A DNA stretch of 64,000 nt from Rhizobium mayense (lineage in GTDB: Bacteria; Pseudomonadota; Alphaproteobacteria; Rhizobiales; Rhizobiaceae), in contig NZ_JARFYM010000013.1 of assembly GCF_030272705.1 (NCBI RefSeq), positions 1-64,000 of the forward strand, given 5' to 3'. Below are positions 1-64,000 of this stretch, one piece after another. The first letter of the stretch is position 1. Each line of letters begins with the position of its first letter. The notes beneath the pieces are model-generated. The model made no database searches. It had not been told where the DNA came from and saw only the letters and a list, made by a program, of their open reading frames with translations. The translations under genes and the position numbers were made by a program.

Positions 1-147
1 CATGTGACCTCGCTCGAGGCCTACGATGCCAAAGGCGAGATGATCATCCAGTTCTTCGGCAAGCGGAAGGAAGGCTTCGACGAGCGCCGTAGCTGGCGCA
101 CCATTATCGAGAATCTGCCGAAGGCCGACGCCAGCGTCGCCGCGTAA
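1..147 (+). CDS. hmuS: Hemin-degrading factor HmuS, C-terminal end only
   Basis: Open from the first base of the window to a TAA at 145-147, giving the last 48 residues of a protein whose start lies outside. The tail (FFGKRKEG followed by WRTIIENLP) resembles the C-terminus of the HmuS/HemS haem-degrading or haem-trafficking family, a cytoplasmic protein that handles haem after import. It stands 10 bases before hmuT and in the same direction, the usual rhizobial hmuSTUV order, which is the main support for the name. Only a fragment is visible, so no catalytic residue can be assessed. Confidence 0.75.
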   Translation, partial: HVTSLEAYDAKGEMIIQFFGKRKEGFDERRSWRTIIENLPKADASVAA

Positions 148-157
148 GGATCGGGCC

Positions 158-1090
158 ATGACGATGTTGAAAAACTTCAAGCGCATCAAGCCGTGGGAAA
201 TCGCGCTGACGGTGCTGGTGATGGCCTTGCCATTCATTCCCGCGAGCCCGATCAACGGCGGCTATAATTCCGTCAAGCACGCCCATGCCGCGGAAGCCCC
301 GAAAATCGATACCTCGCGTCTCGTCTCGATCGGCGGCGACGTCACCGAGATCATCTATGCGCTGGGCGAGGAAAACCGGCTGATTGCCCGCGATTCCACC
401 AGCATGTATCCGGAAACCGCTGCCAAGCTGCCCGATGTCGGCTATATGCGCGCACTTTCGCCGGAGGGCATCCTGGCCGTCAATCCGACCGCGATCATCG
501 CAGTCGACGGCTCCGGCCCGCCGGAGGCTCTGGCAGTGCTGCGCAATGCCCGCGTGCCTTTCGAGGCCGTGCCGCAAAGCTATGATCGTGACGGCATCCT
601 GAAGAAGATCGATGTCGTGGGCTCGCTGCTCGGCGTTCCGGACAAGGCGAAGGCGCTCGAAGATAAGGTCGCCGCCGATCTTGACGCTGCAATCGCAGAC
701 GCCGGGAAACGCCCGGAGGGCGAACGCAAACGTGTGCTGTTCGTCCTGAGCAACCAGAACGGCAAGATCCTCGCTTCCGGCAGTGACACCGCCGCCGACA
801 GCATCATCAAGCTTGCCGGCGCCATCAATGCCGTCGACAGCTTCTCGGGCTACAAGCCGCTGAGCGATGAAGCGATCATCGAGGCCAAGCCCGACGCGAT
901 CCTGATCATGGACCGTGAGGGTCCATTGTCGATGACGAATGACGACCTCCTGAAGCAACCGGCCATTTCGCTGACACCCGCGGCCAGCCGCAAGGCGGTC
1001 ATCCGCATGGACGGCCTGCATCTGCTCGGCTTTGGGCCGCGCACCGCCAGTGCCGTGCGCGAGCTCAACACGGCAATCTACGGGGGCTGA
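158..1090 (+). CDS. hmuT: Periplasmic hemin-binding protein HmuT
   Basis: 310 residues. The first 45 residues are a long signal sequence with a hydrophobic core (IALTVLVMALPFIPA) and an AHAAEAP cleavage region, so the product is exported to the periplasm. The mature part is a class III substrate-binding fold: the stretch RLVSIGGDVTEIIYALGEE near residue 50 is the family hallmark of cobalamin and haem binding proteins (TroA/BtuF superfamily). Family knowledge says it delivers haem from a TonB-dependent receptor to the HmuUV permease. It lies between hmuS and hmuU, nearly contiguous with both, in one operon. Iron regulation is expected for such operons but the promoter is outside the window. 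Confidence 0.9.
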   Translation: MTMLKNFKRIKPWEIALTVLVMALPFIPASPINGGYNSVKHAHAAEAPKIDTSRLVSIGGDVTEIIYALGEENRLIARDSTSMYPETAAKLPDVGYMRALSPEGILAVNPTAIIAVDGSGPPEALAVLRNARVPFEAVPQSYDRDGILKKIDVVGSLLGVPDKAKALEDKVAADLDAAIADAGKRPEGERKRVLFVLSNQNGKILASGSDTAADSIIKLAGAINAVDSFSGYKPLSDEAIIEAKPDAILIMDREGPLSMTNDDLLKQPAISLTPAASRKAVIRMDGLHLLGFGPRTASAVRELNTAIYGG

Positions 1091-1091
1091 G

Positions 1092-2204
1092 GTGGCGCTT
1101 AACGAGGTCATGCCGGGGCTGAAGCGCATGTCGCACCACACGGATCGTCGCCATCGTGAGGGCGACCGCACCACGCTTGCGCTCTTCGTCCTGGCCGGCC
1201 TCGTGGTCGCAGCTCTCCTCGCTTTCGCATTTTCGATCACCACCGGCGCGTCGAATGCCTCGATCGTCGACGTCATCGGCAGCATGATTAGCGGCGGCGC
1301 GGACAACGCTCTGAGCAGCCGCGACCGCATCATCATCTTCGATATCCGCCTGCCGCGCGCCATCCTCGGCTTCCTGATCGGCGGCGGGCTTGCTGTCTCC
1401 GGCGCGGTCATGCAGGGCCTGTTCCGCAACCCGCTGGCCGATCCTGGCCTGATCGGCGTTTCGGCCGGCTCCAGTCTCGGCGCCGTGGCGATGATCGTCC
1501 TCAGCGGCGGTATCCTTACCCCTGTCGCCCATGTCTTCGGCATCTTCTCCTTGCCGATCGCCGCCTTCATCGGCGGCCTCGTCACGACCATACTCCTCTA
1601 CAGAGTGGCGACACGACATGGGCAAACATCCATAGCGACCATGTTGCTCGCCGGTATCGCGCTCGGTTCCCTGGCACTGGCCGCAACCGGCGTGCTGATC
1701 TACATGGCCGATGACCGGCAACTGCGCGACCTCACCTTCTGGAGCATGGGCTCGCTCGCCGGGGCAACCTGGACCAAGATCGCCGCCGCCGGACCGATCA
1801 TCGTCTTCTCCATGCTGCCGCTGCCCTTCATGGCGCGCGGCCTCAATGCGCTGACGCTCGGCGAAGCCGCTGCCTTCCACATGGGCATCACTGTGCAGCG
1901 ATTGAAGAATGTCGCCATCGTCAGCGTTGCCGCCGCGATCGGCGCCTCCGTCGCGGTTAGCGGCGGCATCGGCTTCGTCGGCATCATTGTGCCGCATATC
2001 CTGCGCATGGCGATCGGTCCCGACCATCGCTTCCTGTTGCCCGCTTCAGCGCTGTTCGGCGGCACGTTGCTGATCATCGCCGACGCGGTGGCGCGCACCG
2101 TCGTCTCGCCGGCCGAACTGCCGATCGGCATCATCACCGCCGGTGTCGGCGGGCCGTTCTTCCTGTGGATGTTGCTTCGGCAGCGCTCGCACCTCAGCCT
2201 GTGA
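1092..2204 (+). CDS. hmuU: Hemin ABC transporter permease HmuU
   Basis: Polytopic inner-membrane permease of the FecCD/BtuC family with about ten hydrophobic segments. Motifs seen: LPRAILGFLIGGGLAVSGAV after the first transmembrane helix, NPLADPGLIGVSAGSSLGA, and FVGIIVPHILRMAIGPDHR, the loop that contacts the ATPase. The reading frame is open further upstream inside hmuT, but I place the start at GTG 1092, one base after the hmuT stop and five bases after a GGGGG run; ATG 1110 or ATG 1128 are alternatives and would shorten the protein by 6 or 12 residues. It pairs with HmuT and HmuV to import haem. Confidence 0.88.
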   Translation: MALNEVMPGLKRMSHHTDRRHREGDRTTLALFVLAGLVVAALLAFAFSITTGASNASIVDVIGSMISGGADNALSSRDRIIIFDIRLPRAILGFLIGGGLAVSGAVMQGLFRNPLADPGLIGVSAGSSLGAVAMIVLSGGILTPVAHVFGIFSLPIAAFIGGLVTTILLYRVATRHGQTSIATMLLAGIALGSLALAATGVLIYMADDRQLRDLTFWSMGSLAGATWTKIAAAGPIIVFSMLPLPFMARGLNALTLGEAAAFHMGITVQRLKNVAIVSVAAAIGASVAVSGGIGFVGIIVPHILRMAIGPDHRFLLPASALFGGTLLIIADAVARTVVSPAELPIGIITAGVGGPFFLWMLLRQRSHLSL

Positions 2205-2211
2205 GTTATCG

Positions 2212-3003
2212 ATGATTGACGTCTCGAACCTTTCCGTCCGGCTTGCGGGCAAGACAGTCGTGCACGATGTCTCCTTCACAGCCTCGGCCGGCGCGCTGAC
2301 AGCGATTTGCGGACCGAACGGCTCGGGCAAGACGACGATCATGAAGGCCATTTCGGGGGAACTCGCCTATCGGGGCTCGGTGCTTCTCAACGCAACGGCA
2401 ATCGGCAGCCTTCAAGCCTGGCAACTGGCCGAAATGCGCGGCGTGCTGCCGCAGGCGAGCGCCATCTCCTTTCCCTTCACCGTCCGCGAAATCGTCCGCA
2501 TGGGGCTGACGACCGGGCGCAACCGTCATCCCGAACAGGCCGATCGCATCGCCGCGGAGGCGCTGTCGTCCGTCGATCTCGCTGGCTTCGAAGGTCGCTT
2601 CTATCAGGAGCTTTCCGGCGGCGAGCAACAACGCGTCCAACTGGCCCGGGTGCTATGCCAGATCCCCGAGCCCATCGTCGACGGCAAGCCTTGCTGGCTG
2701 CTTCTCGACGAGCCCGTCTCCAGCCTCGACATCAGCCATCAGCTCACCATCATGACGCTCGCCCGGCAATTCTGCCGGCGCGGCGGCGGCGTCATTGCCG
2801 TGATGCACGATCTCAATCTCACCGCTCTCTTCGCCGATCAGATGGTCTTGCTGAAGAACGGTCGGTTGCAGGCAGCCGGTCCTGTGGCCAACGTTTTGAC
2901 CGATCGGCATCTGCAGAATGTCTTCGGCTGCGCGCTCAGGGTCAACCGCGTCCCGCTCGGTGGCGTCCCGTTCGTGCTCGCTCACAGTGCGTTGGCGGAG
3001 TGA
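2212..3003 (+). CDS. hmuV: Hemin ABC transporter ATP-binding protein HmuV
   Basis: 263 residues, cytoplasmic ABC ATPase. Walker A GPNGSGKT near residue 36, signature LSGGEQQR near 138, Walker B WLLLDEPVSSLD near 165 and the switch histidine in VMHDLNLTALFADQMVLL. The pattern matches the haem importer HmuV group of FecE/BtuD ATPases. The frame is open upstream within hmuU, but the ATG at 2212 gives the normal N-terminus (MIDVSNLSVRLAGK) and lies seven bases after the hmuU stop. It is the last gene of the haem operon; no clear terminator follows, and the next gene has its own promoter. Confidence 0.92.
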   Translation: MIDVSNLSVRLAGKTVVHDVSFTASAGALTAICGPNGSGKTTIMKAISGELAYRGSVLLNATAIGSLQAWQLAEMRGVLPQASAISFPFTVREIVRMGLTTGRNRHPEQADRIAAEALSSVDLAGFEGRFYQELSGGEQQRVQLARVLCQIPEPIVDGKPCWLLLDEPVSSLDISHQLTIMTLARQFCRRGGGVIAVMHDLNLTALFADQMVLLKNGRLQAAGPVANVLTDRHLQNVFGCALRVNRVPLGGVPFVLAHSALAE

Positions 3004-3025
3004 TTTCCCTTTCGGGGCACGGCCC

Positions 3026-3051
3026 GGAACTTTTCGTTACATCGCTGCGTT
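3026..3051 (+). promoter_or_regulatory. EcfG-type promoter (GGAAC-N17-CGTT)
   Basis: GGAAC at 3026-3030 and CGTT at 3048-3051 with a 17-base spacer match the consensus of the alphaproteobacterial general stress sigma factor EcfG. It lies in the gap after hmuV, about 130 bases before the DUF883 gene, and is one of four exact matches within 4.2 kb around the ecfG locus. Confidence 0.7.
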
Positions 3052-3179
3052 GATGACCAATGATGCAAATCAATGCTCTGCACGCTTAACAGCGCAATAT
3101 GCTGGCAGCATTCGATTATCGCCGGCGCAAATTTTCAGGCGCCAGGACAAAGACGCCAACGACGTAAGGGAGCAAGACC

Positions 3180-3530
3180 ATGGCACCATCCATCCTCCAT
3201 TCGGCGCGAGCCAAGCGTAATGGCGGCAGCTTGCACGACATCGAAGCCAGCATCGAAGAGCAGATCGAACATCTGCGCAACGAAATTGCCGCTTTCGCCA
3301 AGGTTGTCGGTGAAAACAGCGCCAAGCAGAGCCAGACGATGCGCGCGCGCGCCGAGACTAGCTACGAGGATCTCACGGCTCGCGGCGAAGAACTGCTGCG
3401 TGAGCTGCAGCACGGCTATGTCAGGGGCACGCGGGAAATGCGCAGGACGGTGCGCCAGCATCCCATTGCCACCATCGGGGCTGCTGCAGCTTTCGGATTG
3501 GCAGTTGCCCTGCTTCTTTCGCGCCGTTGA
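3180..3530 (+). CDS. DUF883 / ElaB-YqjD-like membrane-anchored protein
   Basis: 116 residues. A charged helical region (IEEQIEHLRNEIAAFAKVVG and on to about residue 85) is followed by RQHPIATIGAAAAFGLAVAL, a single C-terminal membrane segment ending in LLSRR. This is the layout of the DUF883 family (ElaB/YqjD/YgaM), tail-anchored inner-membrane proteins of stressed or stationary cells, some reported to bind ribosomes. A Shine-Dalgarno AAGGGAG stands before the ATG. It is followed nine bases later by a holin-like membrane protein, and both sit behind an EcfG-type promoter, which agrees with a stress role. The molecular function is not known to me. Confidence 0.8.
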   Translation: MAPSILHSARAKRNGGSLHDIEASIEEQIEHLRNEIAAFAKVVGENSAKQSQTMRARAETSYEDLTARGEELLRELQHGYVRGTREMRRTVRQHPIATIGAAAAFGLAVALLLSRR

Positions 3531-3539
3531 GGAGCTTCA

Positions 3540-3944
3540 ATGCTAGCTCCGTTCCTCGGCCTGCTTCTGTCAGGCACTTTGAATCGTACCGTTGCGCGCA
3601 CCAAGCGCAACGGTATTTTTGTGGGCATCGCCGCGATCCTCATTTTGACAGCCTACGCCTTTGCGCTGGTAGCCGCCGCCATTTGGCTGGCAACCATCTA
3701 CGGAGCAGCCGTTTCGGCGCTGTTGATTGCTGCCGGCGCCCTGCTGCTCGGCCTGATCGTTCTCGTCATCATGGCGATCATCAACAAGCAGGAGGAGCGC
3801 CGCCTCCATGAACGCCGGGTTGCCTTGGAATCCATGGCCGTCGCTGCGCTCGGCCTCGCAAAGTCTCAACCGTTGCTGACCGCTGCAATCGCCACTGCTC
3901 TGGTATTGGGCAATTTGCTGGGAACGAAGAAGCGGGATGATTGA
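3540..3944 (+). CDS. Putative phage-holin-superfamily (DUF1469-like) membrane protein
   Basis: 134 residues. Two long hydrophobic segments (about 28-50 and 55-78, rich in A, I, L, V) are followed by a short charged linker, KQEERRLHERR, and a weaker hydrophobic C-terminal stretch. This resembles the small YqjE/DUF1469 or holin-X-like family often encoded next to DUF883 proteins, as in the E. coli yqjD-yqjE pair. Nine bases separate it from the DUF883 gene, so they are probably one transcript from the EcfG promoter at 3026. No lysis genes are nearby, so a real phage holin role is unlikely. Its 3' end faces ecfG, 30 bases away, with no obvious terminator. Confidence 0.7.
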   Translation: MLAPFLGLLLSGTLNRTVARTKRNGIFVGIAAILILTAYAFALVAAAIWLATIYGAAVSALLIAAGALLLGLIVLVIMAIINKQEERRLHERRVALESMAVAALGLAKSQPLLTAAIATALVLGNLLGTKKRDD

Positions 3945-3974
3945 GAGCGGCGGCCTGACCCGGATTGCATTTGT

Positions 3975-4526
3975 CTAGAAAGCAAACGCCTTGGACGTCA
4001 GCGGCGCGGAGGTGGCGTCGGGACCGAAGTCCGCTTCGCCGGAAATCTGAAGCAATTCCTGCAGACGCTGCCGGGCTCTGTTGACGCGGCTTTTGATGGT
4101 ACCGACGGCGCAGCCGCAGATCTCTGCAGCCTCCTCATAGGAAAAACCGGAGGCGCCGACGAGGATGATGGCTTCGCGTTGATCGGCCGGTAACTGATCG
4201 AGCGCCTTGCGGAAATCCTGCAGGTCGAGCGCGCCATATTGCGAGGGATGCGTCGCCATCGATTCTGTAAACAGGCCGTCGCTGTCCTGCACCTCGCGGC
4301 CACTTTTGCGCATCTGGCTATAAAGTTCGTTGCGCAGGATGGTGAAGAGCCAGGCCTTCATATTCGTGCCCATCTCGAAATGATCCTGCTTAGCCCAAGC
4401 CTTCATGATCGTGTCCTGCACAAGATCATCGGCGCGGTCGTGGCGGCCGGTCAACGATATGGCGAAGGCACGCAGGCTCGGCAGAGCGGCCAGGAGTTCT
4501 CGCTTGAAGCTCGGTTGCGATTCCAT
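3975..4526 (-). CDS. ecfG: General stress response ECF sigma factor EcfG (RpoE-type)
   Basis: 183 residues. Region 2 (ISLTGRHDRADDLVQDTIMK, then NMKAWLFTILRNELYSQMRK) binds core polymerase and the -10 element; region 4 (LPADQREAIILVGASGFSYE onward with GTIKSRVNRARQRL) binds the -35. The sequence is typical of the EcfG (ECF15) group that runs the alphaproteobacterial general stress response. It follows nepR on the same strand (12-base gap), with phyR divergent, the classic arrangement in which NepR holds EcfG inactive until phosphorylated PhyR removes NepR. Upstream is a near-consensus EcfG promoter, suggesting autoregulation. Rhizobia often have several EcfG paralogues; which one this is cannot be told here. 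Confidence 0.93.
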   Translation of the reverse strand: MESQPSFKRELLAALPSLRAFAISLTGRHDRADDLVQDTIMKAWAKQDHFEMGTNMKAWLFTILRNELYSQMRKSGREVQDSDGLFTESMATHPSQYGALDLQDFRKALDQLPADQREAIILVGASGFSYEEAAEICGCAVGTIKSRVNRARQRLQELLQISGEADFGPDATSAPLTSKAFAF

Positions 4527-4538
4527 GACGCTTCCTCC

Positions 4539-4745
4539 TTAATCGGAGAGTTTTGCGGAAGCTAACCGCTCAGCCTGATCCAGCTTCTCAAGCAGGTCAA
4601 GGAAACGATCGGGGATAGCTTCATCCTGCACCGCAGCGTAGAAGGACCGCAGCCGGTTACCGATCTGATTGTTGGGATCGAGGATATCGACCGCGCGCAC
4701 GTCAGGCCGTTTGCGGTCCGCGTCCTCTTGATTTTGGGTAGTCAT
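4539..4745 (-). CDS. nepR: Anti-sigma factor NepR
   Basis: 68 residues. The central stretch IGNRLRSFYAAVQDEAIPDR followed by FLDLLEKLDQAE is the conserved NepR core: two helices that wrap around the sigma factor or the sigma-like domain of PhyR. The ends are charged and probably disordered. It precedes ecfG on the same strand and is divergent from phyR, the standard general stress locus. Family knowledge: NepR binds EcfG and keeps it off core polymerase; phospho-PhyR competes for NepR. Small size and composition could cause it to be missed by gene finders, but the core motif and context make the call firm. Confidence 0.92.
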   Translation of the reverse strand: MTTQNQEDADRKRPDVRAVDILDPNNQIGNRLRSFYAAVQDEAIPDRFLDLLEKLDQAERLASAKLSD

Positions 4746-4886
4746 TTAGCTCGCTTCCGCATTTTCTCGCGTTCATGGATCGGAGTGCATCCTTGTACAC
4801 TCTAGTCTGGGAGGCCGGTATGCCTCACGCCCATCCGCTTCGGCCCCGAATCGGAGCGGTTGAAACCTACTGTTCGTCGGCAGGGT

Positions 4887-4911
4887 AATGCCCCTATTTA
4901 AAAAAAGTTCC
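4887..4911 (-). promoter_or_regulatory. Near-consensus EcfG promoter for nepR-ecfG
   Basis: On the minus strand GGAAC (4911-4907) is followed after 16 bases by CATT (4890-4887), one base off CGTT. Its -35 region is the left arm of an inverted repeat whose right arm is the -35 of the divergent phyR promoter. It points to nepR about 140 bases away. Confidence 0.5.
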
Positions 4912-4930
4912 GGTACGCAGGAACTTTTTT
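4901..4930. repeat. Inverted repeat joining two divergent EcfG -35 elements
   Basis: AAAAAAGTTCC (4901-4911) and GGAACTTTTTT (4920-4930) are exact 11-base inverted arms around an 8-base centre. Each arm contains GGAAC read outward, so the repeat is two back-to-back EcfG -35 elements followed by T tracts. It could form a hairpin, but the promoter reading explains it better. Confidence 0.8.
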
Positions 4931-4944
4931 ACTGAGTTGGCGTT
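4920..4944 (+). promoter_or_regulatory. EcfG-type promoter of phyR (GGAAC-N16-CGTT)
   Basis: GGAAC 4920-4924, 16-base spacer beginning with a T tract, CGTT 4941-4944. It lies 66 bases before the phyR ATG and forms the usual positive loop in which EcfG transcribes the gene for its activator. Confidence 0.8.
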
Positions 4945-5009
4945 TGCATGTCATTGCAGTCTTGGAGGCTGTGTTTCAATTAGAAATTGGTAAAGGGCGG
5001 GAGCCATTG

Positions 5010-5804
5010 ATGACACTTTCCACACGCATTGCGCCGCATCTTCCCTTTCTGCGCCGCTACTCCCGCGCCTTGACAGGGACACAGACATCGGGAGACGCCT
5101 ATGTCGCAGCCGTTTTGGAAGCGATCATTGCCGATCTTTCCATCTTCCCGGACACCTCCAACGACCGCGTCGCCCTTTATAAACTCTTCACCAAGCTGTT
5201 CGGTTCCTCGGCAGTTCAGATTCCCGAGCCGACATCCCCCTATGCTTGGGAGCAGCGCGCCTCGGTGAATCTCGCCAAGGTTTCTCCGGTCGCCCGCCAG
5301 GCCTTCCTTCTTGCCTCGGTCGAAAATTTCCGCCTCGGCGAGATCGCCGATATTCTCGACGTCCCTGAAACCGAGGCCATGAACCTGCTCGACAAGGCGT
5401 CGCAGGAAATTTCGCGCCAGGTCGCGACCGATATCATGATCATCGAGGATGAACCGCTGATCGCGATGGACATCGAGCAGATGGTGGAAAGCCTCGGTCA
5501 TCGGGTCACCGGCATCGCCCGCACCCATGCGGAGGCGGTTGCTCTTCACAATGCCACCAACCCCAGCATGGTGCTCGCCGACATCCAGCTCGCCGACGGC
5601 AGCTCCGGCATTGACGCGGTCAACGACATCCTCAAGTCATCCAGCATTCCGGTCATTTTCATCACCGCCTTCCCGGAGCGCTTGCTGACCGGCGAGCGGC
5701 CGGAGCCGACCTTCCTTGTGACCAAGCCATTCAATCCCGACATGGTGAAAGCCCTGATCAGCCAGGCCCTTTTCTTTAACGAAACCACAAAGGTGGCCGC
5801 CTGA
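5010..5804 (+). CDS. phyR: General stress response anti-anti-sigma response regulator PhyR
   Basis: 264 residues. Residues 1-135 form an EcfG-like sigma domain (MTLSTRIAPHLPFLRRYSRA at the start; region-4-like LASVENFRLGEIADILDVPE) without DNA binding function; residues 142-260 form a receiver domain with acidic pocket IIEDEP, phosphoacceptor Asp191 in LADIQL, and Lys239 in VTKPF. This domain order is unique to PhyR. When phosphorylated it binds NepR and frees EcfG. The frame is open back to 4944, but ATG 5010 follows a GGGCGGGAG ribosome site and gives the family's normal N-terminus. It is divergent from nepR-ecfG and followed by a histidine kinase gene. Confidence 0.95.
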   Translation: MTLSTRIAPHLPFLRRYSRALTGTQTSGDAYVAAVLEAIIADLSIFPDTSNDRVALYKLFTKLFGSSAVQIPEPTSPYAWEQRASVNLAKVSPVARQAFLLASVENFRLGEIADILDVPETEAMNLLDKASQEISRQVATDIMIIEDEPLIAMDIEQMVESLGHRVTGIARTHAEAVALHNATNPSMVLADIQLADGSSGIDAVNDILKSSSIPVIFITAFPERLLTGERPEPTFLVTKPFNPDMVKALISQALFFNETTKVAA

Positions 5805-5825
5805 TACAATTTGACACCTTGTTGT

Positions 5826-5850
5826 GGAACAAAGATCGCGGCTGCACGTT
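5826..5850 (+). promoter_or_regulatory. EcfG-type promoter before the HWE kinase (GGAAC-N16-CGTT)
   Basis: GGAAC 5826-5830 and CGTT 5847-5850 with a 16-base spacer, in the gap between phyR and the kinase gene. The kinase GTG is about 120 bases downstream, so a leader RNA of roughly 115 bases is predicted. Confidence 0.72.
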
Positions 5851-5972
5851 GCGGCGGCTTAGGGACGCTTTACCGACTGTTATAGCGATTGACTGTATAA
5901 ACCGGGCTGAGTTCTTCCGGTCGAGAATGCCCTGTCGGCGGGTTTCTCGAAATTCGAGTGAAAGGCGAGCCG

Positions 5973-6983
5973 GTGAATACGACTGAACCATTATCGGGTG
6001 CGCCTTTGAGTTTTGAAGGCAAGGCCGCTATGATGGAGCGCGCGCTTGGCAGCGCTGGTATTTCGATTCTCTTCCAGGACGCAAACCTTGCGATTCGCTA
6101 CGCGGAAAACTTGCCCGACCACCTGAAACCGTCCCTGACCATCGGTGGCACGGATCTCCATCTCTTCGGCGAGAAAAACGGCGAACACCTGTTGCAGCTC
6201 AAACGCGGCGTGCTGGAAAGCGGCAAGCCCGCCACCGCGGAGGTAGAGCTGGTGACGGGCGATGGGTTGCGCATTTACGAGTTGAAGATCGAGCGTGTCG
6301 GCGGGCGTAAGACGCAGGGTCTGCTTTCCGTCATCTCCGAAATTACGGAGAGCCGGCATCGCGAAAAAGTATTGAAATCACTGCTGCGCGAGCTGTCGCA
6401 CCGCTCCAAGAATCTATTGGCAATCATCCAGGGCATTGCCACGCAGACGGCGCGTCACACAGTGTCGCTCGATAACTTCCTGATCAAATTCCGCGGTCGC
6501 CTGCAGTCGCTGTCGAACTCCCAGGACTTGATCACCGATTCGAGCTGGCGCGGCGCCTATCTGTTCGAACTCGCTGAAAAGCAGTTCGCCCCCTATTGGC
6601 CCGATGCAGGGACGCCGATGCCGATCTACGGGATCAATGCGCATCTCACTCCGAATGCCGCCGTCCATCTCGGCCTCGCATTACACGAACTGATCGTCAA
6701 TTCCGCCTCCCACGGGGCCATCTCCGCCGGTGCCACCAGTATCACGCTGAACTGCAAGGAGGCCGAACTCAACGGCAAGAAGGCGATCGAAGTGGCCTGG
6801 TCGGAACACTTCTACTTCCCTTCCGACCATGAATTCGAGGACAACAGCTTCAGCCGCACCGTGTTGGAGCGGGTCGTCCCCACCTCCATGAACGGGCGCG
6901 CCCAGTTCGCAATCGACGATGACAGCATCGGCTATCGCTTGACGATTCCCGAAACCGAATATGAGATTCTGAAGCGGCGCTGA
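5973..6983 (+). CDS. HWE-family sensor histidine kinase, probable PhyR kinase
   Basis: 336 residues from GTG 5973, chosen because AAAGGCGAG lies just before it; GTG 5958 is a weaker alternative. No membrane segment is visible, so it is likely cytoplasmic. The N-terminal 125 residues look like a PAS sensor domain. The phosphorylation box LRELSHRSKNLLAIIQGIA carries the histidine near residue 143. The ATPase part has a histidine-containing N box (LHELIVNSASHGA) and a W-x-E (WSE), the two marks of the HWE family. Kinases of this kind next to phyR usually feed phosphate to PhyR. An exact EcfG promoter before it predicts positive feedback. The stimulus is unknown. Confidence 0.88.
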   Translation: MNTTEPLSGAPLSFEGKAAMMERALGSAGISILFQDANLAIRYAENLPDHLKPSLTIGGTDLHLFGEKNGEHLLQLKRGVLESGKPATAEVELVTGDGLRIYELKIERVGGRKTQGLLSVISEITESRHREKVLKSLLRELSHRSKNLLAIIQGIATQTARHTVSLDNFLIKFRGRLQSLSNSQDLITDSSWRGAYLFELAEKQFAPYWPDAGTPMPIYGINAHLTPNAAVHLGLALHELIVNSASHGAISAGATSITLNCKEAELNGKKAIEVAWSEHFYFPSDHEFEDNSFSRTVLERVVPTSMNGRAQFAIDDDSIGYRLTIPETEYEILKRR

Positions 6984-7003
6984 TACTCCCGAATGAAGAC
7001 CGC

Positions 7004-7131
7004 AAACGAAAACAGCCAGTGCGAGGGCGGCGCACTGGCTGCTTTTCACTCATCGGGAGGGGACCGTGAGTAGATGCCCGGTGATGAGTTTTGGGGGCGT
7101 GCATCGGTTGATGCGATCATCACCAAGACAC
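7004..7131 (-). ncRNA. Candidate stress-induced small RNA (or leader of a 24-codon ORF)
   Basis: An exact EcfG promoter on the minus strand (7162-7138) predicts a start near 7131, and a perfect 11-bp terminator stem with TTTTCGTTT ends it near 7004: a transcript of about 128 bases, antisense to the 3' untranslated end of the kinase mRNA. It contains CCCCTCCC, a C-rich stretch that could pair with ribosome binding sites. It also contains a 24-codon ORF, ATG 7120 to TGA 7046, with AAGAAGG ten bases before, ending just before the terminator. I cannot tell an RNA regulator from a small-protein mRNA. Not matched to any named RNA. Confidence 0.45.
7013..7046. terminator. Bidirectional intrinsic terminator
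   Basis: CAGCCAGTGCG (7013-7023) and CGCACTGGCTG (7031-7041) make a perfect 11-bp stem with a 7-base loop. CTTTT follows on the plus strand (end of the phyR/kinase transcript) and TTTTCGTTT on the minus strand (end of the candidate small RNA). Confidence 0.85.
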
Positions 7132-7137
7132 CTTCTT

Positions 7138-7162
7138 AACGACGGTGCTCGGCCTTGGTTCC
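7138..7162 (-). promoter_or_regulatory. EcfG-type promoter on the minus strand (GGAAC-N16-CGTT)
   Basis: Read on the minus strand, GGAAC at 7162-7158, a 16-base spacer, and CGTT at 7141-7138. No annotated protein gene lies in its path before the terminator at 7041-7013, so it predicts a short transcript. Confidence 0.65.
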
Positions 7163-7495
7163 CATCTTTCTAAAAAAAATTTCGATTTTTTCTCTATCGT
7201 CTATCGCACAAGTCAAAAAGGCCGCCGACGGCGATCGACCAGGCTTTTGATGAGCTATCCAAAACCCAGGAATTTCCCAGTTTATTTCCTAGAAGCTCAT
7301 CGATCAATTTCAAAAAACATAACATAAAAACATATCGTTAGCGAGCGCCCCTCTTTCCCTCGTGACGTTATGCAATCGCAACAGCAGTCTCTGTTTCGGC
7401 AAAACTAAAAATCCAAAAATTTTACCGTTTGATAAATTTTTTATCCTGAGTTACCGTTCATTCCGCTAGCCGTTTACTATAATGAGGGAACTTCA
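7163..7495. other. AT-rich intergenic leader of preT
   Basis: About 330 bases, clearly richer in A and T than the flanks, with runs such as TTTCTAAAAAAAATTTCG. A 60-codon plus-strand frame at 7145-7327 has no ribosome site or family features and I do not call it a gene. TTTACCGTTTGATAAA at 7421-7436 resembles a degenerate RutR site (four changes from TTGACCA-N2-TGGTCAA). The preT promoter must lie here but I cannot place it. Confidence 0.4.
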
Positions 7496-8857
7496 ATGGG
7501 ACGACTGGAAACTGGAATTCATAAGGGCAGGCTGACGCCGGCCGAATATGACGCGAACTTTTCCGATCTGCATCCGCGCCTTAACGATCATGAGGCGCTG
7601 GTCGCTTCCGACCGCTGCTATTTCTGCTACGACGCGCCGTGCATGACGGCCTGTCCGACCTCAATCGACATCCCGATGTTCATCCGCCAGATCTCGACCG
7701 GCAATCCCATCGGCTCGGCCAAGACGATCTTCGACCAGAACATCCTCGGCGGCATGTGCGCCCGCGTCTGTCCCACCGAACAGCTCTGCGAGCAGGCCTG
7801 CGTCCGCAACACCGCCGAAGAGCGCCCCGTCGAAATCGGCCGCCTGCAGCGCTACGCGACCGACGCCGCAATGGACGCGAACAAGCAGTTCTATGCCCGC
7901 GCTGCCTCGACCGGCAAGAAGATCGCCGTCGTCGGCGCCGGCCCTGCCGGCCTCGCCTGCGCCCACCGTCTTGCGGTGAAAGGCCACGATGTCACCATCT
8001 TCGACGCCCGTGAAAAAGCCGGTGGCCTCAACGAATACGGTATCGCCACCTACAAGACGGTCGACGATTTCGCGCAGAAAGAGGTCGACTACGTGCTGTC
8101 GATCGGCGGCATCGACGTGAAGCATGGTCAGGCGCTCGGCCGCGATTTCAGCCTTGCCGATCTTTCGTCGCAGTATGATGCGGTCTTCCTCGGCCTCGGC
8201 CTCGCCGGCGTCAACGCGCTGCATATCGAAGGTGAGGATCTCGACGGTGTCGCTGATGCCGTTGCCTACATCGCCGATCTGCGCCAGGCGAAGGACAAGT
8301 CCGACATCGCTGTCGGTCGCCGCGTCGTTGTTCTCGGCGGCGGCATGACCGCAATCGACGCCGCCGTGCAGGCAAAGCTGCTCGGCGCCGAAGAAGTAAC
8401 GATTTGCTATCGCCGCGGCAAGGAACATATGAACGCCTCGGACTACGAGCAGGATCTCGCGGCCTCCAAAGGCGTCATCATTCGCCACTGGCTGGCGCCT
8501 AAACGCATTCTCGACAAGAACGGCAAGGTTGCCGGCATCGAGGTGGAATATACCGAGTTGCGCGACGGCAAATTGACCGGCACCGGCGATACCGGCGTCA
8601 TCGCCGCCGACCAGGTCTTCAAGGCGATCGGCCAGACGTTCGAAGCCTCCGGCCTCGGCGCATTGCGCATGGAATCCGGCCGCATCGCCATCGACGGCGA
8701 TGGCCGGACCTCGCTCGGCGGCGTCTGGGCCGGTGGCGACTGCGTTCTCGGCGGCGACGACCTAACGGTCTCTGCCGTTGCACAGGGCCGTGACGCGGCC
8801 GAATCCATCAACCGCGCGCTCGGCTCCGCCGCGCAGCCGACTGTTGCCGTCGCTTGA
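7496..8857 (+). CDS. preT: NAD-dependent dihydropyrimidine dehydrogenase subunit PreT
   Basis: 453 residues, cytoplasmic. The N-terminal 110 residues carry two Cys clusters (CYFCYDAPCMTACP and CARVCPTEQLCEQAC), the GltD-type double 4Fe-4S domain; then comes an FAD site (VVGAGPAGLACAHRLAVKG near residue 145) and an NAD(P) site (VVVLGGGMTAIDAAVQ near 280). With PreA it reduces uracil and thymine to dihydrouracil and dihydrothymine, step one of reductive pyrimidine catabolism (or the reverse reaction). A 13-base gap and a strong AAGGAGGA site lead into preA. The neighbourhood with hydA, hyuC and rutR supports this over a generic glutamate synthase small subunit. Confidence 0.93.
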   Translation: MGRLETGIHKGRLTPAEYDANFSDLHPRLNDHEALVASDRCYFCYDAPCMTACPTSIDIPMFIRQISTGNPIGSAKTIFDQNILGGMCARVCPTEQLCEQACVRNTAEERPVEIGRLQRYATDAAMDANKQFYARAASTGKKIAVVGAGPAGLACAHRLAVKGHDVTIFDAREKAGGLNEYGIATYKTVDDFAQKEVDYVLSIGGIDVKHGQALGRDFSLADLSSQYDAVFLGLGLAGVNALHIEGEDLDGVADAVAYIADLRQAKDKSDIAVGRRVVVLGGGMTAIDAAVQAKLLGAEEVTICYRRGKEHMNASDYEQDLAASKGVIIRHWLAPKRILDKNGKVAGIEVEYTELRDGKLTGTGDTGVIAADQVFKAIGQTFEASGLGALRMESGRIAIDGDGRTSLGGVWAGGDCVLGGDDLTVSAVAQGRDAAESINRALGSAAQPTVAVA

Positions 8858-8870
8858 AGGAGGAATTGAT

Positions 8871-10184
8871 ATGGCTGATCTCCGCAATAATTTCGTCGGC
8901 ATCAAATCTCCGAACCCGTTCTGGCTCGCTTCGGCGCCGCCGACCGACAAGGCCTACAACGTCGAACGCGCCTTCAAGGCGGGCTGGGGCGGTGTCGTCT
9001 GGAAGACACTCGGCGAGGAAGGCCCGCCCGTCGTCAACGTCAATGGCCCGCGTTATGGCGCAATCTGGGGGGCTGACCGCCGTCTGCTCGGCCTCAACAA
9101 TATCGAGCTGATCACCGATCGCGACCTCTTCACCAATCTGCGCGAAATGAAGCAGGTGAAGATGAACTGGCCGGATCGCGCCCTCATCGCTTCGATCATG
9201 GTTCCCTGCGTCGAAGACGCATGGAAGGCGATCCTGCCGCTGGTGGAGGAAACCAACGCTGACGGCATCGAGCTCAATTTCGGCTGTCCACACGGCATGT
9301 CCGAACGCGGCATGGGTTCCGCGGTCGGCCAGGTGCCGGAATATATCGAGATGGTGGTGCGCTGGTGCAAGCAATATACCCGCATGCCCGTCATCACCAA
9401 GCTGACGCCGAACATCACCGACATCCGCAAACCCGCTCGCGCCGCCAAGGCTGGCGGCACCGACGCCGTATCGCTGATCAACACCATCAACTCGATCGTC
9501 TCTGTCGATCTCGACAATTTCGCACCGAACCCGACGATCGGCGGCAAGGGCAGCCACGGCGGCTATTGCGGCCCGGCGGTCAAGCCGATCGCGCTCAACA
9601 TGGTGGCCGAGATCGCGCGCGATCACGAAACCAACGGCCTGCCGATCTCCGGCATCGGCGGTATCACCACCTGGCGTGACGCGGCGGAATTCCTGGCCCT
9701 CGGCGCCGGCAACGTGCAGGTGTGCACCGCAGCAATGACCTACGGCTTCAAGATCGTTCAGGAGATGATATCAGGCCTCTCCGACTGGATGGACGAAAAG
9801 GGCCACCGCAATCTCGATGACATCATCGGACGTGCAGTGCCGAACGTTTCCGACTGGCAGTATCTCAACCTCAACTACATCGCCAAGGCAAAGATCGATC
9901 AGGACGCCTGCATCAAATGCGGTCGCTGCTACATCGCCTGTGAAGACACCTCGCACCAGGCGATCACCAACATGGTGGACGGCATCAGGCATTTCGAGGT
10001 GATCGATGAGGAATGCGTCGGCTGCAACCTCTGCGTCAGCGTCTGTCCGGTCGAAAACTGCATCACCATGGAAGCCTTGCCGGCAGGCGCCCTCGACAAG
10101 CGCACCGGCAAAACCGTCGACCCGAACTATGCCAACTGGACGACCCATCCAAACAATCCGATGGCCCGGCAGGCGGCGGAGTAA
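8871..10184 (+). CDS. preA: NAD-dependent dihydropyrimidine dehydrogenase subunit PreA
   Basis: 437 residues from ATG 8871, after AAGGAGGA. Residues 1-310 form a dihydroorotate dehydrogenase-like TIM barrel with FMN; ELNFGCPHGMSERGMGSAVG near residue 130 carries the active-site Cys region and GIGGITTWRDAAEF the phosphate-binding strand. The C-terminus has two 4Fe-4S motifs, CIKCGRCYIACED and CVGCNLCVSVCPVENC, that take electrons from PreT. The frame is open upstream into preT but the ribosome site fixes the start. Together PreTA make dihydropyrimidines that HydA (13365) then opens. Confidence 0.94.
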   Translation: MADLRNNFVGIKSPNPFWLASAPPTDKAYNVERAFKAGWGGVVWKTLGEEGPPVVNVNGPRYGAIWGADRRLLGLNNIELITDRDLFTNLREMKQVKMNWPDRALIASIMVPCVEDAWKAILPLVEETNADGIELNFGCPHGMSERGMGSAVGQVPEYIEMVVRWCKQYTRMPVITKLTPNITDIRKPARAAKAGGTDAVSLINTINSIVSVDLDNFAPNPTIGGKGSHGGYCGPAVKPIALNMVAEIARDHETNGLPISGIGGITTWRDAAEFLALGAGNVQVCTAAMTYGFKIVQEMISGLSDWMDEKGHRNLDDIIGRAVPNVSDWQYLNLNYIAKAKIDQDACIKCGRCYIACEDTSHQAITNMVDGIRHFEVIDEECVGCNLCVSVCPVENCITMEALPAGALDKRTGKTVDPNYANWTTHPNNPMARQAAE

Positions 10185-10239
10185 GAGCAGCACAGTATTG
10201 AACAACACCCTGCCCGGAGTGTTCCGGGCGGGCGCGTGG

Positions 10240-10755
10240 TCACCAAAACTTGAGAATATTATCTTCCTGGGCAACCTGTATTTCTTCCGGCATCCGTTCG
10301 ATGGCGCGGAGATAGCTCTGTGCGGTCTTGTCGGGTGAGCGCTTGCCCTGCTCCCAGTTGCGAAGCGTTTCCAGGTCGATCCCGTAGCGAAGTGCAAATT
10401 GCTCCTGAGTAAGCTGCAGCTTCCGGCGAATTTCCCTGACATCGATCGGACGGAAGGCTACCGCGTTGACGACGAGGCCGGTATCCTCCAACTCGCGTGC
10501 AAGATCGGCATGGCTTTCGACATGTGGCACGAGAATAGTCACCTGCCCTTTCTCCATCGCCCGCTCGACCGCTTTCTTTGCCGCAAGCAAGGACATTCCG
10601 CCTTTCACCAATGCACGAACCGCGGATATGGACCGAAAGCCTTTCACTGGTGAGTCAAGGCGAAGGGATATTGCGGCGGGCGAACCGGACTGGCCGCGGT
10701 TTACGCCCTCGACCGGCCCCAGTCGTTCGAACCGCTCCTTCAACGACGAGTTCAT
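10240..10755 (-). CDS. XRE-family helix-turn-helix regulator with an unusual N-terminal domain
   Basis: 171 residues from ATG 10755. Residues 105-155 (REIRRKLQLTQEQFALRYGI, then LETLRNWEQGKR) form a typical HTH_3 DNA-binding domain. Residues 42-102 (SISAVRALVKGGMSLLAAKK ... LARELEDTGLVVNAVAF) look to me like a ribosomal L7/L12-type C-terminal or ClpS-like fold: short strand, two helices with GGMSLLAAKKAVE, strand, helix, strand. That is an inference from the pattern. The start overlaps the preceding frame by about 100 bases. GGAGG stands 12 bases before the ATG. It could be the antitoxin or regulator half of a two-gene unit. It interrupts the pyrimidine genes, on the opposite strand to preTA and hyuC-hydA. 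Confidence 0.7.
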   Translation of the reverse strand: MNSSLKERFERLGPVEGVNRGQSGSPAAISLRLDSPVKGFRSISAVRALVKGGMSLLAAKKAVERAMEKGQVTILVPHVESHADLARELEDTGLVVNAVAFRPIDVREIRRKLQLTQEQFALRYGIDLETLRNWEQGKRSPDKTAQSYLRAIERMPEEIQVAQEDNILKFW

Positions 10756-11005
10756 GACAATCCATATCCTCCATGGCGATATCCGCCAAATTCCTGAGCC
10801 GATGCGCCCCAAGGTCGTTCATCGAAATATCCTCACCCTGGATATGGAATCCGCGAAGATAGAGGGCGTCGCCGACCATCTCGGGCTCCGCCATTACCGA
10901 AATCACGCCGTCCGGCGTATGAATCTCGACCGTATATACCGGCTGATATGTGGCTTCGTGCACGAAATAAAAGGCAATATCGTCTTTGGTCCACATCAAT
11001 TTCAT
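10655..11005 (-). CDS. Conserved-looking hypothetical protein overlapping the XRE gene
   Basis: 116 residues from ATG 11005; TTG 11029 would add eight residues. The sequence has mixed strands (TYQPVYTVEIHTPDGVISVM) and ends in a basic tail with VVEGAVRTTGAGRGRKPRP. I do not recognise a named family. It ends 100 bases inside the XRE gene in another frame, so translation of the two is probably coupled. Composition and codon use look native. No toxin catalytic motif is seen, so a toxin-antitoxin reading would be a guess based only on gene order. Confidence 0.6.
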   Translation of the reverse strand: MKLMWTKDDIAFYFVHEATYQPVYTVEIHTPDGVISVMAEPEMVGDALYLRGFHIQGEDISMNDLGAHRLRNLADIAMEDMDCHELVVEGAVRTTGAGRGRKPRPVRFARRNIPSP

Positions 11006-11115
11006 AGGCCATTGACCGACAAAAATCAAGATCTAAACTATTATTTGCACAACCATATAGAGCAGAACTTCCTGATACATTCCTAATTTCCAGGCCAAAT
11101 GATCTGCGCGGCCGC

Positions 11116-11760
11116 CTACGACTGCCGAATGCCGAGCCCATCGACGAAAAGCTTTTCCAGATAGCGCGCCGCATCCTCGAAACGCCCCTCGCCTGAATGT
11201 TCCTGCCCGAGCACGGCGCGCACCTGTACGTCGAAGTCCGCATAATGCTGCGTCGTCGACCAAATGGAGAAGATCAGGTGATAGGGATCGCACTTGGCGA
11301 TCTTGCCGGCCTTCGCCCAGGCGCGGATGACCTCGGCCTTTTCGTCGACAAGGCTCTTCAGCGGCCCTCGAAGCTCGTCCTCGACATGCGGCGCGCCCTG
11401 CAGCATCTCATTGGCGAACAGGCGGCTTTCCCGCGGGAAATCGCGGGCCATTTCGAGCTTGCGGCGGATGTAGGAGCGGATCTCGCTTTCGGGGTTGCCA
11501 TTGGCGTCGAATGCACGCAGCGGCTCCAGCCAGGTAAACAGCACCCGGTCGATCAGCGCGCGGTGCATGGCCTCCTTCGTGCGGAAATAATAGAGCAGAT
11601 TGGGTTTCGACATGCCGGCGACTTCCGCGATCTGGTCGATGGTCGAGCCGCGAAAGCCATGCACTGAAAATACGTCCAGCGCGGCTTCGAGTATCACTTC
11701 CTCTTTTTCTTCCTGAATGCGGGTGCGGCGTTGCGTCTTGGCGGCTCTGGGGATGGCCAT
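11116..11760 (-). CDS. rutR: TetR-family pyrimidine-responsive regulator RutR
   Basis: 214 residues. Residues 15-65 hold the TetR DNA-binding domain: ALDVFSVHGFRGSTIDQIAE and AGMSKPNLLYYFRTKEAMHR. The C-terminal part (SRLFANEMLQGAPHVEDELR, then CDPYHLIFSIWSTTQHYADF) matches the RutR ligand domain, which binds uracil or thymine in E. coli and then leaves DNA. A strong AAGGAGA site precedes the ATG. It is divergent from hyuC-hydA, and a near-perfect RutR operator lies in the shared gap, so it very likely represses hyuC-hydA and perhaps itself until pyrimidine is present. Confidence 0.93.
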   Translation of the reverse strand: MAIPRAAKTQRRTRIQEEKEEVILEAALDVFSVHGFRGSTIDQIAEVAGMSKPNLLYYFRTKEAMHRALIDRVLFTWLEPLRAFDANGNPESEIRSYIRRKLEMARDFPRESRLFANEMLQGAPHVEDELRGPLKSLVDEKAEVIRAWAKAGKIAKCDPYHLIFSIWSTTQHYADFDVQVRAVLGQEHSGEGRFEDAARYLEKLFVDGLGIRQS

Positions 11761-11905
11761 ATCTGCTTTGTTTCTCCTTGAAATCCAAGCTCTTCGGCCA
11801 AGCCCTCATTCATCCCGCCGACGCTTTAGATTTGAGCAATTGCCTATAATTTTGTCGGGAATTTTCGTGCTTTTCGTCTTGAGCGCCGCCACGGAAGTTG
11901 TAATG

Positions 11906-11921
11906 TTTACCAATCGGTCAA
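11906..11921. promoter_or_regulatory. RutR operator
   Basis: TTTACCAATCGGTCAA differs from the E. coli RutR consensus TTGACCA-N2-TGGTCAA at two of fourteen fixed positions and keeps the dyad. It lies 145 bases before the rutR ATG and 165 before hyuC, the expected place for shared control. The rest of the 325-base gap (11761-12085) shows no other feature. Confidence 0.8.
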
Positions 11922-12085
11922 ATTATCCGTCAGATGTCTTATAAAGGCAACCGGCGATTTCCCGGGGCGAGAAAAACAAACAAGCGCTCTGGGCAACGAC
12001 CAACGGGAACAATTGGGCATGCGCCTTGCATGACCCGGGATAAACAGGTGAGGATTGCATCATGGTGGCAGCGCCAGGAGAAAAC

Positions 12086-13315
12086 ATGCGTATCAATGGC
12101 GATCGCCTTTGGGACGCACTGATGGACATGGCTAAGATCGGCCCCGGCATTGCCGGCGGCAACAATCGCCAGACGCTGACCGACGCCGACGCCGAAGGCC
12201 GCAGCCTTTTCAAGACGTGGTGCGAAAACGCCGGACTGAAAATCGGCGTCGACAAGATGGGCACGATGTTCGCCACCCGCGCCGGCGCCGATCCGAACGC
12301 GCTGCCGGTCTATGTCGGCTCGCATCTCGACACCCAACCGACGGGCGGCAAATATGATGGCGTGCTCGGCGTGCTTAGTGCGCTCGAAGTCGTGCGCACG
12401 ATGAACGACCTCGGCATCAAGACCAAACATCCGATCGTGGTCACCAACTGGACCAATGAAGAGGGCGCGCGTTTCGCACCCGCCATGCTCGCCTCCGGCG
12501 TCTTCGCCGGCATGCATTCTCTGGACTATGCCTATGGCCGCAAGGACCCGGAGGGCAAGACCTTTGGCGAGGAGCTGAAGCGCATCGGCTGGCTCGGCGA
12601 CGAAGAGGTAGGCGCGCGCAAGATGCACGCCTATTTCGAATATCACATCGAGCAGGGCCCGATCCTCGAAGCCGAGGACAAGACCATCGGCGTCGTCACG
12701 CACTGTCAGGGCCTGTGGTGGCTGGAATTCACGCTGACCGGCAAGGAAGCGCATACCGGCTCGACGCCGATGAACATGCGCGTCAATGCCGGGCTTGCCA
12801 TGTCGCGGATCATCGAAATGGTGCAGGGCGTGGCTATGGAAAACCAGCCGGGCGCCGTCGGCGGCGTCGGCCAAGTCTTCTTCTCGCCGAATTCACGCAA
12901 CGTGCTGCCCGGCAAGGTGGTCTTCACGGTCGACATCCGCACGCCCGACAAGGAAAAGCTCGATCGCATGCGCGCCAAGATCGAGGCGGAAGCGCCTGTC
13001 ATCTGCGACGCCCTCGGCGTCGGCTGCTCCGTCGAGGCTATCGGTCATTTCGCGCCGGTGACCTTCGACCCGAAGCTTGTGACAGCCGTTCGCAACGCTG
13101 CCGAGAAGCTCGGCTACAGCCACATGAACATCATCTCCGGCGCCGGTCACGACGCCTGCTGGGCCGCCAAGGTGGCGCCGGCCACCATGGTCATGTGCCC
13201 CTGCGTCGGCGGCTTGTCGCACAACGAGGCGGAAGAAATTTCCAAGGAATGGGCGACCGCGGGCGCGGATGTCCTGTTCCATGCAGTCCTGGAGACTGCG
13301 GAGATCGTGGCGTGA
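12086..13315 (+). CDS. hyuC: Zn-dependent amidohydrolase, probable beta-ureidopropionase (HyuC/AllC family)
   Basis: 409 residues from ATG 12086, placed by the CAGGAG five bases before it; ATG 12062 is a weaker alternative. Peptidase M20 fold: metal ligands in VGSHLDTQPTGGKYDGVLG, NEEGARF and YHIEQGP; dimerisation domain with EAHTGSTPMNMR; C-terminal ISGAGHDACW. The family cleaves N-carbamoyl amino acids or allantoate. Beside preTA and hydA the likely substrate is N-carbamoyl-beta-alanine (or its methyl form), released as beta-alanine, CO2 and ammonia, the third step of reductive pyrimidine breakdown. Allantoate amidohydrolase is the main alternative. RutR operator upstream. Confidence 0.88.
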   Translation: MRINGDRLWDALMDMAKIGPGIAGGNNRQTLTDADAEGRSLFKTWCENAGLKIGVDKMGTMFATRAGADPNALPVYVGSHLDTQPTGGKYDGVLGVLSALEVVRTMNDLGIKTKHPIVVTNWTNEEGARFAPAMLASGVFAGMHSLDYAYGRKDPEGKTFGEELKRIGWLGDEEVGARKMHAYFEYHIEQGPILEAEDKTIGVVTHCQGLWWLEFTLTGKEAHTGSTPMNMRVNAGLAMSRIIEMVQGVAMENQPGAVGGVGQVFFSPNSRNVLPGKVVFTVDIRTPDKEKLDRMRAKIEAEAPVICDALGVGCSVEAIGHFAPVTFDPKLVTAVRNAAEKLGYSHMNIISGAGHDACWAAKVAPATMVMCPCVGGLSHNEAEEISKEWATAGADVLFHAVLETAEIVA

Positions 13316-13364
13316 CACCCCTCTTCACGCGGCACCAGAAATTCACATATCGGGAGCAGACACC

Positions 13365-14819
13365 ATGAGCACAGTCATCAAGGGTGGAACCATCGTCACG
13401 GCGGATCTGACCTATAAGGCCGATGTCAAGATCGACGGCGGCAAGGTTGTCGAGATCGGGCAGAACCTTTCCGGCAATGAAGTTCTCGACGCATCCGGCT
13501 GCTATGTCATGCCCGGCGGCATTGACCCGCATACGCATCTCGAAATGCCGTTCATGGGCACCTATTCCTCCGACGATTTCGAGAGTGGCACGCGGGCGGC
13601 TCTCGCGGGCGGCACGACGATGGTGGTGGATTTCGCTCTGCCTTCGCCCGGCCAATCGCTGCTCGAAGCGCTGACCATGTGGGACAACAAGTCGACGCGG
13701 GCAAACTGCGATTACTCCTTCCACATGGCGATTACCTGGTGGGGCGAGCAGGTCTTCAACGAGATGGAAGCCGTCGTCCGCGAGAAAGGTATCAACACCT
13801 TCAAGCATTTCATGGCCTATAAGGGCGCGCTGATGGTGGATGACGACGAGATGTTCTCGTCCTTCCAACGCTGTGCCGAGCTCGGTGCCCTCCCCCTCGT
13901 TCACGCCGAGAACGGCGACGTGGTGGCACAGATGCAAGCGAAACTGCTCGCGGAAGGCAATAATGGTCCGGAAGCGCACGCCTATTCCCGCCCGGCAGAG
14001 GTCGAAGGCGAAGCGACGAACCGCGCCATCATGATCGCCGACATGGCCGGCAGCCCGGTCTATATCGTGCACACCTCCTGCGAACAGGCGCATGAAGCCA
14101 TTCGCCGGGCACGTCAGAAGGGCATGCGCGTCTATGGCGAGCCATTGATCCAGCACCTGACGCTCGATGAAAGCGAATATTCCAATCCCGATTGGGACCA
14201 TGCCGCCCGCCGCGTCATGTCGCCGCCGTTCCGCAACAAGCAGCATCAGGACAGCCTGTGGGCCGGCCTTGCCTCCGGTTCGCTGCAGGTGGTCGCGACC
14301 GATCATTGCGCCTTCACGACCGAACAGAAGCGTTTCGGCCTCGGCGATTTCACCAAGATTCCCAACGGCACCGGCGGCCTCGAAGACCGCATGCCGATGC
14401 TCTGGACCCACGGTGTCAACACCGGTCGTCTGACGATGAACGAGTTCGTGGCGGTGACTTCGACCAATATCGCGAAGATCCTCAACGTCTATCCGAAGAA
14501 GGGCGCGATCCTCGTCGGCGCCGACGCCGATCTCGTCGTCTGGGATCCGAAGCGTTCGAAGACCATCGCCGCCAAGACGCAGCAGTCGTCGATCGACTAC
14601 AATGTCTTCGAGGGCAAGGTGGTGACTGGTCTGCCGCGCTATACGCTGACCCGCGGCGTGGTTGCCATCGAAGAAAGCACGGTCAAGACGCAGCAAGGCC
14701 ATGGCGAATTCGTCAAGCGTGAGCCGTTCACCGCCGTCAACCGCGCGCTCTCGACCTGGAAAGATGTCACCGCGCCGCGCAAGGTTCAGCGCAGCGGTAT
14801 CCCGGCGAGCGGGGTGTAA
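13365..14819 (+). CDS. hydA: Dihydropyrimidinase HydA (D-hydantoinase family)
   Basis: 484 residues from ATG 13365 after CGGGAG; the frame is open into hyuC but the N-terminus MSTVIKGGTIVTADLTYKAD is typical. Amidohydrolase barrel: GGIDPHTHLEMPF binds the first zinc pair, the carboxylated Lys is in HFMAYKGALMV, further His ligands are in PLVHAENGD and YIVHTS, and the Asp in VATDHCAFT. It opens dihydrouracil or dihydrothymine to the N-carbamoyl amino acid, step two of the pathway. It lies 50 bases after hyuC in the same direction, so one RutR-controlled operon is likely. Confidence 0.95.
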   Translation: MSTVIKGGTIVTADLTYKADVKIDGGKVVEIGQNLSGNEVLDASGCYVMPGGIDPHTHLEMPFMGTYSSDDFESGTRAALAGGTTMVVDFALPSPGQSLLEALTMWDNKSTRANCDYSFHMAITWWGEQVFNEMEAVVREKGINTFKHFMAYKGALMVDDDEMFSSFQRCAELGALPLVHAENGDVVAQMQAKLLAEGNNGPEAHAYSRPAEVEGEATNRAIMIADMAGSPVYIVHTSCEQAHEAIRRARQKGMRVYGEPLIQHLTLDESEYSNPDWDHAARRVMSPPFRNKQHQDSLWAGLASGSLQVVATDHCAFTTEQKRFGLGDFTKIPNGTGGLEDRMPMLWTHGVNTGRLTMNEFVAVTSTNIAKILNVYPKKGAILVGADADLVVWDPKRSKTIAAKTQQSSIDYNVFEGKVVTGLPRYTLTRGVVAIEESTVKTQQGHGEFVKREPFTAVNRALSTWKDVTAPRKVQRSGIPASGV

Positions 14820-14849
14820 CGCTTGGCAACGGCATTCCGGTCCATTAGC

Positions 14850-15263
14850 TCACAACGGCACATGCCGCTCCAGATCCGGCAGCAAAACAACACTTTCCTG
14901 TTCGTTCGGATCGGTGCGGGCAATGATGGCTGTCGCCGGCTGGTCACTGAGATTGGCCGGCAAATGCGGCACGCCGGCCGGAATGTAAAACATCTCGCCG
15001 GCGCGAACGATAACATGCTCTTCCAATTGATCGCCGAACCAGCAATGCGTCTCGCCGGCCAGCGCATAGATCGCCGTCTCATGCGACACATGCATGTGCG
15101 CCTTGGCACGTCCGCCGGGCGGGATCGTCAGAAGATGCATGCAGATGCCGGTCGAGCCGACTGTCTCGGCGGCAATTCCCTCGAAATAGTTGAAGCCTTG
15201 TTTCCCGGCATAGGTGCTGCCGGGCTGCACAACGCGGCAGGTGGGCTTCGATGAAACGCTCAT
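14850..15263 (-). CDS. Small cupin-domain protein
   Basis: 137 residues, a single cupin barrel. Metal-binding motif 1 is seen as HMHVSHETAIYALAGE and motif 2 as GEMFYIPAGVPHLPANL. Substrate cannot be told from this fold. It stands convergent to hydA and divergent from the ABC transporter operon, so it may belong to pyrimidine use, for example handling a downstream three-carbon product, but that is inference from position only. Its leader shares the 124-base gap 15264-15387 with the transporter; I see no RutR site there. Confidence 0.75.
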   Translation of the reverse strand: MSVSSKPTCRVVQPGSTYAGKQGFNYFEGIAAETVGSTGICMHLLTIPPGGRAKAHMHVSHETAIYALAGETHCWFGDQLEEHVIVRAGEMFYIPAGVPHLPANLSDQPATAIIARTDPNEQESVVLLPDLERHVPL

Positions 15264-15387
15264 GCCATTCCTCCATAATATTCTATAGTTCTGCGGTATC
15301 CTCAGGTACTAAAACCAGCGCGATGCCAAGTAGAATAACACGCAATCCGCCTCGCCTGCGCGGCGAAAACATGACTGGTAGGTGTTA

Positions 15388-16179
15388 ATGACGTCATCCG
15401 CTCCCTCCGTCGTCTCCGCGCGGAACCTCTGCCTCACCTATGAGACAAATGACGGGCCGGTGCATGCGCTGAGCAATGTCGATCTCGACGTGCGGAAGGG
15501 CGATTTCGTTTCCTTCATCGGCCCGTCGGGCTGCGGCAAGACCACGTTTCTGCGCGTCATCGCCGATCTCGAGCACAAGACCTCCGGCGACATCACCGTC
15601 AACGGCATGACGCCGGAACAGGCCCGCACCAACCGTGCCTATGGCTACGTGTTTCAGGCGCCTGCTCTTTATCCCTGGCGCACGATCGAAAAGAATATCG
15701 CTCTGCCCCTGGAAATCATGGGCTATGCCAAAGCCGATCAGACCAAGCGCATCGCTCAGACGCTGGATCTGGTCAACCTCACCGGCTTTGCGCACAAATA
15801 CCCCTGGCAGCTCTCCGGCGGCATGCAGCAGCGCGCCTCGATCGCCCGCGCCCTCGGCTTTGACGCCGACCTGCTGTTGATGGACGAGCCTTTCGGCGCA
15901 CTCGACGAGATCGTCCGCGATCACCTCAATGAAGAGCTGTTGAAACTCTGGAAGCGAACGAACAAGACCATCTGTTTCGTGACGCATTCTATCCCGGAGG
16001 CGGTTTATCTCTCCACGAAGATCGTCGTCATGTCGCCGCGCCCGGGCCGCGTCACGGACGTCATCGAATCCAGCCTTCCGCTCGAACGCCCGCTGGGCAT
16101 TCGCGAAACCCCCGAGTTCCTGGAGATCGCCCATCGTGTCCGCGAGGGACTGAGGGCGGGACACAGCTATGAGGAATAG
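15388..16179 (+). CDS. ABC transporter ATP-binding protein (SsuB/TauB/ThiZ-like)
   Basis: 263 residues from ATG 15388. Walker A IGPSGCGKTT near residue 48, signature LSGGMQQR near 142, Walker B LLLMDEPFGALDE near 162, and FVTHSIPEAVYLSTKIVVMS, the form usual in the nitrate/sulfonate/taurine/thiamine-precursor group. It is the first gene of a five-gene transporter operon with two permeases, a small membrane protein and an NMT1/THI5-type binding protein. The setting beside preTA, hyuC and hydA suggests import of a pyrimidine or relative, though the sequence of the ATPase itself does not show the substrate. Confidence 0.9.
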   Translation: MTSSAPSVVSARNLCLTYETNDGPVHALSNVDLDVRKGDFVSFIGPSGCGKTTFLRVIADLEHKTSGDITVNGMTPEQARTNRAYGYVFQAPALYPWRTIEKNIALPLEIMGYAKADQTKRIAQTLDLVNLTGFAHKYPWQLSGGMQQRASIARALGFDADLLLMDEPFGALDEIVRDHLNEELLKLWKRTNKTICFVTHSIPEAVYLSTKIVVMSPRPGRVTDVIESSLPLERPLGIRETPEFLEIAHRVREGLRAGHSYEE

Positions 16180-16188
16180 GATCACACG

Positions 16189-16524
16189 ATGAACCCCCAA
16201 TTCCTCCTCTGGCTCACCGGCGCCATGGCGATCTTCATCGGTGGCGCCACCGCCTCGCGGGCCTACATCGCCAACAACAACATATTGATCCTCATCCTGG
16301 CGCTCTGCCTCTATTGCGTCGGCAATCTGATGATGGTTCGTCTCATGCGCGAGGGCGGGCTGGGGCTGGCGATTTCCGCCTCCGCCATCGCCCAGCTGGT
16401 GGTCGTCAACATCGTCGCCTTCATCGTCTTCGGCGAGCGGCTCAGCCTGCCGCAGCTCGCCGGCGTCGGGCTCGGCATTGTCGCGATGGCGCTGATGCTG
16501 TTTCCAGTGGAAAGAGGGGCATGA
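16189..16524 (+). CDS. Small multidrug-resistance/EamA-like four-helix membrane protein
   Basis: 111 residues, almost entirely hydrophobic, with four predicted membrane helices (about 5-25, 32-52, 60-80, 88-106) and a conserved-looking ERLSLPQLAGVGLGIVAMAL end, as in half-size DMT/SMR transporters. It sits between the ATPase and first permease genes, and its stop overlaps the next start (ATGA), so it is translated with the operon. A small DMT-type protein inside an ABC operon is unusual. It may be an accessory exporter or a helper subunit; the sequence does not decide. Confidence 0.65.
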   Translation: MNPQFLLWLTGAMAIFIGGATASRAYIANNNILILILALCLYCVGNLMMVRLMREGGLGLAISASAIAQLVVVNIVAFIVFGERLSLPQLAGVGLGIVAMALMLFPVERGA

Positions 16525-17414
16525 CCATGGAGAAGGAGCAATTCTTCAAGCACAAATTCGTGCCAGTTACGACCATCGTGCTGGCGATCCTCGTCTTGTG
16601 GTACGCCTTCGCCATCATTCTGAACACGCCCTTCCAGCGCGATCTGGATCGGCGCGCCAATGTCACCTCCGGCACGATGGAATTCATCGGCAGGACGCTT
16701 GCGCAGCCGAAGCCGATCCTGCCAGCGCCGCATCAGGTGGCGCAGAACGTCTTCGAAAACACCTTTCTGAGACCCCCGACCAGCAATCGCAGCCTCGTTT
16801 ACAATGCCTGGGTCACGCTGTCCTCCACCGCAGTCGGCTTCGCCTTCGGCACCGTGCTCGGTATCCTCATCGCCGTCGGCATTGTGCATGTCATCGCGCT
16901 CGACCGTAGCCTGATGCCCTGGATCATCGCCTCGCAGACCGTGCCGATCCTGGCCATCGCGCCGATGGTCATCGTTGTCCTCGCGGCGGTCAATATTACC
17001 GGCCTGATCCCCAAGGCGTTGATCTCGACCTATCTTTCCTTCTTTCCCGTCGCCGTCGGCATGGTGAAGGGCCTGCGCTCGCCGGAAGTGATGCATCTCG
17101 ACTTGATGCGCACCTATAATGCCAGCGCGACACAGACCTTCTGGAAGCTGCGCGTGCCCGCTTCGATCCCCTTCCTTTTCACCTCGATGAAGGTTGCGAT
17201 CGCCGCGAGCCTTGTCGGCGCCATCGTCGCCGAATTGCCGACCGGCGCCGTCGCCGGCATCGGCGCAAAACTGCTCGCAGGCTCGTACTACAGCCAGACG
17301 ATCGACATCTGGGCGGCGCTCGTCGCCGGCTCGATACTGGCGGCAGCCCTTGTCGCCATTGTCAGCATCGTGGCTCGCATCGTCGATCGCTCGATGGGAG
17401 GCCGGCCAGCATGA
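16521..17414 (+). CDS. ABC transporter permease (nitrate/sulfonate/pyrimidine-precursor type)
   Basis: 297 residues from ATG 16521, overlapping the previous stop by four bases with AAAGAGGGG before it. About six membrane segments. The BPD_transp_1 core is seen as MRTYNASATQTFWKLRVPAS (the EAA-type loop) followed by IPFLFTSMKVAIAASLVGAI. This matches the SsuC/TauC/ThiX family. It ends four bases into the next permease gene, so the two are likely translated together and may form a heterodimer rather than two homodimers. Confidence 0.88.
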   Translation: MTMEKEQFFKHKFVPVTTIVLAILVLWYAFAIILNTPFQRDLDRRANVTSGTMEFIGRTLAQPKPILPAPHQVAQNVFENTFLRPPTSNRSLVYNAWVTLSSTAVGFAFGTVLGILIAVGIVHVIALDRSLMPWIIASQTVPILAIAPMVIVVLAAVNITGLIPKALISTYLSFFPVAVGMVKGLRSPEVMHLDLMRTYNASATQTFWKLRVPASIPFLFTSMKVAIAASLVGAIVAELPTGAVAGIGAKLLAGSYYSQTIDIWAALVAGSILAAALVAIVSIVARIVDRSMGGRPA

Positions 17415-18544
17415 AGAGCATTCATCTTTCCTGGCAGGGCCTGCTCGCCGTCCTCCTCTGCCTTGCTTCAATCACCATGCTGCCGTTGCTTGCGGACGAC
17501 GCGGTTGCTCCATTTGCCAGTGGCGCAACGATCCTCATCCTGTTGCTGGTCGCTGCTGCCGCCGTGATTTCCTTCGGCAACTTGCAGCCGGTGTTGTCGG
17601 CCACTGTCCTCTTCATTGGCGCACATGGGGCCGCATGGTTGCTGCTCTCAGGGATCACCGGCAACGAAGGCAAGGCGCGCCTCTCCTTCTTCCTGCTGAT
17701 AGCCGCCGCCTGGCTGCTCGCCTGGCGTTGCGTCACCGTGCTGTCCACAATCCGGCCGCGCTCGCCCACCGGCAACTATGGCCTGCGGCTCCTGATCCCG
17801 GCGATCTTCGGCACCTGGATATTGATCATCTGGGAAGCCGCCACCCGTGGTGCCGGCATCCCATTTATCCTGCTGCCGCCGCCGGGTGCCATCGGGGCGC
17901 GGATCGCCGGCTCCATCCCGATCCTCTGGACCGATGTGCAGCAGACGATCTTCAGATCGGTGCTGATCGGCTACATCATCGGCTGCGCGAGCGGCTTCAT
18001 CGTCGCCATTCTTGCCGATCGCGTCACTTTTCTCCGTCACGGCCTGCTACCGATCGGAAATCTGGTCTCGGCTTTGCCGATCATCGGCGTCGCCCCGATC
18101 ATGGTCATGTGGTTTGGCTTCGACTGGCAATCGAAGGCCGCCGTCGTCGTCATCATGACCTTCTTCCCGATGCTGGTGAACACGGTCGCCGGCCTCGCCG
18201 CCGCCGGCAACATGGAGCGCGATCTGATGCGCACTTATGCGTCGAGCTATTCGCAGACGCTGCTCAAGCTTCGCCTGCCGGCCGCCGCTCCCTTCATTTT
18301 CAATGCGCTAAAGATCAACTCGACCTTGGCCCTGATCGGTGCCATCGTGGCGGAATTCTTTGGCACACCCATGTCGGGCATGGGCTTTCGCATCTCGACC
18401 GAAATCGGTCGGATGAATGTCGACATGGTCTGGGCGGAAATCGCAGTCGCAGCGGTTGCGGGGTCCGTCTTCTACGGTATCGTCGCCATTCTGGAGAGGA
18501 TGACGACGTTCTGGCATCCGTCTATCCGTGGTGGACAGACGTAG
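17411..18544 (+). CDS. ABC transporter permease with extra N-terminal membrane helices
   Basis: 377 residues. The C-terminal 260 residues are a normal family permease (MRTYASSYSQTLLKLRLPAA, then APFIFNALKINSTLALIGAI, and IVAEFFGTPMSGMGFR). The first 120 residues add about four hydrophobic segments not found in the usual 250-residue SsuC-type protein, making it longer than its partner. It overlaps the preceding permease by four bases. Role: second membrane subunit of the importer. A 56-base gap precedes the binding protein. Confidence 0.86.
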   Translation: MKSIHLSWQGLLAVLLCLASITMLPLLADDAVAPFASGATILILLLVAAAAVISFGNLQPVLSATVLFIGAHGAAWLLLSGITGNEGKARLSFFLLIAAAWLLAWRCVTVLSTIRPRSPTGNYGLRLLIPAIFGTWILIIWEAATRGAGIPFILLPPPGAIGARIAGSIPILWTDVQQTIFRSVLIGYIIGCASGFIVAILADRVTFLRHGLLPIGNLVSALPIIGVAPIMVMWFGFDWQSKAAVVVIMTFFPMLVNTVAGLAAAGNMERDLMRTYASSYSQTLLKLRLPAAAPFIFNALKINSTLALIGAIVAEFFGTPMSGMGFRISTEIGRMNVDMVWAEIAVAAVAGSVFYGIVAILERMTTFWHPSIRGGQT

Positions 18545-18600
18545 CCTAAGATCCGGCCAAAGGATCAAGGCATAACTTCAGAGGGAAAAGGATAAAAAAT

Positions 18601-19569
18601 ATGAAAAAACTGGTGGTCGCATTGATGGCAAGCGCAATGGCGCTGGCCGCAGCACAGGCAGCCATGGCTGCCGACAAAGTGACGCTGCAATTGAAATGGG
18701 TGGCGCAAGGTCAGTTCGGCGGCTACTTCGTCGCCAAGGACAAGGGCTTCTACAAGGAAGAAGGCCTCGACGTCGACATCAAGCCGGGCGGTCCGGATAT
18801 CGCGCCCGAACAGGTAATCGCCGGCGGCGGCGCCGATGTCATAGTCGACTGGATGGGCGGCGCCCTGGTCGCCCGCGAAAAGGGCGTGCCGCTGATCAAC
18901 ATCGCCCAGCCCTACGACAAGTCCGGCCTGGAGCTGATCTGCCCGAAGGACGGCCCGGTGAAGACCGAAGCCGACTTCAAGGGCCATACGCTCGGCGTCT
19001 GGTTCTTCGGCAACGAATATCCCTTCTTCGCCTGGATGCATAAGATCGGCCTGAAGACCGACGGCGGCAAGGATGGCGTCACCGTCCTGAAGCAGAGCTT
19101 CGACGTTCAGCCGCTCGTTCAGAAGCAGGCCGACTGCATCTCGGTGATGACCTACAACGAATATTGGCAGGCGGTCGATGCCGGCTTCAAGCCGGAAGAC
19201 CTGATTGTCTTCAACTACACCAAGCTCGGCAATGACCTTCTGGAGGACGGCCTCTATGTCAACGAGACGAAGCTGAAGGACCCGAAGTTCAAGGAAAACA
19301 TGGTCAAGTTCGTCCGCGCGTCGATGAAGGGTTGGAAATACGCCGCCGAGCATCCGGATGAAGCCGCCGAAATCGTCATGGACAATGGCGGCCAGGACGA
19401 AAACCATCAGAAGCGCATGATGGGCGAAGTCGCCAAGCTGATCGGCACCGGCAAGCTTGACGAGAAACTTTATGATCGCACGGTGGAGGCCCTTCTCGAC
19501 CAGAAGATCATCAACAAGAAGCCGACAGGCGCTTATACGCACGAGATCACCGACGCCGCACTGAAATAG
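18601..19569 (+). CDS. NMT1/THI5-like periplasmic substrate-binding protein
   Basis: 322 residues. Signal peptide MKKLVVALMASAMALAAAQA with cleavage near AMAADK. The mature start VTLQLKWVAQGQFGGYFVAK and FYKEEGLDVDIKPGGPDIAP are hallmarks of the NMT1/THI5-like family (ThiY and relatives), which binds hydroxymethylpyrimidine-like compounds or related small rings. Next to reductive pyrimidine genes, a pyrimidine, thiamine precursor or pyrimidine breakdown product is a fair guess. AGAGGGAAAAGG precedes the ATG, giving a strong ribosome site for this most abundant subunit. A good terminator follows, ending the operon. Confidence 0.9.
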   Translation: MKKLVVALMASAMALAAAQAAMAADKVTLQLKWVAQGQFGGYFVAKDKGFYKEEGLDVDIKPGGPDIAPEQVIAGGGADVIVDWMGGALVAREKGVPLINIAQPYDKSGLELICPKDGPVKTEADFKGHTLGVWFFGNEYPFFAWMHKIGLKTDGGKDGVTVLKQSFDVQPLVQKQADCISVMTYNEYWQAVDAGFKPEDLIVFNYTKLGNDLLEDGLYVNETKLKDPKFKENMVKFVRASMKGWKYAAEHPDEAAEIVMDNGGQDENHQKRMMGEVAKLIGTGKLDEKLYDRTVEALLDQKIINKKPTGAYTHEITDAALK

Positions 19570-19591
19570 GCCCGACGCCAAAAACGGCCGA

Positions 19592-19624
19592 AACGCGCGA
19601 GGTTCACACTTCGCGCGTTTTTTT
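19592..19624 (+). terminator. Intrinsic terminator of the ABC transporter operon
   Basis: AACGCGCGA (19592-19600) pairs with TCGCGCGTT (19611-19619) around a 10-base loop, followed by a run of seven T. Confidence 0.9.
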
Positions 19625-19967
19625 CATTTTGTAACAGCGGCGATAAAAGGCTGGCTTTGTTACCGCGTTTGCCTGAAAAGCCATGCGTCGATCAAGCATC
19701 TGAATGTCGTCATCACGGGCGCGTGATTGATTCGTGGTGCAATGCACATTAAAATCGCGCAACGACAGAAATCATTTTCTCGTGATCTTGCAGAATTTGG
19801 AAATCATTCCCACCTAATGGGACAAATTGAGGATGAGGGATTTGCAGGCATGACAGACGGATATTGATCCGCCGGAAAGAGCCGGCCCGCACGCATCGAT
19901 CCCCCGTACTCGCGACGGAAAACAGCGAGATCCCGTTTACACGAAATACCGAACTGGAATTGGACGC
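19625..19967. other. Intergenic region before the RND efflux genes
   Basis: About 340 bases after the terminator. It must hold the promoter of the RND pair and perhaps an operator for a distant regulator, but I see no gene, repeat or confident motif. No TetR or MarR regulator gene adjoins it. Confidence 0.4.
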
Positions 19968-21161
19968 ATGGCCTTTACGCCGCATAGATTTCTAAGCACG
20001 ACCGCGATGTTGCTTGTTCTCCTGACGGCACCGGCAGCCTTTGCCGAAGAGCCCACCACCGTCACCGCACCGAAGCAGAACCTGCCCGCAATCGTCGTCA
20101 CGCAGGCCGTGCCGCGCAAGCTGACCGACAAGGTCGTTGCCACCGGCACGGTGAAAGCCGTGGAAGAGGTTTATATTCAGCCGCAGGTAGACGGTCTGTC
20201 GATCCGCACGCTGAATGCCGATGTCGGCGACAAGGTCGAGGCAAACAGCACGCTTGCCACGCTGAACGATGATGCACTGGTTCTGCAGAAGAGCCAGATG
20301 GAGGCAACAAGGGCCAAGGGCGAAGCAACGCTTGCCCAGTTGCGCGCACAGCTCACCGAGGCCCACGCCAATGCGGAAGAGGCGGAATTGCAGCGCGTCC
20401 GTGCCGTTGCCATGGGCGCCAAGGGGACTGTCTCGACCTCATCGGTCGAGCAGGCGAATGCGGCGGCTGCAGCCAACAAGGCGCGCGTGGCCTCGGCCGA
20501 ACAGGCAATCGCAGTTGCCGAAGCCGATCTCAAGGTCATCGACAGCCAGATCGCCGATACCGACCTGAAGCTCGCTCGCACCGGCGTCAGGACACCTGTC
20601 GCAGGCACCGTAGCCTCGCGCAATGCCCGCATCGGCGCCATCGCCAACGGCAGTGGAGATCCGCTCTTCACCATCATCCGCGACAGCGATCTGGAGCTGG
20701 TGGTCGATGTCTCCGAGAGCGACATTACCAAGATTACCCTTGGCCAGAAGGCGCTGATTTCGCTTTCCGGCGGCCGCGAAAAGCTGACCGGCTCCGTGCG
20801 CCTGGTTGCGCCAATCGTCGATGCGGTCACCCGCCTCGGCGCGGTCCACATCTCCATCGATGACGACCAAAAGGCTCGCGCCGGCATGTATGGCAGCGCT
20901 GAAATCATCGTCCGCGAGACACAGGGCGTCACCCTGCCGCTGACCGCGGTCAACACCGATGAAAACGGCTCTTCCGCCCGCAAGGTAGAAAATGGGGTCG
21001 TCAAATTCGTCAACGTCCAAACCGGCATTCAGGACGGCGCATATGTCGAAATCGTCAACGGCCTGAAGGCTGGTGACGAAGTCGTTGCCAAAGCCGGGGC
21101 CTATGTTCGCGACGGCGATCACATCACACCTGTCAAAGAAGCTCCGCAAGCGTCCAACTGA
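19968..21161 (+). CDS. RND efflux periplasmic adaptor (membrane fusion) protein
   Basis: 397 residues. Signal peptide at residues 1-27 (MLLVLLTAPAAFAEE). Lipoyl-type half-domains flank a long helical hairpin: VEEVYIQPQVDGLSIRTLNA starts the first, and RTGVRTPVAGTVASRNARIG the second; residues about 95-190 are a coiled coil rich in Ala, Glu and Lys. A beta-barrel and the membrane-proximal domain follow. No lipobox Cys is seen. It links an inner-membrane RND pump to an outer-membrane channel. The pump gene follows after 14 bases; no outer-membrane factor gene is in the window. Confidence 0.9.
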   Translation: MAFTPHRFLSTTAMLLVLLTAPAAFAEEPTTVTAPKQNLPAIVVTQAVPRKLTDKVVATGTVKAVEEVYIQPQVDGLSIRTLNADVGDKVEANSTLATLNDDALVLQKSQMEATRAKGEATLAQLRAQLTEAHANAEEAELQRVRAVAMGAKGTVSTSSVEQANAAAAANKARVASAEQAIAVAEADLKVIDSQIADTDLKLARTGVRTPVAGTVASRNARIGAIANGSGDPLFTIIRDSDLELVVDVSESDITKITLGQKALISLSGGREKLTGSVRLVAPIVDAVTRLGAVHISIDDDQKARAGMYGSAEIIVRETQGVTLPLTAVNTDENGSSARKVENGVVKFVNVQTGIQDGAYVEIVNGLKAGDEVVAKAGAYVRDGDHITPVKEAPQASN

Positions 21162-21175
21162 GCGAGAACGGCAAG

Positions 21176-24100
21176 ATGAACTTTTCCGCCTGGTCCATCC
21201 GAAATCCGATCGCGTCGCTTCTGGCATTTTTCCTGCTGATGGTGGTGGGCGCCCACGCCTTCTTCAATCTGCCGATCACCCGTTTTCCGAATATCGACGT
21301 GCCGGTCGTCAATGTCACCGTGACGCAGAGCGGCGCCTCGCCTGCCGAACTCGAAATGCAGGTGACGAAGGAAGTCGAAGACGCTGTCGCCAGCATCAAC
21401 GGCATCGACGAGATTCAATCGACCGTGACGGACGGCCAGTCGCAGACCGTCGTTATCTTCCGCCTGGAAGTGCCGACGGAACAGGCCGTCCAGGATACCA
21501 AGGATGCGATCGACCGCATCCGTGGCAATCTACCGTCGACAATCGACGAGCCGATCGTCTCCAAGGTGGATGTCGAAGGCCAGGCGATCCAGAGCTTTGC
21601 CGTTTCCTCCCCGAACATGTCGCTCGAGGAGCTGTCCTGGTTCGTTGACGACACCGTCAAGCGCGCGCTGCAGGGTCAGGCCGGTATCGGCCGCGTCGAC
21701 CGCTATGGCGGCGCCGACCGCGAAGTGCGCATCGAACTCGACCCGAACAAGCTGAACGCCTATGGCATTACGGCGCTGTCGGTCAGCCAGCAGCTGCGCG
21801 GCACCAACATCGACCTCGGTTCCGGACGCGGCCAGGTGGCCGGCAGCGAACAGGCGATCCGCGTCCTTGGCGACGCCCGCGATGTCGCCCAACTCGCCGA
21901 CACGACAATTGCGCTGACCAACGGCCGCTTCGTCAAACTCTCCGATCTCGGTGTCATCAAGGACACCTATCAGGAGCCGAAGTCCTTCTCGCGCTTCAAC
22001 AGCACACCCGTCGTGACCTTCGGTGTGTTCCGCGCCAAGGGCGCCAGCGAAGTCACCGTCGCCAACACCGTGGCCGCGACCCTGGATAAGGTGCGCGCGG
22101 AAAACCCGAACGTCACGATCGAGATGATCGACGATTCGGTCTACTACACCTACGGCAACTACGAAGCGGCGATGCACACGCTGCTGGAAGGCGCGTTGCT
22201 GGCGGTCATCGTCGTCTTCCTGTTCCTCAAGAATTGGCGAGCGACGCTGATTTCGGCCGTTGCCCTGCCGCTTTCAGCAATCCCGACCTTCTGGGTCATG
22301 AACCAGTTCGGCTTCTCGCTGAACCTGGTCAGCTTCCTGGCGCTAACGCTGGCGACCGGTATTCTCGTCGACGACGCCATCGTCGAGATCGAGAACATTG
22401 CCCGCCATATCAAGATGGGTAAGACGCCCTATCGCGCGGCGATCGATGCCGCGGATGAAATCGGCCTCGCCGTCATCGCGACGACCTTCACCATCATCGC
22501 CGTCTTCGTACCGGTCTCCTTCATGCCGGGAATTCCGGGCCAATATTTCATCCAGTTCGGCCTCACTGTCGCCTTCTCGGTGTTCTTCTCGCTGCTGGTC
22601 GCACGCCTGATCACGCCGATGATGGCCGCCTATTTCATGCGTGCCGAAGACGCCATCGACGACCATCACGACAATGACGGCCGGTTCATGCGCGGCTATA
22701 GCTGGCTGGTGCGGATAACGACGAAGAGATGGTATACGCGCTATCCGACATTGCTTGCGGCTTTTGCATTCTCCGTCGCCTCCGTCTTCGCGCTGATCAT
22801 GTTCGTGCCCGGCAGCTTCATCCCGCCGGATGATTCCTCGCGTATCGTGCTGTCGGCCGAACTGCCGCCGAATGCCCGGCTCGATGACACCGAACAGGCG
22901 ACCAACGAGATCTACAGGCGCGTCAAGGATATCGATGGTGTCGAGAATGTGTTCGTCCTCGGCGGCGCCTCGCCCAAGGGCGATCTGGAACTGCGCCGCG
23001 CCACGGTAACCCTGACGCTTGGCAAGCTCGACCAATCGCTCGTCAAGAAGCTGGTCAACGATGTGATGGGTTCGCTGCCCGTTATCGGCCCCTACCTGCC
23101 GAAGGTTACCGTCCATGGCCGCGTGAAGCCGCAATGGGAGGTCGAAAAGGAAGTCTTCGCTAAGCTGCGTTCGATCCCCGACGTTCGCATCACCAAGCTC
23201 AACGACCGCGGTGACCGAGACCTGACCTATAACTTCCTCTCCCGCAACGAGAAGGAACTGAACGAAGCAGTCGGCATCCTCGAAGCGAAGCTGCGCACCG
23301 ACCCGGCACTTGCCAACGTCAGCGCCGACGGCGCCCTACCCCGGCCTGAGCTGCAGATCTATCCTCGCAAGGATGAGGCGGCCCGCCTCGGCATTACGCC
23401 GCAGATGATTTCGGACACGGTGCGCGTCGCGACCATCGGCGATATCGATGCATCGCTTGCCAAGATTTCGCTTGATGACCGCCAGATCCCCATCCGGGTG
23501 CAGGCTTCAATCGGAATGCGCCGCGATCTTGCAGCGATCCGGGCATTGCGCATCAAGACGGCCACCGGCGCGACAGTGCCGATGTCGAGTGTGGCCGATA
23601 TCGACTATTCGGAAGGCCTGTCTTCGATCAAGCGCAACAACCGTTTCCGCGTCGTCGCGATCGGCGCCGATCTGCCGCAGGGCGTGGCGCTGGACACGGC
23701 TTCGAGCCATTTCCTCAGCATCGTCAACAATGCCAAGATCCCGGCCAGCGTCCATCTGGCTGAAAGCGGCGACACCAAGATCCAGAAGGAAATGCAGCAG
23801 AGCTTCGGCAACGCCATGCTGCTGGGCCTGCTGCTGGTGCTGACCGTGCTGGTGCTGCTGTTCAAGGATGTGATCCAGCCCTTCACCATTCTGCTCTCGC
23901 TGCCTCTGGCGATCGGTGGCGTGGCCCTGGCGCTGATGATCACGGGCAACGCCCTGTCCATGCCCGTCATGATTGGTATCCTGATGTTGATGGGTATCGT
24001 CACCAAGAACGCCATTCTGCTCGTGGATTTCGCCATCGAGATGATGCATCACGGCATGCCGCGTTTGGAAGCCGTGATCGAGGCCGGCCGCAAGCGTGCG

Positions 24101-24502
24101 CGGCCGATCATCATGACCTCGATCGCCATGTCGGCCGGCATGTTGCCATCCGCGCTCGGCGTCGGCGAAGGCGGCTCCTTCCGCGCGCCGATGGCGATCG
24201 CGGTGATCGGCGGCATCATCGTCTCGACCGTCCTCAGCCTGGTGGTCGTGCCGTCCTTCTTCCTGATCATGGACGACCTGTCGCGCCTGCTTGCCTGGCT
24301 CTTCGGCCGTCTCGTCGGCAAGAAGGATGTGGACGACGAGGTTCTGAGCAAGGAAAAACTGGCAGCCGCCGTCGACGAAAACCGCAAGTCGCTGACTGCG
24401 CTGGAAGAACGCCTCGAGGCGGTGGAAAACAAGGGCGCCCCACAGCGCGGCGCAAAGACCAAGACGAATATCTTGAAGCTGCCGCCCTTCGCCGCCGAAT
24501 AG
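21176..24502 (+). CDS. RND efflux pump inner-membrane transporter
   Basis: 1108 residues. First membrane helix at 12-32, then FPNIDVPVVNVTVTQSGASP, the start of the porter domain; LATGILVDDAIVEIENIARH carries the proton-relay Asp pair of helix 4 (VDDAIV), and a second repeat begins after residue 530. LMGIVTKNAILLVDFA is the helix 10 Lys motif. The protein is longer than AcrB by a charged coiled tail (residues about 1050-1108). It belongs to the HAE-1/HAE-3-like AcrB/MexB group; drug or solvent export is likely but the substrate is unknown. Confidence 0.92.
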   Translation: MNFSAWSIRNPIASLLAFFLLMVVGAHAFFNLPITRFPNIDVPVVNVTVTQSGASPAELEMQVTKEVEDAVASINGIDEIQSTVTDGQSQTVVIFRLEVPTEQAVQDTKDAIDRIRGNLPSTIDEPIVSKVDVEGQAIQSFAVSSPNMSLEELSWFVDDTVKRALQGQAGIGRVDRYGGADREVRIELDPNKLNAYGITALSVSQQLRGTNIDLGSGRGQVAGSEQAIRVLGDARDVAQLADTTIALTNGRFVKLSDLGVIKDTYQEPKSFSRFNSTPVVTFGVFRAKGASEVTVANTVAATLDKVRAENPNVTIEMIDDSVYYTYGNYEAAMHTLLEGALLAVIVVFLFLKNWRATLISAVALPLSAIPTFWVMNQFGFSLNLVSFLALTLATGILVDDAIVEIENIARHIKMGKTPYRAAIDAADEIGLAVIATTFTIIAVFVPVSFMPGIPGQYFIQFGLTVAFSVFFSLLVARLITPMMAAYFMRAEDAIDDHHDNDGRFMRGYSWLVRITTKRWYTRYPTLLAAFAFSVASVFALIMFVPGSFIPPDDSSRIVLSAELPPNARLDDTEQATNEIYRRVKDIDGVENVFVLGGASPKGDLELRRATVTLTLGKLDQSLVKKLVNDVMGSLPVIGPYLPKVTVHGRVKPQWEVEKEVFAKLRSIPDVRITKLNDRGDRDLTYNFLSRNEKELNEAVGILEAKLRTDPALANVSADGALPRPELQIYPRKDEAARLGITPQMISDTVRVATIGDIDASLAKISLDDRQIPIRVQASIGMRRDLAAIRALRIKTATGATVPMSSVADIDYSEGLSSIKRNNRFRVVAIGADLPQGVALDTASSHFLSIVNNAKIPASVHLAESGDTKIQKEMQQSFGNAMLLGLLLVLTVLVLLFKDVIQPFTILLSLPLAIGGVALALMITGNALSMPVMIGILMLMGIVTKNAILLVDFAIEMMHHGMPRLEAVIEAGRKRARPIIMTSIAMSAGMLPSALGVGEGGSFRAPMAIAVIGGIIVSTVLSLVVVPSFFLIMDDLSRLLAWLFGRLVGKKDVDDEVLSKEKLAAAVDENRKSLTALEERLEAVENKGAPQRGAKTKTNILKLPPFAAE

Positions 24503-24535
24503 AACGCGGCAGCCCGGTAGACGGAATGATAGTAG

Positions 24536-24559
24536 CAGGGCGGCTTACAGGCCGCCCTG
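24536..24559. terminator. Hairpin at the convergent RND/ureG boundary
   Basis: CAGGGCGGC (24536-24544) pairs with GCCGCCCTG (24551-24559), loop TTACAG, which includes the ureG stop codon. No good T run follows on either strand, so termination strength is doubtful. Confidence 0.45.
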
Positions 24560-25156
24560 TTCCTTTAGGAAGTCGACGATCGTTCCAACACCATCGCCGC
24601 GTTTCATGTCCGAGAACACGAAGGGACGGGCGTGGCGCATGCGGGCCGCATCCCGGTCCATGACGTCAAGATCGACGTCGACGAAGGGTGCGAGGTCCTT
24701 CTTGTTGATGACAAGAAGATCGGACTTGGTGATGCCGGGACCGCCTTTGCGGGGGATTTCCTCGCCCTGGCAAACCGAAATCACATAGATGGTGATATCG
24801 GCGAGATCCGGCGAAAAGGTCGCCGCCAGATTGTCGCCGCCGGATTCGATGAAGACGACATCGAGATCGGGAAGTCGCTCGTTGAGGCCGGCAATGGCCT
24901 GCAGGTTGATCGTCGCATCCTCGCGAATGGCCGTATGCGGGCAGCCGCCGGTTTCGACGCCGACGATGCGGTCCGACGTCAGTGCCTGCATGCGCACCAG
25001 CGCCTCGGCATCCTCGGTCGTGTAGATATCGTTGGTCACCACCGCGACGGAATAATCATCGCGCATTGCCTTGCACAGCTTCTCCGTCAGCGCCGTCTTG
25101 CCCGAGCCGACAGGCCCGCCAATGCCGACTCGCAGAGGTCCATTTCTCGATTTCAT
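24545..25156 (-). CDS. ureG: Urease accessory GTPase UreG
   Basis: 203 residues from ATG 25156. The P-loop [18 protein letters not shown] lies at residues 10-27; [34 protein letters not shown] (the CPH nickel-binding motif) and [17 protein letters not shown] follow, all diagnostic of Ure[17 protein letters not shown] gives the guanine-specificity NKKD. The frame is open upstream to 25246, but the ATG with CGGAG upstream gives the usual family length. UreG delivers Ni with UreE, UreF and UreD to apo-urease, using GTP. It is the last gene of the ureEFG run on this strand. Confidence 0.96.
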
Positions 25157-25261
25157 GCCCGAAACTCCGGTAAAGTCATAGAATAGCCGAGCACGCGCAT
25201 CTCGCACAGCGGCGAATGACGCAGAATCCGCTTCTGAGCGCAACATTTGTGAGCCCTTCCC

Positions 25262-25948
25262 TCAAGAGCGAAACAGCCGGATACCCTGTTTCTCATGACG
25301 CAAGCTCGCTATATCGGCTTGCACGGTCGCCGCACCGAGATCGTCGAGGCTCGACTGCGCGGCTCGCGTTGCTGCCTCGGCGATGACATCCTCGAGCGCC
25401 GCCAGGATTGCGACGCCCTGCTTCTGCCCGGTCACCCCGAGCCGAATGCCCGCCGACAGCATCTGTGACGCCAGCGCATGCAGGAATGCCGCGAGCGCCT
25501 TTTCCCGGGATATGCCATGCGCGCCGGCCACTGCGCCGACAGCCACCGGATAGGCCGTCTTCGCAGGCAGAATGGAAAAGACCGGATGCGGCCAGGCATC
25601 GGCCGCTGAGAGAAAGGCTTCGCCGAGCAGCATGGTTTCCTGGTGCCGCTCCTTCGAGCCAGCCAGCGCTTCGGCAAGCTCGGCCACCTCAGCCAGTCGC
25701 GCGGCATCCTCGCCCGCGCCATGTGCTTCCGCAAGCAAGACGGCATCGTTCCAGGCCGAACCATGGCGGATCAACGCCCTGATCCAATCCCGAAGGCCTG
25801 TGGCATCCTGGACCAGGCCATCATGGACAGCACTTTCGAGGCCGCCCGAATAGGCGAAGGAACCGACGGGGAAAGCCGGCGACAGCCAGGTCATCAGCCG
25901 CAAGAGCGCCTGAATATCACCATCTCCCGTTGCGGAACCTCCGGTCAT
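25262..25948 (-). CDS. ureF: Urease accessory protein UreF
   Basis: 228 residues. All-helical UreF family: [20 protein letters not shown] near residue 17 with GLESAVHDG, and [20 protein letters not shown] near 165, where conserved Arg/Gly residues touch UreG. UreF bridges UreD and UreG in the activation complex and acts as a checkpoint for GTP-driven nickel insertion. It begins six bases after the ureE stop and ends about 105 bases before the chosen ureG start, in one transcript. The C-terminal [14 protein letters not shown] is also typical. Confidence 0.95.
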
Positions 25949-25954
25949 CGACGC

Positions 25955-26464
25955 TCAGTCGTGCGAATGATCGTGATGCTCATGCCCATGATCGTGGCTA
26001 TGCCCGTGATCGTTACCGTGCGAATGACCGCCATGCGCATGGTAAGCGCCGCGTGCAGGCTGGAAAGCTTCGCTGACCTCCGTGACTGTCGCGCCGAGAC
26101 CTTCGAGCATCGATCGGATGACGTGATCGCGCAGGATCAGGATGCGATCTTCCTCGATCTGTGCCGGAAGATGCCGGTTGCCGAGGTGCCAGGCGAGCTC
26201 GATGAGATGCCGGCGATCGCGCGGCTTGATCTCGAACAGCTTTTCCGCAGCGGCAACTATCTCGATCAGCTCGCCGTCTTCGCGCACCAGCAGATCGCCG
26301 CTGGCAAACAGAACCGGCTCCTTGAGATCCAGCATGACCATTTCGCCATTTTCGAGATGCAGCAGCTTGCGGCGCAGATGCCGGAGATCATGCGGCAACA
26401 CGACGCGATCGATCGGATCGGAGGATGGCGTGCCGGCGGGTAGATAGGAAGTGACACGTTGCAT
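25955..26464 (-). CDS. ureE: Urease nickel metallochaperone UreE
   Basis: 169 residues. N-terminal domain with [21 protein letters not shown]-terminal metal-binding domain with [20 protein letters not shown] (family H-x-GNRH motif binding nickel at the dimer interface), and a His-rich tail (residues about 142-169, [20 protein letters not shown] onward) that stores extra Ni. It is the first gene of ureE-F-G. A RIME1-like repeat and a diguanylate cyclase gene lie between it and ureC, so this group needs its own promoter in 26465-26545 or depends on read-through. Confidence 0.96.
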
Positions 26465-26545
26465 GACCTGTCCAATTCAAAGCTTTGTCGAAGCATGCAA
26501 AATAGCGGCTTTTCGCGCAAGAACCAGCGCCGGTTTCGCCGAGCC

Positions 26546-26650
26546 AGAGCAATTCCAGGAAAAGTGCGTAGCGGTTTTCCGTTCGGAATTGCGAAAATAC
26601 AAAAAAGATAGAGCGGTTCTAAGTTTCCGTGAAAAGCTGAACCGCTCTAT
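26546..26650. repeat. RIME1-like palindromic intergenic element
   Basis: About 105 bases with two palindromes. The first is GCAATTCC (26549-26556) with GGAATTGC (26585-26592), enclosing GGAAAA/TTTTCC. The second is ATAGAGCGGTTC (26608-26619) with GAACCGCTCTAT (26639-26650). Length and two-palindrome structure match the Rhizobium-specific intergenic mosaic element RIME1 as I remember it. Its end overlaps the 3' end of the diguanylate cyclase gene, supplying that gene's stop and terminator. Confidence 0.8.
26601..26650 (-). terminator. Intrinsic terminator of the diguanylate cyclase gene
   Basis: The second palindrome of the RIME1-like element (12-bp stem, 19-base loop) is followed on the minus strand by CTTTTTTG. 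The cyclase stop codon is inside the stem. It would also insulate ureEFG from upstream transcription. Confidence 0.75.
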
Positions 26651-27507
26651 ATCCCATGGCCGTATCGATACTGCTCCGCAAGGTAAGGCGCCGTCACTGG
26701 GTCCTCTTCGACTTGGCTGCGATGCCAGATATGGTTCAGCCATTCGCTTTCATGAACGACACGATTGCGGCCAAGCGCCTTGGCAAGATAAAGCGCCTTG
26801 TCCGCAGCGGCATAGACCGCCTCCTTCTTGCGTTCGCCCCATATATCGGCAATCCCTGCGGAAATCGTGATCTTCACCGCACCCCCGTCGACGGCAATGG
26901 TGTGATCGGCAATCATCTTTTTCACAGCCTCAATGCGGGCGACACGGTCGGCCATGTCACGGCCATGGACGATGGCGCCGAACTCCTCGCCGCCGAGACG
27001 GGCGATCACATCCCCGCCCTCAAAATTGCTGGAGAAGATTTCCGACACCGCAACGATAACGGAATCGCCCGAGGCGTGCCCATAACGGTCGTTGATGGTC
27101 TTGAACCGATCGACGTCGAAGATCACCAGCGAGGCGTCGTCCTTCGCCTCCTCCAATGCTTCGGTGAAGGCGCGACGGTTCAGCAACCCGGACAGCATGT
27201 CCGTGCGGCTCAGCCGTTCGAATTCGGCGCGGGAAACAGCGAGCTTATGAATGGCGTAGCCGGCGAGCAGCGCCAATGCGCCGGAGACGATGCCGCCGAT
27301 GAACCAGGCGAGCAAGATACAGAGGCGGATCGCTTCCAGCAGGGGTAAGGGCAACAGTCCAAGCCACCGCAGGACCGGCAGCATGACGAGAATAATGGCG
27401 ACGGACAGGATGACCGCAATAAAACTCATCTTTAACGCGAAAATATATATCGTGCGACGCTGCTGAAAATTACCGAGCTCGGCCTGCAGCGAAATCCACC
27501 ATTTCAT
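26647..27507 (-). CDS. Membrane-anchored GGDEF diguanylate cyclase
   Basis: 286 residues from ATG 27507, chosen for AGGAAGG eight bases before; GTG 27516 would add three residues. Two membrane helices at about 25-50 and 60-88, then a GGDEF domain: SRTDMLSGLLNRRAFTEALE, FDVDRFKTINDRYGHASGD and the active-site loop RLGGEEFG, so it should make cyclic di-GMP. No PAS, HAMP or EAL domain is present. It lies between ureC and ureE, on the same strand, with terminators on both sides, so it is a separate unit inserted in the urease cluster. Its stop is supplied by the RIME1-like repeat, hinting that the repeat's arrival may have altered its C-terminus. Confidence 0.9.
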   Translation of the reverse strand: MKWWISLQAELGNFQQRRTIYIFALKMSFIAVILSVAIILVMLPVLRWLGLLPLPLLEAIRLCILLAWFIGGIVSGALALLAGYAIHKLAVSRAEFERLSRTDMLSGLLNRRAFTEALEEAKDDASLVIFDVDRFKTINDRYGHASGDSVIVAVSEIFSSNFEGGDVIARLGGEEFGAIVHGRDMADRVARIEAVKKMIADHTIAVDGGAVKITISAGIADIWGERKKEAVYAAADKALYLAKALGRNRVVHESEWLNHIWHRSQVEEDPVTAPYLAEQYRYGHGI

Positions 27508-27719
27508 GCGAATCACCTTCCTCAGCCCATCAATTCGATGAGGTGAGATAGGGGCGAAGGCTCTTCCAGGTCTTTAATGCAATAATTAAAATGCGCGGCT
27601 TTTCCCAACTTATGAACTATTAGAAATTGGAACCCAAATCACCCATGGCCGGACATCTGGTTGTGACAGGAACAACTGCCGGCGCAAGCCTCTGATTATG
27701 CTCTATTAGTTCGGTTAAC

Positions 27720-27748
27720 CAACGAAAAACCCCTGAAATCCAGGGGTT
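27720..27748 (-). terminator. Intrinsic terminator of ureC
   Basis: AACCCCTG (27728-27735) and CAGGGGTT (27741-27748) form the stem; on the minus strand the T-rich TTTCGTT follows. It lies 38 bases after the ureC stop and closes the ureDAB...C transcript. Confidence 0.85.
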
Positions 27749-27785
27749 CTCGCGATCTACAGGCGTTGAAATGTCGCAGTGCCTG

Positions 27786-29498
27786 TTAAAACAGGAAATA
27801 GCGCTGCGCCATCGGCAATACCGTCGCCGGCTCGCAGGTCAGAAGTTCGCCGTCGGCACGCACCTCGTAGGTCTCCGGATCGACCTCGATATGCGGCGTC
27901 AGGCTGTTGTGGACCATCGAAGCCTTGGAGATGCCGCCGCGGGTGTTCTTGACGGCCACAAGGCTCTTGGCGACACCGAGCCTGCCGGCGAGGCCTGCAG
28001 CAAGCGACGCCTGCGACACGAAGGTGACCGAAGAGTTCGTCAGGCTCTTGCCAAAAGAGGCAAACATCGGGCGGTAGTGCACCGGCTGGGGCGTCGGGAT
28101 CGAGGCGTTCGGGTCGCCCATGGGCGCGGCCGCGATCGAGCCGCCGAGCAGGATCATGTCCGGCTTGACGCCGAAAAAGGCCGGGTTCCAGATCACCAGG
28201 TCAGCGCGCTTGCCGACTTCGATCGAGCCGATTTCATGGCTGAGGCCATGGGCGATCGCCGGGTTGATGGTGTATTTCGCGATGTAGCGCTTGACGCGGA
28301 AATTGTCGTTGTCGCCGGTTTCCTGGGCAAGACGGCCGCGCTGGCGCTTCATCTTGTCAGCGGTCTGCCAGGTGCGGATCGCGACTTCGCCGACGCGGCC
28401 CATGGCTTGGCTGTCGGACGAAATGATCGAGAAGGCGCCGATATCGTGAAGAATGTCCTCCGCCGCAATCGTCTCCTTACGGATGCGGCTTTCGGCGAAG
28501 GCGATGTCTTCTGGGATCGACGGCGACAGGTGATGGCAGACCATCAGCATGTCGAGATGCTCGGCGATCGTGTTAACCGTATAGGGACGCGTCGGGTTGG
28601 TCGAGGACGGTATGACATTCGGCTGGCCGCAGATCTTAATGATATCAGGCGCATGGCCGCCGCCGGCCCCTTCGGTATGAAAGGCATGGATGGTGCGGCC
28701 CTTGATGGCGCTGATTGTATCCTCGACGAAACCACTTTCATTCAACGTATCCGTGTGGATCATAACCTGCACGTCATATTCATCGGCGACCGTCAGGCAG
28801 CAGTCGATTGCGCCGGGCGTCGTCCCCCAATCCTCGTGCAGCTTCAATGAGGTAGCGCCCGCAAGCACCATCTCCTCGAGCGCGCCGGGCAGCGAGGCAT
28901 TGCCCTTGCCGGCAAAGGCGAGGTTCATGGGAAAGGCATCGGCAGCCTCGATCATGCGGGCGATGTGCCATGGGCCGGGTGTGCAGGTGGTCGCGAGCGT
29001 CCCATGCGCCGGGCCCGTGCCGCCGCCAAGCATTGTCGTCAGGCCACTCATCAGCGCCTCTTCGATCTGCTGCGGGCAGATGAAGTGGATATGGCTATCC
29101 ATGCCGCCGGCGGTGACGATCTTGCCCTCACCCGCGATCGCCTCCGTGCCCGGCCCAACGATGATGTTGACACCCGGCTGTGTATCCGGATTGCCAGCCT
29201 TGCCGATAGCGACGATACGGCCCTCCTTGAGTCCGATATCGGCTTTGACGATCCCCCATGTATCGACGATCAGCGCGTTGGTAATGACTGTATCGACGGC
29301 CCCATCGGCCCGCGTCACCTGGCTCTGGCCCATGCCGTCACGTATGACCTTGCCACCGCCGAACTTCACCTCCTCGCCATAGGTGGTGAAATCCTTCTCC
29401 ACCTCGATGAAAAGCTCGGTGTCGGCAAGCCGCACCTTGTCACCAATGGTCGGCCCGAACATGTTGGCATACGCGGCGCGCGAGATCTTGTAGGGCAT
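27786..29498 (-). CDS. ureC: Urease alpha subunit UreC
   Basis: 570 residues, the usual length. Nickel ligands and catalysis: [14 protein letters not shown], the carbamylated Lys in [42 protein letters not shown], and the flap [20 protein letters not shown] with the catalytic His. It hydrolyses urea to ammonia and carbamate as part of the cytoplasmic UreABC complex. It is preceded by a GT29-like gene with a three-base gap, not directly by ureB as in many bacteria, an order also known from other rhizobia. Confidence 0.98.
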
Positions 29499-29501
29499 AA
29501 A

Positions 29502-30146
29502 TCAGGCTCCTTGGGAGGGAACGATGGAAGTCTTGCCGGCGATGCGCCGCAGGCGACCAAGAGAAACATAAAGATCGACCAAGCGCTTCTCCGCCGCAAA
29601 CGGGTGGCCGTCCCAGCCGGTATGGCTGAAGCCGGTGATGGCGATGTCGTCGTTGGGGTAACGCAAAAGCAAATCGGCGATCACGATCATGCCGCTGCTC
29701 GGCACGACATAAAGGCCGGGTTCATGCGGCCTGAGAGCCTCGTCGACACTCTCGTGAACAGACTGATCGATGACCACATGGCGCTTGCCGGTGGCCTTGC
29801 AGAAGGCGGTGAATTGATCGGTGTAATCGTCGCAGAAATCGTTAAGTTCCGGATGCGATTGCGACAGCGGAGCGCGTAGTGCGGCGAACTTGCCGGGGTC
29901 GCGCACGCTCCAGATTTCCGATGCGGCCGCGATCGGCGGGCTGTTGCGCCATTCGGCAGAACCGAGCATCGCGCGCGCCGGCCGGCCGGTATTGCAGACC
30001 GCAACGATATCGGTGCGGCTGCCGCCTGTCTGGATGGAGCGGCAATCGTTGAAACGCACGACCAGGTCAGCGGCGTCGATCTCCTTCGCCGCCCCTTCCG
30101 CGATCTCGCCATTGCCGACGATCATGATCCTGCGTTTTGCACTCAC
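29502..30146 (-). CDS. Urease operon accessory protein, GT29/sialyltransferase-like
   Basis: 214 residues. The start RRIMIVGNGEIAEGAAKEID, then VVRFNDCRSIQTGGSRTDIV and VPSSGMIVIADLLLRYPNDD followed by ITGFSHTGWDGHPFAAEKRL, resembles glycosyltransferase family 29 proteins (GNG, VRFN and SSG-type sialyl motifs). In rhizobia genes of this kind between ureB and ureC are called urease operon accessory protein, but I know of no proven function. It overlaps the LprI-like gene by four bases and ends three bases before ureC, so it is translated with the urease genes. No signal peptide. A sugar transferase in a urease operon is unexplained. Confidence 0.75.
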   Translation of the reverse strand: MSAKRRIMIVGNGEIAEGAAKEIDAADLVVRFNDCRSIQTGGSRTDIVAVCNTGRPARAMLGSAEWRNSPPIAAASEIWSVRDPGKFAALRAPLSQSHPELNDFCDDYTDQFTAFCKATGKRHVVIDQSVHESVDEALRPHEPGLYVVPSSGMIVIADLLLRYPNDDIAITGFSHTGWDGHPFAAEKRLVDLYVSLGRLRRIAGKTSIVPSQGA

Positions 30147-30580
30147 TGTGCACCCTCCGGCCCGTCGGCCAGCGTCTTCAGCTCTTTGGTCCGTTGCTTG
30201 GTCAATGTCGCCTTACATCCGGATACAAGCATCGGCTCCATCGACCCGCCCCGCGCTTCGAACCCTTCCGCGTCGCATTGGCCATCGCGATAATCGACCC
30301 AGGCGCGTTGTGCCTTGATCAACGCCTTTTCGGCGCCCTTCTGGTCGGCTTCGAGATCGGCATCGGTGGCGACCATGGCCGCGCGTGTCTTCTTATATTG
30401 CTCGTTCAAAGCCTTATCGGCCTTGTCGTAGTCGCGCTGCGCGCAGATATTCATATCCATCTGCGTCTCTGCCTTATTGCAATCCACCTTCGGCTGGTCC
30501 GCATCATTTTGCGCATAGGCCGAGCCGCACATCAAAACGGTCGCGACAAACGCGCTGTACGCAAGCACCTTCAAAGACAT
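30143..30580 (-). CDS. LprI-like (DUF1311) secreted protein
   Basis: 145 residues. Signal peptide MSLKVLAYSAFVATVLMCGS cut near AYAQND. The mature part has four Cys (VDCNKAETQMDMNICAQRDY, then WVDYRDGQCDAEG and SGCKATL), the pattern of DUF1311, whose member LprI of mycobacteria inhibits lysozyme. It is therefore likely periplasmic. Its place between ureB (20-base gap) and the GT29-like gene puts it in the urease transcript, though a periplasmic protein cannot be a part of cytoplasmic urease. Function here unknown. Confidence 0.8.
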   Translation of the reverse strand: MSLKVLAYSAFVATVLMCGSAYAQNDADQPKVDCNKAETQMDMNICAQRDYDKADKALNEQYKKTRAAMVATDADLEADQKGAEKALIKAQRAWVDYRDGQCDAEGFEARGGSMEPMLVSGCKATLTKQRTKELKTLADGPEGAQ

Positions 30581-30600
30581 GCCGTCTCTCCCTGTAAGCG

Positions 30601-30906
30601 TCAGAGTTTGCCCATGATCTGCTGGCGGAAGCCGTAGACTTCGCGCTTGCCGGAGAGCGGGATCAGTGTCACCGACCGGGTCTGGCCCGGCTCGAAACGC
30701 ACTGCGGTTCCCGCGGGGATATCGAGACGCATGCCCTTCGCCTTGTCGCGGTCAAAGGCGAGACCGCCATTCGTCTCGGCAAAATGATAGTGGCTGCCGA
30801 CCTGCACTGGCCGGTCGCCGGTATTGGAGACGTCCAGCGTTACCGTCGGCGCGCCCGCGTTCAGTTCGATGTCGCCGCTCGCGGCCAGAATTTCACCTGG
30901 GATCAT
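30601..30906 (-). CDS. ureB: Urease beta subunit UreB
   Basis: 101 residues from ATG 30906 ([20 protein letters not shown]), the normal length; the longer frame to 30945 lacks family support. [20 protein letters not shown] and [20 protein letters not shown] are diagnostic. It is a structural subunit packed between UreA and UreC. It starts 22 bases after ureA. Confidence 0.97.
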
Positions 30907-30928
30907 GGTCTTTTCCCCTGCCTGTCGT

Positions 30929-31231
30929 TCAGCGGATCGGCTCATGCACGGTCACGAGCTTCGTTCCATCCGGAAACGTCGCCTCGACCTGCACGTCGTG
31001 GATCATCTCGGCGATCCCCTCCATCACCTGGTCGCGGGTGATGACATGGGCGCCGGCTTCCATCAGTTCGGCGACCGGGCGGCCGTCGCGGGCGCCTTCG
31101 ACGACGAAATCGGTGATCAGCGCGATGGCTTCCGGATGGTTGAGCTTGACGCCGCGCTCCAGTCGCCGCCGCGCAACCATTGCCGCCATGGAAATCAACA
31201 GCTTGTCTTTTTCTCTCGGAGTGAGGTTCAT
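30929..31231 (-). CDS. ureA: Urease gamma subunit UreA
   Basis: 100 residues, all family hallmarks present: [60 protein letters not shown] and the end TVHEPIR. Small structural subunit of cytoplasmic urease. It follows ureD on the same strand after about 30 bases. Confidence 0.98.
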
Positions 31232-31262
31232 CGCCTACCTATGTAATTGCTATTTGCTCGAA

Positions 31263-32087
31263 CTACAGATTCCAGACTTTCGGCACAGGCATCCCGTTGC
31301 GCAAGGCGGAAATGACTGGGATGAGGATTTTTCTGAGCGCGAAGCCGTCAGGTGCCGCTAGCCGTAACACCAGCTTGCCGCGCCATTGGCTGACGCCGCC
31401 CATGTGCTCCCCAATAAGGGGCCGCACTCTGTCGAGATAGGTCTCCGCCAGCGGCCCGGCATAGAGCAGAGTCGCGAAAGCGACCTGTCCGCTCAGAACG
31501 GCATGCTCGCCCGTCAACGCTCCGACATCGCCATCGAACCTTAGCTCTTCGGCATGGATCAACCGCTCAGCGCGACGGATGCGCCAGCGGTCGCGGAACA
31601 ATCCTAGCGCCATCGCTTCGCCCATGGCCTTGCGGCCCAAGAGGACTGTCTCGACGGCCAGAAATTCGGCGGTCTCATCGAGATCGACATCAAGCCTGCG
31701 CGACAGCGAAGCGCGGTCAAACAGAATGGTTTCCTGCGGCAACCAATCGACCCGCGCGCCGCTATCGACCTTGATGGAAGTAGTTACTTCGGCGGTACCG
31801 GCGGATGCCTTGTAGATCTTCTCACAGGCCTGAGTGGTCGCGTCGATGCGCGTATCCGGCCCTGCGACGATGCTCCAATCCATCCGGTCGCCGCCGGTCA
31901 GCCCGCCGGCGGTGTTGATGATGACGGCTTCCATTGAACTATCGAACGTGTCGGGCAGGCGGATCTTCGCTGCACCTTCCTGGAAAAGCTCGGCAAGGCG
32001 GGTGCGCCCATCAAGAGTTTTGGCCGCCAGATGGCCGCGCCCGCGCGCCCTCTGAGGTCTCGTGCTCGCCGCCGCCACCATCGCCAT
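31263..32087 (-). CDS. ureD: Urease accessory protein UreD
   Basis: 274 residues. Family features: [60 protein letters not shown], and [20 protein letters not shown]. UreD (UreH) binds apo-urease and forms the tunnel through which nickel passes from UreF-UreG. It is the first gene of ureD-A-B-LprI-GT29-C. The 186-base gap upstream (32088-32273) holds its promoter; I see no NtrC site there. Confidence 0.95.
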
Positions 32088-32232
32088 CCCGCCGCTCCGC
32101 TCGTCACATTATGTCGCGCAGGTCATTGAAGCCCGTCAAGGAATAAAGGCAAGCAATTCCTGTGCCTTATGCAGCCGCCGGGAACGCCGGCCAGCTGTAG
32201 TGGGCGTCGATGCATTTTTCGTCAGATGATGA

Positions 32233-32262
32233 AAAGTGCGGCACTTTCTCCCGGATTGCGGG
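32233..32262 (-). terminator. Possible terminator of the 2-hydroxyacid dehydrogenase gene
   Basis: Two small hairpins in series: CTCCCG/CGGGGGAG around 32248-32266 and AAAGTGC/GCACTTT (32233-32247), the latter followed by TTTTC-like sequence on the minus strand. Weak. Confidence 0.35.
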
Positions 32263-32273
32263 GGAGAAGGAAA

Positions 32274-33245
32274 CTAGACCACCCGATCCGGCGGCTCGCG
32301 CCCATCGAAAAATGCAGTGATATTGTCGGCCACCTTCATCCCCATCGCCGTGCGCGTCTCTTCGGTCGCACTGCCGAGATGCGGCAGCAGCACGACATTT
32401 TCCATGGTCTTCAGCTTCTCCGGCACATTTGGCTCCGCTTCGTAGACATCGAGGCCAGCGCCGCGGATCGTGCCTTGCTCCAGCGCAGAAATTAGTGCCG
32501 CCTCATCGACGACATCGCCGCGGGCGGTGTTGATCAGGAAGGCGCCGGGCTTTATAGCGGCGAAGCGGGCAGCATTCATCAGATGACGGTTCTCCGCGCC
32601 GCCAGGGCAATGCAGCGAGACGAAATCGGAGACCGCGAGCACATCCTCGATCGTCGGCAGCTGCACCGCGCCGTAGCGGGTCGCCTCCATCGGATCGATA
32701 GCAGAGCGATTGTAGAAGACGACATCCATGCCGAAGCCGAAATGACAGCGCTGCGCGAATGCTCTGCCAATGCGGCCGAAACCGACGATGCCGACGGTTT
32801 TGCCGGTAACCTTCGTGCCGATCATATGCGTCGGCCGCCAACCGCTCCATGCACCAGCACGCAGCTCGCGCTCCCCTTCCCCGCCGCGGCGCGCCACGGA
32901 CAAAAGCAGCAACATGGCGATGTCAGCGGTGCAGTCGGTCAGCACGCCCGGCGTATTCGTGACGACTATGCCCTTGGCCTTGGCGCAAGCGACGTCGATA
33001 TGATTGAAGCCCACGCCAAAATTGCCAAGGATTTTTGTCCTGATGGCATCGCCCTCGAGAAGCGCGGCCGGCAGCTTGTCGGAAACGGTCGGCAACACCG
33101 CATCATAGGCCAGCAAGGCTTCGCGCAACTGCGCGGCATCGAGCGCGGTATCATCCGAATTGAACGTCGAGTCGAAGCGCTCGGAAAGCACGGCCTCCAC
33201 TGCGGCCGGCCAGCGCCGGGTGACGAGAATACGGGGTCTGCTCAT
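32274..33245 (-). CDS. D-isomer-specific 2-hydroxyacid dehydrogenase (glyoxylate/hydroxypyruvate reductase type)
   Basis: 323 residues from ATG 33245, with AGGAGG upstream; the frame open to 33266 is not needed. NAD(P) site GIVGFGRIGRAFAQR near residue 150; catalytic Arg in INTARGDVVDEAALI, Glu in GLDVYEAEPNVPEKL, His in LLPHLGSATEE. The N-terminal RPRILVTRRWPAAVEAVLSE matches glyoxylate reductases of the GyaR type. It reduces glyoxylate, hydroxypyruvate or a similar 2-oxoacid in the cytoplasm. Single gene, between the urease and liv regions, no obvious operon partner. Confidence 0.9.
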   Translation of the reverse strand: MSRPRILVTRRWPAAVEAVLSERFDSTFNSDDTALDAAQLREALLAYDAVLPTVSDKLPAALLEGDAIRTKILGNFGVGFNHIDVACAKAKGIVVTNTPGVLTDCTADIAMLLLLSVARRGGEGERELRAGAWSGWRPTHMIGTKVTGKTVGIVGFGRIGRAFAQRCHFGFGMDVVFYNRSAIDPMEATRYGAVQLPTIEDVLAVSDFVSLHCPGGAENRHLMNAARFAAIKPGAFLINTARGDVVDEAALISALEQGTIRGAGLDVYEAEPNVPEKLKTMENVVLLPHLGSATEETRTAMGMKVADNITAFFDGREPPDRVV

Positions 33246-33325
33246 GCTGCATCGTCCTCCTGCCAAGATGGGCTCAGACTTAAAGCACGAACGCCGCGAA
33301 GGAAATGCCGTTCACAACGGCCTGA

Positions 33326-33357
33326 ACAGAAAGAAGCCCGGTCATTGACCGGGCTTC
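33326..33357 (-). terminator. Intrinsic terminator of the liv binding-protein gene
   Basis: GAAGCCCGGTC (33333-33343) and GACCGGGCTTC (33347-33357) form an 11-bp stem with a 3-base loop; TTTCTGTT follows on the minus strand, 34 bases after the CDS stop. Confidence 0.8.
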
Positions 33358-33390
33358 GCAGATCGAATGCCGGAAAACCGGCGTGGCACA

Positions 33391-34512
33391 TTACTTTTCG
33401 ATTTCGGCGTAGTTGTACTTGCCGTCCGAACCCTTGGACCACTTGTACATCACGTAGTCCGGACGAGTGATGTCGCCCTTTTCGTTGAAGCCGAGTTGAC
33501 CGATGGCGGTCTTGAACGGACCCTTTGCCTTCATCGCGTCGGCAACAGCCATCGGGTCGTTGGAACCGGCAGCCTTAGCGGCGTCGGCGATGACCTGCAT
33601 GGCGGCATACGAATAGAGGGTGTAGCCTTCCGGCTCGTAGCCGGCAGCACGGAACTTGGCGACCAGATCCTTGGAAGCCGGGTTCTTGCGCGGATCCGGC
33701 GAGAAGGTCATCAGCGTGCCGTCAACGGCATCGCCCGCGATCGAAGCCAGTTCGTTCGAGACGATACCGTCACCGGACATGAAGTGAGCCTTGACGCCCT
33801 GGTCGGCCATCTGACGCATGATCAGGCCGGCTTCGGTGTGCAGACCTCCGTAGTAAACAAAGTCGACACCAGCGTTCTTCATCTTGGCGATAAGCGCCGA
33901 GTAGTCCTTGTCGCCGGGGGTGATGCCTTCATAGAGAACTTCCTTCACGCCATCGGCGTTGAGGTTCTTCTTGGTTTCGTCGGCAAGGCCCTGGCCATAG
34001 GGGGTCTTGTCATGAACGATGCCAACCTTGGCACCCTTGAAGTTGTCGGCGATGTATTTGCCGGCGACTGCACCCTGCTGGTCGTCACGACCGCAGGTAC
34101 GGAAGGTGTTCCACAGGCCACGCTCGGTGAACACCGGGTTGGTGGAAGCCGGGGTGATCTGGAGAATGCCGTTTTCGGCGTAGACTTCCGAGGCCGGGAT
34201 GGAAACGCCCGAGTTGAAGTGGCCGACAACGAACTTCACGCCGTCAGCAACGAACTTGTTGGCAACCGAAACGCCCTGCTTGGCGTCGGAAACGTCGTCG
34301 CCGAGTTCGAGCTTGATCTTTTCGCCGTTGATGCCGCCAGCCGCGTTGATGTCGGCAACAGCTTGTTCAGCGCCCTTCTGGAGCTGCGCGCCAAACGCAG
34401 CATTTGCACCCGTCAGCGGGCCTGCAACGCCAATGATGATGTCAGCCTTCGCAACGCCGCTGAATGCGATCATTGCCGACAGAGCCACGGCCGACAGAAG
34501 ATACTTCTTCAT
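33391..34512 (-). CDS. livK: Branched-chain amino acid ABC transporter substrate-binding protein
   Basis: 373 residues from ATG 34512, with GGGAG before it; the frame to 34635 lacks a site. Signal peptide [20 protein letters not shown] cut near AKAD. The mature start [20 protein letters not shown] and [20 protein letters not shown] with [14 protein letters not shown] match LivJ/LivK type I binding proteins for Leu, Ile, Val and other amino acids in rhizobia. It is transcribed apart from livHMGF, 186 bases after the DUF6867 gene on the same strand, with its own terminator. Confidence 0.93.
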
Positions 34513-34698
34513 ATTGTTACTCCCAGTTTTTTTAGCGGGTTCCGTTTGATTTGCCCTGCGCAATACCCACCAATGATCGCGCCGGTAAGCTTGTATTCCG
34601 AAGTCTGGAAGAGATGATCCCAAGAAGTAGTTCAAGCACTTTTCAGATGGGACCGTCTCCGACTTTGAATGCAGACTGTGCCTAGTTTCAACGCACTG

Positions 34699-35052
34699 TC
34701 AATTCTTCTTCTTCCATGAAAAGGGTGAGGTCTTTTCGTAGAGCCAATAGTAGTTATTCACCATCTGGTCCGTGCGGCGATAGCGGTATCCGGCCGTGGA
34801 GAAGATGAGGAGTAGAACCACGTCGAGGATATAGTTGTAGAGGTCGAACACCGGGCCGTTGAACAGCGCGTGGTGCAGGAATTGCAGCCCCAGACCGACC
34901 AGAAGTGTGTAGATGACCGCCAGCGGATAGGAGTTCCAGTTACTCGCCACGGCGCGGCCGGCACGCCATGCGGTCCAGAAGCCCAGGAGAACGATAACCA
35001 CACGAATGACCAGGCGTCCGCCGCTATCGCTTTCGAAGAAAAGTCCCTGCAT
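34699..35052 (-). CDS. DUF6867-family small membrane protein of the liv operon
   Basis: 117 residues. About three hydrophobic segments (13-30, 43-62, 74-90) and a charged end RYRRTDQMVNNYYWLYEKTS. It follows livF by 24 bases and matches small proteins seen at the end of liv operons in Rhizobiales. Role unknown: it might stabilise the LivHM permease. The conserved aromatic-rich tail NYYWLYEK is notable. Confidence 0.75.
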   Translation of the reverse strand: MQGLFFESDSGGRLVIRVVIVLLGFWTAWRAGRAVASNWNSYPLAVIYTLLVGLGLQFLHHALFNGPVFDLYNYILDVVLLLIFSTAGYRYRRTDQMVNNYYWLYEKTSPFSWKKKN

Positions 35053-35076
35053 ATCAAATTCTCCGCAGAACGGGGC

Positions 35077-35805
35077 TCAATGGTGGCCGCCTTCGAGATA
35101 GGCGGAACGCACTTCCGGATTGGCGAGCAGTTCCTGGCCGGAGCCGCTCATCGTCACCCGGCCGTTGACCATCACATAGGCGCGGTCGGAGAGCTTGAGC
35201 GCAGCAAAGGCGTTTTGCTCGACCAGGAAGACGGTGAGCCCCTGGGTCTTGTTCAAAACCTTGATGGCCTCGAAAATGCCCCTAACGATCAGCGGCGCAA
35301 GGCCGAGCGAAGGCTCGTCGAGCAGGAGCAGCTTCGGGCGCGCCATCAGCGCACGGCCGATCGACAGCATCTGCTGCTCGCCACCCGACAGCGTACCGCC
35401 GCGCTGTGATTGACGCTCCTTCAAGCGCGGAAACAGGGTGAAGATCTTTTCGACGTCCTCATTGAAATGTTTGAGTTTGTCGAGGCTTGCACCCATCTGC
35501 AGGTTTTCATAGACCGTCATGCGCGGGAAGATGCGCCGCCCCTCGGGCGACTGCGCAATACGCAGCCGGGCAATCTCATGCGTCGGCATGTGGGTAATGT
35601 CGCGGCCGTCGAAGATCACCGATCCGTTGCGGGCCTGCGGACTGCCGCAGATGGTCATCATCAACGTCGACTTGCCGGCGCCGTTGGCGCCGATCAGGCT
35701 GACGATTTCACCGCTGTTGACTTCGACATTGACGCCGGCGAGTGCGCGGATATTGCCGTAATAGGTTTCGACACCCTCAACTTTCAGAAGCGGTTGCCCC
35801 GTCAT
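35077..35805 (-). CDS. livF: Branched-chain amino acid ABC transporter ATPase LivF
   Basis: 242 residues. Walker A LIGANGAGKSTLM near residue 38, IAQSPEGRRIFPRMTVYENL (the LivF-specific Q-loop form), signature LSGGEQQML near 139 and Walker B LLLLDEPSLGLAPLI. It overlaps livG by one base, so the two ATPases are translated together. It energises uptake of branched-chain amino acids through LivHM. Confidence 0.95.
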   Translation of the reverse strand: MTGQPLLKVEGVETYYGNIRALAGVNVEVNSGEIVSLIGANGAGKSTLMMTICGSPQARNGSVIFDGRDITHMPTHEIARLRIAQSPEGRRIFPRMTVYENLQMGASLDKLKHFNEDVEKIFTLFPRLKERQSQRGGTLSGGEQQMLSIGRALMARPKLLLLDEPSLGLAPLIVRGIFEAIKVLNKTQGLTVFLVEQNAFAALKLSDRAYVMVNGRVTMSGSGQELLANPEVRSAYLEGGHH

Positions 35806-36677
35806 CAGCGTTCGCCCTCTTGGAGGTGCTCGACTTCAGCAATCACCTCTTCCACTTCTACATCTTCGACGCCGAGATAAGCCGCGATCACTCTTGGATC
35901 GTTCTTGACCTCATCGGGCGTGCCATCGGCAATCTTCTGTCCGTATTCGAGCACGACGACGTGGTCGGAAATTTCCATGACCACGGACATGTCGTGTTCG
36001 ATCAGAAGGATCGACGTCTCGGCATCCTTGCGAATGCCGCGCAGGAATTCGTTGAGCACCAGCGACTCGCGAGGATTGAGACCCGCGGCCGGCTCGTCCA
36101 GGCATAGGAGTTCCGGGCCGGTGCACATGGCGCGGGCGATTTCCAGACGGCGCTGCGCGCCATAGGGGAGATCGCCGGCCGGATCGTCGGCGCGATCGAT
36201 GAGATTGGCCTTTTCCAGCCAGAAGCGCGCCAGCTCGATGGCGTTCTTGGCCTCAGCGCGATATTTGCCGATGCCGAGCAGACCGAGCACGGTATAGCCG
36301 GACGCGCGCATCAGCTTGTTGTGCTGGGCCACCAACAGGTTTTCAAGCACGGTCAGGCCCGAGAATAGACGGATGTTCTGGAAGGTGCGCGCCACCTTGG
36401 CTTCGCGCGTAATCCGGAAATCCGGCAGCCGTTCCAGGAGGAATTGCTTGCCGCTTTTCTGGTTGAGCGTGATCATCCCCATCGTCGGCTTGTAGAAGCC
36501 GGTGATGCAATTGAAGACCGTGGTCTTGCCAGCGCCGTTCGGACCGATCAGCGCGGTGATATCGCCGCGCTTGGCCTCGAAGGAGAAATCGTTGATCGCC
36601 ATCAGGCCGCCGAATCTCATCGAGAGATGATCGACCTTGAGCAGGATGTCGTCAGGGGTTGCGGTGACAGCGTTCAT
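35805..36677 (-). CDS. livG: Branched-chain amino acid ABC transporter ATPase LivG
   Basis: 290 residues. Walker A LIGPNGAGKTTVFNCITGFY near residue 40, RTFQNIRLFSGLTVLENLLV, a signature variant LPYGAQRRLEIARAM typical for LivG in place of LSGGQ, and Walker B LLCLDEPAAGLNPRES. The C-terminus has an acidic extension (VEDVEVEEVIAEVEHLQEGE) longer than in the enteric protein. It overlaps livM and livF by one base each. Confidence 0.95.
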   Translation of the reverse strand: MNAVTATPDDILLKVDHLSMRFGGLMAINDFSFEAKRGDITALIGPNGAGKTTVFNCITGFYKPTMGMITLNQKSGKQFLLERLPDFRITREAKVARTFQNIRLFSGLTVLENLLVAQHNKLMRASGYTVLGLLGIGKYRAEAKNAIELARFWLEKANLIDRADDPAGDLPYGAQRRLEIARAMCTGPELLCLDEPAAGLNPRESLVLNEFLRGIRKDAETSILLIEHDMSVVMEISDHVVVLEYGQKIADGTPDEVKNDPRVIAAYLGVEDVEVEEVIAEVEHLQEGER

Positions 36678-38068
36678 CAGCCGTGGCCCTCCTTGGTAAA
36701 ACTGCCGGACACCGCTTTTCGCTCCTTGAGGAAGGCGGTCGGCTCCCGGGTTCCAACGAAACCGCGCGGTTTCAGGATCATCACCACGACCATGGCCAGG
36801 CCGAAGATCAGCATGCGGTAGAGTTCCGGCGTAAAATCCGGACCGAAGATCAACTTGAGGAATCCCATGTCGCGCAGCAGCTCCGTGCCGCCGACCATTG
36901 CGATCGCAGCGAATGCGATGCCCTTCAACGACCCCATGCCGCCGAGGACGACGATGGCCAGAATGACCGCCGATTCGAGAAACACGAAGGATTCCGGAGA
37001 GACGAAGCCTTGCCGTGCGGCGAAGAACGAGCCGGCAAAGCCGCCGAACATCGCGCCGGTGGCAAAAGCGGTCAGCTTCGTCGTCACTGTGTTGATGCCG
37101 AGCGACCGGCAGGCGATTTCGTCTTCACGCAGCGCTTCCCAAGCTCGGCCGATAGGCATGCGGCGCAGCCGCATCGTCACATAGGCGGTCAGCATGCAGA
37201 GCGCCAGGATGACGTAGAACAGGAAGATCTTGTACCAGGCCGATGAGGTCGGCAGGCCAAAGGTCCGGATGATGTTGTGCGGATCCTTGAGATCGAAAGT
37301 ATAGAGACCGAACAACGACGCCTTGGTGATGTTGGAAATGCCGAAGCTGCCCTTGGTCACATCCGTCCAGTTGGTGATCACGATGCGGATGATTTCACCG
37401 AAAGCGAGCGTCACGATCGCCAGATAGTCGCCGCGCAGGCGCAACACAGGGAAGCCGAGGATCATACCCCACAATCCGGCAAAGATGCCCGACAACGGCA
37501 GCAGGATCCAGAAGGACAGGCCGAAATGCGTCGACAACAGCGCGTAGGAATAGGCTCCGACGGCGTAGAAGGCGACATAGCCCAGGTCGAGCAGACCGGC
37601 GAGACCGACGACAATGTTCAGGCCCCAGGCAAGCATCACGTAGATCAGGATCTGGATGCCGAAATTGTCGACATAGGTCAGCGATCCCTGCGGACCAAAA
37701 AGCGCCAGCGCCAGCAGCGGATAGACGAGCAGGAACGCCAAAGCGATCTTGTTGAAGTTCCTCGATACGAAGCCTTGCTCGGCTTCGACCGGCGGGGCCT
37801 TTGCTTTGGCGGCTTTCCTGGCCGCAACCGCCGGCTGAAGGAAGACGGTCATGACGAACCGTCCGGCCGCGGCGATGGCAACGATGGACGCCAGCAAGCC
37901 CCAGCGCTGAACGATGATCAGCTTGTTGTCGATGTTCTGATCGGTCTTCAGGCCGATATAGAGCACGAACATGCCGAATGCGATGACCGCCGTCCAAAAG
38001 GCGTCGGTAATCCCTTTCTGGACAAGGCCGGGCGCGGTCTTGCCTGGAACGAAGTTTGAGCTTGCCAT
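36677..38068 (-). CDS. livM: Branched-chain amino acid ABC transporter permease LivM
   Basis: 463 residues with about ten membrane segments. The core has WGLNIVVGLAGLLDLGYVAF and LRLRGDYLAIVTLAFGEIIR, LivM family marks, and MRLRRMPIGRAWEALREDEI, the loop that meets the ATPase. The N-terminal 110 residues form an added hydrophobic domain plus linker, as in other rhizobial LivM proteins. Membrane partner of LivH. Four bases separate it from livH. Confidence 0.94.
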   Translation of the reverse strand: MASSNFVPGKTAPGLVQKGITDAFWTAVIAFGMFVLYIGLKTDQNIDNKLIIVQRWGLLASIVAIAAAGRFVMTVFLQPAVAARKAAKAKAPPVEAEQGFVSRNFNKIALAFLLVYPLLALALFGPQGSLTYVDNFGIQILIYVMLAWGLNIVVGLAGLLDLGYVAFYAVGAYSYALLSTHFGLSFWILLPLSGIFAGLWGMILGFPVLRLRGDYLAIVTLAFGEIIRIVITNWTDVTKGSFGISNITKASLFGLYTFDLKDPHNIIRTFGLPTSSAWYKIFLFYVILALCMLTAYVTMRLRRMPIGRAWEALREDEIACRSLGINTVTTKLTAFATGAMFGGFAGSFFAARQGFVSPESFVFLESAVILAIVVLGGMGSLKGIAFAAIAMVGGTELLRDMGFLKLIFGPDFTPELYRMLIFGLAMVVVMILKPRGFVGTREPTAFLKERKAVSGSFTKEGHG

Positions 38069-38072
38069 GGCG

Positions 38073-38975
38073 TTACACCTTCTCGACTTCCGGCCGTCCG
38101 AGAATACCAGTCGGCTTGAAGATCAACACGTAGGCCAGGATGCCGTAGGTCGCGACATCCTTGTACGCGATAGCGAAATTGCCCGACCAGAACGACTCGA
38201 TGAAGCCGATCATCAGGCCACCGAGAACAGCACCCGGCAGCGAGCCGATGCCGCCGAGAACGGCCGCAGTGAACGCCTTGACGCCGGGAACGAAGCCATC
38301 GGTGAAGTTGGCGACGCCATAATACATCAGGTACATCGTGCCGGCGACAGCAGCGAGCGCTGCGCCCATGATGAAGGTGACGGAAATGGTGCGGTCGACA
38401 TTGATGCCGAGCAGCGCCGCCATCTTGCGATCCTGCTCCGTGGCGCGCTGGGCGCGACCAAGTGCTGTCTTATTGACCACGTACCAGAAAGCGGCAAGCA
38501 GAACGACGGTGGCGATGAAGATGATGATCTGTTTGAGGGAAAGCGATACGCCGCCGATATTATAGACGTCACCCACCAATGTCGGGATCGGCTTGTTGCG
38601 CGGACCCTGTGCGACTTGGATGAAGTTCGACAGAACGATCGACATGCCGATTGCGGTGATCAGCGGCGCCAGGCGAAACGAACCGCGCAGCGGCCGATAG
38701 GCGACACGTTCGATCACCCAATTCCACAAGCTCGTCATCAGCATGGCGACGATGAGCATGACCAGCAGCATGATCGCCACCGGCAGGCCGGCGAAAAGCG
38801 ATACGAGAACCAGGTAAGTGATGAGAGCGGCGAAGCCGCCGAGCATGAAAACGTCGCCATGGGCAAAATTGATCATGCCGATGATGCCGTAAACCATGGT
38901 GTAGCCAATGGCGATCAGGCCGTAAATAGACCCGAGAGTCAGCCCATTAAGGAGCTGCTGGATAAAATAATCCAT
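38073..38975 (-). CDS. livH: Branched-chain amino acid ABC transporter permease LivH
   Basis: 300 residues. LLNGLTLGSIYGLIAIGYTM at the N-terminus is the classic LivH start; GMINFAHGDVFMLGGFAA and KAFTAAVLGGIGSLPGAVLG follow. About eight membrane helices. First gene of livH-M-G-F-DUF6867. Its promoter must lie in 38976-39236. Confidence 0.95.
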   Translation of the reverse strand: MDYFIQQLLNGLTLGSIYGLIAIGYTMVYGIIGMINFAHGDVFMLGGFAALITYLVLVSLFAGLPVAIMLLVMLIVAMLMTSLWNWVIERVAYRPLRGSFRLAPLITAIGMSIVLSNFIQVAQGPRNKPIPTLVGDVYNIGGVSLSLKQIIIFIATVVLLAAFWYVVNKTALGRAQRATEQDRKMAALLGINVDRTISVTFIMGAALAAVAGTMYLMYYGVANFTDGFVPGVKAFTAAVLGGIGSLPGAVLGGLMIGFIESFWSGNFAIAYKDVATYGILAYVLIFKPTGILGRPEVEKV

Positions 38976-39234
38976 ATGTCATTTCCCCTGGATGCAGAGT
39001 CTGTCGACTGCATCTCTTATTGATTAGGGTTTCCTTCGAGAGGACCCGTGAGGCCGATTCCATACTGTTTTCGAAGCAAATGTGAAGCTAAAAAGGCGAG
39101 GAATTGACAAATTCTTTTCAAATAGGCGTGCAATGGCGCAAATCGGGCCAGAAAAGACAGAAAAGCGGCACCTCCTGGCTCAAAAATAGCCAAGATGGCC
39201 CGAACGGATATTCCAGGCTGAAGACATCTTGTCA
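38976..39234. other. Upstream region of the liv operon
   Basis: About 260 bases between the livH start and the terminator of the next gene cluster. A-rich stretches are present, but I could not place a promoter with confidence and see no gene or operator. Confidence 0.35.
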
Positions 39235-39260
39235 GAAACGGGCTCCCGTGGAGCCCGTTC
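39235..39260 (-). terminator. Intrinsic terminator of the flavoprotein gene
   Basis: AACGGGCTCC (39237-39246) and GGAGCCCGTT (39250-39259) form a 10-bp stem with a 3-base loop; TTTCTG follows on the minus strand. Confidence 0.7.
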
Positions 39261-39281
39261 TTCGCCGTCTAAGCTTGATCA

Positions 39282-41708
39282 TCAGGAGCGCATGCGCGCA
39301 CCTTCGACATCGAACAACGGCTGCGGCTGCAGCGTTGCCGGCAATATTTCGCCGAGCAGTTCGATCGACCATCCCTGCGCTTCGTCGGCAATCTCTTTCG
39401 GCACGTAACCAACGGCGACCGAGACCCCGGAGGCGTGCGCATAGCCGCCCGAGGTCACCCAGCCGCAGACAGCACCGTTGTGATAGATCGGCTCGTCGCC
39501 AATGACATCGGCATCCCTGGCCGCGACGATGAAGCTGCGTAGCCTCAGGGCTCCACCCTCCGCCTTCTCCTTGGCTGCCGCTGATTTCCCTATAAAATCG
39601 GCCGCCTTGGATGTCGCGACGAACCGGCCGAGCCCGGCCTCCAGCGGCCCGTAAAGCGGACGATACTCGCGCGCCCAGCTGCCGTAGGATTTGTCGAGGC
39701 GGAGCGCGTTCAATGCCCTGAGACCAAAGAGCCTGATACCGAATTCGGCGCCCGCCTCCATCAGAAGATCGAAGAGGTAGCGCTGGTGTTCCGGCTTCAT
39801 CCAGATCTCATAACCAAGATCACCGGTGTAGGAGACACGACCTACGATGGCGGGCGCCATACCGAGATCCATCCGACGAATGGACATGAAGGGGAAAGCG
39901 GCTGCGGAAACATCCTGATGCGTCAGCTTTTCGACCAGTTTGCGCGCATTCGGTCCGGCAACGGAAAGGCCAAGCAGTGACAGGCCGAGCGCCTTCAGAT
40001 CGACCGAACCGTCCTTCGGCAGCAGGCTCTCGAACCAGCGCATATGATAGGCCTCGGCTATGCCGGAGCCAATGACGAGAAAATCCCCCTCGCCCAATTT
40101 GGCGAGCGTGAAATCGCCGATCAGCTTTCCGTCATGCTTCAGCATCGGCGCCAGCGTCATGCGACCGACGGGCGGAATACGGCAGGCAAGCAGCCGGTCG
40201 AGAAAAGCTTCCGCGCCCGGCCCCTTGACCGAATATTTGGCAAAGCCGGAGGTTTCCATCAGCCCGACGCTGTCACGCACCGCCTTGGCTTCTGCGCCGA
40301 CCACATCGAAATCGTTGGAGCGCCGCCACGAGAACTCATCCACTTCGCCCGCAGGCGCGAACCACAGCGCCTGCTCCAGACCGTAGGACGCGCCGAATAT
40401 GCCACCTGCGGCCTTGAGCTTGTCGTAGATCGGCGTCGTCAGCAGCGGCCGTGCCGCCGGCAATTCCTCGTTGGGATAGCGGATGGAGAAGCGACGCGCG
40501 TAGTTCTCGCGAACCTTGGCGTTGGTATAGGCAAGCGTCGCGTAGTCGCCATAGCGCGAGACGTCCATGGCGAAGACGTCGAAGCCGGGATCGCCGTGGA
40601 TCATCCAGTTGGCGAGCGCCAATCCCACACCGCCGCCCTGGCTGAAGCCGGCCATGACGGCGCAGGCCGACCAGTAGTTCGTCAACCCCCGCACAGGCCC
40701 GACCAGCGGATTGCCGTCCGGCGAGAAGGTGAAAGGGCCGTTGATGATCTTCTTGATGCCGGCCTTGTTGAAGGCCGGGAAATGCCGGAAGCCGACTTCG
40801 AGCTCCGGCGTGATGCGCTCGATGTCCTCGGCCAGCAGTTCATGGCCGAAATCCCAGGGCGTCGTCACCGGCGACCAGGGACGGCAGGCCTTTTCGTAGG
40901 TGCCCATCAACATGCCCTGCCGCTCCTGGCGCAGGTAGATCTCTCCGTCGAAATCGACGCAGTGCATCAGCTCCTTGCCGGTCGCCTTGTTGAAGTCGGC
41001 AACCTCCGGCATGTCCTCGGTGATCAGATACATATGCTCCATGGCGAGCACCGGCAGCTCCAGCCCGACCATGCGTCCGACCTCGCGCGCCCAGAGACCG
41101 GCGGCGTTGACGACATGCTCGGCGACGATCTCGCCCTGGTTGGTAATGACGCGCCAGGAACCGTCCTCGCGGCTCACCAGCTCTTCCACCTTGGTGTGCA
41201 GATAGATCTCAGCGCCGTTCTTCTTCGCCGAGCGGGCATAGGCATGGGTGGTGCCATAGGGATCGAGATGACCTTCGACGGGATCGTAGAGCGCGCCGAC
41301 GAATTGGTCGGGATCGAGGAGCGGCATCATCTCATGCGCTTCCTTCGGCGTCAGCAACGTCGCCTCCAGGCCGTTGTAGCGGCCCTTGGCGAGGATCGAT
41401 TTCAGCCAGTCGAAACGCTGCGGCGTCGCCGCCAACATCAGGCCGGATGTCATATGCAGCCCGATATCCTGGCCGGAATAGTCCTGGATCTCCTTATAGA
41501 GTTCGACCGTGTATTTCTGCAGCTTGGCGACATTGGGATCGCCGTTGATCGTGTGCATGCCGCCGGCCGCGTGCCAGGTCGACCCGGAGGTCAGCTCGGA
41601 ACGTTCGAGCAGCACGACATCCGTCCAGCCGAATTTCGTCAGGTGATAAAGCACCGAACATCCGACGACCCCGCCGCCGATGACGACGACTTTGGCATGG
41701 CTTTTCAT
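39282..41708 (-). CDS. Dimethylglycine/sarcosine dehydrogenase-like flavoprotein (DAO-GcvT fusion)
   Basis: 808 residues. Residues 1-370 are an FAD oxidoreductase of the DAO family (AKVVVIGGGVVGCSVLYHL; ERSELTSGSTWHAAGGMH, with the His that carries covalent FAD in relatives). Residues about 370-430 are an FAO_M linker and 430-808 a glycine cleavage T-type folate-binding domain (YSVKGPGAEAFLDRLLACRI; YTGDLGYEIW; RALNALRLDKSYGSWAREYR). It should oxidise an N-methyl amino acid (dimethylglycine or sarcosine) and pass the methyl to tetrahydrofolate. The soxBDAG operon lies upstream on the same strand after 219 bases. Confidence 0.9.
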   Translation of the reverse strand: MKSHAKVVVIGGGVVGCSVLYHLTKFGWTDVVLLERSELTSGSTWHAAGGMHTINGDPNVAKLQKYTVELYKEIQDYSGQDIGLHMTSGLMLAATPQRFDWLKSILAKGRYNGLEATLLTPKEAHEMMPLLDPDQFVGALYDPVEGHLDPYGTTHAYARSAKKNGAEIYLHTKVEELVSREDGSWRVITNQGEIVAEHVVNAAGLWAREVGRMVGLELPVLAMEHMYLITEDMPEVADFNKATGKELMHCVDFDGEIYLRQERQGMLMGTYEKACRPWSPVTTPWDFGHELLAEDIERITPELEVGFRHFPAFNKAGIKKIINGPFTFSPDGNPLVGPVRGLTNYWSACAVMAGFSQGGGVGLALANWMIHGDPGFDVFAMDVSRYGDYATLAYTNAKVRENYARRFSIRYPNEELPAARPLLTTPIYDKLKAAGGIFGASYGLEQALWFAPAGEVDEFSWRRSNDFDVVGAEAKAVRDSVGLMETSGFAKYSVKGPGAEAFLDRLLACRIPPVGRMTLAPMLKHDGKLIGDFTLAKLGEGDFLVIGSGIAEAYHMRWFESLLPKDGSVDLKALGLSLLGLSVAGPNARKLVEKLTHQDVSAAAFPFMSIRRMDLGMAPAIVGRVSYTGDLGYEIWMKPEHQRYLFDLLMEAGAEFGIRLFGLRALNALRLDKSYGSWAREYRPLYGPLEAGLGRFVATSKAADFIGKSAAAKEKAEGGALRLRSFIVAARDADVIGDEPIYHNGAVCGWVTSGGYAHASGVSVAVGYVPKEIADEAQGWSIELLGEILPATLQPQPLFDVEGARMRS

Positions 41709-41927
41709 CTAAAAATCCCCTGTGTTCGGCGCGAAGTCTGCGAGAGTTTTCCCGTGCAACCGGCCGTATTTGCGGGGCAGCCTAGAGACTATCCGGAAGG
41801 CCAAATAGCCCGATCTGCGAAGCCGATCTGCCTGTTTGCGCCATCGCAATTGTTCGGATCGCGCCATTCCGTTCCCAGCGCACAAGCCCTTCGCAAAACC
41901 ACCCTGGACCCTTTCCGGCTTATGCGT

Positions 41928-42482
41928 CTAGTCGGCAAACCCGGTCGTCAGCGCGAATTCCCGACCCATCTCCATCAGCTCTTCGAACACGCTGCCGGCA
42001 TAGGACCGCGGGACGATGATCTCGAAATGGTCGGGACCGGTACGGGCCAGATTGGCACTGACGTGGCAGCACAGCATATTGGCCGACTGTCCCTCGGCGA
42101 AGACTTGCGGATGCAGGTCCACAGCGACGCATTTCGCCAGGATGCGACGAACGCTCGGGCCCGAGATGCGCAAGATCACCCGGCCATCGCTCTGTTCGAC
42201 GAAGGAAACGCGATCGGCGTCCAGAATAGCAAGATCGCGCGCCAGGCTTTCGGCCCCCAGCACTTCCGATACCGCCAGCCACTCGTCCGGCCCGGCATGA
42301 CGCACCGAAATGTCCGACATCGCCTTCAGCGCCGCCAGTGTCCATTCTTCCTGTCCGGCATGAGCAAGCACGGAGAAAATGACGGGGCGACGGACCACGG
42401 CAAGATGATTCGGATTTGGCTCACCCTCGAAGCCGGAAATATGATCTTCCAGCACATGCCGGTTTTGATATGAGACGCTCAT
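41928..42482 (-). CDS. soxG: Sarcosine oxidase gamma subunit SoxG
   Basis: 184 residues. The C-terminal part (CVAVDLHPQVFAEGQSANML, then TGPDHFEIIVPRSYAGSVFE) matches the SoxG family, a small subunit with a GcvT-like fold. It is the last gene of soxB-D-A-G, six bases after soxA. Heterotetrameric sarcosine oxidase turns sarcosine, O2 and tetrahydrofolate to glycine, H2O2 and methylene-folate. The 219 bases after it hold no visible gene. Confidence 0.9.
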   Translation of the reverse strand: MSVSYQNRHVLEDHISGFEGEPNPNHLAVVRRPVIFSVLAHAGQEEWTLAALKAMSDISVRHAGPDEWLAVSEVLGAESLARDLAILDADRVSFVEQSDGRVILRISGPSVRRILAKCVAVDLHPQVFAEGQSANMLCCHVSANLARTGPDHFEIIVPRSYAGSVFEELMEMGREFALTTGFAD

Positions 42483-42488
42483 CGATCC

Positions 42489-45446
42489 TCACCCCAAAAG
42501 TTTCTTGTTGTCAGGATCGACGAAGACCGGATTGCAGACCTCCGCAACCACCTCTTCGCCACGCAGCCCATCCCAGACCACCAGATGTTCGCCAATCCGT
42601 TCGCGGCCCGATTTGAGGAAAGCCAATGCGATGAAATGGCCGAGAACCGGGGAGAAGCAGGCGGAAGAAACATGGCCCTGGTCATTGAGTGTCGAAGGCT
42701 TGGCGCCTTCCTTCAATAGATGAGCGCCCGCGCGGATCTCCTTGGTGGCATCGACCGGCTTCAGCCCGACAAGCTGGACGCGATCGGCCGCCGTGAGGCC
42801 GAAGCGGGTCGAGAGCCGCTTGCCGATGAAATCGGGCTTCTGCGTCGCCATCATCCGGCCGAGGCCGACATCGTCTGGCGTGGTGCGGCCGTCCAGTTCG
42901 CTATGGGTGACATGACCCTTCTCGATGCGGAGCACATTCAGCGCCTCGACGCCGTAAGCACAGATACCATGCGCCTTGCCCGCCGCCATGATCGCGTCCG
43001 CGACCGCCTCGCCGTGGCCGGCGGGCACCGCGAGCTCATAGGCCAGTTCGCCGGAAAAGGAGATGCGGAACAGTCTGGCCTTCAGCCCGCCCTTCAGCAT
43101 CACCTCCGAGGCAGAGAGGAACGGGAAGAATTCGTCGGAGATATCATCTTCGACAATCTGCTCCAGAACCAGCCGCGCCTTCGGCCCGGCAACCGCCATC
43201 TGCGCCCATTGATCGGACGAGGAAACGAACCGCACGTCGAGCTGCGGCCAAAGGGTTTGGGCGCAGAATTCCATATGGGTCATGACTTCGCCTGCCATGG
43301 CGGTCGTGGTGGTCAGGAAGAAATGGTTCGGCGAAAGGCGGCTAGTCGTGCCGTCATCGAACACCATTCCGTCCTCGCGCAACATCAGCCCGTAGCGCGC
43401 CTTGCCGATCGGCAGTTTCAGGAAGGCATTGGAATAGAGCCGGTTGAGAAATTCTGCGGCATCCTTGCCGAACACTTCTATCTTGCCAAGCGTCGAGACA
43501 TCGCAAAGCCCGACATTGTTGCGGACATTCACCACCTCGCGGTCGACGCTGTCGCGCCAGGTCTTCTCGCCAGGGCGCGCAAACCAGGCCGAGCGATACC
43601 AAAGGCTGGCTTCGACAAAAGTCGCGCCATTTTTCTTCGCCCAGCCATGCAGCGGCGATTCCCGCACCGGCTGCGCATGCTTGTCGCGCGCCGTACCTGC
43701 GAGGGCGCCGAACGAGACCGGCGTGTAGAAAGGCCGGAACGTCGTCGTGCCGACGGCAGCGGGACTGACGCCGCGCATACCGGCGATGATACCGGCGGCG
43801 TTGACATTGCCGAGCTTGCCCTGATCCGTCGCCATGCCGCTTGTCGTATAACGCTTGGCGTGCTCCGCATGACCAAAGCCTTCGCGCAGAGCCAGCCCCA
43901 GATCCTTGGAGTGGACATCGTTCTGGAAGTCGACGAAGGCTTTATCCTTGGCGCCCGGCACATGCCAAATGGCCGCGAAGGACGAAGCGTAATCGCCTTC
44001 GACCTCCGGCATCTCGGCGTCATGTGCCGTGTGCCCGAGGCTTTCGACGACCAGTCGCGCTTTTCTGGCGCCATCGGCAAAACAGCCCGAAACGCTGTCG
44101 ATTCCGCCGGCCGCTCCGGCGATCTCCAGTTCGCCGCCTACCGTCGACGCCATGAAGGCCTGTTTCTCTTCCGACCAAACGGGCTTTGCGCCGCGCTGAC
44201 AGGCGAGGTGGATAACCGGCGACCAGCCGCCGGACATGGCAAGCGCATCGCAGCCGATAAGCTCGTCCAGGCCGCCGCGATCGGCAATCACGCCGCGAAT
44301 ACGATGCCGGCCCTTCGTGGCCTGTATCGTACCGCCATGAATGATACGAACGCCCTTCGGCGCCGCATCGGAGGAAGCGCCGCGGGTATCGACGATGGCC
44401 GATACTTCGACGCCTTCCGCCGCCAGATCCAGCGCCGTGCGATAACCGGATCCGCCATTGGTAAACACCGCCACTTTCTGCCCCGCCACCACGCCATAGC
44501 GGTTGAGATAGCTGCGCATGGCGCCGGCCATCATCACGCCGGGCTTGTCATTGCCGCCGAAAACCAGGGGCCGCTCTTCCGCGCCGGTGGCCAGGATCGC
44601 GCGCTTGGCGGCGATGCGCCACAGACGCTCGACCGGCAAATCGGGCGACGGCATCGCCACATGCTTCTGTACCTTTTCGACCGCGCCGAAGACATTGTCG
44701 TCATACCAGCCGAACACCGTGGTGCGCGGCATCAAAGTGACATTCCCGAAGCCCTGAAGCTCATCGAGGGCTGCATGCACAAAGGCCTCTGCCGAAACGC
44801 CGCCGATTGACAACCTCTCCGACAGCAGCGATCCGCCTAGGCGAAATCCTTCGTCGGCGAGGATGACACGCAGTCCGGCGCGCGCCGCGGTCAGCGCCGC
44901 CATCAGCCCCGCCGGGCCTGACCCAATCACCAACAGATCGCAATGTGCCCAGGCCTTCTCATAACGATCGGGATCGGTCTGCATAGCCGCTTTGCCGAGA
45001 CCGGCGGCACGGCGGATCAGCGGTTCATAGACCTTCTCCCAGAAAGCTGCCGGCCACATGAAGGTCTTGTAGTAGAAGCCTGCACCGAAGAAGGGCGAAA
45101 ACAGGCCGTTGATCGAGGCAAAGTCATACTTCAGCGACGGCCAGCGGTTTTGGCTGACCGCGCTCATGCCCTGATAGAGTTCGGCGACAGTGGCTCGGGT
45201 GTTCGGCTCCGTGCGTCCGTCCTTGCCGATCGTCACGAGCGCGTTCGGTTCGGCGGAGCCCGCCGTCAGGATGCCACGCGGACGGTGATATTTGAAACTG
45301 CGGCCGACCAGCAATTGGTCGTTGGCGAGAAGGGCAGCGGCGAGTGTGTCGCCCTCCATCCCCTTCATATCCTTGCCGTCGAACTTGAACGACAGCGGTC
45401 GGCTGCGATTGACGAGCCCACCGGAGGAAAGACGATAGGCTGTCAT
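42489..45446 (-). CDS. soxA: Sarcosine oxidase alpha subunit SoxA
   Basis: 985 residues from ATG 45446, after GGGAGG and overlapping the soxD stop by four bases. Order: an N-terminal 2Fe-2S-fold domain (SFKFDGKDMKGMEGDTLAAA; GRSFKYHRPRGILTAGSAEP) without cluster cysteines, a dinucleotide-binding domain (CDLLVIGSGPAGLMAALTAA) for NAD, a middle region with a second binding motif, and a C-terminal GcvT-type folate domain (residues about 600-985, ending near YGVEALNVLRIEKGHV). It is the large subunit of heterotetrameric sarcosine oxidase. A longer frame to 45557 is not needed. Confidence 0.95.
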   Translation of the reverse strand: MTAYRLSSGGLVNRSRPLSFKFDGKDMKGMEGDTLAAALLANDQLLVGRSFKYHRPRGILTAGSAEPNALVTIGKDGRTEPNTRATVAELYQGMSAVSQNRWPSLKYDFASINGLFSPFFGAGFYYKTFMWPAAFWEKVYEPLIRRAAGLGKAAMQTDPDRYEKAWAHCDLLVIGSGPAGLMAALTAARAGLRVILADEGFRLGGSLLSERLSIGGVSAEAFVHAALDELQGFGNVTLMPRTTVFGWYDDNVFGAVEKVQKHVAMPSPDLPVERLWRIAAKRAILATGAEERPLVFGGNDKPGVMMAGAMRSYLNRYGVVAGQKVAVFTNGGSGYRTALDLAAEGVEVSAIVDTRGASSDAAPKGVRIIHGGTIQATKGRHRIRGVIADRGGLDELIGCDALAMSGGWSPVIHLACQRGAKPVWSEEKQAFMASTVGGELEIAGAAGGIDSVSGCFADGARKARLVVESLGHTAHDAEMPEVEGDYASSFAAIWHVPGAKDKAFVDFQNDVHSKDLGLALREGFGHAEHAKRYTTSGMATDQGKLGNVNAAGIIAGMRGVSPAAVGTTTFRPFYTPVSFGALAGTARDKHAQPVRESPLHGWAKKNGATFVEASLWYRSAWFARPGEKTWRDSVDREVVNVRNNVGLCDVSTLGKIEVFGKDAAEFLNRLYSNAFLKLPIGKARYGLMLREDGMVFDDGTTSRLSPNHFFLTTTTAMAGEVMTHMEFCAQTLWPQLDVRFVSSSDQWAQMAVAGPKARLVLEQIVEDDISDEFFPFLSASEVMLKGGLKARLFRISFSGELAYELAVPAGHGEAVADAIMAAGKAHGICAYGVEALNVLRIEKGHVTHSELDGRTTPDDVGLGRMMATQKPDFIGKRLSTRFGLTAADRVQLVGLKPVDATKEIRAGAHLLKEGAKPSTLNDQGHVSSACFSPVLGHFIALAFLKSGRERIGEHLVVWDGLRGEEVVAEVCNPVFVDPDNKKLLG

Positions 45447-45721
45447 TGCGCAGCCTCCCGCGTCTTGCCAGCCGCATCGGTGACGGAGAAGACCTCGTGC
45501 GTGACATTGCTGCGGTCGACCACCAGCCAGCGGCGGCAACCGGCCGCATGATGCCAATATTCTAGAATGCGCCCGCGCTCGTTGTCGCGGACATAGACAT
45601 AGCGATGCCAGTCTTCATCCGGGGCGGATGGCGCCGGACGGACAACGGATGCGGAGCCTCGAATGGTGAATTCTTCTTTCGGGCGCGCGCCGCAATGCGG
45701 GCAGGTGATCAAGCTTGCCAT
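45443..45721 (-). CDS. soxD: Sarcosine oxidase delta subunit SoxD
   Basis: 92 residues from ATG 45721. N-terminal zinc motif MASLITCPHCGARPKEEFTI with further His/Cys residues (HHAAGCRRW), typical of SoxD. It ends four bases inside soxA (ATGA), so translation is coupled. The structural zinc subunit is needed for stable SoxA assembly. It begins 13 bases after soxB. Confidence 0.94.
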   Translation of the reverse strand: MASLITCPHCGARPKEEFTIRGSASVVRPAPSAPDEDWHRYVYVRDNERGRILEYWHHAAGCRRWLVVDRSNVTHEVFSVTDAAGKTREAAQ

Positions 45722-45734
45722 TGGTTTCGTGCCC

Positions 45735-46985
45735 TCAATGCAGATTCGGCTGCGGACCCTTGCCGCCTTCGTCGATCGCAAAACCGCGTGCGAAACGGTC
45801 CAGACGCATGAAGCGGCTGACATCGTGGCTCTCGCCCTTGGCGATCAAGTGCGCGAAGCAGAAGCCGGAGGCTGGCGTCGCTTTGAAGCCGCCATAGTTC
45901 CAGCCGCAGTTCAGATAGAGATTGTCGATCGGCGTCCGGTCGATGATCGGCGAGCCATCCATGCTCATATCCATCACGCCGCCCCAGCTACGCAGCACGC
46001 GGACTCGCGACAGGCCGGGAATCAGCGAGACCCCCTCCTCCATCGTATGCTCGACAGTGGCGAGATTGCCGCGCTGGGCGTAGGAGCTGTAATAATCGAT
46101 ATCGGCGCCGAAGACCAAGCCGCCCTTGTCCGATTGCGATATATAAAAGTGGCCGGCGCCGTAGGTGATGACGTGATCGATCACCGGCTTCAGCCCTTCG
46201 GAGACGAACGCCTGCAGAACGTGGGTTTCGATCGGCAGTTCCAGATCCGCCATGCGGCCGAGGATCGAGGTGTGGCCTGCGGCCGCCAACGCCAGCTTAT
46301 CGCAGCCGATGAAGCCGCGCGTGGTCTCGACACCGGTCACGGCACCACCTTCCCGACGGATGCCGATCACCTCGCATTGCTGGATGAGATCCACGCCGCG
46401 GCTGTCGGCGCCGCGCGCATAACCCCAGGCGACAGCATCGTGCCGCGCCGTGCCGCCACGCGCCTGAAGCAGCCCACCGAAGATCGGAAAACGCGCATGA
46501 TCGAAATTGAGATAGGGCATCATCTTGCGAACCTGCTCGCGGCTCAAGAGTTCCGCATCGACGCCGTGCATGCGCATGGCGTTGCCGCGCCGGGCATACT
46601 CGTCGCGCTGTCCGTCGGAATGAAAGAGATTGATGATGCCGCGTTGGGAGACCATGGCGTTGTAGTTGAAGTCCTGCTCCAGCCCTTCCCAAAGCTTCAT
46701 CGAAAATTCGTAGAATGGCTCGTTGCCGGGCAGGAGATAATTGGAGCGGATGATCGTGGTGTTACGGCCGACGTTGCCGGAGCCGAGATAGCTCTTTTCC
46801 AACACGGCAACATTGGTGATGCCGAACTCCTTGGCGAGATAATAAGCCGTCGCCAGTCCATGCCCGCCGCCGCCGACGATGATCACATCATAATGCGGTT
46901 TCGGCTCCGGCGTTCGCCAGACAGACTGCCAATGACGGTTTCCTGAAAGCGCCTGCTTCAGAACCTGATATGCCGAATAACGCAT
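45735..46985 (-). CDS. soxB: Sarcosine oxidase beta subunit SoxB
   Basis: 416 residues from ATG 46985 (MRYSAYQVLKQALSGNRHWQ), the family length; the frame open to 47171 has no support. FAD site YDVIIVGGGGHGLATAYYLA near residue 33, and GSGNVGRNTTIIRSNYLLPG, close to where FMN binds covalently. C-terminal GWNYGGFKATPASG FCFAHLIA closes the FAD site. It holds FAD and FMN and oxidises sarcosine. First gene of soxB-D-A-G; the promoter is in the 328-base gap upstream. Confidence 0.95.
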   Translation of the reverse strand: MRYSAYQVLKQALSGNRHWQSVWRTPEPKPHYDVIIVGGGGHGLATAYYLAKEFGITNVAVLEKSYLGSGNVGRNTTIIRSNYLLPGNEPFYEFSMKLWEGLEQDFNYNAMVSQRGIINLFHSDGQRDEYARRGNAMRMHGVDAELLSREQVRKMMPYLNFDHARFPIFGGLLQARGGTARHDAVAWGYARGADSRGVDLIQQCEVIGIRREGGAVTGVETTRGFIGCDKLALAAAGHTSILGRMADLELPIETHVLQAFVSEGLKPVIDHVITYGAGHFYISQSDKGGLVFGADIDYYSSYAQRGNLATVEHTMEEGVSLIPGLSRVRVLRSWGGVMDMSMDGSPIIDRTPIDNLYLNCGWNYGGFKATPASGFCFAHLIAKGESHDVSRFMRLDRFARGFAIDEGGKGPQPNLH

Positions 46986-47313
46986 GTATGAATCCCGGTC
47001 TATACGCGGCCACACATTCGCATATGCAACAAAAACGACAAGTCTGGAAAGGACGGAAAACCTTCGCAAACAGAACATGTTCTTTCCCGAATGCGCTGCA
47101 ATGGCGGAGGACTGTATCCCAAAGGACACGCGGCACGCGCGGATACTGTCGAGATCGGCGCATGGAGGCAAAGCTGTGTTGCGAAGTCACGATGCAAGCG
47201 CTAGGCGCTAAAAACGTGATCGGAGCGAGGTCTAAACTTCATAGTGGAGGCTTCTTAACTAATATATCGTCAAGCTCGATACGCTGACGAGTTGGGGAAA
47301 GACGAAGAGGCCA
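46986..47313. other. Divergent gap between soxB and cysQ
   Basis: 328 bases with no gene. It holds a perfect 12-base palindrome AGAACATGTTCT at 47072-47083, 87 bases before the soxB ATG, a candidate operator. AGCGCTAGGCGCT near 47200 is a second partial dyad. Promoters of both genes must be here. Confidence 0.5.
47072..47083. promoter_or_regulatory. Palindromic candidate operator upstream of soxB
   Basis: AGAACATGTTCT is a perfect dyad in an otherwise unstructured region at the position of an operator. It is not the alphaproteobacterial LexA box (GTTC-N7-GTTC). The binding protein is unknown; no regulator gene adjoins. Confidence 0.4.
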
Positions 47314-48108
47314 ATGCTCGCGACATTTGAAAAAGCGGCCCTTGAGGCAGGTAAGGCCATATTGGAGGTCTACCGTGCGGGCTATACTGTCGCCTTGAAG
47401 CAGGACATGAGCCCCGTCACCATCGCCGACGAGCGCGCCGAGCGCATTATTCTCGAACATCTGGCGCGCGACTTTCCGGACATTCCCGCAATTGCCGAGG
47501 AATCGGTGGCCGCCGGCAAGGTTCCCGATATTGGCGGCCGCCCCTTCTTTCTCGTTGATCCGCTCGACGGCACACGTGAATTCATAGAGCATCGCGACGA
47601 GTTCACCGTCAACATCGCCTATATTCAGAACGGCGTTCCTGTCGCCGGGATCGTTTACGCGCCCGCTCTCAGCATCGCCTTTACCGGCGAGCCCGGCAAG
47701 GCGCGGAAGCTCGTCATCACTGATCAATTCACCATTGCCGACCGTTCCGTCATTGCGGTGCGCGCGCGACCTGAGAATTTGCTGGCGCTTGCAAGCCGCT
47801 GCCACGGCAGTCCAAAGACGGATAGTTTCCTGGCGGACAATGCCGTCTCCGCTTGCACCTCGATCGGCTCTTCGCTGAAATTCTGTCTCCTTGCCGAAGG
47901 CAAGGCCGACGTCTATCCGCGCTTCACCCGTACGATGGAGTGGGACACGGCCGCCGGCGACGCGATACTGCGCGCGGCAGGTGGCTCGACGCTCACTCTC
48001 GATGGCCGTCCGCTCTCCTACGGCAAGACCGATCAGAGCGATGACTGCGATTTCGCCAACCCCAATTTCATCTGCTGGGGCGGCAAGAAAAGCTTGGTCG
48101 GCGTCTGA
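47314..48108 (+). CDS. cysQ: 3'(2'),5'-bisphosphate nucleotidase CysQ
   Basis: 264 residues of the inositol monophosphatase superfamily. Metal motifs: SPVTIADERAERIILEHL, AIAEES, LVDPLDGTREFIEHRDEFTV (DPLDGT) and MEWDTAAGDAILRAAGG. REFI after the DPLDGT is typical for CysQ. It removes the 3' phosphate of PAP or PAPS formed in sulfate assimilation. No sulfur genes adjoin it. Confidence 0.92.
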   Translation: MLATFEKAALEAGKAILEVYRAGYTVALKQDMSPVTIADERAERIILEHLARDFPDIPAIAEESVAAGKVPDIGGRPFFLVDPLDGTREFIEHRDEFTVNIAYIQNGVPVAGIVYAPALSIAFTGEPGKARKLVITDQFTIADRSVIAVRARPENLLALASRCHGSPKTDSFLADNAVSACTSIGSSLKFCLLAEGKADVYPRFTRTMEWDTAAGDAILRAAGGSTLTLDGRPLSYGKTDQSDDCDFANPNFICWGGKKSLVGV

Positions 48109-48250
48109 CCTTCGGCTCAAAAGCGTAAGTTATCACTGACAAAAAATCACATGAAAACGGCTTTTTCCGCTGCAATAACAGCGGATTGTATGGCTTGTGG
48201 CGATGCCGTGAAACAGGCAAATCACCCTCTATCGGCGTTCCTTAAAATTC

Positions 48251-48287
48251 TTAGCAAAGTGTTACTAAGCGCTTAGGCAATTTTTAA
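48251..48287 (+). promoter_or_regulatory. Array of four TTA half-sites at 11-bp period (CtrA-like) before sciP
   Basis: TTAG (48251), TTAC (48262), TTAG (48273) and TTAA (48284) start exactly 11 bases apart, so each neighbouring pair has the TTAN-N7-TTAN form of a CtrA box; the last pair TTAG-N7-TTAA is one base from the consensus TTAA-N7-TTAA. It ends 53 bases before the sciP ATG. sciP is a CtrA target in Caulobacter. Confidence 0.65.
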
Positions 48288-48339
48288 ATGTGGCAAGTTA
48301 GAGTGACTCTCGTGGTCTTGAGTATGTGTAGAGAGTCCA

Positions 48340-48615
48340 ATGACCGAAATGATACGTCCCCGAGTAAAGTATGTCATCGGCCCCGATGGCAGCCCGCTTA
48401 CGATTGCCGACCTGCCGCCGCCAAATACGCGCCGCTGGGTTATCCGTCGTAAGGCCGAGGTTGTCGCGGCCGTGCGCGGTGGTCTGCTGAGCTTGGAAGA
48501 AGCTTGCGAGCGTTATACGCTCACCGTAGAAGAATTCCTCTCCTGGCAGTCGTCCATCAATACCCATGGCCTCGCCGGCCTCCGGACGACCCGCATACAG
48601 CAGTATCGTCACTGA
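48340..48615 (+). CDS. sciP: CtrA inhibitor SciP (DUF1153)
   Basis: 91 residues. VKYVIGPDGSPLTIADLPPP, then TRRWVIRRKAEVVAAVRGGL and LSLEEACERYTLTVEEFLSW match the DUF1153/SciP family, a small helix-turn-helix protein that binds CtrA and stops it recruiting polymerase, shaping cell-cycle transcription. Start ATG 48340. It stands alone, 53 bases after a CtrA-like array, and about 2 kb from ctrA, so the inhibitor and its target are encoded in one neighbourhood. Confidence 0.92.
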   Translation: MTEMIRPRVKYVIGPDGSPLTIADLPPPNTRRWVIRRKAEVVAAVRGGLLSLEEACERYTLTVEEFLSWQSSINTHGLAGLRTTRIQQYRH

Positions 48616-48647
48616 CGACTGCACCCAGACGCGACATTCGATGATCT

Positions 48648-49109
48648 TCAGTTCGGGCCTTTTTCCTTCCTCAACAGGATATGAAGAAGGCCCGAAACCA
48701 TGGTGGAGCCCGCATAGAACCAAAGGCCCGGCTGCGTAAAGGCAGTGGCGAGCCCGCTGGTCTTGGCGGCGGCGATGACGATTGCCACCAGCAGAACATC
48801 CGCCATCGACCACCGCGCCAAATGCGGCACGACATGGTCGAAAAAGAACCCGCCTTCGCTCTTTCTCCGCGTCCCCATCGCTTCAACCGCGAGGCTCACG
48901 GTCTTCAGGATCGGCAGCGCCACCGAGACCAGCGCGACGATCGCGGCAAGAAGATAGTTCTCGGTCTGCCAGAGAGAACTGATGATCCCGAGCAAAGACG
49001 GTGTATCGCTAAAGAAATAAAACTTTTCGAGGCGGACCAGCGGCAATACCAGGCCGAAAGCCAGCAGGAACGGGACAGTAACCAGAAGCACGGCTTGCAA
49101 ATTGCGCAT
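48648..49109 (-). CDS. Paraquat-inducible protein A-like membrane protein
   Basis: 153 residues from ATG 49109; the longer frame to 49292 lacks a ribosome site. Four membrane helices. ALPILKTVSLAVEAMG and LARWSMADVLLVAIVIAAAK are marks of the PqiA family (P-[IV]-K and RWSMxDV). PqiA proteins work with MCE-type PqiB in lipid transport across the envelope, but no MCE gene is near. It is convergent to sciP, 32 bases away. Single-domain form, half the size of E. coli PqiA. Confidence 0.8.
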   Translation of the reverse strand: MRNLQAVLLVTVPFLLAFGLVLPLVRLEKFYFFSDTPSLLGIISSLWQTENYLLAAIVALVSVALPILKTVSLAVEAMGTRRKSEGGFFFDHVVPHLARWSMADVLLVAIVIAAAKTSGLATAFTQPGLWFYAGSTMVSGLLHILLRKEKGPN

Positions 49110-49312
49110 TGGTGCCTGAAACCTCCCTACTGGTTGCTTCGCCGCTATCACAGCCGCATAGCGCATAAGATCGGGAATCCAAATCGATTTTCGAACGGTG
49201 AAAGGCTGCACGCGTCCGCCGCTTGCCACCGGCAACAGGTTTGTTAGCATCGACCCAAGACAAATCGTTAATCGTCGTCGAACCGAAAACATTGGAAGTC
49301 AAAAGGAAAATC

Positions 49313-49594
49313 ATGGATATCCGCAACGAAGACAATGCGTCGGGCGGCCGCTATGTCGCAACCGTCGAAGGCCACGAGGCGGAAATGACCTTTTCCCGCG
49401 CCTCCCCCACGCTCATCATCATCGATCATACCGGCGTTCCGGAAGCGCTCCGCGGCAAGGGAGTGGGCCAAGCTCTTGCCCTTCACGCCGTCGAGGAAGC
49501 TCGCCGTGGCGGTTGGAAGATCATCCCGCTCTGCCCGTTTTTCAAGGCGCAGGCCCTGCGTCACGAGGAATGGCGCGACGTGGTGAACATGTAG
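49313..49594 (+). CDS. Small GNAT-like N-acetyltransferase (YjdJ family)
   Basis: 93 residues from ATG 49313, preceded by AAAAGGAAAA. The pattern RYVATVEGHEAEMTFSRASP, IDHTGVPEALRGKGVGQALA (acetyl-CoA loop RGKGVG) and IIPLCPFFKAQALRH matches the short Gcn5-related Gtn_acetyltr_2 (YidJ/YjdJ) family. Substrate unknown. Cytoplasmic. No operon partner. Confidence 0.88.
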   Translation: MDIRNEDNASGGRYVATVEGHEAEMTFSRASPTLIIIDHTGVPEALRGKGVGQALALHAVEEARRGGWKIIPLCPFFKAQALRHEEWRDVVNM

Positions 49595-49635
49595 GCACCC
49601 CGCCAGAGATGGTTGGTATCTCCATTTGAAAACGC

Positions 49636-49684
49636 CAAAAGCCGTGCATGGCCGGCCACCCACCATGGCCAGTCATGCACGGCT
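49636..49684 (-). terminator. Intrinsic terminator of the FliJ-like gene
   Basis: AGCCGTGCATG (49640-49650) and CATGCACGGCT (49674-49684) form the outer stem, with GGCC/GGCC pairing inside; TTTTGGCGTTTT follows on the minus strand. Confidence 0.7.
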
Positions 49685-49782
49685 CTCGAGCCGGTTCCGC
49701 CGCTTCTCGCACAATCCCGAAAATCGTTCCGGTTTCGGAACGGGACTACGCGGCCTCAAGTAAGCGCGACGGAATGGTTAAT

Positions 49783-50139
49783 TCAGGCGCGTGCCCTCAC
49801 CGGGCCCGAACCATCGCGCTCTTCGAGCGCTGCGGCTTTGGCGTATTCGGCCTGCATTTCTTCCAGCGATGTTTCCAGCGCCTCCTCCTGCACCTGCAAC
49901 TCCCGGATCGACACCTGCAGGTTGTCCGCACGCTGACGTGCGGCCTTGGCAAAGGTCGGATAGGCGAAGTGGTTGGGATCGGAAATGCCGGACTTTTTCT
50001 CTTCCAGCACGATCTGGTTTTCCAGATCCTTCGTCATGCGGTCGAATTCCGCCATCATCATCTGCAGTTGCTGCAGCTGACGACGTTTTTCGTTCACCTG
50101 AAACTCCTTCAGGCGCGTTAGGCTCTCACGTGACTTCAT
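49783..50139 (-). CDS. FliJ-like coiled-coil protein
   Basis: 118 residues from ATG 50139 (GGGAG eight bases before it); ATG 50145 is an alternative two codons earlier. Almost wholly helical and charged: SLTRLKEFQVNEKRRQLQQL, MAEFDRMTKDLENQIVLEEK, and a C-terminal LQVQEEALETSLEEMQAEYA coiled coil. Size and pattern fit FliJ, the chaperone-like stalk of the flagellar export ATPase, though other flagellar genes are absent here. It is divergent from ctrA. In related species a FliJ-type gene next to ctrA is known. Confidence 0.7.
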   Translation of the reverse strand: MKSRESLTRLKEFQVNEKRRQLQQLQMMMAEFDRMTKDLENQIVLEEKKSGISDPNHFAYPTFAKAARQRADNLQVSIRELQVQEEALETSLEEMQAEYAKAAALEERDGSGPVRARA

Positions 50140-50297
50140 ACGCATTACTCCCGTGATGCGAGACCCCGGCTCTCTATTTGTTGACCCGCCGCACCGCTTT
50201 GAAACGGCTTGGTTAAAAAAATTTCCAGCGATCTTAATAAAAACCTACCGCTGGTAACCTTTCGTTTACGGGCATCGTTAATGATAGGGACGATCAT

Positions 50298-50312
50298 TTA
50301 AGGGTCAGTAAA
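50298..50312 (+). promoter_or_regulatory. Possible CtrA box upstream of ctrA
   Basis: TTAA (50298-50301), 7 bases, TAAA (50309-50312): one base off TTAA-N7-TTAA, in the 441-base gap between the FliJ-like gene and ctrA. Confidence 0.4.
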
Positions 50313-50346
50313 TGTCACAGTCGGAATTCGAAATGTCGGCATTGGT

Positions 50347-50476
50347 GAGTCGAATGAATCACTTGGCGTGTCTTCTTAATGCAACACTTTAGGAATGATA
50401 TTTGCCGATTGTCTTTGGAAAACAGTGCAATGGAAAAATTATTTAATAAATTCGATACGTCTTGCCAGAGTGAATC
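50347..50476. promoter_or_regulatory. Three GANTC (CcrM) sites upstream of ctrA
   Basis: GAGTC at 50347-50351, GAATC at 50356-50360 and GAATC at 50472-50476. GANTC is the target of the cell-cycle methylase CcrM, and methylation controls a ctrA promoter in Caulobacter. The remainder of 50140-50580 is AT-rich with no other gene. Confidence 0.55.
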
Positions 50477-50580
50477 AGAATTTGTTAACCATTCCGTGGC
50501 AGCTTCCAAATCAGGCAGTGATTTGATCGGTATCGCGTAAGGGGGCTGACGACCTTTCGGCGGCGGTAAAGGGGATAATT

Positions 50581-51282
50581 ATGCGGGTTTTACTTATTGA
50601 AGACGATAGCGCGACAGCGCAGAGCATCGAACTGATGCTCAAATCCGAAAGTTTCAACGTTTATACCACCGATCTCGGTGAAGAAGGCGTCGATCTCGGA
50701 AAGCTCTACGACTACGATATCATTCTGCTCGATCTTAACCTTCCCGACATGTCCGGCTACGAAGTGCTTCGCACGCTGCGCCTCTCGAAGGTCAAGACGC
50801 CGATCCTCATCCTCTCCGGCATGGCCGGTATTGAAGACAAGGTTCGCGGTCTCGGCTTCGGCGCCGACGACTATATGACCAAGCCGTTCCACAAGGATGA
50901 GCTGGTCGCGCGAATTCACGCTATCGTCCGCCGCTCCAAGGGGCACGCTCAGTCGGTGATCCTGACCGGCGAACTGATCGTCAATCTCGACGCCAAGACC
51001 GTCGAAGTCGGTGGCCAGCGCGTGCATCTGACCGGCAAGGAATACCAGATGCTGGAGCTGCTTTCGCTCCGCAAGGGCACCACACTCACCAAGGAAATGT
51101 TCCTCAACCACCTGTATGGCGGCATGGACGAGCCGGAATTGAAGATCATCGACGTCTTCATCTGCAAACTGCGCAAGAAGCTCGCCAATGCTGCCGGCGG
51201 CGCCAACTATATCGAAACCGTCTGGGGCCGTGGTTACGTGCTGCGCGAACCCGACAGCAACGATTTCGCCGAGAGCGCCTGA
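50581..51282 (+). CDS. ctrA: Cell-cycle master response regulator CtrA
   Basis: 233 residues. Receiver domain with RVLLIEDD acid pocket, phosphoacceptor Asp51 in [14 protein letters not shown], and [20 protein letters not shown]; the OmpR-type winged helix follows with [40 protein letters not shown] and [14 protein letters not shown], very highly conserved in alphaproteobacterial CtrA. It controls DNA replication, division and motility genes. sciP lies about 2 kb upstream and chpT downstream, so the whole control loop is encoded here. A terminator follows. Confidence 0.98.
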
Positions 51283-51311
51283 ACCGCCCATCCCTTATCG
51301 CCGACCCGACA

Positions 51312-51339
51312 AAATCCCGCCCTTCGAGGCGGGATTTTT
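51312..51339 (+). terminator. Intrinsic terminator of ctrA
   Basis: AAATCCCGCC (51312-51321) and GGCGGGATTT (51328-51337) form a 10-bp stem with loop CTTCGA, followed by TTG. Confidence 0.9.
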
Positions 51340-51417
51340 GTGTTTCCATTTCAAACATAAAAAAAATAAGGCCGCCAGAGAGGCGGCCGTCATGCGCTCA
51401 GCAGTCCGCGAATATGA

Positions 51418-51780
51418 TCAGGCGGCAACAGCGCGATTGCCGAAGACGGCGGTCAGGATCTTGCGGTCGAAGGGCTTCAGCAGGAAATCAGTCGCGCCGG
51501 CCCGTTTGCCAGCCATCAGCTTGCGCAGGTCCGCTTCGACGACACAATAATAGATTTTCACGTCCTTGCCGTTCGGCATGGCGCGGATGCTGGCGATCAG
51601 ATCGAGGGCGCCTTCCATGCCGGCGTCGACGATCAGGTAATCGGGGAGTTCGGCCTGGCAGCGCGTCAGCGCCTCGCGGGCATCGCCGGCTTCGCAGACA
51701 AGAAAATCGAGCTCGGACAGAATTCGTTTACCGACCTTGCGTACGACATCCGACGTATCCGTAATCATGAACCGCTGCAT
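51418..51780 (-). CDS. Single-domain receiver protein next to chpT
   Basis: 120 residues from ATG 51780; the longer frame to 51822 lacks support. A lone receiver domain: Asp7/Asp8-region MITDTSDVV, phosphoacceptor Asp52 in YLIVDAGMEG, and Lys102 in FLLKPFDRK. No output domain. It is not close to CpdR in sequence as I remember it, but its place downstream of chpT on the same strand, opposite ctrA, suggests a link to the CckA-ChpT phosphorelay. The acid pocket has only one clear Asp rather than the usual pair. It ends convergent to ctrA. Confidence 0.85.
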   Translation of the reverse strand: MQRFMITDTSDVVRKVGKRILSELDFLVCEAGDAREALTRCQAELPDYLIVDAGMEGALDLIASIRAMPNGKDVKIYYCVVEADLRKLMAGKRAGATDFLLKPFDRKILTAVFGNRAVAA

Positions 51781-51920
51781 TGTCAGCTCCTTCGCGCCCG
51801 GTTGCCATCGATCGGGCACCACCTCAAATTGGGACGATAGGCGTACGAGGCTAAGGATTCGTTACCAATGTATTCTTAATTGCGCAGACAACCGAAAGAC
51901 TGCGAGAGATGAGCGATACA

Positions 51921-51960
51921 CGTAATGATAATCCCGCAGCAGGACATCCGGCTGCGGGAT
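51921..51960 (-). terminator. Possible terminator of chpT
   Basis: ATCCCGCAGC (51931-51940) and GCTGCGGGAT (51951-51960) form a perfect 10-bp stem with a 10-base loop, 28 bases after the chpT stop. The sequence after it on the minus strand (TATCATTACG) is not a proper T run. Confidence 0.5.
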
Positions 51961-51987
51961 CATCGTCATAACTCGTGCAACCAATGC

Positions 51988-52635
51988 CTATTCGCCGCGC
52001 ATGGCGGCGATAAAAGTCAGCTCTTCCGGCGTGGCGTTGTAGGAAAGTTCCATGCCGCTCTCATCGGCCAGAAGCACCGTGTAATAGGGCTGGATAGAGT
52101 GAGCATCGACTGCCTCTTCCAGCGTACCCGAGCAGATCTCCGCGAATTTTGGCGGCACGCGCATCAGGCGGCCCTTGGCCGTAATCGTGAACTTCGCATC
52201 GAGATCGGGATTTTCCAGCGTCACTTCGATATTGCCGCCGCGTGGAATCGAGCCATAGGCGACGAGGAAGAGGTTGAGTAGCAATTTCACGCGGTTTTTA
52301 GCGATGATGGCGCGCGGGCCGATCCAGCTGACTTCGGTCTTCTTTTCGGCGGCAGCGAAATCCTTGGCGGCGCGTTCGGCCTCGCCCGTATCGATCGAGG
52401 CACCGACCGAGCCCGATGCGCCGAAGGCAAGACGTGCGAATTTGAGACGGACGGAGGCATTGAGGGCGCTGGTGCGGATCAGCTCCATCGCATCGGCATC
52501 GGCGCCACCCTCGTCGAGCAGTTCGAGGCCGTTGTTGATTGCACCGACCGGAGAGATCACATCATGGCAAACGCGGCTGCATAGCAGCGCGGCCAGATCA
52601 GGTCCGGTCAAGGCGAGGTTCGGATTCTTCGACAT
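51988..52635 (-). CDS. chpT: Histidine phosphotransferase ChpT
   Basis: 215 residues. The first helix has LCSRVCHDVISPVGAINNGL with the phosphorylated His; a degenerate ATPase-like C-terminal domain follows (IIAKNRVKLLLNLFLVAYGS, IPRGGNIEVTL). This is the ChpT (HPTransfase) family, which carries phosphate from the kinase CckA to CtrA and CpdR. ctrA is 700 bases away. It is followed on the same strand by a receiver protein, 207 bases downstream. Confidence 0.94.
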   Translation of the reverse strand: MSKNPNLALTGPDLAALLCSRVCHDVISPVGAINNGLELLDEGGADADAMELIRTSALNASVRLKFARLAFGASGSVGASIDTGEAERAAKDFAAAEKKTEVSWIGPRAIIAKNRVKLLLNLFLVAYGSIPRGGNIEVTLENPDLDAKFTITAKGRLMRVPPKFAEICSGTLEEAVDAHSIQPYYTVLLADESGMELSYNATPEELTFIAAMRGE

Positions 52636-52942
52636 TCATTGTCTCCTGAATGCTGACAAAGGCGGAACGCAGTATGATTCTACGTTGCCACGGCAAGATT
52701 GCCCGAGGATTGCCGCAGGCGGCGTACCGCACGCCATAAAGACACCATATTTGGTAAACCGATTGTTAAGATGATCGACGCAAAATGCATTCATCACCAC
52801 CAGACCCTTTCGTGCGCGATTCGCCGTGCGGAACATGGACGGAACGGTCTGGACTGAGGAGCGAGGTGTATTCGGCGCGTTCTTGCGAATGCGCGGCGCA
52901 TCCGCTCCCCATTGTCCCGACCATGATGAACGGATAACTGTC
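52636..52942. other. Divergent gap between chpT and eipA
   Basis: 307 bases without a gene. TAAA (52755-52758), 7 bases, TTAA (52766-52769) is one base off a CtrA box. EipA is reported as CtrA-controlled in Brucella, which gives the weak site some meaning. No other motif seen. Confidence 0.4.
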
Positions 52943-53554
52943 ATGCGCTATCAACTCCCGAAGAGAATGCCAAGCCTCGGCACGAGAACGGTCGGCCTCG
53001 GGCTGATCTTAGCCCTCGTTGCATTGGTAAGCTTCGCGTTGCCGGTTCGTCAGGCAGCGGCTGCGGCCAGCAACGAATATTCGATGCAGGAAATCGTCGA
53101 CGCGGGCCACTCCTTCTTCGGCTCGACCAGCGGCGGCCTCGCCAAGGTGGTCGAACGGGCCTTTCAGCAATATGGCCTGCCGAATGGTTATATTCTCGGC
53201 CAGGAGGGTTCTGGTGCCTTCATCGCCGGACTGACCTATGGCGAAGGCCAGCTCAACACCAAGAATGCCGGCGAGCACCCGCTTTATTGGCAGGGTCCCT
53301 CGCTCGGCCTCGATTACGGCGGTCAGGGCACCCGCGTCATGATGCTGGTCTACGATCTGCCGAGCGTCAACAGCGTCTACACCCGCTTTGGCGGCGTCAG
53401 CGGCCAGGCCTTCGTCGTCGCCGGCGTGGGCATGACCGTGCTGAAGAACAACGACATCGTGCTGGTGCCGATCCGCACCGGCCTCGGCGCCCGCCTCGGC
53501 GTCAACCTCGGCTACCTCAAGGTTACGCCGAGCCCGACGTGGAATCCGTTCTGA
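52943..53554 (+). CDS. eipA: Envelope integrity protein EipA (DUF1134)
   Basis: 203 residues from ATG 52943. Signal peptide with core TVGLGLILALVALVSFALPV cut near AAAASN. The rest is the DUF1134 domain: STSGGLAKVVERAFQQYGLP, GAFIAGLTYGEGQLNTKNAG and WQGPSLGLDYGGQGTRVMML. In Brucella EipA is a periplasmic small beta-barrel protein needed for envelope integrity and controlled by CtrA. It is divergent from chpT. Confidence 0.9.
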   Translation: MRYQLPKRMPSLGTRTVGLGLILALVALVSFALPVRQAAAAASNEYSMQEIVDAGHSFFGSTSGGLAKVVERAFQQYGLPNGYILGQEGSGAFIAGLTYGEGQLNTKNAGEHPLYWQGPSLGLDYGGQGTRVMMLVYDLPSVNSVYTRFGGVSGQAFVVAGVGMTVLKNNDIVLVPIRTGLGARLGVNLGYLKVTPSPTWNPF

Positions 53555-53589
53555 TCTCCGGGACGATATCCCCGCTTAGATCGTTGCCT

Positions 53590-53617
53590 GGCCCGCGCAG
53601 ATCGCGGGCCTTTTCTT
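53590..53617 (+). terminator. Intrinsic terminator of eipA
   Basis: GGCCCGCG (53590-53597) and CGCGGGCC (53603-53610) with loop CAGAT, followed by TTTTCTT. Confidence 0.9.
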
Positions 53618-53747
53618 GTGACAACGCTCCGGCCCGCCGATAAACCATATTCGATTTAAATGCTTGCCCGCGTGCCGGCCCCATGCTTAATCATTTGCTT
53701 AACCACTTTGTCGAGACCGAAAACAACTCCTAGATGCTGGCTGCGCC

Positions 53748-54941
53748 GTGATTGAATTCGCTCTGTTGTTTGGATTGGGCTTTCTGACCGCCGCCTTTCT
53801 GGTCTTCCTCATCGCGCCCGCGGTTCACCGCCGCATCGTCTGGTTCACAGAAAAACGGCTGAAAGCGACCATGCCGCTGAGCCCGCAGGAGGTGCGGGCG
53901 CAGAAGGACATGGCGCGTGCCCTCTTTGCCGCTGAAAACGCCAAAACCGAACAAGCGCTGACGCAGGAACGCGACAAGAGCGTCGCCTTGCAGATTCACA
54001 ACGGCAGGCTTCAGCAGGAAGCCGGTCGCTACGCCTCTGAAAACAGTGAATTGCGGACGCGGATCGACGACATGGAGGTCGAAGCCGGTGAGCTGCGCTC
54101 GCGCCTGCGCCGCGAGGAAAGCTATATCAGCCAGCTGAAATCCGGCATCCATGCGGCTGAACAGGTCAGCGCCGAAAAGGATGCCGACATCGACACTTTG
54201 CGCAAGCGCATGACGAAGATGGCCTCCGACGCAGACAATATGAAGATCGATCTCGCGACCCGGGAGACTGAAATCGAAAGCCTGAAGCTCCGTATCAACA
54301 CGTTGCGGGACGAGCGCGACACGCTGCGCCACGACCTGAACCTTGCAAGCCTGCGTGCAAAAGATGCAGAATTGCGGCTAGGCCAGGAAAGCGACAAGGC
54401 TCAGCGGCTTGAGGAGCGGCTGGACCGCGAGATCGCCGACAATGCCGACAAGGAAACTGCGATCGAACGCCACGTTCAGGATGTGGCGCGCCTGAAGGAG
54501 AAGCTGGAAACGAGCAGCGCCGAGGCGCAGGAAGCCCGCCGTGTGCTGCGGGCCGCCGGTCTTGTCCCGTCCGGCAAGCAGACCAAGGGCTCGGAGCCAC
54601 CGGCCGGACCGAAGGTCGTAGAGATTGCCGACAATGGGGCCGACGCAGCCGTAACGGAGCGCAAAGTGGAAGACGATATCGCTCAGATGACGGAAGAGGC
54701 GCGCAACCGTGCCGCAGCTCTTTCCGACCGCCTGCTCAAATCCCGCTCTCCCTCGCATGACCAGGCCATGCGCGAGGAGATCGCCACCATCGCTGCCAAC
54801 ATGGTGGCGCTAACAGCATTGAGAGAAGGCGAGAAATCGCCAATCTTCGACTTCCTGCCCAAAGAAGCGAGCGCTGCCGAGCAAGGCGGACGCATCAGCC
54901 TTGCCGAACGCGCTGCCGCGCTACTGCCCAAACAGCAATAA
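53748..54941 (+). CDS. Membrane-anchored long coiled-coil protein
   Basis: 397 residues, GTG start. One N-terminal membrane helix (IEFALLFGLGFLTAAFLVFL), then a basic stretch (VHRRIVWFTEKRLKATMPLS), then coiled coil to about residue 290 with heptad-like Leu/Glu/Arg repeats, then a flexible linker and a helical C-terminal part (HDQAMREEIATIAANMVALT, LAERAAALLPKQQ). I do not recognise a named family; similar proteins are listed as hypothetical in rhizobia. A cell-division or envelope scaffold would fit the shape, but that is only inference. Convergent to the methyltransferase gene. Confidence 0.7.
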   Translation: MIEFALLFGLGFLTAAFLVFLIAPAVHRRIVWFTEKRLKATMPLSPQEVRAQKDMARALFAAENAKTEQALTQERDKSVALQIHNGRLQQEAGRYASENSELRTRIDDMEVEAGELRSRLRREESYISQLKSGIHAAEQVSAEKDADIDTLRKRMTKMASDADNMKIDLATRETEIESLKLRINTLRDERDTLRHDLNLASLRAKDAELRLGQESDKAQRLEERLDREIADNADKETAIERHVQDVARLKEKLETSSAEAQEARRVLRAAGLVPSGKQTKGSEPPAGPKVVEIADNGADAAVTERKVEDDIAQMTEEARNRAAALSDRLLKSRSPSHDQAMREEIATIAANMVALTALREGEKSPIFDFLPKEASAAEQGGRISLAERAAALLPKQQ

Positions 54942-54959
54942 GGGCTCGATACTGAAAAT

Positions 54960-55790
54960 TCAGAGGCGTTTGACCAGGGACGCCAGCGCAAAGAGCGCGA
55001 TGCCGCTCGCCGTTGCCACGTTCAAGCTGTCGAGGCCCGGCGCCTGCGGTATCCGCAGGCTGCCAAAGGTCGACAGGATCTTCTCCGGCAGCCCCTCCCC
55101 TTCGGTACCGACCACCAGCGCCATGCGGTCAGCCGGGGGAACGGCGCGAATATCAACCTCACCGCGAGGAGACAGGCTCCAGACCGAAAAACCGCGCCCC
55201 GCCAGCGCCGTGAGCAGATCGACATCGCTCAGTTGACGGCAATATGGGACAGTCAGCACCGAGCCCACCGACACGCGCAGCGCCTTGCGATACAGCGGAT
55301 CACAGCAGGTTTCGTCCAGCAGTACCGCGTCGGCCCCGAAGGCGGCAGCGTTGCGGAACATCGAACCGATATTGTCGTGATTGGAAATGCCGCAGCCGGC
55401 AAGGATAAGCGCCCGCTCCGGCAACCGGTCGAGGAAGGCGTCGATATCGGTTTCCGCCCTGCGCCGGCCGAACGCCAGCACGCCGCGGTGCAGATGGAAG
55501 CCGACGATGCCGTCCAGCACAGAGGCTTCGGCAACATAAACAGGCACGTCGGGCGGGAAGGCCGCGATAATCTCCTCCAGCCCCGCGGCGCGGTTGCGCA
55601 ACAACAGCACCTTTTCGGCGACGAAATCTCCACCTGCCGCATGTGCTTCCGCCAGAAGCCGCAGCACCACCGTACCCTCCGCAATGAAACGGTTCTCGCG
55701 GCCGGTCAGATCGCGCTCGCGGATATTGCGAAATTCGGCGATGCGCGGATCGTCGGGATGCGTGATCTCGATCAGCCGGTCGACCGTCAT
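54960..55790 (-). CDS. SpoU/TrmH-family RNA methyltransferase
   Basis: 276 residues from ATG 55790; the longer frame to 55889 overlaps the next gene. N-terminal RNA-binding part (RNIRERDLTGRENRFIAEGT) and a SPOUT domain with motif 1 (GISNHDNIGSMFRNAAAFGA), motif 2 (LVVGTEGEGLPEKI) and motif 3 (IPQAPGLDSLNVATASGIAL). It should methylate a 2'-O in tRNA or rRNA with S-adenosylmethionine. The exact target is unknown. Confidence 0.9.
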   Translation of the reverse strand: MTVDRLIEITHPDDPRIAEFRNIRERDLTGRENRFIAEGTVVLRLLAEAHAAGGDFVAEKVLLLRNRAAGLEEIIAAFPPDVPVYVAEASVLDGIVGFHLHRGVLAFGRRRAETDIDAFLDRLPERALILAGCGISNHDNIGSMFRNAAAFGADAVLLDETCCDPLYRKALRVSVGSVLTVPYCRQLSDVDLLTALAGRGFSVWSLSPRGEVDIRAVPPADRMALVVGTEGEGLPEKILSTFGSLRIPQAPGLDSLNVATASGIALFALASLVKRL

Positions 55791-55800
55791 CGCAAAGCCG

Positions 55801-56178
55801 TCAGTTGGAAAGCGATATGGTCGCGACGATGCGGCCGATGCCGTAATCAAAGATAACAGCCTGACGCTGGCCGCTGGCGAGTGTGCCATAGAACAGCACC
55901 TGGCTTCCGGAGAGCGCCGTGGACTGCACGGTGAAACCCTTCGGCAGCGCGGCCGTCACCGCAACGGGCGCATCGGAGGGAACATTCGAGGCGGTAGAGC
56001 CCGCTGCCTTGGGCACGGGGCGCATCGTCTTGTAGACAACGGCGCCGAACACCGCCATAAGGCTCACCACCATGATGGCAGCCGAGACGATCTGCAGGCG
56101 GACCATTTTGCGTCGGACACTTTCCAGGGCCGGATCGAGGGGCTTTTCCTCTTGATCGTCTGGCTCGAGATTTGTCAT
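55801..56178 (-). CDS. DUF6476-like single-pass membrane protein
   Basis: 125 residues. A charged N-terminus (PLDPALESVRRKMVRLQIVS) leads into one membrane helix (AAIMVVSLMAVFGAVVYKTM) and a periplasmic part of mixed strands (LPKGFTVQSTALSGSQVLFY, RQAVIFDYGIGRIVATI). I take it as DUF6476-like from size and layout; no function is known. It precedes the methyltransferase on the same strand and is divergent from rluD. Confidence 0.65.
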   Translation of the reverse strand: MTNLEPDDQEEKPLDPALESVRRKMVRLQIVSAAIMVVSLMAVFGAVVYKTMRPVPKAAGSTASNVPSDAPVAVTAALPKGFTVQSTALSGSQVLFYGTLASGQRQAVIFDYGIGRIVATISLSN

Positions 56179-56222
56179 CGATGCGTCCTTATTCCCTAGT
56201 GGGCGCCCTGCGCGCCGGAGAA

Positions 56223-57254
56223 ATGCGTTTGAGCGACCCCTTTAAAGAAGCCGCGGGCATTAGAAAAGTCCTAACCGCCGACGAAACTGCCGAAGGCCGG
56301 CTCGACGCGTGGCTAACCGCACAGGTCGGCGAAGAATTTTCCCGCAGCCGCATCCAGGCCTTGATCAAGGACAACGCCGTCCTGCTCAACGGCGCCCCGG
56401 TGACCGACGCCAAGCGCAAGGTGCGCCCGGGTGAAACCTATGAGATCACGCTGCCGGAACCCGAAGACCCGACGCCGCAGGGCGAAGACATCCCGCTCGA
56501 CGTGCTCTACGAGGACGACGACGTCATCGTCATCTCCAAGCCCGCCGGCCTCGTGGTTCACCCCGCCGCCGGCAACTGGACGGGGACGCTGGTCAACGCG
56601 CTGATCCATCATTGTGGCGACAGCCTCTCCGGCATCGGCGGCGTACGCCGGCCGGGCATCGTCCACCGGCTCGACAAGGACACCAGCGGCGTCATGGTCG
56701 TCGCCAAGAACGATATTGCCCATCGCCATCTGTCCCTGCAGTTCGCCGACCACGGCCGCACTACGTCGCTGGAACGCGCCTATCAGGCGATCGTCTGGGG
56801 GCGCCCCCGCCAACTGATCGGTACCATCGACGCGCCGCTCGGCCGCTCCACCAGCGACCGGACCCGACGAGCCGTGAAGCGTCCGGACAATCAGGACGCT
56901 GACGAGGCCATCACGCATTACGAAGTGATTGAACGTTTTCACGAGGCCCCGGACGCCACTGCCCTCGCCTCATTGGTCGACTGCCATCTCGAGACCGGCC
57001 GCACCCACCAGATTCGCGTCCACATGGCGCATATCGGCCATCCCCTGCTCGGCGACGCCGTCTACGGCGGCGGCTTCAAGACAAAAGCCAACCTCCTGCC
57101 GGATGCTGCCAAGCAAGTGGTCAACCGCTTCCCCCGCCAGGCGCTCCACGCCTATCTCCTGCAATTCGAACATCCCCGCACCGGCGAGGTGATGCATTTC
57201 GAAGCGCCGCTGCCGAACGATATGGAAGAACTGGCAGAAGCCTTGCGGGCTTGA
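56223..57254 (+). CDS. rluD: Ribosomal large subunit pseudouridine synthase, RluD type
   Basis: 343 residues from ATG 56223, after GCCGGAG; ATG 56181 is possible but would leave two bases to the divergent gene's start. S4 RNA-binding domain at residues about 15-75 (GRLDAWLTAQVGEEFSRSRI), then the RluA-type catalytic domain with PGIVHRLDKDTSGVMVVAKN (catalytic Asp in HRLDKDTSG) and HQIRVHMAHIGHPLLGDAVY. RluD makes three pseudouridines in helix 69 of 23S rRNA. In several alphaproteobacteria this gene stands beside rpoH, as it does within 3.2 kb here. Confidence 0.9.
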   Translation: MRLSDPFKEAAGIRKVLTADETAEGRLDAWLTAQVGEEFSRSRIQALIKDNAVLLNGAPVTDAKRKVRPGETYEITLPEPEDPTPQGEDIPLDVLYEDDDVIVISKPAGLVVHPAAGNWTGTLVNALIHHCGDSLSGIGGVRRPGIVHRLDKDTSGVMVVAKNDIAHRHLSLQFADHGRTTSLERAYQAIVWGRPRQLIGTIDAPLGRSTSDRTRRAVKRPDNQDADEAITHYEVIERFHEAPDATALASLVDCHLETGRTHQIRVHMAHIGHPLLGDAVYGGGFKTKANLLPDAAKQVVNRFPRQALHAYLLQFEHPRTGEVMHFEAPLPNDMEELAEALRA

Positions 57255-57330
57255 GATGCGACCTCGAACCGCGTGACGGGGGCCACAGCAGATTGGTGAT
57301 TGGCCCCTACCCAGCAATCAGTCCGAAGCT

Positions 57331-57792
57331 TTAGTCTTCGACTGAGACCTTCGCGGAATCGCCGACAGCAATTTCTCTCAGTCCCCGGCGCAGAGTTGCG
57401 ACGTTTGCCGCCCCGTTCAACTGCTCGAATTCCTGCTGGGCCCTCTCCCAAAGAGGCTCCGCTCTCTTGTGCAGGAGACGACCCTCCTTGGTGAGTTCAA
57501 CGATACGGACCCTACCGTCTACAGGGGACGGCTTGATGGTAACGAACCCATCTCGTTCCAGGAAGCCGACCATCTTTCCCATTGCCGTCCGCTCGATATC
57601 GAGCCGTTCGGCGAGAACGTTGACCGTGGCGCCGTCAGCCTCTTCGAGAGCCGCCAAAGTCAGAAATTGCGTGATGCGCAGCCCGACTGGCTCAAGATGA
57701 TCATCATAGAACCGCGTGATCTGTCGGCTCGCCTTTCTCATGGCGGAGCAGTTGCACTGATCGATTCCAAGCGGTTGATTGGCCGACAACAT
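57331..57792 (-). CDS. MarR-family transcription regulator
   Basis: 153 residues from ATG 57792, with AAAGGAAAA nine bases before; ATG 57816 would add eight residues. Winged helix: ITQFLTLAALEEADGATVNV, LAERLDIERTAMGKMVGFLE (recognition helix) and DGFVTIKPSPVDGRVRIVEL (wing). The N-terminal QCNCSAMRKASRQITRFYDD has two Cys that might sense oxidants. It ends a four-gene set NmrA-NTF2-SDR-MarR on the same strand and is the likely repressor acting at the tandem operators 60001-60047. Confidence 0.9.
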   Translation of the reverse strand: MLSANQPLGIDQCNCSAMRKASRQITRFYDDHLEPVGLRITQFLTLAALEEADGATVNVLAERLDIERTAMGKMVGFLERDGFVTIKPSPVDGRVRIVELTKEGRLLHKRAEPLWERAQQEFEQLNGAANVATLRRGLREIAVGDSAKVSVED

Positions 57793-57819
57793 TCTATTTT
57801 TCCTTTCGATACCCATTCT

Positions 57820-57843
57820 TTATCGAAGCTTCCTTATCGAAGC
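57820..57843. repeat. Direct repeat TTATCGAAGC upstream of the MarR gene
   Basis: Two exact copies of TTATCGAAGC at 57820-57829 and 57834-57843, 14 bases apart. They differ from the operators at 60001-60047. Possible second regulatory site or chance. Confidence 0.45.
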
Positions 57844-57903
57844 GCCGTGGGCGCGAAGCCGAAGAACCTCCGCGCTCCACAGCTACTTCCGCCATCGCCG
57901 GAA

Positions 57904-58620
57904 TTAGAATACCCCTTCCGGCGGAGTGATGTAGCCGGGCACTTCGTCCGCAAGCGTGCTCTTCAGCAACACCGTGCCCTGATCGGCCATGATCTCGCTT
58001 TTGCCAGCGGCGAGCGCGTCATAGGTCTGGCGCACCACGTCCTCGGGGCTGGCCTTCGGTACGTCGATGCCGTTGGTCAGATCCGTATCCACGAATCCGA
58101 CATGCAAGCCAAGGACCTCGATACCGCGATCGCGAAGATGAAAGCGAAGCTGGTTCGTATAGCTCCATGCTGCTGCCTTGGACGCGGCATAGGGTGTCAG
58201 ATAGGGCCGCGGAAGCCAGACGATGTCGGACAGCACGTTGATGATGCCGGCATGTGGCTTGGCCGACAGGATCTGCTCGAATGCCTGCGAGACACGCACC
58301 ACGCCATAATAGTTGGTATCAAAGAGACGCTGCGATTGCGCTTCGACATCGTCTGCCAAAGGTCCGTCGATCAGAGCGGCGATCCCCGCGTTGTTAATTA
58401 ACAGTGTCGTATCCGCTGCCAATTCTGCGGCCGCGGCGATCGACGCCTTATCTGTAACATCGATCCTGACCGGGACGATGCCCGGCTGGTCGAAGCCGCT
58501 CGTGTTGCGCATGCCTGCGTAGACCTTCGACGCTCCGCGGCGAAGTGCCTCGCGTGCGAAGGCCAGGCCCAGACCGCGATTGGCACCGGTGATGAAGACG
58601 GTATTGTTGGCGACGTCCAT
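57904..58620 (-). CDS. Short-chain dehydrogenase/reductase (SDR)
   Basis: 238 residues from ATG 58620. Cofactor motif TVFITGANRGLGLAFAREAL (TGxxxGxG), LLINNAGIA (NAG), and the catalytic Tyr-Lys in YAASKAAAWSYTNQLRFHLR. The Ser is in NVLSDIVWLPRPY. Substrate unknown. It lies between the NTF2-like and MarR genes on the same strand, likely all in one operon of redox or detoxification genes. Confidence 0.9.
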   Translation of the reverse strand: MDVANNTVFITGANRGLGLAFAREALRRGASKVYAGMRNTSGFDQPGIVPVRIDVTDKASIAAAAELAADTTLLINNAGIAALIDGPLADDVEAQSQRLFDTNYYGVVRVSQAFEQILSAKPHAGIINVLSDIVWLPRPYLTPYAASKAAAWSYTNQLRFHLRDRGIEVLGLHVGFVDTDLTNGIDVPKASPEDVVRQTYDALAAGKSEIMADQGTVLLKSTLADEVPGYITPPEGVF

Positions 58621-58690
58621 AGCAATTTTCCTTTCTGTGGCCGCAGGTCGGGACAGCGATCTCTGTCGCTGGCCCGGCGGTCGGTTGGGT

Positions 58691-59065
58691 TCAGAGAAAA
58701 AGCTCTTCCGGCAGTTGCCCGGAGAGCGCTCCGCGCAAATGGGCTGCGAGCGACAGAACAGAGCCAAGCGGGCTCATCCGCACGCTGACCTTCGGTACCG
58801 AGCCGTCCGAGGCGTGATCGACGACCACGACGGCGGAAAGCTTCTCGCCGTTCGTCAAAACGGCCTCATATTCTAGGAAGAGCCGGGAGCCGACGGTCTG
58901 AAGGAATGTCGGCGTCTGCGAGGCATAGAAGGTTCCGACGGCGTTCACCGCGAGCCTGATCTGATCGCGTCCGATGACGGAACCTCGCAACACGGAGCTG
59001 GTCAGTTCCGCGTCGGCGGTCAGGTCGTCGAGAAAGGGATGACGTTCATCTTGAGTATGTGACAT
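58691..59065 (-). CDS. SnoaL/NTF2-like small protein
   Basis: 124 residues. The sequence DDLTADAELTSSVLRGSVIG followed by RLFLEYEAVLTNGEKLSAVV and SPLGSVLSLAAHLRGAL suggests the cone-shaped NTF2/SnoaL fold with a helix then curved sheet. It is 30 bases after the NmrA-like gene in the operon. Function unknown; such proteins bind or isomerise small hydrophobic ligands. Confidence 0.7.
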   Translation of the reverse strand: MSHTQDERHPFLDDLTADAELTSSVLRGSVIGRDQIRLAVNAVGTFYASQTPTFLQTVGSRLFLEYEAVLTNGEKLSAVVVVDHASDGSVPKVSVRMSPLGSVLSLAAHLRGALSGQLPEELFL

Positions 59066-59095
59066 TCCAAAATCTCCGATTTGTCTGCGCGAAAT

Positions 59096-59977
59096 TCATG
59101 CGAAGGCGGCGCGATTGTTGGAGACGAACTGCTGGACCGAGAGCGCCGGCGTTCCGGTAATCGCCTCGACCAAATCGTTGGTGCCGGAGAAGATGCCGTC
59201 ACGATAGTTCTGGGCGACTTCAACGAGGTGCTGCACAAGGAACGGAGGGAACTTGTAGAGATTTTCCATTCTATCCTTGAACGCCTCTATCGAGGTCGGC
59301 GCATATTCGATCTTCGCGCCAAGCACGTCGCTCACGACGGCAGCGATTTCTGTGTAGTTCATCTCGACCGGACCATGGAGCGGATAGATCTTGCCTTCAT
59401 GGCCCTTCGGATTCGCCAGGACATGGGCGATCACCCGGCCCTGATCATCGGAGGCGATGGGCGCATGCCGCCCGTTCTCGAAGGGGAACTCGATCTTCTT
59501 CTTGGCCCAGATCTCCCTCGCGAAATGCGGATATACGAGCCAGTCGGCAAAGAAAGTCGGGCGCAGATGCGTCGTCGGAACCCCGGACCAATCGAAGACC
59601 CGCTCGGAGATCCAATGGTCCTGCGCTGCATGGCTTGCTGACTCCCGGCGCGCCGAAATCTGCGACATGTTGACGATCGCGGTAACACCCGATTCCTTTG
59701 CAGCCTGTGCGAAATAGGTTGCAGCGCCGAGGATGCCTGGTGCGATCGGGTGAAGAAAATACGCCGACCGGATGCCTTCCATGGCCGCCCGAATATGATC
59801 GATGTTGGTGAAATCGCCGACAGCGGTGTCGACCCCGCGCTGCCTCAGCGCCGCCGCCCTCTCGTCGTCCGAGCGCACATAGGCACGCACGCTTTTACCC
59901 ATCTTCAGGAGTTCGTCGATGGCGGCGCCTCCGGTCCTTCCCGTCGCACCGCTTACAAGTATCTCAGCTTCGCTCAT
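59096..59977 (-). CDS. NmrA-family NAD(P)-binding protein
   Basis: 293 residues from ATG 59977, with GGAGAAGTGACT before it; the frame to 60007 runs into the operator. N-terminal dinucleotide site ILVSGATGRTGGAAIDELLK, NmrA-like core with VVGDFTN-type DTAVGDFTNIDHIRAAMEGI, and HLRPTFFADWLVYP. It lacks the SDR Tyr-x3-Lys, so it may sense or reduce (QOR2-like) redox cofactors or quinones. First gene of the MarR-controlled operon, with a clear promoter upstream. Confidence 0.88.
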   Translation of the reverse strand: MSEAEILVSGATGRTGGAAIDELLKMGKSVRAYVRSDDERAAALRQRGVDTAVGDFTNIDHIRAAMEGIRSAYFLHPIAPGILGAATYFAQAAKESGVTAIVNMSQISARRESASHAAQDHWISERVFDWSGVPTTHLRPTFFADWLVYPHFAREIWAKKKIEFPFENGRHAPIASDDQGRVIAHVLANPKGHEGKIYPLHGPVEMNYTEIAAVVSDVLGAKIEYAPTSIEAFKDRMENLYKFPPFLVQHLVEVAQNYRDGIFSGTNDLVEAITGTPALSVQQFVSNNRAAFA

Positions 59978-60000
59978 AGTCACTTCTCCGTTTCCAAATG

Positions 60001-60014
60001 AGAGCATATGCTCT
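60001..60014. promoter_or_regulatory. Operator 1 (downstream copy), AGAGCATATGCTCT
   Basis: Perfect 14-base palindrome at the predicted transcription start of the NmrA operon. Its GAGCATATGCTCTTAT (60002-60017) repeats exactly at 60032-60047, 30 bases away. Likely target of the MarR protein. Confidence 0.75.
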
Positions 60015-60024
60015 TATCGCTAAC

Positions 60025-60053
60025 TAATTAGGAGCATATGCTCTTATAGTCAA
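60025..60053 (-). promoter_or_regulatory. Sigma-70-type promoter of the NmrA operon
   Basis: On the minus strand TTGACT (60053-60048), 17-base spacer, TAATTA (60030-60025). The spacer is filled by operator 2, and operator 1 covers the start point, a design for tight repression. Confidence 0.8.
60032..60047. promoter_or_regulatory. Operator 2, inside the promoter spacer
   Basis: GAGCATATGCTCTTAT, identical over 16 bases to the copy at 60002-60017 and containing the palindrome GAGCATATGCTC. It occupies the spacer between -35 and -10. Confidence 0.75.
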
Positions 60054-60327
60054 GTCTTTTTCCTTAGCGCGCGTCGCCCTGATCGATCGAAAGAAAAGAT
60101 CGCCACCGAACTCCGCAAATGCGCGGCTGGACGCCGGCCTCTTGGCCGCCTATAATCACATGAAACCGATCTCCGGCGCGTGCCACGTAATTGTCCAAAA
60201 CGCGATGCGTTTTGGGACTGAGGTGGCCGAATCTCGCAGGACCGGAGTGTTCGGGAGAATAGTCTAAAGGGCGAGCATTACGGCGGGCATGGCTGTCGCG
60301 CCGATGTAACTCTTGCGTGACTACGTT
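60054..60327. other. Intergenic stretch between the NmrA operon and rpoH
   Basis: About 275 bases. GTCCAAAACGC (60193-60203) pairs with GCGTTTTGGGAC (60207-60218), one G bulged: a hairpin that lacks a T run and resembles small palindromes scattered in rhizobial gaps. No gene seen. The rpoH promoter begins at 60328. Confidence 0.5.
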
Positions 60328-60356
60328 CTTGAATCACTGTTTCGCCGTACTTATCT
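60328..60356 (+). promoter_or_regulatory. Probable promoter of rpoH
   Basis: CTTGAA (60328-60333), 17 bases, TTATCT (60351-60356), about 110 bases before rpoH. CTTGAA fits both a housekeeping and a heat-shock -35 (CTTGAA of RpoH), so rpoH autoregulation is possible. Confidence 0.55.
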
Positions 60357-60467
60357 ACATATTGGTTTAGTGCGGGGTCTTCGTGACCTGCACGCCTTGG
60401 TCTGCTTCGCAAAGGGCGCGCAATACGCCTCCAGAAGGGGCCAGATCTCGAATAGGAGGGTGCATTC

Positions 60468-61376
60468 ATGACCCGGAATACCTTACCGTCCATTACCGCC
60501 GGTGAAGCCGGCCTTAATCGTTATCTCGACGAGATTCGCAAGTTTCCGATGCTGGAGCCGCAGGAAGAGTACATGCTCGCCAAGCGCTATGCGGAACATG
60601 CCGACCGTCAGGCTGCGCATAAGCTCGTCACCAGTCATTTACGCCTCGTGGCTAAGATCGCCATGGGCTATCGCGGTTACGGCCTGCCGATCGGCGAGGT
60701 CGTGTCTGAAGGCAATGTCGGCCTTATGCAGGCCGTCAAGAAGTTTGATCCGGAACGTGGCTTCCGCCTGGCAACCTATGCCATGTGGTGGATCAAGGCC
60801 TCGATCCAGGAATATATTCTGCGTTCGTGGTCGTTGGTGAAGATGGGCACGACCGCCAATCAGAAGCGTCTATTCTTCAACCTGCGTCGTCTGAAGGGTC
60901 GCATCCAGGCCATCGATGACGGCGATCTGAAGCCGGAGCATGTCTCCGAGATCGCCACCAAGCTGAACGTCTCCGAGGAAGAGGTCGTTTCGATGAACCG
61001 CCGCCTCTCGGGCGACGCTTCTCTGAACGCGCCGATCAAAGCCGCGGAAGGCGATTCTGGCCAATGGCAGGATTGGCTGGTGGACGATCACGACAGCCAG
61101 GAAGACGTGCTGATCGAACAGGACGAACTTGACACGCGCCGCCGCATGCTGGCCCGCGCCATGAGCGTCTTGAACGACCGTGAACGCCGCATCTTTGAGG
61201 CTCGCCGTCTTGCCGAAGAGCCGGTAACATTGGAAGACCTCTCGGCCGAATTCGACATCAGCCGCGAACGCGTGCGCCAGATCGAAGTCCGTGCCTTCGA
61301 AAAGGTGCAGGAAGCCGTGCAGAAGGATGCGCTGGAACGCGCCAAGGCACTACGCGTGGTGGAAGCCACCGCATAA
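60468..61376 (+). CDS. rpoH: Heat-shock sigma factor RpoH
   Basis: 302 residues, cytoplasmic. Start ATG 60468 with AGGAGGG before it. Region 2.1-2.4: LVTSHLRLVAKIAMGYRGYG, GNVGLMQAVKKFDPERGFRL, ATYAMWWIKASIQEYILRSW; the RpoH box QKRLFFNLRRLKG near residue 133; region 4: LSAEFDISRERVRQIEVRAF. The NRYLDEIRKFPMLEPQEEYM start matches the rhizobial RpoH1 type. It directs heat and other stress genes. A terminator follows; a second RpoH paralogue is usual in these species but not visible here. Confidence 0.95.
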   Translation: MTRNTLPSITAGEAGLNRYLDEIRKFPMLEPQEEYMLAKRYAEHADRQAAHKLVTSHLRLVAKIAMGYRGYGLPIGEVVSEGNVGLMQAVKKFDPERGFRLATYAMWWIKASIQEYILRSWSLVKMGTTANQKRLFFNLRRLKGRIQAIDDGDLKPEHVSEIATKLNVSEEEVVSMNRRLSGDASLNAPIKAAEGDSGQWQDWLVDDHDSQEDVLIEQDELDTRRRMLARAMSVLNDRERRIFEARRLAEEPVTLEDLSAEFDISRERVRQIEVRAFEKVQEAVQKDALERAKALRVVEATA

Positions 61377-61414
61377 CGCGCCTGGCTCCAGGAATCGCTG
61401 AATGAATTCAAACG

Positions 61415-61445
61415 AAAAGGCGGACCGCAAGGCCCGCCTTTTTTG
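61415..61445 (+). terminator. Intrinsic terminator of rpoH
   Basis: AAAAGGCGG-A-CC (61415-61426) pairs with GG-C-CCGCCTTTT (61431-61442), one mismatch, loop GCAA, T run TTTTTT. It is 38 bases after the stop. The convergent gene ends at 61467. Confidence 0.85.
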
Positions 61446-61466
61446 ATTCCGATGAATTGAAACCGC

Positions 61467-63833
61467 TTATTGGCCGCTGGAAGCAACACCGCCCAGTGCC
61501 TGCCATTCGGCGATTGCCTTGTTAAAGTCGTCGGTACCGGTCGGCCCCTTCTCCATGGTCAGCAATGCGCGACGGCCATTGCGGTAGACCACTGGAATGT
61601 CCATCCAGTTGCGGCTTTTCAAGAGATCGAGATTGGTCTTGCGCGCATCCGGAAAATCGTTGAGCGCGACCATATAGACATCGTCCGTGACTTTGGCCGG
61701 AACGGCGATAAGCGGGTCGCCACGATCCTGCTCGGTTGCCTTGAGTGCGATGCGTTGAACGCTGTCGATTGCGCCGCCTTCGAAATTCGGCGGAACCTGG
61801 AAAGCCAGTTCGACCAAATGGCTTGCCGGCAATGATGCGTCAGTATTGCGCGACACGGTGATCGTCGCCGTCAAACCACGCTCAGGCACGCTGATGAGGC
61901 CCTGAACGGAGGGTTCCGGCCGACCATCCTCACCCTTGCCTTCCTCCAGCGACCAGGTGACTGTACCTTCGAAAGCCGTCGGTGACGTCTGGCCGAGACG
62001 CTCCTCGTACAGGAACACCTTTTGACCATCCGTAGCCGCTGCCGTCTGCTGTTGCGCGGCCGGTGGCTGCTGCTGGGCTGCAGGCGGTTGCTGGGCAGGG
62101 GCAGCGGATGCCTGCTGATCGCCCGAAGGCGGTGTAGTGGCCGGCGCGGTCGCGGCGGGTGGCTGCGCGGCAGGCGCATTGTTCGCAGGCGCAGCTGCCG
62201 CTGCGGGCGGAGCAACGGCGGCGGCTACATTCTGTTCAGCCACGGACTTGCCTTCCGCCACGCCCGGCTGCCCACCCGCTGCCGGACCTTCATCCTCTTC
62301 CGCGCCGTTCGCCAACAGGCGCTGCGTGAACTTGGTGCTGACCGTGTTGGCATCACTGTCGAGCGAGGCGACACTGGTATTGGCCGCTGCAGGCGGCTGC
62401 GCGGCGGCGCTTTGCGCCGGAGCAGTCGCGGCAGGCGTCGAAGCGGCAGGCGCATTCGCGGCTGGAGCGGCGGCACTATTGTTCTTGGCCGTCTCGGTGG
62501 CGGGAGCCGTGCTGGTCGCAGTCTTCGGTGCAGAACTGATAAGGTCGGCGACCATCTTGTTGAGCGCTTGGCGGTTCGCCCAAGCGGCATAGCCACCGCC
62601 AGCAACGATCGCGAGACCGAGAAGTGTCAGGATAATGCCGGTCACATTGAACCGGCGGCGCTTCGGCTCCATGCGGAAGCTTTTGCCCTGCAGCTTCGAT
62701 GCCATGGACCGATCGAGATCCGGCGGAACGGAAGAGCCGCCACCGCGTCCGCCCTCGGCGAACTTGTCAAAACCAGCAAGCTCCTTGAGCTCCCGCCAGC
62801 CGTCGGCGCCAGCATCGTTCTTCGGCGTGGCTTTGGGCGAAGAATGCACATCGGCAAAGAGATCGACATCGTCAAAGGCATTGTCCGGCATCTGCCGGGC
62901 GGGGTGCTTCGGTTTGGCTGGTGCAGCTACCGGCTCCAGCTCCTCGAAAACATCGGCATCCCAGGCAAAGGCCTTGTCGGCTACCGGTGCCTTCGCCGTG
63001 GCGGCGGGCTCCACGGGATGGCCAAAGACCGCCGGTGCAAAGGCGGCGGCGGGCATGACGGGTTCAGCCACCGGCGCGGACACGACGCGCTTTGCAGGCG
63101 CATCGACCTCGGCCCAAATCTCTTCGACCTGGCCCATGACCTCATCGGCTGGTGCCTGATGAGCAGCGTGCGTCTGCGGAGCGGTATGCGCGGGCTCGGT
63201 CGCAACGACCGGCAGGCCCTCTACATGGTGCTCCGAGGCCTCCTCATGCGGCTGCTCCCGGGCTGGCTCCGCATAGGCCTCAGTGTAATGAACAGCCGCG
63301 GGCACCCGCTCCTGCGGCGGCTCGACCCACTCCTCTACCGGCTCATGGTCGTCTGCGGATTGATGATGAGCATGCGCGGGTTCCTCATAGACGGGCTCCT
63401 CGTAAGCAGGCTCCTGGTGGGCTGGCTCTTCATGGGCAGGCTCTTCGTGCACCGGCTGGTAAGCGGCCGGCTCTTCGTGCTCATGGGCCTCCGTATAGGC
63501 CGGCGCCGCGTCCTCGATATGGGGCTCTTCCACCGCGGCATGATACTCTTCATGAGGCTCATGTTGCGGCTCCTCCTGCACCACAGGCGCTTCCGCGACG
63601 GGCTCTTCAGCGACTGGCAACGCCTCCGCATGCTCGGCCTCCACCTCGACGATCGCGGCTTCCAGCTTGTCGAGCTGACGGCGCAGCATCTCCTCCGGCG
63701 GGCGCGGCTTCATGCTCTCGAGCTGCCGCTGGACGGCACCACGAGCTCGCTCGTAAACCTTGACCCGCATCTCGGGAGTATTATCGGCCAGGCCATCCAC
63801 AGCCCGGCGAATGACTGCTACAAAATCCGCCAT
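61467..63833 (-). CDS. Large membrane protein with His/Glu/Pro repeats and Ala/Pro linker
   Basis: 788 residues. Residues 1-65 (DFVAVIRRAVDGLADNTPEM, VYERARGAVQRQLESMKPRP) look like a conserved helical domain. Residues about 66-230 are acidic and rich in E, H, P, A, with repeated EEPAH, QEPAY, EEPVY units. Near 395-417 is one membrane helix (VTGIILTLLGLAIVAGGGYA). Residues about 430-640 are Ala/Pro/Gln-rich, probably disordered. The last 150 residues (EERLGQTSPTAFEGTVTWSL, SLPASHLVELAFQVPPNFEG) look folded and conserved, likely periplasmic. I do not recognise a named family. It lies between rpoH and purA, the usual rhizobial order. Confidence 0.75.
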   Translation of the reverse strand: MADFVAVIRRAVDGLADNTPEMRVKVYERARGAVQRQLESMKPRPPEEMLRRQLDKLEAAIVEVEAEHAEALPVAEEPVAEAPVVQEEPQHEPHEEYHAAVEEPHIEDAAPAYTEAHEHEEPAAYQPVHEEPAHEEPAHQEPAYEEPVYEEPAHAHHQSADDHEPVEEWVEPPQERVPAAVHYTEAYAEPAREQPHEEASEHHVEGLPVVATEPAHTAPQTHAAHQAPADEVMGQVEEIWAEVDAPAKRVVSAPVAEPVMPAAAFAPAVFGHPVEPAATAKAPVADKAFAWDADVFEELEPVAAPAKPKHPARQMPDNAFDDVDLFADVHSSPKATPKNDAGADGWRELKELAGFDKFAEGGRGGGSSVPPDLDRSMASKLQGKSFRMEPKRRRFNVTGIILTLLGLAIVAGGGYAAWANRQALNKMVADLISSAPKTATSTAPATETAKNNSAAAPAANAPAASTPAATAPAQSAAAQPPAAANTSVASLDSDANTVSTKFTQRLLANGAEEDEGPAAGGQPGVAEGKSVAEQNVAAAVAPPAAAAAPANNAPAAQPPAATAPATTPPSGDQQASAAPAQQPPAAQQQPPAAQQQTAAATDGQKVFLYEERLGQTSPTAFEGTVTWSLEEGKGEDGRPEPSVQGLISVPERGLTATITVSRNTDASLPASHLVELAFQVPPNFEGGAIDSVQRIALKATEQDRGDPLIAVPAKVTDDVYMVALNDFPDARKTNLDLLKSRNWMDIPVVYRNGRRALLTMEKGPTGTDDFNKAIAEWQALGGVASSGQ

Positions 63834-63894
63834 CAGTACTTTCTCATGATGCCCGGCATGTAGCCGGACCGGGATTCGTCATTGATCCGCGACA

Positions 63895-64000
63895 TTAGCC
63901 CTCAAACGGATCGGTCACAAGTATGGTGTCTTCGCGCTCCGGGCTGGTCGAAAGCAGCGCGACTGGCGCGCCGATCAGCTCCTCAACCTGCCGGACATAT
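63895..64000 (-). CDS. purA: Adenylosuccinate synthetase PurA, C-terminal end only
   Basis: The frame open from the window edge to TAA (63895-63897) encodes [20 protein letters not shown] followed by [14 protein letters not shown], which matches the C-terminus of PurA, the enzyme that makes adenylosuccinate from IMP, aspartate and GTP in AMP synthesis. Only 34-35 residues are visible. The next gene on this strand begins 62 bases further down, in the same direction. Confidence 0.88.

Follow-up and report, generated by a model that had tools for sequence, protein, structure and literature searches.

Does the gap beside the general stress genes of Rhizobium mayense give rise to a small RNA, to a small protein, or to nothing beyond a terminator for the neighbouring kinase gene? 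The gap, on whose minus strand a preliminary description had placed a promoter facing a terminator, lies within the window, by which we mean the whole stretch of 64,000 nucleotides that was analysed. The stress locus at whose edge it is found comprises the following genes, and a dihydropyrimidine-dehydrogenase-like gene pair follows it.

3975–4526, minus strand: ECF sigma factor (NF009169, 5.4e-118; PF04542; PF08281), for which the family model gives only the name 'RNA polymerase sigma factor'; taken as EcfG by its place beside nepR and phyR.
4539–4745, minus strand: taken as NepR from its position, and because tblastn finds it conserved next to ecfG and phyR elsewhere.
5007–5804, plus strand: PhyR (NF006623, 9.8e-117).
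5958–6983, plus strand: HWE histidine kinase (tcrY in R. etli), the convergent neighbour of the unit described here (PF07536, 3.6e-22); its start codon is uncertain.

On the minus strand of the gap, the sequence GGAACCAAGGCCGAGCACCGTCGTT at 7162–7138 is an exact pattern match to an EcfG promoter, and the elements that we distinguish there are these.

7138–7162, minus strand: EcfG promoter GGAAC-N16-CGTT, exact match, conserved in the genus.
7009–7131, minus strand: predicted small RNA transcription unit (ReC64/GsrN-like) of about 123 nt, from a covariance model match and the fold, both ends being putative.
7073–7132, minus strand: 5' domain, with a covarying long stem (arms 7132–7117 and 7087–7073), an inner hairpin (7114–7110 with 7105–7101) and a single-stranded CCCCC run (7097–7093).
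7048–7071, minus strand: second hairpin (hairpin 2), ACUCACGGUCCCCUCCCGAUGAGU, with a C-rich loop, from conservation and accessibility.
7046–7120, minus strand: 24-codon ORF noted in the preliminary description, judged not coding.
7009–7045, minus strand: intrinsic terminator hairpin with a C-rich loop, from sequence, fold and compensatory stem changes.

The promoter pattern with a spacer of 16 or 17 bases (GGAAC-N16-17-CGTT) occurs at five sites in the window compared to 1.17 ± 0.97 in shuffled sequence, and none of 100 shuffles reached five. GGAAC-N16-[C/A]GTT is kept upstream of the unit in all 37 same-genus genomes (CGTT in 32, AGTT in five). A larger set of 105 loci was obtained by scanning genome contigs for ACTCACGGTCCCCTCCCGRTGAGT, and includes Rhizobium species, isolates named 'Rhizobiales bacterium' and one Rhizobiaceae MAG; an EcfG-type site is present at every one of them (94 with CGTT, 11 with AGTT). 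The replacement of CGTT by AGTT in the −10 element, seen at L016, L023, L035, L036 and L037 as well as at the 11 named loci, reads GTAGTT in many cases.

Other matches to the pattern within the window were also recorded. Another exact EcfG site lies at 5826–5850 on the plus strand, between phyR and the HWE kinase gene, and the kinase may therefore itself be stress-induced. A site with a 17-base spacer (3026–3051, plus strand) is located upstream of ORFs 3180–3530 and 3540–3944, which we take to resemble ElaB/DUF883-type and phage-holin-like membrane proteins. An exact EcfG-type match at 46218–46242 on the minus strand sits amid coding-like sequence and is probably a chance occurrence.

Assuming a start 5–9 nt past the CGTT and an end at 7009, the RNA is predicted to be 121–125 nt long, near the figure of about 128 bases proposed earlier on. 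The exact minus-strand promoter and the 11-bp terminator stem with a T run some 100 bases on, as originally described, were both borne out, the distance from promoter to terminator stem being 97 nt. The terminator has an 11-bp stem and a 7-nt loop at 7041–7013, after which the minus strand reads TTTTCGTTT (TTTT); in the predicted fold, four Us are pulled into a 15-bp stem spanning 7045–7009. A strict terminator expression applied to the first 80 of the 105 loci matched 77, with stem or tail variants at the remaining three, and the 52 nt located 3' of the hairpin 2 motif fold below −15 kcal/mol at all 105. The whole unit folds at −57.6 kcal/mol (z = −6.7; none of 200 shuffles was equally stable), and two covariance models matched 7131–7009, with 96.5 bits for the first (R1) and 116.7 bits for the second (R2), whose building set contains this very sequence. 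Overall, promoter and unit together are not a chance occurrence.

The predicted structure is shared across the genus. The 37 same-genus sequences, 28 of them distinct, fold broadly on one plan (5' stem domain, hairpin 2, terminator), and in the 5' stem the sequence changes with the pairs retained. Covariation had been suggested as a check on the locus, and the fold indeed covaries strongly: in a 30-row model-guided alignment that includes nine sequences from other genera, 96.2% of cells are paired and two-sided changes occur at 25 of 37 pairs, compared to 10.7 ± 1.7 in shuffled alignments and 5–9 for slid structures; model-guided alignments lean towards the structure, and the starting alignment (A2), made by plain MAFFT and nearly gap-free, holds the same two-sided changes. 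Both sides change in all 11 pairs of helix 1 and in all five of helix 2, and the terminator stem carries compensatory changes as well. In the first MAFFT alignment (A1) the 5' stem was out of register and just a single pair covaried, and the model-guided alignments were used instead; alignment A5 is without L060, and the L055 row appears misaligned over hairpin 2.

Two C-rich stretches upstream of the terminator are predicted to be exposed. Hairpin 2 contains CCCCTCCC at 7062–7055 (minus strand), and its CCCC (7062–7059) has a predicted unpaired probability of 0.98–1.00, the last two C of CCCCUCCC being mostly paired in the prediction; for the first C run, CCCCC, the corresponding values are 0.85–0.99. 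The first 18 nt of hairpin 2, ACTCACGGTCCCCTCCCG, are identical in 36 of the 37 same-genus genomes, the 37th having one extra C. Stem and loop of this hairpin vary little within the genus, and in other genera the loop is C-rich with a different sequence. The first C run is reduced to GCCC in some sequences.

A search with the 197-bp unit as the query gave a match in every one of the 37 same-genus genomes (own genome included; 97% identity in the closest relative), whereas the 24 genomes that represent other families of the order gave none. Conservation of promoter and terminator in close relatives had been named at the outset as a point on which the proposal depended, and both are kept, together with the C-rich hairpin, in 37 of 37. 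Within the family, R1 found a match in 16 of 199 genomes, and R2 (E up to 0.01) in at least 24 of 199, representing at least 13 of 109 genera; the 175 genomes without an R2 match were scored at 18 candidates each, and the counts are lower bounds because only these 18 candidates per genome were scored under strict filters. With the RNA alone as the query, all 20 R2 matches outside the genus adjoin phyR or the kinase gene; 11 of the 20 are absent from the model's building set, and 17 have an upstream GGAAC-N16/17-NGTT, no recognisable promoter being present at L061, L257 and L260.

Several matches were set aside. The R1 match in genome G082 (L059) is false, since it has no stress gene or promoter and was lost with R2, and three matches in other families of the order (L265–L267, E 0.004–0.007), without stress genes or promoter, were treated likewise. 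Model matches on the opposite strand (20–31 bits) were taken as echoes of the palindromic terminator. The plasmid collection searched gave no match to the RNA, and Rfam 15 has no family at gathering score over the small RNA locus; at E up to 10, just two matches appeared there, to a microRNA family and a snoRNA family, far below the gathering score. Elsewhere in the window, Rfam RF02514 (5' ureB sRNA) matches 29057–29346 on the plus strand (E 1.5e-28), antisense to the start of ORF 27786–29498 (minus strand), which presumably encodes the urease alpha subunit; this match is probably an echo of coding conservation and not an RNA.

The RNA is already known, having been published as ReC64 in 2010–2013. 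We identify the window RNA as the orthologue of ReC64 from R. etli by its locus, its promoter and the statement by Jans et al. that ReC64 is conserved in R. leguminosarum bv. viciae 3841 (PMC3892343). We found that the chromosome of strain 3841 (L133; NC_008380.1, titled R. johnstonii 3841) carries the RNA. As in the window, ReC64 of R. etli CFN42 is described as an intergenic ncRNA downstream of phyR-tcrY with an EcfG consensus promoter, an EcfG1 site from which 5' RACE placed the start (Jans et al. 2013, PMC3892343). According to the same paper, reporter activity was abolished in the ecfG1 and double mutants, stood at 82% in the ecfG2 mutant, and was activated in E. coli by both EcfG1 and EcfG2. 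On Northern blots, Vercruysse et al. (2010, PMC2881028) saw ReC64 as a band of 88 nt, which they regarded as the expected primary transcript, along with a larger band whose origin they left unexplained. ReC64 was up in saline shock in a 2014 RNA-Seq study, the matrix search of which assigned its promoters to SigA and RpoH, not EcfG (PMC4167512). The original proposal of an EcfG-driven stress small RNA was therefore right, as 5' RACE, reporter, Northern and salt data on R. etli ReC64 show (PMC3892343, PMC2881028, PMC4167512); the idea of a new output of the general stress response was not, ReC64 having been in print since 2010/2013. As a whole, the best explanation of the locus, to which we give a probability of about 0.8, is an EcfG-transcribed, trans-acting orthologue of ReC64 that lies at the edge of the stress locus and has its own terminator.

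One difference concerns length, ReC64 being reported at 88 nt (PMC2881028) compared to the 123 nt predicted for the window RNA. With a start 5–8 nt past the CGTT, an 88-nt RNA in strain 3841 would stop within the linker that precedes the terminator, or at the edge of that linker, and the larger Northern band may therefore correspond to the full-length RNA. The 88-nt form in print may thus have lost its terminator, similar to the 5' isoform that cleavage yields from GsrN, the full-length form of which is Hfq-dependent. Against this, the 2010 authors take the 88-nt RNA as the primary transcript.

A close counterpart is GsrN of Caulobacter crescentus, with which the window RNA shares a Sigma-EcfG promoter, a place near ecfG-nepR-phyR and an exposed C-rich loop. 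From these three features Tien et al. (2018, PMC5869019) predicted homologues of GsrN in R. etli, S. meliloti, Brucella abortus and Agrobacterium radiobacter. However, a second C-rich hairpin is present in the rhizobial RNA, which section 14 of that paper does not mention, and model R1 matches the own genome alone among 190 class genomes, which may or may not include a carrier of gsrN. Similar to the window RNA, the rhizobial SmelA075 and SmelA099 have several hairpins with anti-Shine-Dalgarno loops, but their loop sequence is different (CCUCCUCCC), and rpoE2 and phyR are absent from the main text of the paper (PMC3927594). Bsr6 of Brucella abortus is likewise a small RNA that depends on its general stress sigma factor, in this case RpoE1, the box for which is found in the Bsr6 promoter (PMC12772402).

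The ReC64 orthologue probably acts on mRNAs via its C-rich loops. Upon stress, PhyR would free EcfG and the RNA would accumulate, presenting C-rich single strands, namely the CGGUCCCCUCCCG loop and the CCCCC run in the 5' domain; these strands may pair with G-rich Shine-Dalgarno regions or leaders and alter translation or stability of the targets, as suggested by the analogy with GsrN and by the conservation and accessibility of the C-rich loop. A cut between hairpin 2 and the terminator may yield the 88-nt form. Since the first C run is less well conserved than hairpin 2, we propose the latter as the main seed.

Candidate targets were assessed in three ways. A peroxiredoxin-like gene of the same genome (L177 1515–1501, minus strand, G000:C69; named from its sequence) has CGGGAGGGGACC before its start codon, which gives a 12-nt perfect match to hairpin 2 over the Shine-Dalgarno region, and was rejected as a conserved target, since among 15 related genes in 14 other genomes the nearest alone keeps the match, with one mismatch. 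The katG leader was assessed because GsrN pairs with it in Caulobacter; in the own genome (L229), 73 of 100 shuffles did at least as well as this leader with loop 2, and 98 of 100 did so with the first C run. Among 30 katG rows, which include wrongly chosen starts, 10 or fewer of 100 shuffles, keeping single-base composition only, did as well in six rows for hairpin 2 (L227, L234, L239, L242, L243 and L249) and in four for the first run; the own-genome row was relied on because others had the wrong frame or strand, the 'leaders' of L230, L240, L241 and L245 being coding sequence. Genome-wide, GGGAGGGG-N3-11-ATG occurs at 22 sites compared to six for the reversed pattern, and GAGGGGAC-N2-11-ATG at 21 compared to 12, counts that include the small RNA locus and that Shine-Dalgarno composition partly explains. 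Neither the peroxiredoxin gene, the own-genome katG leader nor the genome-wide Shine-Dalgarno-type sites established a target, and the literature searched yielded no functional work on either ReC64 or a rhizobial GsrN. The earlier suggestion that a C-rich motif could pair with ribosome sites is plausible, but the search for a conserved target found none.

A bolder version of this reading, possible but on the whole doubtful, is that the RNA is not simply a GsrN. It would be a multi-loop general-stress riboregulator of the Rhizobiaceae with CGGUCCCCUCCCG as its main seed, a stress-induced anti-Shine-Dalgarno finger. Cut from its terminator to a stable 88-nt form, this single EcfG-made RNA would repress the many mRNAs whose ribosome sites are of the GGGAGGGG type, at the same time as the stress regulon is switched on. 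The odds of this version were lowered because the 2010 authors regard 88 nt as the length of the primary transcript.

An alternative explanation is that the RNA is a decoy, the C-rich hairpins of which titrate a protein or another RNA with no pairing to mRNA leaders. The stem sequence of hairpin 2 (helix 3) is conserved as well as its loop, beyond what loop pairing needs, and each molecule offers three C-rich loops or single strands, as a decoy might. However, such a decoy has no known partner, and the C-rich loop of GsrN works on G-rich mRNA sites (PMC5869019), and we consider this alternative improbable.

The unit could also serve the kinase gene, as a cis-antisense or bidirectional-terminator element that ends or regulates the kinase mRNA. 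The kinase gene is convergent at all 105 pattern loci, its tblastn match ending 76–207 bases from the hairpin 2 motif, and the terminator scanner reports the palindrome on the plus strand only, with TTTT following on the minus strand; the same palindrome may also end the kinase mRNA. Against this, the kinase reading frame stops at 6983, 26 bases past the presumed end of the small RNA at 7009, and any overlap between the two transcripts is therefore at most the shared, self-complementary terminator, beyond which the earlier claim of an RNA that is antisense to the kinase mRNA at its 3' end finds no support. Furthermore, the conserved structure and loops sit upstream of the overlap, and in other genera (L058, L061, L255 and L257–L263) the RNA adjoins phyR and the stretch retrieved around it contains no match to the kinase. 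A main role in kinase mRNA is accordingly quite unlikely, and the trans-acting ReC64 orthologue is retained.

The 24-codon ORF of the preliminary description does exist (ATG at 7120, TGA ending at 7046, minus strand), and its product, a 24-residue stress protein with the RNA as its mRNA, was compared across 117 rows (63 distinct sequences), of which 37 are the same-genus sequences and 80 are the loci that come first among the 105 named ones. That protein is hardly credible: a frame of 24–25 codons from ATG to TGA with the same end point is intact in 20 of the 63, but the other 43 lack an in-frame ATG, contain stops, differ in length or have lost the stop, the common C-terminus SRSPPDE/SRSPPGE results from translating the conserved hairpin in one frame, the variation tracks base pairing with frequent indels in the 5' part, and the ATG, some 11 nt past the presumed start, falls within the 5' stem. 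With no conserved start, frame and stop, the ORF was rejected as coding, and these sequences show that the RNA does not serve as a conserved mRNA.

To the published record of ReC64 the present analysis adds a structure backed by covariation, the C-rich hairpin 2 (CGGUCCCCUCCCG), which is unchanged in almost the whole genus, a family model and the rejection of the ORF, along with the conjecture that the published 88-nt form is without the terminator. The family model permits automatic annotation of an RNA that has no Rfam 15 match. In alphaproteobacteria, sigma factor control of the general stress response has been mapped well, and for the RNA arm of this response outside Caulobacter no established targets were found in the literature searched; the covariation model and the candidate seed make the rhizobial RNA arm testable.
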